From a bacterium (lineage in GTDB: Bacteria; Patescibacteriota; Minisyncoccia; Phycocordibacterales; UBA2100), in contig JAUSHX010000039.1 in assembly GCA_030648265.1 (NCBI GenBank), positions 1 to 35,176 on the forward strand: a stretch of DNA of 35,176 nucleotides. Direction: 5' to 3'. Shown here piece after piece: positions 1 to 35,176 of the stretch; the first letter of the stretch is position 1, and each line of letters starts with the position of its first letter. A model generated the notes under the pieces. That model worked only from the letters and a program-made list of their open reading frames with translations, was not told the origin of the DNA and did not search any database. The translations under genes and the position numbers were made by a program.

Positions 1-113
1 AAATCTTCGGATCGCAGGTTGCATAGCACCTCCCCGAAGCGTATCGCAGCTAAGCCGCGTCCTTCATCGCCCTTTAGAGTCAAGGCATCCACCGCACGCC
101 CTTACTCAGAACT
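1..113 (-). rRNA. rrl: 23S rRNA, 5' end only (gene continues past the left edge)
   Basis: Reverse complement reads GTAAGGGCGTGCGGTGGATGCCTTGACTC...GGCGATGAAGGACGCG..., the recognisable bacterial 23S 5' end. Exact 5' boundary uncertain. Confidence 0.93.
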
Positions 114-139
114 CCCGTAAGGAATTCTGAGAACCGCGT

Positions 140-500
140 TGTCGTCAGCGCTTCGCGCGCCGACCGCAGACGCACGCAGACATTACGCAGACTATCGCAG
201 AAAAAATGCAAGTGCATTCTTTCCGCGTTCTTCTGCGTTCGTTCCGCGTCATTCCGCGGTCAGTGCAAAGCACTGACATTGTTGCCCATACTGTAGACGA
301 TACAGTATGAGTTCCTGCGTTGGTGCAGTCTACAACTGCACCAACACTTTTGTTGATTTCTTTTTGCCAATACGAAATTGGCACGCAGACGGTCGCAGAC
401 TTGACGCAGACGGTCGCAGACAAAATGCAATTGCATTTCCTTCTGCGTAATTCTGCGTTCGTTCGGCGTGTTCCGCGCGCCAGTGTTTCGCACTGGCGAT
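140..500 (-). repeat. Duplicated hairpin-rich leader upstream of 23S
   Basis: Two related units (about 165-278 and about 381-497) with GAACGAACGCAGAA...AATGCA/TGCATT...TCTGCG...GTCTGCGT ladders, plus hairpins such as GTTGGTGCAG-TCTACAA-CTGCACCAAC and GTCAGTGC-AAA-GCACTGAC. Confidence 0.75.
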
Positions 501-542
501 TGTCGCTCTTCAGTTTTCAACGAGCACTCCTCCTTCGCAATG

Positions 543-575
543 GCTCCCGCCTGCGCCGAGGCTTCGGCGGGCAGG
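543..575. repeat. Palindromic repeat, CCCGCCGAAGCCTCGGCGGAGGCGGG family
   Basis: Reverse complement CCTGCCCGCCGAAGCCTCGGCGCAGGCGGGAGC nearly matches the element inside rplL at 3815-3845. Confidence 0.8.
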
Positions 576-599
576 TCGGAGGACAAGCATATAGACATC

Positions 600-622
600 A
601 AAAAAGCCGCTTAGAAGCGGCA
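600..622 (-). terminator. Rho-independent terminator
   Basis: Minus strand GCCGCTT-CT-AAGCGGC followed by TTTTTTT. Confidence 0.85.
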
Positions 623-690
623 TGGGTCGCACAGCTTTTGGCCGGCTACCTACGCCACTTAATGAGACCTGAAGTGATTACCATATGTGT
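600..690 (-). ncRNA. Candidate small RNA or short leader transcript (about 90 nt)
   Basis: Lies between a near-perfect TTGACA-17-TATACT promoter and a strong terminator, with no CDS of meaningful length; no family recognised. Confidence 0.4.
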
Positions 691-695
691 CGGGG

Positions 696-724
696 AGTAT
701 AGCGGACAGGATATCGCATGTCAA
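696..724 (-). promoter_or_regulatory. Sigma70-like promoter TTGACA-17bp-TATACT
   Basis: Minus strand TTGACATGCGATATCCTGTCCGCTATACT. Confidence 0.75.
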
Positions 725-765
725 CCGGCAAAAACACCTTTTTTCGTGGATAACCCGTACGTCAG

Positions 766-1494
766 TCACGCCGCAGAATTCTCAAGGATTTTCTCGGCAT
801 ATTTCAGGTCTTCCGGCGCCGTAATTTGTATCCAGGACCCAGCTCGGGCTAATTCTAGAGGTATGCCGGACACTTTTGAGGCCGCGAGTACCGTTTGTGG
901 AAGTCCGTATTCTTCGGACCCCCTGCGTTTCGGAATCATCTCGTACTCAAAGAGCCGGACATCAAGAGAAAACAAATTGGTTGACGCAAGTCCGGAAGTT
1001 CCGTGTTCGTCGCTTTCAATTATACCAACTACCGTGCCGTTGCTGACGATGATTTTTCCGGCCCCGTTCAATTGCTCAAGATCCATTCCAAACACCAGCC
1101 ATGTATCGCTCCGTCTACAGGTGCCGACACCAGACCTGTCGGCCTTACAGGCGCGCCCCACATCTTTTTTTCCGTACAAGTCATCGCCCATCATGACAAT
1201 AAATCGTCCGTGCAAAATCCCACTGGCACTCCAGAGTGCCGCCGCCGTACCATGAAGAGAGTCCTGTTCAACGTATGTTATTTTCTTTCCCTCATAACTG
1301 TTTCCAAAACGCTTCTGTATCATGCTTCCCAGATATCCGATAACCAAAACTATTTCATCTACATCATCCGGTAAAGCGTCAAATTTATGCTCCAGCAGAG
1401 TCTTACCCCGCACTTCCAAAAGTGGCTTCGGGAGAGCTCGCGTAAGCTCTCTCATGCGCGTTCCGCGTCCCGCCGCCAAAATCACACACTGCAT
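766..1494 (-). CDS. Sugar-phosphate nucleotidyltransferase family protein (NTP_transferase)
   Basis: MQCVILAAGRGTRMRELTRALPKPLLEVRGKTLLEH signature; contains a palindromic insertion encoding KADRSGVGTCRRSDT. Confidence 0.88.
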   Translation of the reverse strand: MQCVILAAGRGTRMRELTRALPKPLLEVRGKTLLEHKFDALPDDVDEIVLVIGYLGSMIQKRFGNSYEGKKITYVEQDSLHGTAAALWSASGILHGRFIVMMGDDLYGKKDVGRACKADRSGVGTCRRSDTWLVFGMDLEQLNGAGKIIVSNGTVVGIIESDEHGTSGLASTNLFSLDVRLFEYEMIPKRRGSEEYGLPQTVLAASKVSGIPLELARAGSWIQITAPEDLKYAEKILENSAA

Positions 1495-1588
1495 AAAATG
1501 TATTGTACCCCGTTACCATGGCATACCAAATGCGACGCGCCCCCATCGGGGGCGCGTCAATTGTTCACACAACTTCAAAAACAGAGAA

Positions 1589-2278
1589 CTAGTTGTGGTG
1601 TGCTATTTCCGAACGAATGCGCTCTATGGTGCGAGCCGCCGCTTCTTTGCCGCCAAGTCCGAAAGCAAGGCCGAAAGATAGAGCAAGCGCGACCACCAAT
1701 CCCTGAAAGAGCGTCGTCACAAATCCGCTTGCAACGTTGAGCTGGTTTAACGCAGCTAGAATGCCGAAAATCCAAATCGAGTATTTTGCAACCGTGCCGG
1801 CAAGATTTGCCGAGCGAGTACCTGTGGCGCGCGCGGAACCGGAAACCAAATTCTTCGACACCTCCGCAACTATTGCAGTAACTATCAAAATGATGACTGC
1901 AACAATAACCTGCGGGAGATAGAGCAGAACCACCGTCTGAAGGTAGTCGGTGACCTGTCGGAGGCCCAAGATTTCAAGCGATGCCACAAGAAACACGATC
2001 ATTACGAACCACTTCACGAGCGTTCCCAGGAAGCAGCCGATGTCCAGACTAAAGCCCGCTTCCTTTGCGGCATCGTTGAGACCGGCCGCTCTGAGCGCGT
2101 CATCTACGCGCAAGACTTTCACTATCTGTTCAACAATACGGAACAGAACAATGCCGACGACCCAGCCGATAACAAAAACTATGACCGCCATAATAATAGC
2201 CGGAAGGTACAACGCGACAACCCCCCAGAGGTTCGTGAGCGAACCTTGAACCAAATCCGCCGATTGTGAAACTATCAT
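1589..2278 (-). CDS. Conserved TM-helix protein, mechanosensitive-channel-like
   Basis: Several hydrophobic segments; C-terminal ALALSFGLAFGLGGKEAAART typical of MscS-like TM-helix proteins. Confidence 0.65.
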   Translation of the reverse strand: MIVSQSADLVQGSLTNLWGVVALYLPAIIMAVIVFVIGWVVGIVLFRIVEQIVKVLRVDDALRAAGLNDAAKEAGFSLDIGCFLGTLVKWFVMIVFLVASLEILGLRQVTDYLQTVVLLYLPQVIVAVIILIVTAIVAEVSKNLVSGSARATGTRSANLAGTVAKYSIWIFGILAALNQLNVASGFVTTLFQGLVVALALSFGLAFGLGGKEAAARTIERIRSEIAHHN

Positions 2279-2446
2279 ATTTTTAGCCCTAAAATACTAT
2301 TAATAATCTATTAATAATTCAGAATAACGATTTCGACCTCGTATGGGTCCAATGATAGCACTGCGCAAGGATGTTATTGACTGGCCTGCATCATTATGTG
2401 GATAGCCAGCAAATGGCGGTTTCACCCTTTATATGAGCCGTTATTC

Positions 2447-2577
2447 ACCCCGTTAGAAGTCTGTCTTAAGTGATTATTACGCTTTGTTTCTGATATACTT
2501 TGTTTTTTGCCATGTCCCCGCTAATTCAACGCAGAAAAAATTGCTCAATTTTTTCTATCAAAGACTTCTAACGGGGT
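2447..2577. mobile_element. MITE-like element with 16-bp perfect terminal inverted repeats
   Basis: ACCCCGTTAGAAGTCT (2447-2462) and AGACTTCTAACGGGGT (2562-2577); TTCA on both sides of the CCCC...GGGG core; internal AGAAAAAATTG-CT-CAATTTTTTCT hairpin. Confidence 0.55.
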
Positions 2578-3222
2578 TCACTTCAAGACGCCGGTGCGGT
2601 CAAGAAGGACCATGTGAGGATAATCCAAAATGTCACGAATGAGGCGGTCTTGGATAGTGAGCCGATAGGAGAATTCTGGCGATCCGAACACGGAATATCT
2701 GATTTCTCGCCCGGAAAGCGGTTCAAGCGATTTAATCGCGTATAAAAGACGGTCTTCGTTCACATTATCCGCGACAACAATTAAATCAACAGGTCGCGTC
2801 ACGTCGCCCATAAAACAACCGGACGCTATGACGGCTGACAGACGGCCGGTATTTTTAAGCGCGCTCAATATATTGTCGTACCGTATCGGAGAAACCTCAT
2901 GAATGAAAGACGAGAGTGCCCGCAGGTGCTTAAACTGCGGATTTGTACACCACGCATCTTCATGCGGGGCCGTGCGTTTTGATTTCTTCCCGCGAACATG
3001 CTTTGAAGATTTTCCCGGCTGAATGCCCGCGCTCTTTCCCTTACTTATTATTCCCAAGTTCTCCAGACTCTTTATTTCTCGCTTAACCGATTGCGTGGAA
3101 ACGCCCGCACGCTTCGCCACCGTGGCAACCGTCATAGCTTCGGTTTGATTGAAGATGAAAACGCGGATAACGCGCGTTCGAGCACGGTTTCCGATGAGTT
3201 TCTCAAGAAAGCCACCGTCCAT
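2578..3222 (-). CDS. Winged-HTH protein with nucleotidyltransferase-like C-terminal region
   Basis: N-terminal HTH (VATVAKRAGVSTQSVKREIKSLENLGII); later VIASGCFMGDVTRPVDLIVVADN resembles a minimal nucleotidyltransferase fold. Confidence 0.6.
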   Translation of the reverse strand: MDGGFLEKLIGNRARTRVIRVFIFNQTEAMTVATVAKRAGVSTQSVKREIKSLENLGIISKGKSAGIQPGKSSKHVRGKKSKRTAPHEDAWCTNPQFKHLRALSSFIHEVSPIRYDNILSALKNTGRLSAVIASGCFMGDVTRPVDLIVVADNVNEDRLLYAIKSLEPLSGREIRYSVFGSPEFSYRLTIQDRLIRDILDYPHMVLLDRTGVLK

Positions 3223-3376
3223 AGGCGGATAGTATCACAATTCTTAATATTCAATAATATCGGGAAATCAGTGACTCCCGCTTATCAATCAGCAAAACAA
3301 CGGTCAAATAGCCGTTGTTTTGGTGTCCAGAGGTGACTCCTCACCCATCGGGGGAGGTGTCTCCTCGGGGGACTAT

Positions 3377-3597
3377 TTACTTCAAAGTAACCTTACCTCC
3401 ATCGCGTGTGTCAAAGTCTCTTATTCCAAAGTGACTTTGGCCGATTCGCTGCTGCGAATCGGCATCGCACGCACCGTCGTGCGCGTGACCACGGAAAAGT
3501 TACTTGAGAGTAACTTTTCCTCCATCGTCGAAATCTGCAGATTTCGACGTCATTCGCGCCGTCGCGCGAATGAGCACGCGGGAGTAAAGTTCCCTTA
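3377..3597 (-). repeat. Tandem array of bL12 C-terminal codons plus hairpins downstream of rplL
   Basis: Minus-strand copies encoding GGKVTLK-stop at 3595-3621 (genuine), 3500-3526 and 3377-3403, plus KVTLE-stop at 3421-3441. Confidence 0.75.
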
Positions 3598-4020
3598 TTT
3601 CAGAGTGACCTTTCCTCCCGCTGTCTCAATCTTTTTCTTCCACTCCTCCGCTGTCTCTTTCTTCACACCCTCCTTCAGCATCGCAGGGGCGCTCTCTACG
3701 AGGTCCTTCGCTTCCTTGAGACCAAGCGCGAGCACCTCCTTCACAACCTTGATGACCGCAATTTTCTGTTCTCCCATCGCAGTAAGTTCAACGTTGAATT
3801 CGCTCTTTTCCTCCTTGCCCGCCGAAGCCTCGGCGGAGGCGGGGCCGGCCACCGCAGCCTGCGCTGACACGCCGAATTTCTTTTCCAACACTTTAACGAG
3901 CTCGTTCAATTCCAATACGGTCATTTTCTCAACCTCATCTACCAGTTTCTTGAACTTCGCGGGCACTTCCACAGTTTCAGTTGTTGTTTGATTTTCATCC
4001 ATATTATTTTGTTGTTTCAT
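3595..4020 (-). CDS. rplL: 50S ribosomal protein bL12 (L7/L12)
   Basis: [13 protein letters not shown] hinge; [71 protein letters not shown]. Start may be the internal MDENQ methionine. Confidence 0.96.
3815..3845. repeat. Palindromic repeat inserted in frame in rplL
   Basis: TTGCCCGCCGAAGCCTCGGCGGAGGCGGGGC encodes [10 protein letters not shown] in the bL12 hinge. Confidence 0.8.
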
Positions 4021-4064
4021 TCCCGACGTTTCAGTCGGGACCCCGACTACTCTGTGCGTCGGGG
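4021..4064. repeat. Compound hairpin between rplJ and rplL (TCCCGACGTT...GTCGGGACCCCGACT...GTCGGGG)
   Basis: Two adjacent hairpins; same architecture at 16441-16505. Confidence 0.75.
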
Positions 4065-4078
4065 CTGTTAATAATTAA

Positions 4079-4582
4079 TTACCCTTTCTTCTCTGAAATC
4101 GCACTTAGCGCCACCACAAGTCCGCGCATGGGCGAACTTATCACATTCACGAACATACCGCGCAAAACATGAAGCGAGGGGATGGTTGCGATTTCGCGCA
4201 TTTCATTCTGGCCTATAAACCTTCCCTCAAACGTCCCTCCGAGAATCATGAACTTCTCGGCTCCCAATTTCTTCACGAACTCTAAGACACGGCGCGCGAC
4301 AGCTGTCGGATCGCCCTCTTTGGATGCGTCGTAAGCAATGGCCACTTGGCCATCAAGTGCGACATCCTTGTGTGCGAATCCGACCGCATCCAAAGCCCGC
4401 CGGATGAGCGACTTTTTCGCCACCGTGTACAAGATGCCGTCCGTCCGCAGGTTTCTGCGCATGGCAGATTCCTCCGCGACAGTTATCTTCGTGAAGTGGA
4501 CGAGAACCGCAGAAGATGCGTTTTTGAACGCCTTCTCCAACTTCTCTATTATCACCGACTTCTCCTCTTTTGTTTTTGACAT
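4079..4582 (-). CDS. rplJ: 50S ribosomal protein uL10
   Basis: MSKTKEEKSVIIEKLEKAFKNASSAVLVHFTKITVAEESAMRRNLR...; immediately upstream of rplL. Confidence 0.95.
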   Translation of the reverse strand: MSKTKEEKSVIIEKLEKAFKNASSAVLVHFTKITVAEESAMRRNLRTDGILYTVAKKSLIRRALDAVGFAHKDVALDGQVAIAYDASKEGDPTAVARRVLEFVKKLGAEKFMILGGTFEGRFIGQNEMREIATIPSLHVLRGMFVNVISSPMRGLVVALSAISEKKG

Positions 4583-4740
4583 CTTAGAGATTGTTAACGA
4601 GCGAAGCGAGTTTAGAAGCTCTTAGACCCGGTGAAATTCGGCTTTGCCGACCTCGCTGCAATAGCGCGAGGATTTCACGGGGTTAAGAAAATATACTCAC
4701 TGCGTTCGTTATTTTCTAAATAATTCTTCTAACGGCAAGG
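4583..4740. repeat. Hairpin cluster upstream of rplJ
   Basis: ACCCGGTGAAAT...ATTTCACGGGGT with nested hairpins; TTAAGAAAATA...TATTTTCTAA; GAGCGAAGCGAG loop motif. Possible L10 leader. Confidence 0.5.
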
Positions 4741-5056
4741 TGGAGTTTGCCCGACCACGCGAACGTGTTCGTGTGACGGGTCGACCTCGGCAAGTCTGAC
4801 AAGAATAGGGTTTAGGGTTTAGGGTTTAGTTTTCACTATTTCCTTTTGCCTAACACCTATTGCCTATTCAATGCTCGCTGTCTCTAGCCTTACGCGGTGC
4901 ATTCTACTTACTATTTGAGGCGCGTCAATCTGATGAACTCCGAGTTCAGGGTGTCCACTATCATGCACGGTCGTATAGGATAGCGGACACCGTTTTTAAC
5001 ACCTTCATCTGATAAGAGCAGTCCCTGGTTTAGTTTTTACTATACCCTAGTGGCTA

Positions 5057-5191
5057 TCACCTGTTCTGCACTGCCGCCGTCTGCGCCGCATCCTGCGATG
5101 TGGCGTATTTGTCTATCGTCATCGTAACGGCAAAACTCACCCCGATGAACACGAGGAAGCCGAGCGTAAAGCGGATGAATGAGCCTGTCAT
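5057..5191 (-). CDS. Small single-TM protein (44 aa)
   Basis: Below the ORF-track cutoff: MTGSFIRFTLGFLVFIGVSFAVTMTIDKYATSQDAAQTAAVQNR; TATAAT lies about 6 nt upstream of the ATG. Confidence 0.55.
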   Translation of the reverse strand: MTGSFIRFTLGFLVFIGVSFAVTMTIDKYATSQDAAQTAAVQNR

Positions 5192-5230
5192 GCTTGTATT
5201 ATAAACCACATATTGCACGAGCGGAGCGCA

Positions 5231-5563
5231 TTAGTGCGTTAGTGCTATGAATAATCCTTTCAGGATTTCTCGAAGTTCCTCTCCCCCGATGCGACCTATC
5301 CGCTTTGTGAGCCTCTTTTTGGAGAGTGCGCGAATCTGAAAAGTCATCGCCTCTGAATCTTTCCTTAATCCGCTCGCTTTACTTGCCGACAACATAACGC
5401 AAGTGGGGTACGACTTTACCTTAGACGTGATAGGAACAACGATTACAATAGGAAGCGCATCATTAAGAGTATTCCCGGAAACTATCACGACCGGTCTATT
5501 GCCACTTTGCTCCGACCCTTTGACCGGGTCGAGGATGGCAAACCATATCTCGCCCTGTCGCAT
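5231..5563 (-). CDS. Type II toxin, MazF/PemK family
   Basis: MRQGEIWFAILDPVKGSEQSGNRPVVIVSGNTLND...VVPITSK; start chosen at MRQGE, 2 bp after the antitoxin stop. Confidence 0.9.
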   Translation of the reverse strand: MRQGEIWFAILDPVKGSEQSGNRPVVIVSGNTLNDALPIVIVVPITSKVKSYPTCVMLSASKASGLRKDSEAMTFQIRALSKKRLTKRIGRIGGEELREILKGLFIALTH

Positions 5564-5565
5564 GG

Positions 5566-5811
5566 CTATGTGCGGCTTACAAGCCGTTGGTAATCGTCCA
5601 TGCCCCATTCCACAAGCTCAAGCAGGTCCGCGTCCAACGCCGCACGCTCGAACCCTTCTTTGAGAGAACTCTTCACCGCATCGCGCTGATAACTTTTGAC
5701 AGCTTCTTCTAGAACAGCACGTCGTGTCCGCTTCTCAATCCGCGCACGCTTATCAATCCATGCAATAAGCGCTGGTGAAATGGTGCTGGTAAACGAAATG
5801 GTAGTTTTCAT
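5566..5811 (-). CDS. RHH-type antitoxin
   Basis: MKTTISFTSTISPALIAWIDKRARIEKRTRRAVLEEAVKSY; directly upstream of the MazF gene. Confidence 0.8.
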   Translation of the reverse strand: MKTTISFTSTISPALIAWIDKRARIEKRTRRAVLEEAVKSYQRDAVKSSLKEGFERAALDADLLELVEWGMDDYQRLVSRT

Positions 5812-5841
5812 ATGTGTAATGATACGTATAATCACACATAT
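5810..5841. promoter_or_regulatory. Imperfect 32-bp palindrome, likely TA autoregulatory operator
   Basis: ATATGTGTAATGATACGTATAATCACACATAT, 28 of 32 positions symmetric, overlapping the antitoxin start codon. Confidence 0.7.
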
Positions 5842-5875
5842 ACTAGCACTCTTGGAACAGTGTGCAAGCCCAGGT

Positions 5876-8038
5876 CTAGTTTCTTGTATCAGTAATAATT
5901 GGTACGAGCGCGCCGAAGGCGCTGGCGGCCAGACTCTGATTTTGGAGAGGATTTGATGGTTCCGCCGCCGAGAATTGACGGGTTGGTTTGCCATACATCA
6001 ATGACCAATCTATTAGGACACCATTAAGGTTGCTTGTGCCATTGTCAAACATTTGAAGACTGTCCGGTTGTTGGAGTAATTCATCAAGATTGGCGCCATC
6101 TCCCCCAAAATTCCCATAAAATGGTATAACAGTCTCCGTGTAACCCTGCTGAATGGTATTTTGCGGATTGTTCTCCTGATCTACAATATCCGTTGGTGTC
6201 TGGGCACTCTCTGTTGACGGCGCTACTTCTTGCGCGGCAGGTTGTGCCGGCTCAGAAGATTGCACTGGTCCTGTGGCTTGCCCAGCTGGCCCACTAAAAC
6301 GAGGGATAATATAGCCACTCAATTCACCGCCCTTGTCATATCTTGAGACTGACGGTGCTGGAGTCGCACCCCAACCGCTTGCCTGAGTAGAAATTTGTTG
6401 CACAGGTGCTGTTTGACTTCCGCTACTAAAGAAATTTGAGACTGAATCTTGGAAACTTTTCAACAAGCCCGTAGCCGGTTGCAAATACCCTGTACAATCT
6501 CCATTAGCGGCATAGCTGATGCATGACTGTGCAACTGGGGTCTGGGCGGGGAAAAAAGTGGTTATTTTTTCAACCGGAGCAGGAGGTTGTTGTGCCGTTG
6601 GTCCTTCTTGGACTGAAGCATGAGGTTGTTCTGCGCCTTGAACTCCATTTGCACAATTATTCCAACTGCCATTGAATATCGAAAGGATGCTTGGCAAGCA
6701 ATAGGTCGGGTTTGACTGGTCGAGACAATCTCCATTACCCGCACGGTTGGCACATGGCTGGGTAATTCGAGAAATATCTGATTGGGGGGCAATCTGCCCT
6801 AAATTTACAGCTGGTGCAACCATTGATTCTCCAATATCCAGTCTATGTTCCACGTCAATCTGACATTGGTTTATATCTGCTTCTGATATGTACCCTGTGC
6901 CGTCACAATACCTTACAGCTCTTTGATAATTGCTGATAAAAGGCCCCATCTCCCCTGTGGGTGCATCACTAGTACTCGCGGGGGTTGGTGCACCTTGTGC
7001 GATATATTGATTTATTTTCTCTATGTCGTTTCCGTCAAGATTACCGCCTTGCCAAGACGCGATGGTACGCCTCATGCAAGTGTCCAAGTCTTCTTCATTG
7101 CGGCAATTTTCCCCGATTCGTTTAATGTCATCGGGGGTCACCTTGCCGTCAATCAGGCCTGTAACCTGCGTGGGTCCTGTCGGTGAAACTGCCGCTGGGG
7201 CCGTCGCAGGAGAAACGTTTTCTCGAATATCGTCTTGAAAAGTCTTTATGTAATCCGCTTCACATATAGCAGACGAAGATCCCCAACTTTTACATTTATC
7301 CTTGGCCAATTGTTGCAACGTGTCCATGCTTATAGAAGCTCCTGGATATGCCGGTACCGGGGGACCCACAAATGCTGGAGCTGGAGTTGCGGCAGGGGCT
7401 ACTGATGGTGCTGTTCCTCCTGTGTCTTGCACAAAGTAACTCCTATCATCTGAAAATCGTGCCGAATATCTCTGTATACATGAATTATAAGTATAAGAGT
7501 TATTCCCCTGGCTGCTATTGCCCGCCTCCGTTGAGCATAGACTGATTGTTTGAGAAGTTGGTTGTGGAGCAGAGGACACTGATGCTGGTGCTGGGGCTGC
7601 GGTTGGGGGAGCTGAGACTGGTACTGCTTGAGTGTCCTTCTGGGCCTGTAATTGTCTCGGAGTTAAATTCGATGGATTCATGACTTGAGGCTGGTTTTGA
7701 GCTGCTGAACCTGCTACACCTACACTCAAACCAGCCATTGCTCCTACGATGCGAAGCCCATTGGCAAATAGCGCAGGAGTTGCTATTGCTCTTCCACCAA
7801 CTATATACACTCCAGCTTCTATCCCTCCTATTACTAACGCTGCCGGTCCTGCCGCAATTTGCGTTGCACGAATGTCGTGAGGACGTACACCCGTAGGACA
7901 TTTATCCGAAGAAAAGATGCTGATACTTCCGTCTGCGCACGTAATCAGCGCCTGTGTTGGGATAGGGATTATGGTAAGCGCGAGCAGTACAAAAAGGATG
8001 AGAGACGCTGGGATTACAAAGCGGGATGAGGCGGACAT
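5876..8038 (-). CDS. Large secreted/membrane-anchored hypothetical protein, Pro/Ala/Gln-rich with Cys motifs
   Basis: Signal-like N-terminus (VIPASLILFVLLALTIIPIPTQALITC); repeated CANRAGNGDC / CISYAANGDC motifs. Confidence 0.7.
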   Translation of the reverse strand: MSASSRFVIPASLILFVLLALTIIPIPTQALITCADGSISIFSSDKCPTGVRPHDIRATQIAAGPAALVIGGIEAGVYIVGGRAIATPALFANGLRIVGAMAGLSVGVAGSAAQNQPQVMNPSNLTPRQLQAQKDTQAVPVSAPPTAAPAPASVSSAPQPTSQTISLCSTEAGNSSQGNNSYTYNSCIQRYSARFSDDRSYFVQDTGGTAPSVAPAATPAPAFVGPPVPAYPGASISMDTLQQLAKDKCKSWGSSSAICEADYIKTFQDDIRENVSPATAPAAVSPTGPTQVTGLIDGKVTPDDIKRIGENCRNEEDLDTCMRRTIASWQGGNLDGNDIEKINQYIAQGAPTPASTSDAPTGEMGPFISNYQRAVRYCDGTGYISEADINQCQIDVEHRLDIGESMVAPAVNLGQIAPQSDISRITQPCANRAGNGDCLDQSNPTYCLPSILSIFNGSWNNCANGVQGAEQPHASVQEGPTAQQPPAPVEKITTFFPAQTPVAQSCISYAANGDCTGYLQPATGLLKSFQDSVSNFFSSGSQTAPVQQISTQASGWGATPAPSVSRYDKGGELSGYIIPRFSGPAGQATGPVQSSEPAQPAAQEVAPSTESAQTPTDIVDQENNPQNTIQQGYTETVIPFYGNFGGDGANLDELLQQPDSLQMFDNGTSNLNGVLIDWSLMYGKPTRQFSAAEPSNPLQNQSLAASAFGALVPIITDTRN

Positions 8039-8434
8039 ACAGGTTCTAGGTTTTAGGTGCCAGGTGTCAGGTAAATAGTAAATTGGTAACGGTTAAGGTT
8101 CCCGAGGAGAGACCTTTCAAGGCCAAGGAGTCACCTCGCGGAATTCATCTAAACTTAATCTTACCCTCCTATGGCGATATATGGGTTTATGGGTGGGGAT
8201 AACATGAACTAGGTTCTAGGGACTAGGTTCTAGGAAATGCGGTATGGGAGAAAGGCAATAGGGTTATAGGGAATAGCGGGAAACAAATGCGAGAAATGCA
8301 GATGCACGGGGCTAGGTTCTAGGAAATATGTGCGGAGTAAGGAAAAACGGGGGAATAGGCACTGGGTTCAGGTCATCGGACTCGTACGAAAAGTGTTTGT
8401 TCTCAACAGTTGCTAGTCTGAAACGTGTGGTATT

Positions 8435-8782
8435 ATGTCGTATATGAAAAAGAGGAAAGAAACCGGATTTGACAAACTTGCGCGCTTAATAAAATCGGAG
8501 GGCGACGACATTCGGAGTACGATGGCGACCAAGGAAGATCTACAGACCGGACTTGCCGATGTTCGCAAAGAAATGGCAACTGGATTCGCAAGCATACGGG
8601 AAGAGATGGTGACTGGATTTGCGGGGATTAGAGCGGAACTTGCCGACATCAAGCAACGGCTCAAAGCGGTTGAAGTGGCCGTGGGAAATCATTCCGGATT
8701 TAGTAAAGAAATTGACCATGCGTTTGAGCGTATCGCCGCAATAGAAAAACATCTCGCCCTTAAACAAAAAGCACGAGCGTAA
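8435..8782 (+). CDS. Small coiled-coil protein
   Basis: Repeats LADVRKEMATGFASIREEMVTGFAGIRAELADIKQRLKAVE. Confidence 0.75.
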   Translation: MSYMKKRKETGFDKLARLIKSEGDDIRSTMATKEDLQTGLADVRKEMATGFASIREEMVTGFAGIRAELADIKQRLKAVEVAVGNHSGFSKEIDHAFERIAAIEKHLALKQKARA

Positions 8783-8837
8783 CTGAACCAAGGTCTCACC
8801 TTGATGCGAAATGCCCAAGGAGAGACCTTGGTTTAGT
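8782..8837. terminator. Bidirectional hairpin between convergent genes
   Basis: ACTGAACCAAGGTCTC / GAGACCTTGGTTTAGT (one mismatch); abuts the upstream stop codon and includes the trmD stop codon. Confidence 0.6.
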
Positions 8838-9540
8838 TCGTTTCCGCCGGAGGCGGATCCGCCTTTGGCGGACGCTTTGTTTTCCATTCGTTTATTTTTC
8901 TCTGGTGGCCGGAGAGCAGGACTTTCGGCACGCGGTATTTCTTCCCCCTCCACACGAGAACTTCCGGGCGGGTGTAGACCTCGGGGCTAGAGACACGTGA
9001 GCGTTCCAGCGACTCTGCTTTGCCGAGCACTCCCGGAACAAACCGCGCGACCGCGTCAATAACTGTTGCCGCCGGCAGTTCCCCGCCGGTCAATACGTAG
9101 GGGCCGACTGAAACCGGCTTCGCTTTAAGAATCTTTGGCACGCGAGCGTCCACTCCCTCGTACCTGCCGCAAATCAGGAGGATGTTTTTCTTTTTTGAAA
9201 GTTTCTTCGCTAACGTTTCATCAAAAAGCACCCCGTCAGTGGAAAAAAAGATGCTCATGTCAAGGCGACGCCTTGACATGGCTTTTGAGGCTGCGCGAAG
9301 CATAGCCTCCGGCTCCAGTACCATCCCCGGCCCTCCGCCATACGGACGTTGGTCCACACGGCCGTATTTACCTGCCCCGTTAGAGCGCGAAGCGCCTCTA
9401 ACGGGGTTACGGGTAAAATCCTTCGGGTCGTAAAAAGAAATCTTGATGAGTTTCTTTTCTATTGCGCGCCCGAGAATAGAACTCTTCAGATAGGGCTCTA
9501 CCGAATCGGGAAACAACGTGATGATGTGGAAATGTAACAT
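8833..9540 (-). CDS. trmD: tRNA (guanine-N1)-methyltransferase
   Basis: MLHFHIITLFPDSVEPYLKSSILGRA; RVDQRPYGGGPGMVLEPEAM; LICGRYEGVDARV; SVGPYVLTGGELPAATVIDAVARFVPGVLG. Confidence 0.96.
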   Translation of the reverse strand: MLHFHIITLFPDSVEPYLKSSILGRAIEKKLIKISFYDPKDFTRNPVRGASRSNGAGKYGRVDQRPYGGGPGMVLEPEAMLRAASKAMSRRRLDMSIFFSTDGVLFDETLAKKLSKKKNILLICGRYEGVDARVPKILKAKPVSVGPYVLTGGELPAATVIDAVARFVPGVLGKAESLERSRVSSPEVYTRPEVLVWRGKKYRVPKVLLSGHQRKINEWKTKRPPKADPPPAETN

Positions 9541-9622
9541 AGTTGTTAGCCACTAGGGTCTAGCCACTAGGAAAAACTTTGCTCTGTATTCTCTTCTCTA
9601 TACCCTATTGGCTAGTGGTTAA

Positions 9623-9970
9623 TTACTCCGCCTTCAGGTCCCTAATCACATCCTCAACGGTCGTGTCGCGGACATACGGCGTGGCCGGTGCCGAGCTCAT
9701 GGCCTCTCGCGGCGGGCGTTCGCTTCCCTCCGGCTCATCAATCTTCAAGTTCACCCTCGCATCGTTCTTCATTCCGACAACGCGCAACACCGTCCGTATC
9801 GCTTTCGCAGTCTGGCCGGAACGGCCGATAATCTTGCCCATGTCGTCCTTATTGACGGAGAGCACCAAGAGAACGCCCATCTCATCAACCGTGCGGGTAA
9901 TTTTCACGTCGTTCGGATAATCCGCCAATGCCTTAACCACATACTCCAAAAACTGCTGGTCTTGTTCCAT
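9623..9970 (-). CDS. KH-domain RNA-binding protein, KhpA-like
   Basis: DQQFLEYVVKALADYPNDVKI...DDMGKIIGRSGQTAKAIRTVLRV; adjacent to trmD. Confidence 0.9.
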   Translation of the reverse strand: MEQDQQFLEYVVKALADYPNDVKITRTVDEMGVLLVLSVNKDDMGKIIGRSGQTAKAIRTVLRVVGMKNDARVNLKIDEPEGSERPPREAMSSAPATPYVRDTTVEDVIRDLKAE

Positions 9971-10065
9971 ATTCCGTTTATCTGTCGCTCTATCTGATAA
10001 TTACATAGAGAATACAAGAGAAACGCCAAGTTGACAAGCACTACGAATATGGAACAATCGCAGGC

Positions 10066-10995
10066 ATGGCTGAAAAACCGGTAGCAGAGAAGACAGGTAT
10101 GTTTTCAAACATTCTTACTGTCACAGGATTAGTTATACTGATAGCGATAATCGTTTGGGGACTCTTCCATCTGGAAACGCTTTCCAAATCGTGGCTTTCA
10201 TCGTTCGCATCAATGTTCTCTCCTTCTGCAAAATTCATACAGATAACAGCACCCTCAAATAAACTCCCCTCCGGCGAGGAATTCCCCGTTTCGTGGAAAT
10301 ACACCCCGAAAAATGCCGGGAAATATGCATTTCTCTATCAGTGCCGCGAGGGTTTCCAATTCAAGACGTTCGGGACAGGCTCTAAAACCATCGCGATTCC
10401 ATGCGGAGTCGGATACACGATGCCGGGCTCAAACAACAAATTTAACGTCATCCCATTTCTTAACGGGCTATCTTCACTCGATGTTCCGTTTTCCATTATC
10501 TTTATTCCGAACGCGCCTGTCGCTACAGGAACTCCAATGTCACAAGCAGAGGGGAATGCTTCCGTGACTATCATAAATCCAAGTCTCGCCGCCTCTCCTG
10601 CTAAACCGGTTCCGGAACCTGCGCCGGCGCCCGCATCAGGATTGCCCGACCTGTCGGTGCGCATTTTATCCAAGGGCGTTATTGACCCGATAAGCGGCAA
10701 TCTCATCGCACGGCCCCCGACGTCGCCCAACGAGCTTGTCGCGGTACGATTTTTGATTTCAAATGATGGGAGCGCATCAACCGGCACGTGGTACTTCACG
10801 GCACAGCTTCCGATATCTCCGGCGTACCTGTATTCCTCTCCCGCACAGGAACCACTCGCGCAGGGTGCCCGCATTGAGAATATGCTGCGTTTCAAGAACG
10901 CAGTCCCCGGCGGGACATTTTATGTATCTGTTGACCCCGTAGATGAGGTGAAGGAATCCAGCGAAATCAACAACACGGCGAGCGTCACGATATAG
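10066..10995 (+). CDS. Membrane-anchored protein with C-terminal CARDB-like domain
   Basis: N-terminal TM segment; LPDLSVRILSKG...VAVRFLISNDGSASTGTWYF...VDEVKESSEINNTASVTI. Confidence 0.75.
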   Translation: MAEKPVAEKTGMFSNILTVTGLVILIAIIVWGLFHLETLSKSWLSSFASMFSPSAKFIQITAPSNKLPSGEEFPVSWKYTPKNAGKYAFLYQCREGFQFKTFGTGSKTIAIPCGVGYTMPGSNNKFNVIPFLNGLSSLDVPFSIIFIPNAPVATGTPMSQAEGNASVTIINPSLAASPAKPVPEPAPAPASGLPDLSVRILSKGVIDPISGNLIARPPTSPNELVAVRFLISNDGSASTGTWYFTAQLPISPAYLYSSPAQEPLAQGARIENMLRFKNAVPGGTFYVSVDPVDEVKESSEINNTASVTI

Positions 10996-11024
10996 TTAGA
11001 CGTTATATATGGTGTGAGGTTCGT

Positions 11025-11068
11025 ATTGCGTTTGCCGATGCGACCGCATCGGCAAACGCAATATCATT
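11025..11068. repeat. 19-bp perfect-stem hairpin downstream of the CARDB gene
   Basis: TATTGCGTTTGCCGATGCG-AC-CGCATCGGCAAACGCAATA. Confidence 0.8.
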
Positions 11069-11181
11069 AAAAGACAATTCTTTGCGCGGCAACCCGGTAT
11101 TTGATAGAGTTCGAATCGGTCGGCGATGTTGCCGTATGGAGATTTTTTGTGTTCAACCATTAACCTGATTGGGGGTACGCG

Positions 11182-11529
11182 ATGCAAGAGAAGAAGAATT
11201 TCTCGCTCCTCCAAACAGGAGCGGTTGTATTGGGTATGCTTGCCCTATTAATTTGGGGAAAACTTAGCTCAGAGGATTTCGTGGTCCCCCCGCAGTTCGA
11301 AGTGTCTGCGGAGAGATTTGCGACGAAGTGCCGGTCGGTCTCGTCTGGATGCAGGGTAACACTGAAAGACGGATCAGTTGTGCGGGCAAGTTTCAGTCAG
11401 TCCTTGGTTGGAGCCAAAATAATCTTTTATCCCGAAACAAAGGGAGAGAAGAGCACTGACATGCCCATGGGGAAATTTCTTAGGGAGGGTGGTTTCTTTA
11501 TATTTGACTCCACCAACTTTTACCGATGA
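11182..11529 (+). CDS. Small membrane-anchored hypothetical protein
   Basis: MQEKKNFSLLQTGAVVLGMLALLIWGKLSS followed by a soluble domain. Confidence 0.65.
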   Translation: MQEKKNFSLLQTGAVVLGMLALLIWGKLSSEDFVVPPQFEVSAERFATKCRSVSSGCRVTLKDGSVVRASFSQSLVGAKIIFYPETKGEKSTDMPMGKFLREGGFFIFDSTNFYR

Positions 11530-11588
11530 CGGCTTGCGCAAGCAGGCCGTTTTTCTTTCGCATACTCACCTGACACCTATAACCTGTT

Positions 11589-13712
11589 TTATATATCCAG
11601 TGTCGCCTCCTTCGCGTGAGATTGAATGAATGACTTGCGTGCGGGGACATCGGTGCCCATCAACATATCAAAAACCATGTCGGCATCTTCCGCGTCTTCT
11701 ATAGTAACCAGTTTCAGAATTCTGCGGGCAGGGTCCATCGTAGTCTCCCACAATTCTTCAGAGTTCATTTCGCCCAATCCTTTGTATCGCTGAACGGATG
11801 TCTTGGGATTTTTCCCGCCGGAGGCGGGTCCGCCTCCGGCGGAAGTTTTTAATTTTGAGTCTTCTGTGCCTTCAGAATTTCCCTCACTGTCATCTGTCAA
11901 CTGTTCACTGTCCACTTCCTCTAATGGCGCATCTTTGCCTACGAGTTTCACCAACTCCTCGTCGGAATACGCGTAGTGAATTTCTTTTCCTCTCTTTATT
12001 TTGAACAAGGGCGGTTGAGCGATGTAAATAAATCCACCCTCTATCAACGGCTTGAAGTGCCGGTAAAAAAGTGTGAGGAGAAGCGTGCGGATGTGCGCGC
12101 CGTCAACATCGGCATCGGTCGCGATAATTATTTTGTGATAACGAAGTTTTTCTATATTGAACACATCGCCTATTGCAGTCCCCAGGGCGACGACGAGATT
12201 CTTGATTTGCTCCGACGCGAGCATTTTATCAATACGCGCACGCTCAATGTTCAAGATTTTTCCGCGAAGCGGAAGAATCGCCTGAATGCGTCTGTCGCGC
12301 CCCATCTTCGCGGTACCTCCGGCGGAATCTCCCTCAACGATGAATAGCTCCCCTTCTTCCGCGAGCCGAGTCTGGCAATCAGCGAGCTTACCGGGGAGCG
12401 TCATTCCATCTAAGGCCCCCTTGCGTAAGATGCTGTCTTTAGCCGCTTTTGCAGCTTTGCGCGCCTTCATCGCAAGAGAAATTTTGCCCAAAATCGCGCG
12501 CGACTCATCGGGATTTTCTTCAAGGAACATTCCAAATGCCTCGCTGAAAACAGTTTCCACAGCACCGCGCGCCTCAACGCTTCCGAGCTTGGATTTTGTT
12601 TGTCCTTCAAACTGTATTTCGCGCAATTTTACCGAAACGACGGCGGTAATACCCTCCAACACGTCATCGCCGGTAAAGGTTTCACTCTCTTTTGTTCCGT
12701 TGCCATTCTTAATTTGCGCGTTCAAAGTACGCGTAAGCGCCGACTTGAAACCCGTGATGTGCATTCCGCCCTCGCTGTTATAGATATTGTTTGCAAACGC
12801 AGATATTCTGGACGTTATGTCGTCCACATACTGGAGCGCAATTTCCACCTGCACGCCGTCCTGTTCTTTTTCCACATAGAAAACAGTTTTGTGTACCGGT
12901 TCAAGGTGCCTGTTGTGGAACGACACGAGCGAGCGCAAGCCTCCTTCAAAATAAAAAGTGATGGATGGCGCGTCCAAGCCCAATTCACGCAGGTTGAAAA
13001 CGCTTTCATCGTCAATCCGCCGGCCGGCGGATGCCGCTCCGCGCAAATCCAAAATCGTGATGCGCAGGCCGCGCACTAAGTACGCCTGCTGTCGCATGTG
13101 CGAGACAATCATTTCCCAATTCAATTCGCGGTCTGGGAAAATTGATGCGTCTGATTCATAAGTAATTATTGTTCCGTGCAATTTTGAAGTGCCGATTTTT
13201 TTTGCTTTGCCGACCGGCTTTCCGCCATTCTTATATTCCTGCATGTACTGCCCGCCGTCGCGATGCACCTCGGCGCGCACATGAGATGAAAGCGCGTTGA
13301 CGACGGAAACGCCGACGCCGTGAAGGCCGCCGGAAACTTTGTATCCGGCTCCGCCGAATTTTCCTCCGGCGTGTAACATGGTCATCACCGTCTCAAGGGT
13401 TGAGACTTTCGTTTTCGGATGAATGTCTACCGGAATACCGCGCCCGTTGTCGGCGACGCGCACGCGATTGTCCGGCAAAAGCGCGATTTCAATATCGTTT
13501 GCAAATCCTCCCATCGCCTCGTCGCGCGAGTTGTCAAAGACTTCCCAAATGAGGTGGTGTAGCCCTGTGGAGCTCGTCGTTCCGATGTACATTCCGGGTC
13601 GGCGACGCACCGCTTCCAGGCCTTCTAGTACTGTGATTGAGCTCGAGTCATACGAAGAACCCCCCGATTTCGGGGTGGGTTTTGCGGTCTTTTTCGCTTT
13701 CTTTTCAGCCAT
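11589..13712 (-). CDS. gyrB: DNA gyrase subunit B (type IIA topoisomerase ATPase)
   Basis: LEGLEAVRRRPGMYIGTT; GLHGVGVSVVNALS; EGDSAGGTAKMGRDRRIQAILPLRGKILNIE; QRYKGLGEMN. Start chosen at MAEKK. Confidence 0.94.
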   Translation of the reverse strand: MAEKKAKKTAKPTPKSGGSSYDSSSITVLEGLEAVRRRPGMYIGTTSSTGLHHLIWEVFDNSRDEAMGGFANDIEIALLPDNRVRVADNGRGIPVDIHPKTKVSTLETVMTMLHAGGKFGGAGYKVSGGLHGVGVSVVNALSSHVRAEVHRDGGQYMQEYKNGGKPVGKAKKIGTSKLHGTIITYESDASIFPDRELNWEMIVSHMRQQAYLVRGLRITILDLRGAASAGRRIDDESVFNLRELGLDAPSITFYFEGGLRSLVSFHNRHLEPVHKTVFYVEKEQDGVQVEIALQYVDDITSRISAFANNIYNSEGGMHITGFKSALTRTLNAQIKNGNGTKESETFTGDDVLEGITAVVSVKLREIQFEGQTKSKLGSVEARGAVETVFSEAFGMFLEENPDESRAILGKISLAMKARKAAKAAKDSILRKGALDGMTLPGKLADCQTRLAEEGELFIVEGDSAGGTAKMGRDRRIQAILPLRGKILNIERARIDKMLASEQIKNLVVALGTAIGDVFNIEKLRYHKIIIATDADVDGAHIRTLLLTLFYRHFKPLIEGGFIYIAQPPLFKIKRGKEIHYAYSDEELVKLVGKDAPLEEVDSEQLTDDSEGNSEGTEDSKLKTSAGGGPASGGKNPKTSVQRYKGLGEMNSEELWETTMDPARRILKLVTIEDAEDADMVFDMLMGTDVPARKSFIQSHAKEATLDI

Positions 13713-13782
13713 ATTTAGTGCGTCCAGTATAGCAAAAAACAACGCCCTTGTATAGCGGAAATGTGCATAGAAATTCGCTGGA

Positions 13783-15663
13783 TTATCTCACTTCCCAGCC
13801 CTCTTTTTTGACCTCTTTATAGACCTTTTCCATCACTGCGTTTGCTTCTTCATCCGTCAACGTCTTTTCAAAAGATTGAATCACAAGGCGAAATGCGTAC
13901 GAGATTCTCGGCTGCTTTTCTCCGCCGGAGGCGGATCCTCCTCCGGAAGAAAACGTGTCAAACAATTCGCTCCGAATGAGAAGCGCGCCCGATTCTTTTC
14001 TGATAACTTCCAGCACCTCGTCCGGCTTCGTACCGATTGCCGTCCACAACGCGATATCGCGAACAATAAACGGATACCGAGAGAATGATTGATAGCGTTC
14101 CAAATCGGAAATCGGGAGATTTTCGTATCTGGACGCAGGAACTTCGGTTTTGAATTTTGACAAAGCCGTTTGCGTCGCTTTTTCCTTCTCACCGATACAC
14201 CCAACCACAATTTCTTCTTTATAAGAATCCCAAATGGTGCCAATCTCAAATAGCTTCACCTCTTTCAAACCCAAAATATCTTTGTTCCGTATATTTTTCT
14301 CTAAAGCTTGCGCTAATCCGTCCGTCAGATTCGTGCGCAGGTACGGCCTCTCCCCTCCCATTTTGTTCAAGACTTCCCGTTTGCCCTTGTCGGCGAACAC
14401 AGACGTGTACACTTCAGAATACCCTTTCTCAATTAATTCCTCGCGAACATTTTCAGCCGCATAAAAATTCGCGTTAACCTCCGGCTTTTTCGAGAACGCC
14501 GGAAGCTCCGCAGAAGGAATTTTGTCGTACCCGACAATGCGCGCGACTTCTTCAACCAAATCTTCCGGGATTTCCAAATCAAGACGCTCAAACGGCACCT
14601 CAACCTTGAAAATGCAGTGAGGCGTCGCCTCACTGCATTTGTACGGGAGGCCGAGACGAGCCAGTGCATCGGCAATATCTTTTTCTCCGAGCGCGGTTCC
14701 CAAAATGCGATTTACCTGCGACACCGAAACCACAACTTGTTTTTCAACTTGCGGAACCGGATATTCATCAACAAATCCCAAAACCTCCCCACCAGCACCT
14801 CGACCTTGCTCTGGGCAAGCAATCTTCAGAATTAAATCTGTCACCGCGCGCATGCCATACCCGGCAAGTTCGGGAGAAATGCTTTGTTCAAATCTTTGAG
14901 ATGCATCTGTTCGCAATTTCAGTGCTTGCGCTGTTTTCCGAACTGAAATGCCGTCAAAATTTGCTGATTCCAGAATTATTTCGGTGGTTGCTTCACTTAC
15001 TTCTGCCGATTTCCCTCCTTTCACGCCGGCGATTCCAATGGCTTTGTCTGTGTTTCTGTTCACGATAACCAACATGGAATCCGAGAGAATGTATTCCTTC
15101 CCATCAAGTGTGGTGATTTTCTCTCCTTTCTTCGCATTCCGTATTTGTATTTTGAACTGTCTACTGTCAACTGTAGACTGTCCACTTTTTGATGCGAGCT
15201 TGCCCGCGTCAAAAGCATGTAGCGGCTGGCCCAGATTGAACATCACAAAGTTCGCCGCATCAACAATATTGTTGATTGATTTCTGGCCTATTGATTCAAG
15301 ATTCTCCCGCAACCAATCCGGCGACGGGCCGACTTTCACGCCACGGATGTAGCCCGCAATGTACCGTGCACACAAAGGAGTATCAATTGAAACCGTAACT
15401 GAATCTGTTTTTGGCAAAAGCGATACCGGCTCTCGGAGCGGATCGCTTTTCATCGGAATATTCAAAATCGCGGAAATTTCTTTCGCAATTCCGCGGTGCG
15501 AAAGGCAGTCGTGCCCGCGGTTCGGCGTTACCTTTACATCCAGAATGTTCCCTTCCACACTTTCTATCTCAAACGCATGAAATGTGAGCGCGTCCGAGAG
15601 CGCCTGTGCATCCGGTAGCGGTGCAGTGAAAAAAGTTTGTAGCCAGTTTCTGGATATTTTCAT
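13783..15663 (-). CDS. pheT: Phenylalanyl-tRNA synthetase beta subunit, shortened
   Basis: MKISRNWLQTFF...VTPNRGHDCLSHRGIAKEIS; VEEVARIVGYDKIP; C-terminal FDX-ACB-like region. Adjacent to pheS. Confidence 0.94.
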   Translation of the reverse strand: MKISRNWLQTFFTAPLPDAQALSDALTFHAFEIESVEGNILDVKVTPNRGHDCLSHRGIAKEISAILNIPMKSDPLREPVSLLPKTDSVTVSIDTPLCARYIAGYIRGVKVGPSPDWLRENLESIGQKSINNIVDAANFVMFNLGQPLHAFDAGKLASKSGQSTVDSRQFKIQIRNAKKGEKITTLDGKEYILSDSMLVIVNRNTDKAIGIAGVKGGKSAEVSEATTEIILESANFDGISVRKTAQALKLRTDASQRFEQSISPELAGYGMRAVTDLILKIACPEQGRGAGGEVLGFVDEYPVPQVEKQVVVSVSQVNRILGTALGEKDIADALARLGLPYKCSEATPHCIFKVEVPFERLDLEIPEDLVEEVARIVGYDKIPSAELPAFSKKPEVNANFYAAENVREELIEKGYSEVYTSVFADKGKREVLNKMGGERPYLRTNLTDGLAQALEKNIRNKDILGLKEVKLFEIGTIWDSYKEEIVVGCIGEKEKATQTALSKFKTEVPASRYENLPISDLERYQSFSRYPFIVRDIALWTAIGTKPDEVLEVIRKESGALLIRSELFDTFSSGGGSASGGEKQPRISYAFRLVIQSFEKTLTDEEANAVMEKVYKEVKKEGWEVR

Positions 15664-15664
15664 A

Positions 15665-16417
15665 CTAGAACTGGTTAATGAACCTTAAATCAGCCGAGTG
15701 CATAAGCCGAATATCATCAATTCCCCACTTGAGCATGGCGAGGCGGTCTATGCCGAAGCCGAACGCAAAACCTTGATACTTCCCGGAATCCACGCCTACA
15801 TTTTTTAGAACACTCGGGTGCACCATTCCTGCGCCCATCATTTCAATCCACTTATCGCGTAATTTTTCCGGCGCATTGTCGCCTATAAGCCGCACATCCA
15901 CTTCCACCGATGGCTCGGTAAACGGAAAAAAGCTCGGTCGGAATCTTATTTCCACAGATGAACCTTTGAAAACTTCCTTTAGAAAACGTTCAAGCGTTCC
16001 TTTCAAATGAGCAAGCGTTATGTCTTCTCCCACCGCCAATCCCTCAATTTGAAAGAACTCTGCTTCGTGCGTCATGTCGGTCGCTTCGTTGCGAAAGACC
16101 TTGCCTGGAACGATGACGCGATATGGAGGTTTAATTCCTTTTTTAATTTGCGCCTCCATATAGCGCACCTGCACGGGAGATGTGTGCGTCCGCAAGACAT
16201 TGCCCGGCTCGTCTTTGATGAAGAAGGTGTCCTGCATGTCGCGCGATGGGTGGTCTTTCGGCACGTTGAGCGCATCAAAGTTGTACCATTCGTTCTCAAG
16301 GAGCGGCCCCTCTGCGAGAGAAAAACCCATATCAAAGAAAATCCTGTTCGCTTCCCGTATAAGCGATGAAATTGGGTGGATATGCCCTCGCTGTTCCTTG
16401 GCTTCCATAATTTGCAA
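15665..16417 (-). CDS. pheS: Phenylalanyl-tRNA synthetase alpha subunit, catalytic core
   Basis: ENEWYNFDALNVPKDHPSRDMQDTFF; RTHTSPVQVRYM; GFAFGFGIDRLAMLKWGIDDIRL. Confidence 0.96.
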   Translation of the reverse strand: MQIMEAKEQRGHIHPISSLIREANRIFFDMGFSLAEGPLLENEWYNFDALNVPKDHPSRDMQDTFFIKDEPGNVLRTHTSPVQVRYMEAQIKKGIKPPYRVIVPGKVFRNEATDMTHEAEFFQIEGLAVGEDITLAHLKGTLERFLKEVFKGSSVEIRFRPSFFPFTEPSVEVDVRLIGDNAPEKLRDKWIEMMGAGMVHPSVLKNVGVDSGKYQGFAFGFGIDRLAMLKWGIDDIRLMHSADLRFINQF

Positions 16418-16440
16418 GTATATCTCGTAAAAAGTCAGAA

Positions 16441-16505
16441 GTCCCGACGTTCCGCCTGCTCCGACCGAAGCGTCGGAGGTCGGGACACCGACTTTTACGT
16501 CGGTG
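16441..16505. repeat. Compound hairpin, same family as 4021-4064
   Basis: GTCCCGACGTT...GTCGGGACACCGACTTTTACGTCGGTG. Confidence 0.7.
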
Positions 16506-16548
16506 CTAGAAGCTAGAAGCTAGCACCTGTTTCTGCTACAATGCTGGA

Positions 16549-17778
16549 ATGTCAGGCATTGGCGACGGCGTTGTGTACACGCTTCTTTTTATCTCGCTCT
16601 ATTTTGAGGTTTTTTTGCTCGTTACGTTTCTGGAAAAGCGCGGAGAGAGGCGGACATTGAGCACGGTAAAATACGCGGGTACGCTTCCGCGTGTCTGCAT
16701 CGTTGTTCCCTGTTTCAACGAGGAGAAAACGCTCGCACATACGATGCAATCAATTTTTGCTCTGCGGTATCCGCGCGAGATGCTGGATACGATTATCATT
16801 GACGACGGCTCCACAGACGGCACGCCCGCGGTCGCAAAGACATTTGAAAACAGCGGAGTACGGGTCTTTCACAAAGAGAACGGCGGCAAGCATACCGCTC
16901 TTAATTTGGCGCTTCAAAATACGGATGCCGAAATTATCGGGTGCCTTGACGCGGATTCCAGCGTGTCCGAGGACGCGCTTATGCGAGTCGTTCCGATATT
17001 TGAGAACCGGGATATCTCGGCAGTAACGCCGGGAGTTCACGTGCGAAAGCCGAAAACGGCGCTTCAACATATTCAGAATGCGGAGTACACATTAAGCGTG
17101 TTCAATAGGTTCATGTTCGCGGCACTCGGCTCGGTGTTCATCACCCCGGGCGCATTTTCAATGTATCGGGCGAAGACCGTTCGAGATTTGGGCGGCTGGC
17201 GGCATGGACATTCAACGGAAGACATGGAACTGGCTCTGCGCATGCAGGAGAACGGGCATAAAATCGCAAATGCTCCTGCCGCGTCCGTCTACACCGCGAC
17301 ACCGGGGACGCTTCCAGGATTATTCCACCAGCGCGTGCGATGGACCTACGGCTTCCTGCGCAATTTCATAGATTACAAATTCATGTTCGGTAACAGGGCT
17401 TATGGAAATCTTGGCCTTTTCATTTTGCCGACTGCGCTTATTTCAATTGGCGTTGGTATATACTTTTTCCTCCGTGTTCTTTGGTACGGCATAAAAAACA
17501 TATATGACACTTTGGAACGTATACAAATTACAGGAATAATGCCGCATTTTTCATTCGATTTATTTTATTTCAATACAAGCGCGCTCTTGATAATTTCCAT
17601 TGTTACTATCGCTCTTATCCTCGTACTAATCAGTGCCGGGTCATGGCTGGGTACAGGGCGACGAATGCCCCCCGCAGGAACTCCCCTCTTTATACTGCTG
17701 TACGGTTTTTTAGTACCGCTTTGGATAAGCACTGCCGTGTTTCGAGCCGTGTTTAAGACGGGCGTGCGGTGGCGCTAA
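16549..17778 (+). CDS. Glycosyltransferase family 2
   Basis: VCIVVPCFNEEKTLAHTMQSI...IIDDGSTDGTPAVAKTF...LDADSSV...TEDMELALRMQ...QRVRWTYG. Confidence 0.93.
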   Translation: MSGIGDGVVYTLLFISLYFEVFLLVTFLEKRGERRTLSTVKYAGTLPRVCIVVPCFNEEKTLAHTMQSIFALRYPREMLDTIIIDDGSTDGTPAVAKTFENSGVRVFHKENGGKHTALNLALQNTDAEIIGCLDADSSVSEDALMRVVPIFENRDISAVTPGVHVRKPKTALQHIQNAEYTLSVFNRFMFAALGSVFITPGAFSMYRAKTVRDLGGWRHGHSTEDMELALRMQENGHKIANAPAASVYTATPGTLPGLFHQRVRWTYGFLRNFIDYKFMFGNRAYGNLGLFILPTALISIGVGIYFFLRVLWYGIKNIYDTLERIQITGIMPHFSFDLFYFNTSALLIISIVTIALILVLISAGSWLGTGRRMPPAGTPLFILLYGFLVPLWISTAVFRAVFKTGVRWR

Positions 17779-17828
17779 GGGCTTGTCCCGCACAATCAGA
17801 GCGTGGCGAATGATTTTGCGGATGACAA

Positions 17829-17879
17829 ACCTTACCCAGCACCTTTGTTTCATTGAGAAACGAAGGTGCTGGGTGTAAG
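17829..17879. repeat. Long intergenic hairpin
   Basis: CTTACCCAGCACCTTTGTTTC-ATTGA-GAAACGAAGGTGCTGGGTGTAAG. Confidence 0.8.
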
Positions 17880-17915
17880 ATTTTCTAACTCGCTTCGCTC
17901 ATAACAAAATCTAAC

Positions 17916-18626
17916 ATGGACAATCCTATCGTTGGCACGCGCGCGACACAGTGGAAGAATTACGCCATCGCTTTCGTCATCACGGCGGCGATTTTTGCGA
18001 CCGCGCTCTACGCTTCCAATTATTTTAATAATCGCCGAATCGCAGAGATACGCACGACGCAGGATAATATTTCAATAGATATTCTCTCTCTGGAAACCCA
18101 GTTTGAACTTCTCGCCGAGCATTCGTGCAAAGACATCTCCGAGAACTCCGTACTTTCAAAAGAACTTCGACCTCTCGCAGACAGGCTTTCGTATCTTGAA
18201 AACCAAAGTTCCGTGGATGAAGAAGAACTTTTGCGCCTCAAGCGCTACTATTCGCTCCTTCAGATAAAAGACCTTCTTTTGATGAAGAAGGTCGCAACAA
18301 AATGCAAATTGAAATCTGTATTCATTCTTTACTTCTACTCAAATAAGGGAGATTGCAAGGATTGTGAGAATCAGGGGTACGTATTGACCGCCCTTTCGGA
18401 AAAATATCCGCAATTGCGCATTTATTCTTTTGACTACAATCTGGACCTCTCCGCGCTCCAGACGCTCTTGAGCATCAACGATGTGGAAAATACACTGCCG
18501 GCGCTTTCTATCAACGACAAGATGTATTACGGCTTTAAAGATGTAGCCGATATTGAGAAGATACTTCCTCAATTGGCGGCGCTGGACAAGACCGCGACGA
18601 GCACGGCAAAGAAAAGTGTCCGCTGA
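17916..18626 (+). CDS. Membrane-anchored thioredoxin-like protein
   Basis: N-terminal TM; FILYFYSNKGDCKDCENQGYVLTALSEKYPQLRIYSFDYNLD...LPALSINDKMYYGF. Confidence 0.65.
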   Translation: MDNPIVGTRATQWKNYAIAFVITAAIFATALYASNYFNNRRIAEIRTTQDNISIDILSLETQFELLAEHSCKDISENSVLSKELRPLADRLSYLENQSSVDEEELLRLKRYYSLLQIKDLLLMKKVATKCKLKSVFILYFYSNKGDCKDCENQGYVLTALSEKYPQLRIYSFDYNLDLSALQTLLSINDVENTLPALSINDKMYYGFKDVADIEKILPQLAALDKTATSTAKKSVR

Positions 18627-18637
18627 TGTCTGTCTTT

Positions 18638-19021
18638 TTACTGAAATCTAATCTGGAAATTGTACATCCCCATTGAGCAGAGGCCCTGCATGGTGCCTTG
18701 CGCCTGTTCTGGCGAAATCGGGATTTCTTCTGTTCCGGTCGGTGAGAGGAACTTCTGGTACTGCAATTTCGGAATGACGAGGCTTGATGAGCAGTCAAAG
18801 GTTCCTCTCGTGCTCACACGCAGAACAGATGGTATCCCCGCACGCGCGAGCACCACGCGCGGAGAGTATCCGCCCTTTGCGGAGATGTCTATGATTTGTT
18901 TTCCATCAACAATTGAAACAGCGGAGCCGTTGTAGGCGCTCGGAGTACGCGAAGAAAACCAAAATGCGCCGAGGATGAGAAGAATGCTCACACATATAGA
19001 AATGAGAATTGGTTTTTGCAT
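18638..19021 (-). CDS. Cupredoxin-like membrane-anchored protein
   Basis: N-terminal TM; TFDCSSSLVIP...GTMQGLCSMGMYNFQIRF, a C..M copper-site-like C-terminus. Confidence 0.7.
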   Translation of the reverse strand: MQKPILISICVSILLILGAFWFSSRTPSAYNGSAVSIVDGKQIIDISAKGGYSPRVVLARAGIPSVLRVSTRGTFDCSSSLVIPKLQYQKFLSPTGTEEIPISPEQAQGTMQGLCSMGMYNFQIRFQ

Positions 19022-19025
19022 GGGA

Positions 19026-20123
19026 TTAGAAATTGAAGACGGGATTTATAATCCCCGCTGTCGCAAGCGCGTTCCCAAGATTCAACAATGCCAGCGCAAT
19101 CACAATAATTCCGGCTGTTTTGAAAAATATCCCCTTCCATGGTTTGTGTGCGATATTGAGAGAGCCGAATGAGAGAAGTGCGAGCACCGGCAAGGTGCCG
19201 AGAGCAAAAACAAACATCGTAAGCGCGCCTTCCATAAAGTTTCCGGTTGAAAGCGCATACAATTGCATGGATTGCGTGAATCCGCATGGCAGAAAGAACG
19301 TACCGATGCCAACGAGCACGGGCGCCAGGTAGTGGTCGTGCTTGCTCCCGCGCACCACGTGCCGTGAAAATATTTTAGGGATGGTGAATTGCAAACGTTT
19401 TGTGAAATGGAAAACATCCAACAGGTTGATGCCGAGAATGAGCATTACGAGCGCGACAATGATTCCAAGAACGATGTTTGCGGTCAATCCGAGGTGAAGC
19501 GAATTACCGACAACACCCACGGCACCGCCGAGGACAAAGAAACCGACAATCCTTCCCACGTGAAATAACGATTGTGTCCGCCATGTCCCCCCCTCTTTCG
19601 CGGAAATCGCCGAGAGCGAGAGTACAAGTCCGCCGACAACTGCAAGACAAGTGGATACCGAGGCGATGAGCCCGAGCACAAACGCGGTTCCATAACTTAC
19701 ATCCGATGAAGTGATGAGATTGGTTAACCCAATTTCTTGAAGCGCCAAAAATCCCACGATAATGACAAGGGCAATCGGAAGCGCGTACACAAAATCCCCC
19801 CACCCCGCGCCTTTTTGCGCTCTTTCCAATGAGACCGTATAGCCGTGGCTTTTTACCAGTTCTGTAAGTTTTTCAGCAATCAATTCCGGCGGCTCCGAAA
19901 AATCCCCTGTGATTGTCACCTGATGATTCGGAAGCGATGCCTGAACATTAGTTACGTTCGGAAGTTCCTTGAAAGTTTCTTCAATAAGAAGCGTGCATGC
20001 GGAGCAGTGCATTCCGTGGACGTGAAAGGTGTACGTCTTTTGTTCCGGATTCGGGCCGATGAGTCCGACATCGGCATCTGTAGACGAGCCAATAGGGTCG
20101 GTATTGGCATCTGTAGACGACAT
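19026..20123 (-). CDS. HMA domain fused to a TauE/SafE (DsbD-like) membrane protein
   Basis: YTFHVHGMHCSACTLLIEETFKELPNVTNVQASL followed by multi-TM; start chosen at MSSTDAN. Confidence 0.82.
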   Translation of the reverse strand: MSSTDANTDPIGSSTDADVGLIGPNPEQKTYTFHVHGMHCSACTLLIEETFKELPNVTNVQASLPNHQVTITGDFSEPPELIAEKLTELVKSHGYTVSLERAQKGAGWGDFVYALPIALVIIVGFLALQEIGLTNLITSSDVSYGTAFVLGLIASVSTCLAVVGGLVLSLSAISAKEGGTWRTQSLFHVGRIVGFFVLGGAVGVVGNSLHLGLTANIVLGIIVALVMLILGINLLDVFHFTKRLQFTIPKIFSRHVVRGSKHDHYLAPVLVGIGTFFLPCGFTQSMQLYALSTGNFMEGALTMFVFALGTLPVLALLSFGSLNIAHKPWKGIFFKTAGIIVIALALLNLGNALATAGIINPVFNF

Positions 20124-20159
20124 AATCAGCCATCTTATCACGCCGACCCAATCTATGCT

Positions 20160-20417
20160 TCAATTTTGTTGAATTTTATTGAAGAGAATAGCGAATAAGC
20201 CGACCGCCAAGAATACAACTATGTTCCATATAACAAGGCCAGAGATGAATGTGGTTAGCGTCATTATGTTCTCACCCACATTTGCATTTGTGTGGAGTCC
20301 GTAATACATGAACGCCTCCCTGCTTCCGGGAAACAGTGCCACGCCGAGAAAACAAACCGCGTACACGACGCTTATCCATGCGGCTGTAACTTTCAGAAGA
20401 TGTTTTGTGTTAATCAT
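20160..20417 (-). CDS. Two-TM protein, DUF5676-like
   Basis: MINTKHLLKVTAAWISVVYAVCFLGVALFPGSREAFMYYGLH. Confidence 0.6.
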   Translation of the reverse strand: MINTKHLLKVTAAWISVVYAVCFLGVALFPGSREAFMYYGLHTNANVGENIMTLTTFISGLVIWNIVVFLAVGLFAILFNKIQQN

Positions 20418-20447
20418 AGTTTTATTACCGAGGACGGTCCTCGGTAT

Positions 20448-20684
20448 TTATTGATTCTTGTTATCAATTCCGAACCAACGGTGCAACCAGCATACGCCTA
20501 AGAAACTCTCGGCGAGCGCAATCCAGCCCACAACCGCTATAAGCACATTGAACAATGTTGTTTCAAAGCTCGGCGCGAGCGGTCCGAGCCACCAAAACGC
20601 CAGAATAAACCGAAGGATTCTATCCAATTTCCCAAGATTTTGATTCATAACAATTTCTGCTAAATTAATCTGATAAATATGCAT
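20448..20684 (-). CDS. DUF2892-like inner-membrane protein
   Basis: MNQNLGKLDRILRFILAFWWLGPLA...AESFLGVCWLHRWFGI. Confidence 0.75.
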   Translation of the reverse strand: MHIYQINLAEIVMNQNLGKLDRILRFILAFWWLGPLAPSFETTLFNVLIAVVGWIALAESFLGVCWLHRWFGIDNKNQ

Positions 20685-20704
20685 CGACCTTTATTCTACC
20701 GCGT

Positions 20705-21205
20705 TTATTTTATGGTCCATGTAAAGTTCCTCTCCGGCACGCCTATGTTAAGTATCTTCAATTGTACTGCCTGCGGCACTGATATGCTCGGCATAAACGA
20801 CAAAACACCTTCGCGGTGGTGACCGCCGGGCGGGGCCCCGTCCCAATTCGTCGGACGGTATACCTTGCCGCTATCATCCACAAGAGCCGCAGAGGTGAGC
20901 ATGTCCTCGTCCAATGAGCCGGAATGCGTATCCAGAACAACATTGAATTTCCACACTGAAGCTGTGGCGGAAAGTTCAAGCGGAGTAACTGTAACGCCGA
21001 CTATTCCTTGTGAGTCAGTTTGTGATTCATAGCCCGCGCTCGCTGTGCTTTGTGAGACCGTCTCTGAAGGAGCGGTCAATGCCGCAGGTTGTTCGTTGTC
21101 GCTAAAAACAATGAGCAGTGCGACAACAATCGCTCCCCCGATGACGAGTAATGGAACTGTATTCTTTATCCAATTAAAAGTTCCCATATGATTGAGCGAA
21201 ATCAT
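20705..21205 (-). CDS. Membrane-anchored hypothetical protein
   Basis: N-terminal TM; GVTVTPLELSATASVWKFNVVLDTHSGSLDEDM...GHHREGVLSF. Confidence 0.65.
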   Translation of the reverse strand: MISLNHMGTFNWIKNTVPLLVIGGAIVVALLIVFSDNEQPAALTAPSETVSQSTASAGYESQTDSQGIVGVTVTPLELSATASVWKFNVVLDTHSGSLDEDMLTSAALVDDSGKVYRPTNWDGAPPGGHHREGVLSFMPSISVPQAVQLKILNIGVPERNFTWTIK

Positions 21206-21687
21206 GTCGCGCTAACGTCTATTAAAGCGCGACGCTGATTCTCTCCGCCAGAGGCGGAGAATTTGTTAATGCGACTAATCATGTACACAATACCGAACGC
21301 GTTAAACAGTAACCCGACCCAAAACAACTTGATTTGGTATTGAGCAACGAACGTAACAAGTCCAGTCACCCCGAGAATTGGCACCAGGTTTACTAAATAA
21401 TGAGCGCAGCAGGATACCATGGCCGCGGTAGAAGTGGTTCCGGATACGCCGACCACTTTGCCCATGCCCTGTCCGCTATGCACCAGTGTTTTAATGTATT
21501 GGTACAGCGCAATCTGGACGCCAAACCCTATAGCAAGGCTGACGATAAAGTACCAGAAGGAAGCGAACTGGCTTTGAGCGAAGCTCCAACCGGACACGAG
21601 CGTGAGCACAGCAAAATAAACTCCGAGCAGGCTCGCGCTCGCGAGTATTCCGTACAGGATTGATTTTAGAATAATTTTATTAGACAT
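21202..21687 (-). CDS. Multi-TM hypothetical protein
   Basis: SGTTSTAAMVSCCAHYLVNLVPILGVTG; overlaps the next gene; FSASGGENQ encoded by a palindromic repeat. Confidence 0.65.
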   Translation of the reverse strand: MSNKIILKSILYGILASASLLGVYFAVLTLVSGWSFAQSQFASFWYFIVSLAIGFGVQIALYQYIKTLVHSGQGMGKVVGVSGTTSTAAMVSCCAHYLVNLVPILGVTGLVTFVAQYQIKLFWVGLLFNAFGIVYMISRINKFSASGGENQRRALIDVSAT

Positions 21688-21696
21688 AATTATATT

Positions 21697-22926
21697 TTAT
21701 TCATACCTTAAAGCTTCAGCCGGCTCCATTTTTGCGGCGTGCCGAGCAGGCAGAGCCCCCGATATCACCCCTGTTATAAAAGTGATGATTAAAATAACCG
21801 CAAAACCAAAGAAATCGAGTGAGGCGAATGAGAATAGCCCTCGTATGCCAAAACTATCGGCAATCGAACTGATAATATATGCCGAGAGTACGCCGAAAAT
21901 TATTCCTAAAATCCCTCCGACGAGACCAATCAGTCCGGATTCTATGAGAAATAAAGAGAGAATGGCTTCACTGGAAGCGCCGATAGCTTTCATCACGCCG
22001 ATTTGTTTGGTTCGCTCTAGAACAGAAGTATACATGGTATTCATAATTCCCACTGCCCCTACTACGAGCGATATTAAAGCAACAACAATCAGTATGAGTT
22101 CAACAATAGAGAGTACACTACCAGCGAGTCGACCGGCCTTTTCAGGCGTCAAAAGAGTAAAATCTCGGACAACTTCTTGCTGTGAGAGTTGGTATCGTAT
22201 CTGTTTGGCGATAATGTCTATTGGCGCTCCCGGCTCTATTCTTACAAATGCGGACGCGGCGCCCGATCTTGATCCGGTAAGCTCGCGAAAAAGGTCTAGG
22301 GAAATAAAGACGACACTATCTATCATCTGCTCTCCAATCCTCCCCATCGTGCCGGACACTATAAAACGTTTAGATTTAATGATTATTTCATCACCGACCG
22401 CGACCTTTTTTTGAAAAAGATCTCTTGTCGTGACATAGCCAAGCACCGCCCTACTGGTTATCTCATCTTCCGGCCACTGCCCTTCTTCAAGTTTGATACC
22501 CTGTAAAGATTCCAGAACCTGAGTATAGTTCTTCCAGTTTGCCGCATGAAGCAACACGGCCTTCTTTTCACCCTGATACTCCACATTCGCCATTCCGAAA
22601 TCCATCGGCACAACGAACTTCACGCCTTCAATCTGTTCCAAATCCATCAAGTCCATTTCCTTGAACTTTTGCCCTCCTAAAACTCCCAGTAATGGATTAG
22701 ACTCCTTGCCGGGTAAAATAATAATTGAATCAGAGCCGAAGGCTTGCAATGTCCCTTTTATGGTGTTCTTGATGCCATTGCCCAAGGAAAGAATAATTAC
22801 GACAAGCATGATGCCGATCACAATGCCAAAAATAGTAAGCCAGCTCCTTACGGGTCTATGTCGTACGCTCTTTAGCACAAGGAATAAGAAATTTTTAAGC
22901 ATGTTTGTGTTGTGAAGTGTCTTCAT
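21697..22926 (-). CDS. ABC transporter permease, MacB/FtsX family
   Basis: SVRHRPVRSWLTIFGIVIGIMLVVIILSLGNGIK; SVLERTKQIGVMKAIGASSEAILSLFLIESGLIGLVGG. Confidence 0.9.
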   Translation of the reverse strand: MKTLHNTNMLKNFLFLVLKSVRHRPVRSWLTIFGIVIGIMLVVIILSLGNGIKNTIKGTLQAFGSDSIIILPGKESNPLLGVLGGQKFKEMDLMDLEQIEGVKFVVPMDFGMANVEYQGEKKAVLLHAANWKNYTQVLESLQGIKLEEGQWPEDEITSRAVLGYVTTRDLFQKKVAVGDEIIIKSKRFIVSGTMGRIGEQMIDSVVFISLDLFRELTGSRSGAASAFVRIEPGAPIDIIAKQIRYQLSQQEVVRDFTLLTPEKAGRLAGSVLSIVELILIVVALISLVVGAVGIMNTMYTSVLERTKQIGVMKAIGASSEAILSLFLIESGLIGLVGGILGIIFGVLSAYIISSIADSFGIRGLFSFASLDFFGFAVILIITFITGVISGALPARHAAKMEPAEALRYE

Positions 22927-23785
22927 CGCTCTTTATAAATCTTTTGCGAACTTGATGGTCCAGCGTTAAGTGCCCATCTTTAAAGGCAATGACTTGGTCG
23001 GCCTGCGCAGCAATGTCCTCATCGTGCGTAACGATGACAAGCGTTTTTTTGTGAATTTTGTTCAGGCCAATCAACATTTCCAAAATTTTACCCCCTGTCG
23101 CCGAATCGAGGTTACCTGTCGGCTCGTCCCCCAAGATTATCTCCGGATCATTGGCAAGCGCGCGGAGGAGCGCCGTGCGCTGTTGCTCCCCTCCCGAAAG
23201 CTCAAAGGGACGATGGGTCATGCGCTCGGTGAGCCCCATTTTTTCAAAACTGGTCGCAATCGCCTCTTTATCGACTTTCTTTCCGGAAAAAATGAGCGGT
23301 AGGGTTGTGTTTTCAATCGCCGTAAGCCACGGGATGAGGTTGTATTGCTGAAACACGAAGCCGAATGTTTTGGAACGAAGTTCAGTTCTGGCATCATCGT
23401 TTAGCAACGATATATCATTGCTCCTTAAAAAAATATTGCCCGATGTAAACCTATCCAAAAGCCCTACCATATTTAGAGTAGTGCTCTTACCGGAACCACT
23501 TGGACCAATAATGGCGACAAAATCACCTTCCCAAATATGCATGTCCAACCCTCTCAAAACTTGAGTTTCCGCTCCTCCAAGCTTAAAAACTTTCCAGACT
23601 TTGTTGAGTTTTATGAGCGGTTCACCCTGAAATCTGTCCGGATCTTTTTGGAATCTTTCTTCACAGTGCGTTCCGCAAAAATAAAATGTATTGCCATTAT
23701 GAGCAAATTCCGGCACGTCTGCATATTCGGACAGATCCATGCCGCACACGGAATCAATCTTTGGTTGTACATTTTTTGTGGGCAT
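22895..23785 (-). CDS. YHS domain fused to an ABC ATPase (LolD/MacB type)
   Basis: N-term DSVCGMDLSEYADVPEFAHNGNTFYFCGTHCEERFQKDPDRF; Walker A GPSGSGKST; LSGGEQQRTALLRAL; DEPTGNLDS. Confidence 0.92.
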   Translation of the reverse strand: MPTKNVQPKIDSVCGMDLSEYADVPEFAHNGNTFYFCGTHCEERFQKDPDRFQGEPLIKLNKVWKVFKLGGAETQVLRGLDMHIWEGDFVAIIGPSGSGKSTTLNMVGLLDRFTSGNIFLRSNDISLLNDDARTELRSKTFGFVFQQYNLIPWLTAIENTTLPLIFSGKKVDKEAIATSFEKMGLTERMTHRPFELSGGEQQRTALLRALANDPEIILGDEPTGNLDSATGGKILEMLIGLNKIHKKTLVIVTHDEDIAAQADQVIAFKDGHLTLDHQVRKRFIKSDEDTSQHKHA

Positions 23786-23798
23786 ACCGTATGGTGAA

Positions 23799-25343
23799 TT
23801 AATCGGCGGAAACCGTTATCGTCTGCCCGAGGGTCAATCCTTTCGTTATTTCGACCGATTTTCCGTCGGAAATACCCGTCTCTACTTTTACTTCTTCTTG
23901 CTTGCCATTCTTAAGAACCGTTACAAATTTGTTTCCATCTTTTTTGTAAACGGCGAACTCCGGGATTTTCAGCACATTCTCTCTTGAAGAAATAAGTATC
24001 ATCAGGTCGGCATTCATCCCCGAGCGAATCTCGGTGCCATGCGGGTCCAAATAAATGTTCGCGCGATAGTATTTATCGCCTTCCTTGATAATTTCTTTGG
24101 CATCCACAGAAATAACTTTGCCGTCGAGCGTGCGTCCGGGGAAGGCATCAAAACGAACCGAGACCTCGTTGCCGTCGCCTTCTCGGATTTTCCCTATTTC
24201 CAATTCTGATATATCGGCTTGGATTTTGTGCCCGGATGTGGCGAGTGTAATAGCCGTTTGCCCTGGCCTCAAAAGCTCCTGCCTTTCAAACCCAACTTTT
24301 ATGATTTTAGCAGACACCGGCGCATAGAGCGTCGACTTTTTAATCTTCTCTTTCATGATTGCAATTTGACCTTCTATCTCTTCTATCTTTGCCTCAGCTA
24401 TTTGAACATCCTCGGTTCGAGCTTTGGCACGCTTAAAGGTGAGCTCGTCTTCAGCAAGGGCAAGATTTGATTCTGCAATTTTAGATTTTTCCCTCGCCGC
24501 GCTAAGGCCGGCGATCGAAACATTGATATTTACGCGCGCTAAAGTGGTGTTCGATTTCCAAGTATCAAGGGTAGCTTGAGAGGTATTTGAATTCTGTGTT
24601 GCGCTATTTACCGCAAGAGCCACTTTATCCAAAAATAATTTCACTTGATCAAGGTTACTTTGTGCAGTTTCGGCAGAGGGGGTAAGACTGTTTTGGGTGG
24701 CGAGTTGCCCGAGCGATGATTCCCATGATTTTAAAGTAGTTTCCATTTTTACCCTTTCAAACTCAATGTCAGACCCTAACTGAGAATCGGTAAGGGAAAA
24801 TTTAATTTGCGGATTAGATGTCCGGGGGTTATCAAAAAACTGGTCGGCCTTGCTTTGTATCGCGTCGTCCGATGCCGTGTACGCTTCGCGTAGTTTGTCA
24901 GCAAAGTTTCTCTTTGCGTCTCCGAGGGAAGCTCTCGCATTTTCAACTTTTGTTTCAGAAACACGTAGATCCTCTTGTATCGGTCCCGCAATAAGTTTGT
25001 CTAAATTGGCTTGGCTTTGGGCCATTGTCGCGTCCAATTTTTTAATTTCCAGCTCAAAATCGGTTATCTCGAGCTTCATCAAGGGATCGCCTTGGTTCAC
25101 CTGCTGTCCTTCCGTCACAAAAACTTTTTCTACATTTCCCACAAAAGGAAACTCGAGGGCAAAATCTTTTTGCGGTACCACCTCTCCGCGTACTTTCACC
25201 ACATCTTGAATGTCACCCTTCACAACAGCAAATGTCAGAAACTTGGGCACTTCTATTTTAAAATACCGCTGGTACACCCAAAAAGAAACAGTAGCTCCTC
25301 CTGCGAGGACAATAAACAATAAGTAATAAAATATTTTTTTCAT
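23799..25343 (-). CDS. HlyD/MacA-family periplasmic adaptor
   Basis: N-terminal TM; VVKVRGEVVPQKDFALEFPFVGNVEKVFVTEGQQVNQGDPLMKLE; long coiled coil; C-terminal GLTLGQTITVSAD. Confidence 0.9.
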   Translation of the reverse strand: MKKIFYYLLFIVLAGGATVSFWVYQRYFKIEVPKFLTFAVVKGDIQDVVKVRGEVVPQKDFALEFPFVGNVEKVFVTEGQQVNQGDPLMKLEITDFELEIKKLDATMAQSQANLDKLIAGPIQEDLRVSETKVENARASLGDAKRNFADKLREAYTASDDAIQSKADQFFDNPRTSNPQIKFSLTDSQLGSDIEFERVKMETTLKSWESSLGQLATQNSLTPSAETAQSNLDQVKLFLDKVALAVNSATQNSNTSQATLDTWKSNTTLARVNINVSIAGLSAAREKSKIAESNLALAEDELTFKRAKARTEDVQIAEAKIEEIEGQIAIMKEKIKKSTLYAPVSAKIIKVGFERQELLRPGQTAITLATSGHKIQADISELEIGKIREGDGNEVSVRFDAFPGRTLDGKVISVDAKEIIKEGDKYYRANIYLDPHGTEIRSGMNADLMILISSRENVLKIPEFAVYKKDGNKFVTVLKNGKQEEVKVETGISDGKSVEITKGLTLGQTITVSAD

Positions 25344-25412
25344 TTTATTTTAATTTTATCATAATTTTGTAGAAAAACGCCTTAAAAAGATTGTGCGGTT
25401 GCCTTTTGCATA

Positions 25413-25610
25413 TTATGATTTTGCGTATCGTTTGGGGTCTTTCCGGAATTGCTCCGCGCAATGCTCGGAACAGAATGTGTAGGTGACGCCTTCGTGAACA
25501 ATGTTGATGCCGTGAGCCGGCCGCATACCGCACACCGGGTCTCCGGCAGAACGAATTGGTTCCTCGCCGTTATTTTTTCCGAATCCGAAAAACGATTTGA
25601 TATTGATCAT
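25413..25610 (-). CDS. Small YHS-domain protein
   Basis: DPVCGMRPAHGINIVHEGVTYTFCSEHCAEQFRKDPKRYAKS. Confidence 0.85.
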   Translation of the reverse strand: MINIKSFFGFGKNNGEEPIRSAGDPVCGMRPAHGINIVHEGVTYTFCSEHCAEQFRKDPKRYAKS

Positions 25611-26278
25611 ACGGTTGAGGTATTAGCTGTTATTTTTCTCCGCCGTGGAATGAAGGCCGGAGTTTTCTCGGCATATTCATCCCACAGTGTCCCGAACTCT
25701 TTTTGGGCGTCTTTTTCTTCGCTCTTGGCAAGCCGCGCGTACATCCACACAAGAATCGGGAACATGAGAAGCGTGAGAATTGTCGGCCACTGGAACAAGA
25801 ATCCGAGCATGATGAGGACGAAGCCGGCATACTGCGGATGGCGGATACGTGCATAGGGGCCGGTAATTGCAAGCGCGTGTTCGCGCTGAGCTTGGTAGAG
25901 AACTTTCCATGCGTTAGAGAGCAGAATAAATCCGCCGCCAATCAGGATGTAACTTACGATGTGGAACGGTCCGAAATGTGGGTCTCCGCCCCAGCCGAAC
26001 AGGTCCTCAAGAATGTGGCCGGAGTTATGCGTGAACGGGTCAAGCCCGGGAACCCACTTTGTGAGCCAACCGGAGAAGAGATAAATCGTGAGCGGGAACC
26101 CGTACATTTCTGTAAAGAGCGCGACGAGAAACGCCGAAAATGCGCCAAACGACCGCCAGTCCCGCGAGGTTTTCGGTTTGGTAAAACTAAACGCGAAGAT
26201 AATAAATATCAGGGAGTTTAGAATGACAAGCCACCAGATACCATATGAGTTTTCCATAGTAAGTGTTAGTGGCAACAC
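25607..26278 (-). CDS. Isoprenylcysteine carboxyl methyltransferase-family membrane protein
   Basis: GPYARIRHPQYAGFVLIMLGFLFQWPTILTLLMFPILVWMYARLAKSEE. Confidence 0.82.
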   Translation of the reverse strand: MLPLTLTMENSYGIWWLVILNSLIFIIFAFSFTKPKTSRDWRSFGAFSAFLVALFTEMYGFPLTIYLFSGWLTKWVPGLDPFTHNSGHILEDLFGWGGDPHFGPFHIVSYILIGGGFILLSNAWKVLYQAQREHALAITGPYARIRHPQYAGFVLIMLGFLFQWPTILTLLMFPILVWMYARLAKSEEKDAQKEFGTLWDEYAEKTPAFIPRRRKITANTSTV

Positions 26279-26553
26279 CCGCTTTTTTTATGCTCGTCTT
26301 TCGTTTTAGATTCTTCAACAGCATTCTCTTTTCCTTCCGTATCGGTATCGCCGTGCCCCCCGTGTCCTTTGAACATCATCCATATATGAGGGACTACACA
26401 GATACCGATGATAAGCAACCAGAGATACCCAGAGGAAAACAACTTGCTTCCGCCAAGAAATAGAAAGCCCAATAAGAGGAGGCATGGAATCATCATCCAC
26501 GTCATGTGCTTATGGCCATCATGTCCGCTGTTCGTATTATTGTGATTGTTCAT
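26266..26553 (-). CDS. Small His-rich membrane protein, DUF2933-like
   Basis: MNNHNNTNSGHDGHKHMTWMMIPCLLLL...HKKSGCCH; start chosen at MNNHN. Confidence 0.6.
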   Translation of the reverse strand: MNNHNNTNSGHDGHKHMTWMMIPCLLLLGFLFLGGSKLFSSGYLWLLIIGICVVPHIWMMFKGHGGHGDTDTEGKENAVEESKTKDEHKKSGCCH

Positions 26554-26623
26554 AATGAGTTCTTTTGCTATTCCAGTGTTTTGCAAAACATTGGAATAGC
26601 AATGTTACATCCTGTTAATTTCT

Positions 26624-27667
26624 CTATATCCCGCATCCGCTCTGCTGGCGCTGTTGAGGCGCGGGCGAATCAGCAGATTTCGTGGCTTGGCCCGTTCCAC
26701 CTCCGGCTTCTACTCCGCAGCCATTGCCCCCGCCACTTTGGGAAGGCGTGCTGACTTGCGATGCAATATTCCTGAATCCCGCGACGCTTGAATAATCCGC
26801 GCCAAGCATCTCTTGCGGAGAAACCTTTTTCCAGTCAATCCCTTTGTTCTGCATGTATTCCGCAATCGTGAGATATGTGTCCGGGAACCAGTATGAATTT
26901 ACCGCGAGAGCCGCTTTGTACATTTCTTTTTCGCTTACGCCTTGGGCGGCCATAAGCTCAAGAAGCCCTAGCATCGCGAGCCCGTGATTACAATCGGGAA
27001 AGTGTGTTGAATTTCCGCAGCACGGGCGGTAAATGTTCTGCGACACGCGGTCAACAAGTTCTTGTTGCGCCGGCGTCAACGTTACAAGCATATGCTTGCT
27101 GTAATGTTCCATCGCGTTTCCCTTTGCCACCGTCCACCCGCCCGTGGAAGCGAAGTTGCCCGCGTCTCCGTAAGCGGGATTCATCATTTCCGTTTTGTCC
27201 TCAAGTATGGGATTTTTGTTGGCAAGTCCGAATGCCCATAACAAGTTCAGGAGATATCCGGCATTGTCTTCAGTTATGGTAAGCGCGCCGTTTGTGCGTC
27301 CGGAAAGAAGATTCTCGTAATCGGCGGGAAACTGGCCGATGGGATTGGCATCGGCACCTGTAGACGGGCGCCCCTCGTACACTTTCTTGAACGCGACTGG
27401 GTCAATGGCTCCCGCTTCCACGAGCCGGGCGCCCAAGTTTCCCCAAGTAACCGGCAATGTCACACCCTTTGCGGGGAGTACCGCTTCTTCAATGGCGGAA
27501 CGGATTGCGTCCACCGCCTGATTAATTCCAAGAAGTTCAACTGTGCGCGATACCTGCGACGGTGACATCGCACTCGCGATGATAACCCCCGCAATAATAA
27601 TGCTTAATGGAATTGAATACTTGTCCAACACGGCTTCAATTTTGTTTTTTTGTGTTCCTTGTTCCAT
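26624..27667 (-). CDS. Cys-rich hypothetical protein with CCGNSTHFPDCNHG motif
   Basis: N-terminal TM; NIYRPCCGNSTHFPDCNHGLAMLGLLELMAAQGVSEKEMY; C-terminal CGVEAGGG...SGCGI. Confidence 0.7.
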   Translation of the reverse strand: MEQGTQKNKIEAVLDKYSIPLSIIIAGVIIASAMSPSQVSRTVELLGINQAVDAIRSAIEEAVLPAKGVTLPVTWGNLGARLVEAGAIDPVAFKKVYEGRPSTGADANPIGQFPADYENLLSGRTNGALTITEDNAGYLLNLLWAFGLANKNPILEDKTEMMNPAYGDAGNFASTGGWTVAKGNAMEHYSKHMLVTLTPAQQELVDRVSQNIYRPCCGNSTHFPDCNHGLAMLGLLELMAAQGVSEKEMYKAALAVNSYWFPDTYLTIAEYMQNKGIDWKKVSPQEMLGADYSSVAGFRNIASQVSTPSQSGGGNGCGVEAGGGTGQATKSADSPAPQQRQQSGCGI

Positions 27668-27687
27668 AATTTAATTTTAATGATTAA

Positions 27688-28137
27688 TTAACAACAGTCT
27701 TTCATTTTCTTTTCAATATCTTCTATCGCTTCTTCGCGCGAGTCCGGCTTCCCGCTTCCGGACAAGAGCAAAAACGATACCAGAAAGAGAAAAACAACCG
27801 CGAAAAGAAGCACTGTCCACTGCTCGGAAAGAACGCTGTACGCGGCGGCGAAGCCGGCGGGAATAAACAACACCTTCCACAGGAGGAGTCGCTCCCCCGA
27901 TATGTTACGGGACCTTTTTTCCAGCTGATACGCGACTCCGACCACCGATCCGCCCATGAGAAGTGCGGGAACCGTAAGGTCAATCCGGTAGCCCAAGAAG
28001 TGCGCGCCGAGGAGCCAGCTCCATGTAAGGAATACGCCAGCACAAATCGGGCAAACCTTAAACGGCAGAATCCGGTTTGAGAGCCATACCAGTGCGGTAA
28101 TGGCGAGCATTGAGACTGTGGTCAGAGTGATAAGCAT
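27688..28137 (-). CDS. Multi-TM hypothetical with CPIC motif and C-terminal Cys pair
   Basis: PFKVCPICAGVFLTWSWLLGAHF; C-terminus EDIEKKMKDCC. Confidence 0.65.
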   Translation of the reverse strand: MLITLTTVSMLAITALVWLSNRILPFKVCPICAGVFLTWSWLLGAHFLGYRIDLTVPALLMGGSVVGVAYQLEKRSRNISGERLLLWKVLFIPAGFAAAYSVLSEQWTVLLFAVVFLFLVSFLLLSGSGKPDSREEAIEDIEKKMKDCC

Positions 28138-28143
28138 AGTTTT

Positions 28144-28938
28144 TCAAAAGAAGAGAATAAGCGCGCCGAGGATAACCATGATGATGCCTGCGATTAAGCG
28201 GACACGTTGTAGATTGTCGCGTTTCCATTCCTGCATTTTGTCTACCACGCTTTTATCGGCGGAGAACCACAAGACGAGTACCAGTGGAACAATAAGAACA
28301 AGATTATAGAGAAGTAGATACCAGAATCCCGCGAAGTACGTCTGGCTGTCGCGAAGGAGCCCGATCACCATGAGGTAGGGCCCGCCCATACATGGGAATT
28401 GGCAAATGCCGACCAAAGCCCCGAGTCCGAACGCCGCCACAATAGAAGTCTTCTCCAACAGATTCGCCATCGGCTGATGCACGATTGACGGCATCTTGAG
28501 TTTAATCGGCATGTTCGGAAAGAACCGGTTCAAGAGATTAATGATTCCGAAGATGATGAGAAGCGAGGCGCCGAGCTTCCCCATGAAGTGCGGGGTGTTG
28601 AAGAGGTGGAGCACTTTGAGAAGCCCGAGCCCTATCAGGAAGTACGAAGCGAAGATGCCCGCTATGTACACGCCTCCGATTTGCAGGATTTTCTCGCGCG
28701 AGAGCTGAAGGCCGAACAGGAATGCTATCGTGATGAGAAGAATGGAGAACGAGCACGGATGCACGCTATCCAAGAGCGATGAAATGAGGACGAGCGGCAG
28801 AAGCCACGCTCCGCCCCCGCTCGCATTCCAGATGAGCGTTGATGTTGCGGGGCTGAATTTCAGAACGAGTATCGCGAGAATGAACGCGCCGATAACGCCT
28901 GCGATTATAAGAATTCTCCGCATATTATGGCGTGACAA
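28144..28938 (-). CDS. CcdA/DsbD-like thiol-redox membrane protein
   Basis: LISSLLDSVHPCSFSILLITIAFLFGLQLSREKIL...ALVGICQFPCMGGPYL. Confidence 0.8.
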   Translation of the reverse strand: MSRHNMRRILIIAGVIGAFILAILVLKFSPATSTLIWNASGGGAWLLPLVLISSLLDSVHPCSFSILLITIAFLFGLQLSREKILQIGGVYIAGIFASYFLIGLGLLKVLHLFNTPHFMGKLGASLLIIFGIINLLNRFFPNMPIKLKMPSIVHQPMANLLEKTSIVAAFGLGALVGICQFPCMGGPYLMVIGLLRDSQTYFAGFWYLLLYNLVLIVPLVLVLWFSADKSVVDKMQEWKRDNLQRVRLIAGIIMVILGALILFF

Positions 28939-29446
28939 GCGCCTTTATCTCAAACTGAAGCGTTCCGCCGGAGGCATCGGTAAGCGTTACGAACCTGTCT
29001 ATTTGCCCGACTCCGGCGGGGCCGTGCGCGTTCGGGTCGTAGATGACGCGGATAATGCGGCTCTCGCCGGGCTTTATTGTTTCGTTGGCTGGCGGAACAT
29101 AGCCCATGCCCGGCATACTAAACGGTCCCTTAAGCCTGCTGTCCGCTCCAACAATGAATGCAGTGGTGCACATGCAGGACGTGAGAACTGTTTTTATAGT
29201 AATGTCCTCACTCGTTGGATTGGTTACTGTGAACTCCTTGGTCACATTCCAGTTCTTCATTGAGATGGTGCCGAAATCGTAGAATGTTTCCGGAGAAGTG
29301 AGGGCGCTTTTTGCCCCGCTGGTCGCGGCTCCGGGAGCGCCTTGGACAGATGCCGCCGTTCCCGCTCTCCCTGCTGCACCCCAAATGAAGAGACCAGCGA
29401 TGACGAGGACAAAAACGACAGATGTTATGAGTGTTTTTGATTTCAT
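28925..29446 (-). CDS. DUF1573-family membrane-anchored protein
   Basis: FYDFGTISMKNWNVTKEFTVTNPTSEDITIKTVLTSCMCTTAFI...RVIYDPNAHGPAGVGQIDRFVTLTDASG. Confidence 0.88.
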   Translation of the reverse strand: MKSKTLITSVVFVLVIAGLFIWGAAGRAGTAASVQGAPGAATSGAKSALTSPETFYDFGTISMKNWNVTKEFTVTNPTSEDITIKTVLTSCMCTTAFIVGADSRLKGPFSMPGMGYVPPANETIKPGESRIIRVIYDPNAHGPAGVGQIDRFVTLTDASGGTLQFEIKALVTP

Positions 29447-29539
29447 GGTTGTGAGTATTGGTTTTTGTAATTACAAATCAAAAACTCGCGTATAGGCGCG
29501 AGCTGGAGCACCAAAAAAGCAGTGGCTTTCTTGGCGCTC

Positions 29540-29977
29540 CTATTGCAAAGAGGGGCTGTGTTCAAACAATGAAAGCCAATGTGTCGTTTTTCTATCTCGC
29601 GCAGATGAATGGGGAGAGCCGTATAAATACCGTACGAGTTGCGGTTGGAGTGTGGGCGGACGAATAAGAAATATGAAAACTCCGTAGACGAGCAGGAGCA
29701 ACGCCACTATGAGAACAGTGAGGCTGGGACTTACGGGCGCATTGAGGAGAGATTGATACGAGGAGATGTGATGAATCGCGGCGGCGGCCAAATCTTGCGG
29801 ACACAACGGCGCTCCCATAACGGAGAACGGGCAATTTCCTTCCATTTTCCCGTCTGACCCGTATGACATGGCTGCAAAACCAAAGAAAACTACGGCGAGC
29901 ATCGCCAACAGCATCAGTGCTGAAAGAATTTGTTTTGCCGAAGATGTGTGATGTTCCGATTTTATGAACATAAGCAA
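29540..29977 (-). CDS. Two-TM hypothetical protein
   Basis: LSALMLLAMLAVVFFGFAAMSYG...CPFSVMGAPLCPQDLAAAAIHHISSYQSLL; in the cluster, same strand. Confidence 0.6.
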   Translation of the reverse strand: MLMFIKSEHHTSSAKQILSALMLLAMLAVVFFGFAAMSYGSDGKMEGNCPFSVMGAPLCPQDLAAAAIHHISSYQSLLNAPVSPSLTVLIVALLLLVYGVFIFLIRPPTLQPQLVRYLYGSPHSSARDRKTTHWLSLFEHSPSLQ

Positions 29978-30130
29978 TCAATTCTCAACAGCATGACTGA
30001 TAATTTCCAAATTGCAACTCTTATATTTCTTGCACCATGCTTCGCATTTCTTCATCCACTCGTCTTCTTTGTAGGTCAGCCCGCACTCACTGCAGACATA
30101 TTTGCCCGATTTTGCATTAGATGGTTCCAT
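29978..30130 (-). CDS. 50-aa zinc-ribbon-like protein
   Basis: Missed by the ORF track: MEPSNAKSGKYVCSECGLTYKEDEWMKKCEAWCKKYKSCNLEIISHAVEN; tightly packed between neighbours. Confidence 0.75.
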   Translation of the reverse strand: MEPSNAKSGKYVCSECGLTYKEDEWMKKCEAWCKKYKSCNLEIISHAVEN

Positions 30131-30134
30131 AATT

Positions 30135-32663
30135 TTACAGTTGTTTGGCTTTCAGGCGAAGCGAATTGCCCACAACAGAAAGACTTGAGAATGCCATCGC
30201 GGCGCCGGCGAAAATCGGATTGAGCAGGATTCCGAAAAACGGGAAAAGGACTCCTGCGGCAACGGGGATAAAAGCGACGTTGTAGAAAAACGCCCAAAAA
30301 AGATTCTGTTTAATTATTTTCATCGTGCGCTTTGAAAGCTTGATTACTTCCGGAATAAGCATAAGGTCTCCCCTCATAAGCGTGATATTCGCTGATTCCA
30401 TGGCGATGTCCGTGCCTTCGCCCATGGCAATGCCGATATTTGCTTGAGTAAGCGCGGGCGCGTCGTTTATGCCGTCGCCTATCATTGCAACAATTTTTCC
30501 CTGCGCCTGCAGCTCACGCACTTTTTCCGATTTTTTGTCCGGCAGAACTTCGCTCATGACATTATCTATGCCCGCCTGCGCCGCGATGGCTCTGGCAGTG
30601 CGGTCATTGTCTCCGGTCAGCATCCAGACCTCTATATTATTTTCTTTTAGGGCGCGCACTGCTTTTATTGATTCTTTCTTCAACACATCGGCGACAGCGA
30701 GCGCGCCTTTGATTTTTTTATCAACCATGAGAATCATCACTGTCTTGCCGTCATTTTCAAGCTTTCTGACATCGTCTTCGTACGAAGAGATATTTAGTCC
30801 GACATCCGCGGCCAATGCCCTATTTCCCAAATATGCTTCAATTTTCTGGCCGGACTCGGAATTGGTTTGCAAAACTCCCCGCAGGCCTTTTCCTGATATT
30901 GCTTTGAATTCTTCCAATTTGTACAGTTCGATTTTTTCTTTTTTTGCATCATCTATAATCGCTCGCGCTAATGGATGCTCCGACCTCTGCTCCAGCGAGG
31001 CGGCAAGAGTAAGAACCTCTTTCCGGTTTTCATTATCAAACGCGATGACATCGGTTAATTGGGGCTTTCCCTCCGTAAGCGTACCCGTCTTATCCAGAAT
31101 GACCGCGTTTATCTTATTGGCAATTTCAAGCGAAGCGGCATCTTTCACCAGAATTCCCTTGCCGGCGGCATTGCCCGAAGCAACCATAATCGCCATCGGG
31201 GTCGCGAGCCCCAGAGCGCACGGGCAAGCGATTATCAAGACAGCGACAAAATTAACGAGAGCAAAAGTGAAAGAAGGAACAGGCCCGAAAAAGAACCAAA
31301 CGATAAAGGTCAAAAAAGCAATAACGAAAACCGCCGGAACAAAATACGAAGAAATTAAATCGGCCAAGCGCTGAATCGGCGCCTTGGAGCCTTGAGCGTC
31401 TTCCACCATTTTAATAATTTGCGAAAGCACGGTATCTTTGCCGATTTTTGTCGCTTGGAAAGTGAATGTTCCGAATTTGTTTATGGTACTGCCGATAACC
31501 GCGCTTCCGACTTTTTTGTGAACCGGCATTGACTCTCCGGTAATCATTGATTCGTCAATTTCAGATTCTCCCTCCGTTATCTTTCCGTCAACTGGAATTC
31601 TTTCTCCGGGACGGACGACTATCATGTCCCCGACCTGCACTTCAGAAATGGATATTTCAATCTCTTTCCCGCCACGCAAAATTTTCGCGGTTTTGGGCTG
31701 TAAGCCGATAAGCTTTTTTATCGCTTCCGAAGCTCTTCCCTTCATAAGAACCTCAAAATATTTTCCCAAAAGAATCAGGACGATGATAATCGCCGAGGTG
31801 TCAAAATAGATTGCCGGCGCTAGTCCTCCTTGTGCGAAATAAAACGGGAAAACCGTAACTGCCACGCTGTAGAAATACGCCGCCAGAGTTCCGATGGCAA
31901 TCAGCGTGTTCATATCGGCGGTGCGGTATTTTATAAGAAGTCTAAGGCCGCTATAGAACTGCCAACCGACCCAAAATTGCACCGGAGTAGTTAAAACGAG
32001 AAGTATCCAGTGATTATTAAAAATTTGCGGCATGAAAGAGAACCACTGCGGGAAACTGCCCAAGAATATGAGAACCGAGAGAATGCCTCCGACTGCAAGT
32101 TTCGTTTCCAAAATCTTCAGTTGCTTTTCGCGTTCATTTTTTTCTCTATCCAAAAGGTCTTCCGTCTTCCCCTCTTCCTTAATCGGTTTGTAGCCGGCAT
32201 CAGCAATAACTCTGAAAATACCGTCAACAGATATCAGAGACGAGTCAAAAACCACTTTTGCGCGCTGATTTGGGAAATCTACATCTGTATTTACAACTCC
32301 CGACAATTTCTTAAGCGCGCCCTCTACAATCATCGCGCAATGAGGAGAATCCATGCCCAAAACTTTTATTGAGATTGTTTCCGTTTTTTTGCCGCCAGAT
32401 GTTTTCTTTTTCTTATCTGCTACAGCTTCTACTGCCGCAGTTTTTTCTTCTGCTCCTATATCAAGACGGTAGCCGACAGATTCTATTGTTTTTGCGAGTC
32501 CAGATTCGGAAATAATATTTTCATCAAATTCAATTTTGGTCGTTTCGGTAGCAAAATTCGCTGTAGCCGACCTCACGCCGGCCGTTTTAGAGAGTACGCG
32601 CTCAATCACAGCAACGCAGCTAGCGCAATGCATACCGCGTATCTTGAAGGTTTTATTGGTCAT
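30135..32663 (-). CDS. copA: Copper-type P1B ATPase with two HMA domains
   Basis: IRGMHCASC; second divergent HMA-like domain VLGMDSPHCA; CPCALGLATP; DKTGTLTEGKP; GDGINDAPAL. Start chosen at MTNKT. Confidence 0.95.
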   Translation of the reverse strand: MTNKTFKIRGMHCASCVAVIERVLSKTAGVRSATANFATETTKIEFDENIISESGLAKTIESVGYRLDIGAEEKTAAVEAVADKKKKTSGGKKTETISIKVLGMDSPHCAMIVEGALKKLSGVVNTDVDFPNQRAKVVFDSSLISVDGIFRVIADAGYKPIKEEGKTEDLLDREKNEREKQLKILETKLAVGGILSVLIFLGSFPQWFSFMPQIFNNHWILLVLTTPVQFWVGWQFYSGLRLLIKYRTADMNTLIAIGTLAAYFYSVAVTVFPFYFAQGGLAPAIYFDTSAIIIVLILLGKYFEVLMKGRASEAIKKLIGLQPKTAKILRGGKEIEISISEVQVGDMIVVRPGERIPVDGKITEGESEIDESMITGESMPVHKKVGSAVIGSTINKFGTFTFQATKIGKDTVLSQIIKMVEDAQGSKAPIQRLADLISSYFVPAVFVIAFLTFIVWFFFGPVPSFTFALVNFVAVLIIACPCALGLATPMAIMVASGNAAGKGILVKDAASLEIANKINAVILDKTGTLTEGKPQLTDVIAFDNENRKEVLTLAASLEQRSEHPLARAIIDDAKKEKIELYKLEEFKAISGKGLRGVLQTNSESGQKIEAYLGNRALAADVGLNISSYEDDVRKLENDGKTVMILMVDKKIKGALAVADVLKKESIKAVRALKENNIEVWMLTGDNDRTARAIAAQAGIDNVMSEVLPDKKSEKVRELQAQGKIVAMIGDGINDAPALTQANIGIAMGEGTDIAMESANITLMRGDLMLIPEVIKLSKRTMKIIKQNLFWAFFYNVAFIPVAAGVLFPFFGILLNPIFAGAAMAFSSLSVVGNSLRLKAKQL

Positions 32664-32732
32664 ATAGTTGCGATGGTTTTGTAAATGATTTATCAAGCTT
32701 GCTATAGGCTAATTCGCGCGAATTAGCCTATA

Positions 32733-32993
32733 TCACTTTCTCTTCAATTTATAAACCTTCAAAATCTCCCCGACTGCCTTTTTCGCGCTTCCGCTTTGTA
32801 TCTGCTTCACGACGCAGGTTGAAAGATGCTCCTGTAAAATCATATCTTCCACATTGGAAAGACCCTGCTTGACCGCGGAACTTTGGGTAATGACGTCAAT
32901 GCAATAGGTGCCCTTCTCTATCATGTCTCGGAGCCCTCGCACTTGGCCTTCAATAATTTTCAAACGCCGCGCGATAGTATTGTCAGCTTTCAT
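32733..32993 (-). CDS. csoR: CsoR-family metal-sensing repressor (DUF156)
   Basis: RLKIIEGQVRGLRDMIEKGTYCIDVITQSSAVKQGL...LQEHLSTCV: C at the first ligand, H and C in LQEHLSTCV. Confidence 0.92.
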   Translation of the reverse strand: MKADNTIARRLKIIEGQVRGLRDMIEKGTYCIDVITQSSAVKQGLSNVEDMILQEHLSTCVVKQIQSGSAKKAVGEILKVYKLKRK

Positions 32994-33003
32994 ACGTGAA
33001 TAT

Positions 33004-33291
33004 TTATGCGTGGATGTCCTTTTTCATGCTTTCAAACTGCTCCTTCGTCAGTTCTCCCTTTGCGTAACGTGTCTTAAGAATATCCAACGCTGTACCATGT
33101 GCAGAATTGGTTGAGCTATTATTTGAGCCGATAGAGTGGGTATCGGCACCTGTAGACGGGCTGGAAGATGCATTTCGCACGAGCCAGACAATGCCGGCAA
33201 TGACAAGCGCCCAAAAAGCGAGCATTCCGATAAACCCGATGAAATGAAACGGCAAGAAGCCACCGTCATAATTCCCGTAGTAGTACATCAT
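33004..33291 (-). CDS. Membrane protein with C-terminal SHOCT motif
   Basis: N-terminal TM; ALDILKTRYAKGELTKEQFESMKKDI. Confidence 0.88.
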   Translation of the reverse strand: MMYYYGNYDGGFLPFHFIGFIGMLAFWALVIAGIVWLVRNASSSPSTGADTHSIGSNNSSTNSAHGTALDILKTRYAKGELTKEQFESMKKDIHA

Positions 33292-33335
33292 AAGATTAAT
33301 TATTTGATGTTAGGTTAATTTACTAACGTACCCCT

Positions 33336-33363
33336 AGTATACCCCCTAGGGGGTATCCGTCAA
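33336..33363 (-). promoter_or_regulatory. Promoter with candidate CsoR operator in the spacer
   Basis: Minus strand TTGACG-16bp-TATACT; 18-bp perfect palindrome ATACCCCCTAGGGGGTAT at 33339-33356. Confidence 0.85.
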
Positions 33364-33483
33364 CCCCGTTAGAAGTAGCCCGTCTATAGATGCACATCTC
33401 AACCTGATGTGTCCTCTCCAAAGGCCTTTCGGGCGCGCCTGCCTGCGCAGGCAGGCCAGCGCGGGCGCGACTTCTAACGGGGT
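33363..33483. mobile_element. MITE-like element, same TIRs as 2447-2577
   Basis: ACCCCGTTAGAAGT (33363-33376) and ACTTCTAACGGGGT (33470-33483); TCAA on both sides of the CCCC...GGGG core. Confidence 0.55.
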
Positions 33484-33638
33484 CAATGGCGTGGAACTGT
33501 GGAAAACCCGATCCGCCAGCTGGCGGGCCTTTAAATGAAACTTGGCGACTCTCTTTGCACACTTGGACAAGTCTAACTGTCCTGCTTTCCAAAAAGGCCA
33601 GAGGTCAGATAGTGAACCGCCGAGAAGTGACGCGTGAA

Positions 33639-34448
33639 TTAGTCCGCCCAGATAACGAAGGTGAATATCTTTTGCCCATTCCCCATATCGCGCACATAGA
33701 GAGGACTTCGTCCGTCGCGAGATGTCCGTATCGCCTTCCCCCATTCCGAGGCGTTGGATGTATCAATATTATCTGCACTTACGGCTCCCGACGCAGCAGA
33801 TGTTTTACTCACGGTGGTGAATGTATCGAAGTGAGTGTAGACAGAGGCCAGCTGATCGTAATCGTGCGTGTTCGGATGCTCGTTACTAAGCTGATTGTAG
33901 AGCGTGCCGCTCGGGTCATTCGTGTAATCCATGCAGGTGCCGAGATTCGGATTCCCGAAGGCCTCATCTTGATGGTCAAGCCCGAACGTGTGCCCGATTT
34001 CCTGACAGGCGACAAATTGTCTCCACGCCGGCGTGTTGTATCTTGCTGTGTTGAAGTAGGTGTCGTTCAGCTTGACCGTCCCTTGCGTGATGTGGCTTCC
34101 GCTGACCCATACTGTTGCGATGCCCAGCCAGCCATTGTTGCCGTACTTGCTGTTGCATACTTCCACGCGGCCGCTGCTTGCGCGGCAATTCTTCGGATTA
34201 CTTACGCCCTTCACGACTGCGGTATCCAGCACAGATGAAGCGCTCCAGTCGCCTGATGCGACGGAGAGATGCGCGTCCCATGCGAATGACACATTATCGC
34301 CGAGTTTAAGTGTGAACGGGTTTGCGGTGCGTGCCCAATGGTAACCGCCCCACGAATGATTCGCGTAAGCGGGCACTGCCATGAGGAGCGCATAGAGCGC
34401 GATTATGCCAGTCACTGAAATTGCAATTGTTCTTTTCATATAATTCAA
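33639..34448 (-). CDS. Secreted matrixin-like metalloprotease homologue
   Basis: Signal peptide MKRTIAISVTGIIALYALLMAVPAYA; CQEIGHTFGLDHQDEAFGNPNLGTCMDYTNDP. Confidence 0.75.
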   Translation of the reverse strand: MNYMKRTIAISVTGIIALYALLMAVPAYANHSWGGYHWARTANPFTLKLGDNVSFAWDAHLSVASGDWSASSVLDTAVVKGVSNPKNCRASSGRVEVCNSKYGNNGWLGIATVWVSGSHITQGTVKLNDTYFNTARYNTPAWRQFVACQEIGHTFGLDHQDEAFGNPNLGTCMDYTNDPSGTLYNQLSNEHPNTHDYDQLASVYTHFDTFTTVSKTSAASGAVSADNIDTSNASEWGKAIRTSRDGRSPLYVRDMGNGQKIFTFVIWAD

Positions 34449-34765
34449 ATTTAGTTAGAGTTTTTAATGCTTCAATCTAGGCGCAATGGTAGCATGGCCC
34501 CTGAAACTCAACAATTGAAAATTTGCACACGGTGCCAGTCAACAGGCACATCAGATGGAGATGTGCGCCCGTAGACGGCGGTCCCTCTCGGGGGATGCGA
34601 GGGACTGTGGAAAACCTCAACGGCTCAGACCCCGTATGAGCCGTTTGGCGTGGCTTAATTCCTGCATTTCATCAGGGCTATACGCTACTCGCTATCCGCT
34701 ATTCCCTCACCCTCATTGCATCTTTCCTATTGCCTATTTTTTCCTAGTGCCTTTTGCCTACCCAA

Positions 34766-35152
34766 CTACGTGACCCGATAGGATACCGTTTTTCCGGCTT
34801 CGCCCACCTGCACGATTCGCCCTTCCGATTCAAGCTCCTGCAAATACCGCTCCGCAGTCGCATCGGAGACGCCGAGGAGCGCTTGCACCTCGTCGTTCCG
34901 GATACTTCCCTTCTGCTGTATTTCCGCAAACACCTTTTCCACGGCACTCTTCCGCGCCTCCGTCCGCGCGTCGTTCAAGATGTTGCTCTGCCTTTCTGCG
35001 GCCTTAGGCGAAGGATGCGGCGAAGCGGGAACAAAATATAAAAACCAGAGGAACCACAATAGCCACAGCGCCCCGAACCAGTCCCCGCGCAAAAGCGGCC
35101 CGACTCCCAAGAACCCGAGAAACCCCAAAAATCCCAAATACCGCCTGTTCAT
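34766..35152 (-). CDS. Membrane-anchored winged-helix protein
   Basis: N-terminal hydrophobic repeats GFLGFLGFLGVG and LWLLWFLWFLYF; C-terminal HTH SIRNDEVQALLGVSDATAERYLQELESEGRIVQVGEAGKTVSYRV. Confidence 0.65.
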   Translation of the reverse strand: MNRRYLGFLGFLGFLGVGPLLRGDWFGALWLLWFLWFLYFVPASPHPSPKAAERQSNILNDARTEARKSAVEKVFAEIQQKGSIRNDEVQALLGVSDATAERYLQELESEGRIVQVGEAGKTVSYRVT

Positions 35153-35176
35153 AAGAATTATTGTATCAGAATTCCG

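Follow-up and report, generated by a model that had tools for sequence, protein, structure and literature searches.

Four short repeats in frame in the pheT gene of a patescibacterium, one of them a palindrome shared with a RAYT transposase gene

Background

How do four different short repeats come to lie, in frame, in the gene for one subunit of a tRNA-charging enzyme? The question is raised by pheT, which encodes the phenylalanine--tRNA ligase beta subunit (626 aa; 13783..15663, reverse strand) in a stretch of 35,176 nucleotides, here called the window. The window is contig C4 of its own genome (G000), a metagenome-assembled genome of 943 kb in 40 contigs whose nearest named relatives by PheT are Candidatus Kaiserbacteria. 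A preliminary description of the window saw in PheT a hotspot of four different repeat families, each lying where canonical PheT would join directly. All four stretches are present within the PheT ORF where that description placed them, and they belong to different element classes.

Here we describe the four inserts and their counterparts in related genomes. The 31-bp palindrome in pheT is very probably a short, non-autonomous mobile element of the REP/RAYT kind, and the other three inserts further short repeats that are tolerated.

Results

Four inserts in the loops of PheT

The PheT ORF scores 424.6 bits against NCBIfam TIGR00472, above the cut-off of 402.65, and comprises B3_4, B5, tRNA_synthFbeta (core) and FDX-ACB domains. 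Insertion status was judged by a PheT alignment of 29 congeneric genomes. Insert 1 (family B; 13918..13951, reverse strand) is a 30-bp dyad of GGCGGATCC that encodes SSGGGSASGGE, part of an FDX-ACB-domain loop. In the alignment it is missing from the two closest PheTs (G038 and G008); GGSASGG stands at the site in G043, and different inserts are found at or adjoining the loop in G003 and G020. Insert 2 (family A; 14610..14640, reverse strand) is a 31-bp palindrome whose translation, KCSEATPHCIF, forms part of a beta-hairpin loop in the B5 domain. As previously described it is perfect, with 15+1+15 nucleotides. In relatives the site is either occupied or differs in length by just 4-5 codons, so that the inserted unit is not cleanly defined. 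Most congeners have no palindrome at this site, yet their pheT is intact.

Insert 3 (family C; about 14794..14820, reverse strand) is 24 nt long and read as ACPEQGRG between the helix at 265-282 and the strand at 293-300. It is a clean addition of 8 codons, present in this species only among the 29 aligned, and the native reading joins KI to AGGE; the GGEV that follows the insert is native sequence. A GC-rich repeat had been described at 14785-14820. The extra sequence is there, but it is confined to these 24 nt and is not repeated in its own genome, where one copy is found within 2 mismatches. Insert 4 (family D; 15157..15190, reverse strand) is a heptamer array, AGTnnAC x4 on the coding strand, and no palindrome; it is translated as SGQSTVDSRQ, which belongs to a B3/4-domain loop. 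According to the alignment this loop is filled differently in other species: by arrays of AGGCAAn (G038, G008) or of AGCTTCT (G025, G047), and in G019 by a double AGGTTTAACCT palindrome.

The earlier view that the stretches are insertions is upheld by Thermus PheT, in which the loops are shorter by about 6, 4, 8 and 12 aa for inserts 1, 2, 3 and 4; equally long unrelated sequence, which in most bacterial PheT would speak against insertion, did not occur. The direct joining of canonical PheT is exact for insert 3 and close for insert 1, but loose for inserts 2 and 4, which sit in length-variable loops that are also filled in relatives and are not clean joins. Across Parcubacteria the loops at the insert sites vary in length. 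Clean empty sites are restricted to insert 3 and a family B copy in gyrB.

In an AlphaFold model of PheT built with window and database relatives (mean pLDDT 81.6), all four inserts are predicted in coil between secondary-structure elements, the palindrome of insert 2 between strands 341-344 and 351-356. The pLDDT falls below 50 at aa 161-163, 286-290 and 576-582, the last of these at insert 1. The frame is open throughout the four inserts. PheT probably remains active despite them.

Five congeneric genomes (G044, G051, G011, G001 and G007; loci L181-L185, adjoining gyrB), one of which is 99% complete, are without PheS and PheT. The substitute in the same five genomes is one protein of ~380 aa that combines PheS and FDX-ACB and resembles the mitochondrial monomeric PheRS. 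This protein is also similar to the NCBIfam 'PheS-related mystery ligase SrmL', below the cut-off. G044 retains a 36-aa remnant of the PheT C-terminus. This suggests that in these five genomes a single-chain PheRS has taken the place of the four-chain enzyme.

Palindrome A and the RAYT genes of its own genome

The sequence of insert 2, hereafter palindrome A, is that of the palindromes beside a RAYT gene on contig C16 of the same genome. A DNA search of this genome finds about a dozen further occurrences of the 31-bp palindrome. When 1 mismatch is allowed, its 21-nt core has 12 copies in G000 and the reversed control has 0; elsewhere the core is found in G008 (3), G043 (2) and G044 (3) and is absent from the remaining 48 genomes. 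A minority of the 12 strict copies is intragenic, and the copies are spread over a mix of unrelated genes and intergenic places. Their outer arms differ between copies and pair within a copy, with 54 pairs beyond the core versus 23 when permuted (p=5e-5).

Two copies, a decayed one at C16:3042-3070 and a perfect one at C16:3761-3795, bracket the RAYT ORF. The ORF is 225 aa long, matches PF01797 (Y1_Tnp) above the cut-off and has the HUH motif MPNHFH; a comparison by sequence with the PDB gave no match. PF01797 is above the cut-off in three of the four RAYTs of this genome. The three other RAYT genes each have their own, different palindrome both adjoining and inside the ORF. One copy of such a palindrome, palindrome E (TACCGAGGACCGTCCTCGGTA), which is cognate to the RAYT on contig C35, lies in the window at 20426..20446. 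Palindrome A is best read as a REP-like palindrome that would be mobilised by the C16 RAYT. The cognate RAYT transposase was absent from the preliminary description.

RAYT genes and palindromes in the genus and class

Of the 52 genomes in the genus, 46 have a homologue of the C16 RAYT; for the class the figure is 108 of the 188 genomes sampled. Within the genus, palindromes are present on both sides of 65/105 RAYT loci versus 3/150 control ORFs. Upstream and downstream palindromes share at least 12 nt at 58/105 RAYT loci, versus 1/150 control ORFs. Of 26 RAYT loci in the wider class, 8 have a palindrome both upstream and downstream; at 4 the two sides share at least 12 nt. The RAYT palindromes are mostly 19-31 nt long with a 1-nt centre, and often have an AGG..CCT core. 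A GTAG/CGTC tag at the palindrome foot was not found: GTAG accounts for 3.5% of flank 12-mers versus a background of 1.9%, and CGTC for 1.9% versus 3.6%. The palindrome of G023 has 8 copies in that genome and is rare in others.

In 11 of the 28 genomes for which PheT and RAYT flanks were both read, PheT and a RAYT palindrome of that genome have at least 18 nt in common. When genomes are permuted the mean is 0.96 and the number never exceeds 6 (p<5e-5). In the other 17, PheT matches none of the RAYTs sampled from the same genome. For GyrB, matches of at least 16 nt to same-genome RAYT palindromes were found in 0 of 22 genomes.

Turnover at fixed sites

Seven species have palindromes in PheT with the same centre base. 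These palindromes are near-perfect and differ in arms and cores: 7 of 15 base pairs have changed on both sides, and 89.5% of the cells are paired. Sliding the partner by 1-3 columns lowers the pairing to 31-50%. The palindromes at this site in G000, G023 and G006 match those of their own RAYT over 27, 23 and 26 nt, and that of G038 does so over 19 nt. The pheT palindromes of G008, G043 and G010 have no match to any sampled RAYT of their own genome. G000 and G043 differ at an orthologous locus: the former has palindrome A, the latter the palindrome that goes with its own RAYT. Because relatives mostly have the same or another palindrome at the sites of palindrome A, no target-site rule can be derived.

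The RAYT genes themselves are affected. An in-frame palindrome is present at one homologous place in 22 RAYT genes, 60-89 nt before the codon of the HUH histidine. Together with 2 further ones these make 24 internal palindromes, 23 of which match the flanks of their own gene over at least 15 nt, versus 3.7% for RAYTs of other genomes; one of the 2 further palindromes matches over 14 nt, below the threshold. Where the in-frame palindrome precedes the HUH motif (L078, L079, L080 and many loci of the genus), a protein loop is dictated by the DNA site that the RAYT presumably recognises.

The data fit a concerted turnover of palindromes at fixed places, together with their transposase. Hairpin exchange, conversion and repeated insertion at a preferred site would each be compatible with the turnover data.

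Other repeat families

Family B (TCCGCCnnnGGCGGATCCGCC) is patchy and is found in 24/52 genomes. It has about 20 matches per strand in G000, many of which are the two orientations of one dyad, and in genes it is usually read as SAxGGSASGG. The gyrB copy (11814..11843, reverse strand) is read as TSAGGGPASGG; exactly these 30 nt are absent in the closest relative, G044, which leaves a clean empty site. Another copy lies at the 3' end of trmD (8843..8872, reverse strand). A RAYT with the family B palindrome (GGCGGATCC) was not found among the flanks of the 105 genus and 26 class RAYTs. Family C has one copy in G000, and diverged hairpin relatives (CCCCTCGACnnnGCTCGGGG) are present in 9 other genomes of the genus (control 0). 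The link from RAYT to palindrome covers one of the four pheT inserts, insert 2.

The window contains further repeats. One family consists of GCCGATnnn..ATCGGC followed by ACCTGTAGACGGGC, which contains GTAG, and is found at 20055-20122, 27335-27369, 33127-33161, 34546-34580 and 1111-1144. Some of its copies are in frame within genes, for example as STGADANPIGQ in the ORF at 26624-27667. A GC-rich dyad of the CCCGCCGAAGCCTCGGCGG type (3809-3843) is in frame in an ORF (3595-4020) that resembles ribosomal protein L7/L12, and a second dyad of this type lies near the left end of the window (546-580). Short tandem repeats of the ACGCAGACGGTCGCAGAC type are present at 164-202 and 383-421, in the first 500 bases.

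PheT compared with other genes

Palindromes with arms of at least 9 number 50 in the PheT of 43 congeners, versus 2.6 expected from codon-shuffled genes. Their density is ~6x that in GyrB (50 in 78.3 kb versus 7 in 62.5 kb). Inserts of at least 4 aa number 42 in 29 species for PheT (2.4 per 1000 aa per species) and 24 in 30 species for GyrB (1.2 per 1000 aa per species). No other gene has more than about two inserts in the quarter of G000 that was sampled. PheT exceeds GyrB in both palindromes and inserts and is therefore a favoured host, although GyrB and other genes are also affected. The proposed hotspot stands as an enrichment relative to GyrB, a comparison that leans mainly on this one comparator gene and on a base-by-base reading of about a quarter of the own genome; the phenomenon itself is genome- and genus-wide and is not special to PheT.

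Genomes with more RAYTs tend to have more PheT palindromes, with a weak correlation (Spearman 0.36, p=0.019). Some RAYT-free genomes retain a few PheT palindromes, and the test 'no RAYT = no palindromes' is not clean. In G034 and G035 no RAYT is detected, yet their PheT has palindromes of the same style, which would have to be relics.

Discussion

A model for the palindromes and the alternatives

In the model proposed here, the Y1/HUH single-strand transposase (RAYT) encoded on C16 between two palindrome copies would recognise the hairpin of the palindrome. Copies would be seeded round the genome, some of them in frame into protein genes, and would survive at sites that lie in a surface loop and where the reading frame stays open. 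Once inserted, they would stay near-perfect and change sequence together with the palindromes that flank the RAYT. The GGCGGATCC dyad, the hairpin relative and the heptamer array in pheT would be tolerated for the same structural reason. From the observed sequences, cognate flanking, copy number, in-frame loops, covariation and same-site turnover, we infer that the RAYT protein probably catalyses the spread of the palindromes; the hairpins may be exchanged in place.

Base pairs that covary at the pheT site, and outer arms that pair beyond the core in the 12 copies (54 versus 23 permuted, p=5e-5), would also be expected if the palindromes were not mobile and host selection maintained them for their RNA or DNA structure, for instance as mRNA hairpins that tune the translation or stability of pheT. 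We consider this unlikely, as the sequence itself, beyond its pairing, matches the RAYT flanks of the same genome, copies lie in unrelated genes and intergenic places, and pheT is intact in most congeners that have no palindrome at the site. Palindromes could also be created and perfected with no transposase by quasipalindrome correction, that is, template switching at replication. Such a process accounts for covarying arms that differ between copies and for the small net length changes at the pheT site, but it leaves unexplained the identity with RAYT flanks (58/105) and the restriction of one 21-nt core, with its 12 copies, to four genomes that are close relatives. As the sole source of the palindromes it is very unlikely; it may act as an additional polishing process. 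Hardly any credence can be given to ordinary variation of PheT loop length or to assembly artefacts, even though the loops are length-variable across Parcubacteria and the genome is metagenome-assembled. The excess of palindromes, the open frame throughout, the clean 30-nt empty site of a family B copy and the same behaviour in independent assemblies of other species all speak against it. Chance and ordinary loop variation were rejected by codon shuffles (50 versus 2.6) and genome permutations (11/28, p<5e-5).

A stronger form of the REP/RAYT explanation holds that the RAYT replaces one hairpin by another at sites already occupied, which would keep every copy in a genome in step with the transposase as it diverges. 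It is suggested by the 22 RAYT genes with an in-frame palindrome at one homologous place and the agreement of internal palindromes with their own flanks (23/24 versus 3.7%), by different cognate palindromes at the same pheT base, and by the orthologous locus with palindrome A in G000 and the own-RAYT palindrome in G043. However, repeated insertion with a strong target preference could look alike, as could selection on the RAYT ends combined with conversion among nearby copies, and the pheT palindromes of G008, G043 and G010 match no sampled RAYT of their own genome. In-place replacement is put forward tentatively, as somewhat less than an even prospect.

Significance

The REP/RAYT explanation means that selfish DNA is translated as loops of an essential tRNA-charging enzyme in a small-genome bacterium. 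Translated palindromic inserts have been known as an oddity since the Rickettsia elements; here they are linked, in dozens of genomes, to a single-strand transposase that can be identified, and the same protein loop rewritten by different palindromes provides a natural series. If in-place exchange is true, PheT loops (e.g. SEATPHC versus NEMSSHC) are rewritten in concert with transposase specificity. It is conceivable, though we would not yet call it probable, that in Patescibacteria the RAYT writes its present cognate palindrome over those already in place, both in essential genes and in its own gene, with loops rewritten without damage to the frame. Two questions become testable: how REP-like palindromes spread and how selfish DNA is tolerated in essential genes under streamlining. 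Caution is also called for, as protein loops in Patescibacteria can be derived from mobile DNA rather than functional. Among the open-licence literature no paper describing palindromes or RAYT in Patescibacteria or Kaiserbacteria was found.

Comparison with known systems

The STRR repeats of cyanobacteria are seven-base tandem arrays. Insert 4 is likewise a seven-base tandem array, but its unit sequence differs between species and the array lies within a gene. With IS200/IS605 TnpA elements the system shares a Y1 transposase with hairpins at both ends, and a single-strand mechanism would be expected. A palindrome-RAYT-palindrome unit is present at C16, which may be an autonomous element. Unlike those elements, the PF01797 match here is partial and weak, and the hairpins also occur alone in many places.

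REP elements with TnpAREP/RAYT are known as REPtrons, and group 3 has perfect palindromes (PMC2817692, PMC8266576). The features in common are palindromes of 20-40 nt beside a Y1/HUH transposase gene, dispersal in the genome and a RAYT-specific sequence. However, there is no GTAG/CGTC guide at the palindrome foot here. REPtron palindromes are extragenic and have >100 copies, whereas here there are about 10 copies per family and many families per genome, the palindromes are often inside genes, including the RAYT gene itself, and the hosts are Patescibacteria. From its sequence features the system would work like a REPtron, but it is not filed as a classical REP family because it lacks the tag, the extragenic position and the high copy number that are usual in such families.

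Palindromes that lie in frame within genes have been described in Rickettsia, as the Rickettsia palindromic elements (RPE), and in a few species as intragenic REPs (PMC3733652). Like RPE, the repeats described here are palindromic and lie in frame in unrelated genes for functional proteins (pheT, gyrB and RAYT ORFs). They differ in being 25-31 bp long with a 1-nt centre, in having an identified cognate RAYT and in belonging to a different phylum. Rickettsia palindromic elements are the closest analogue.
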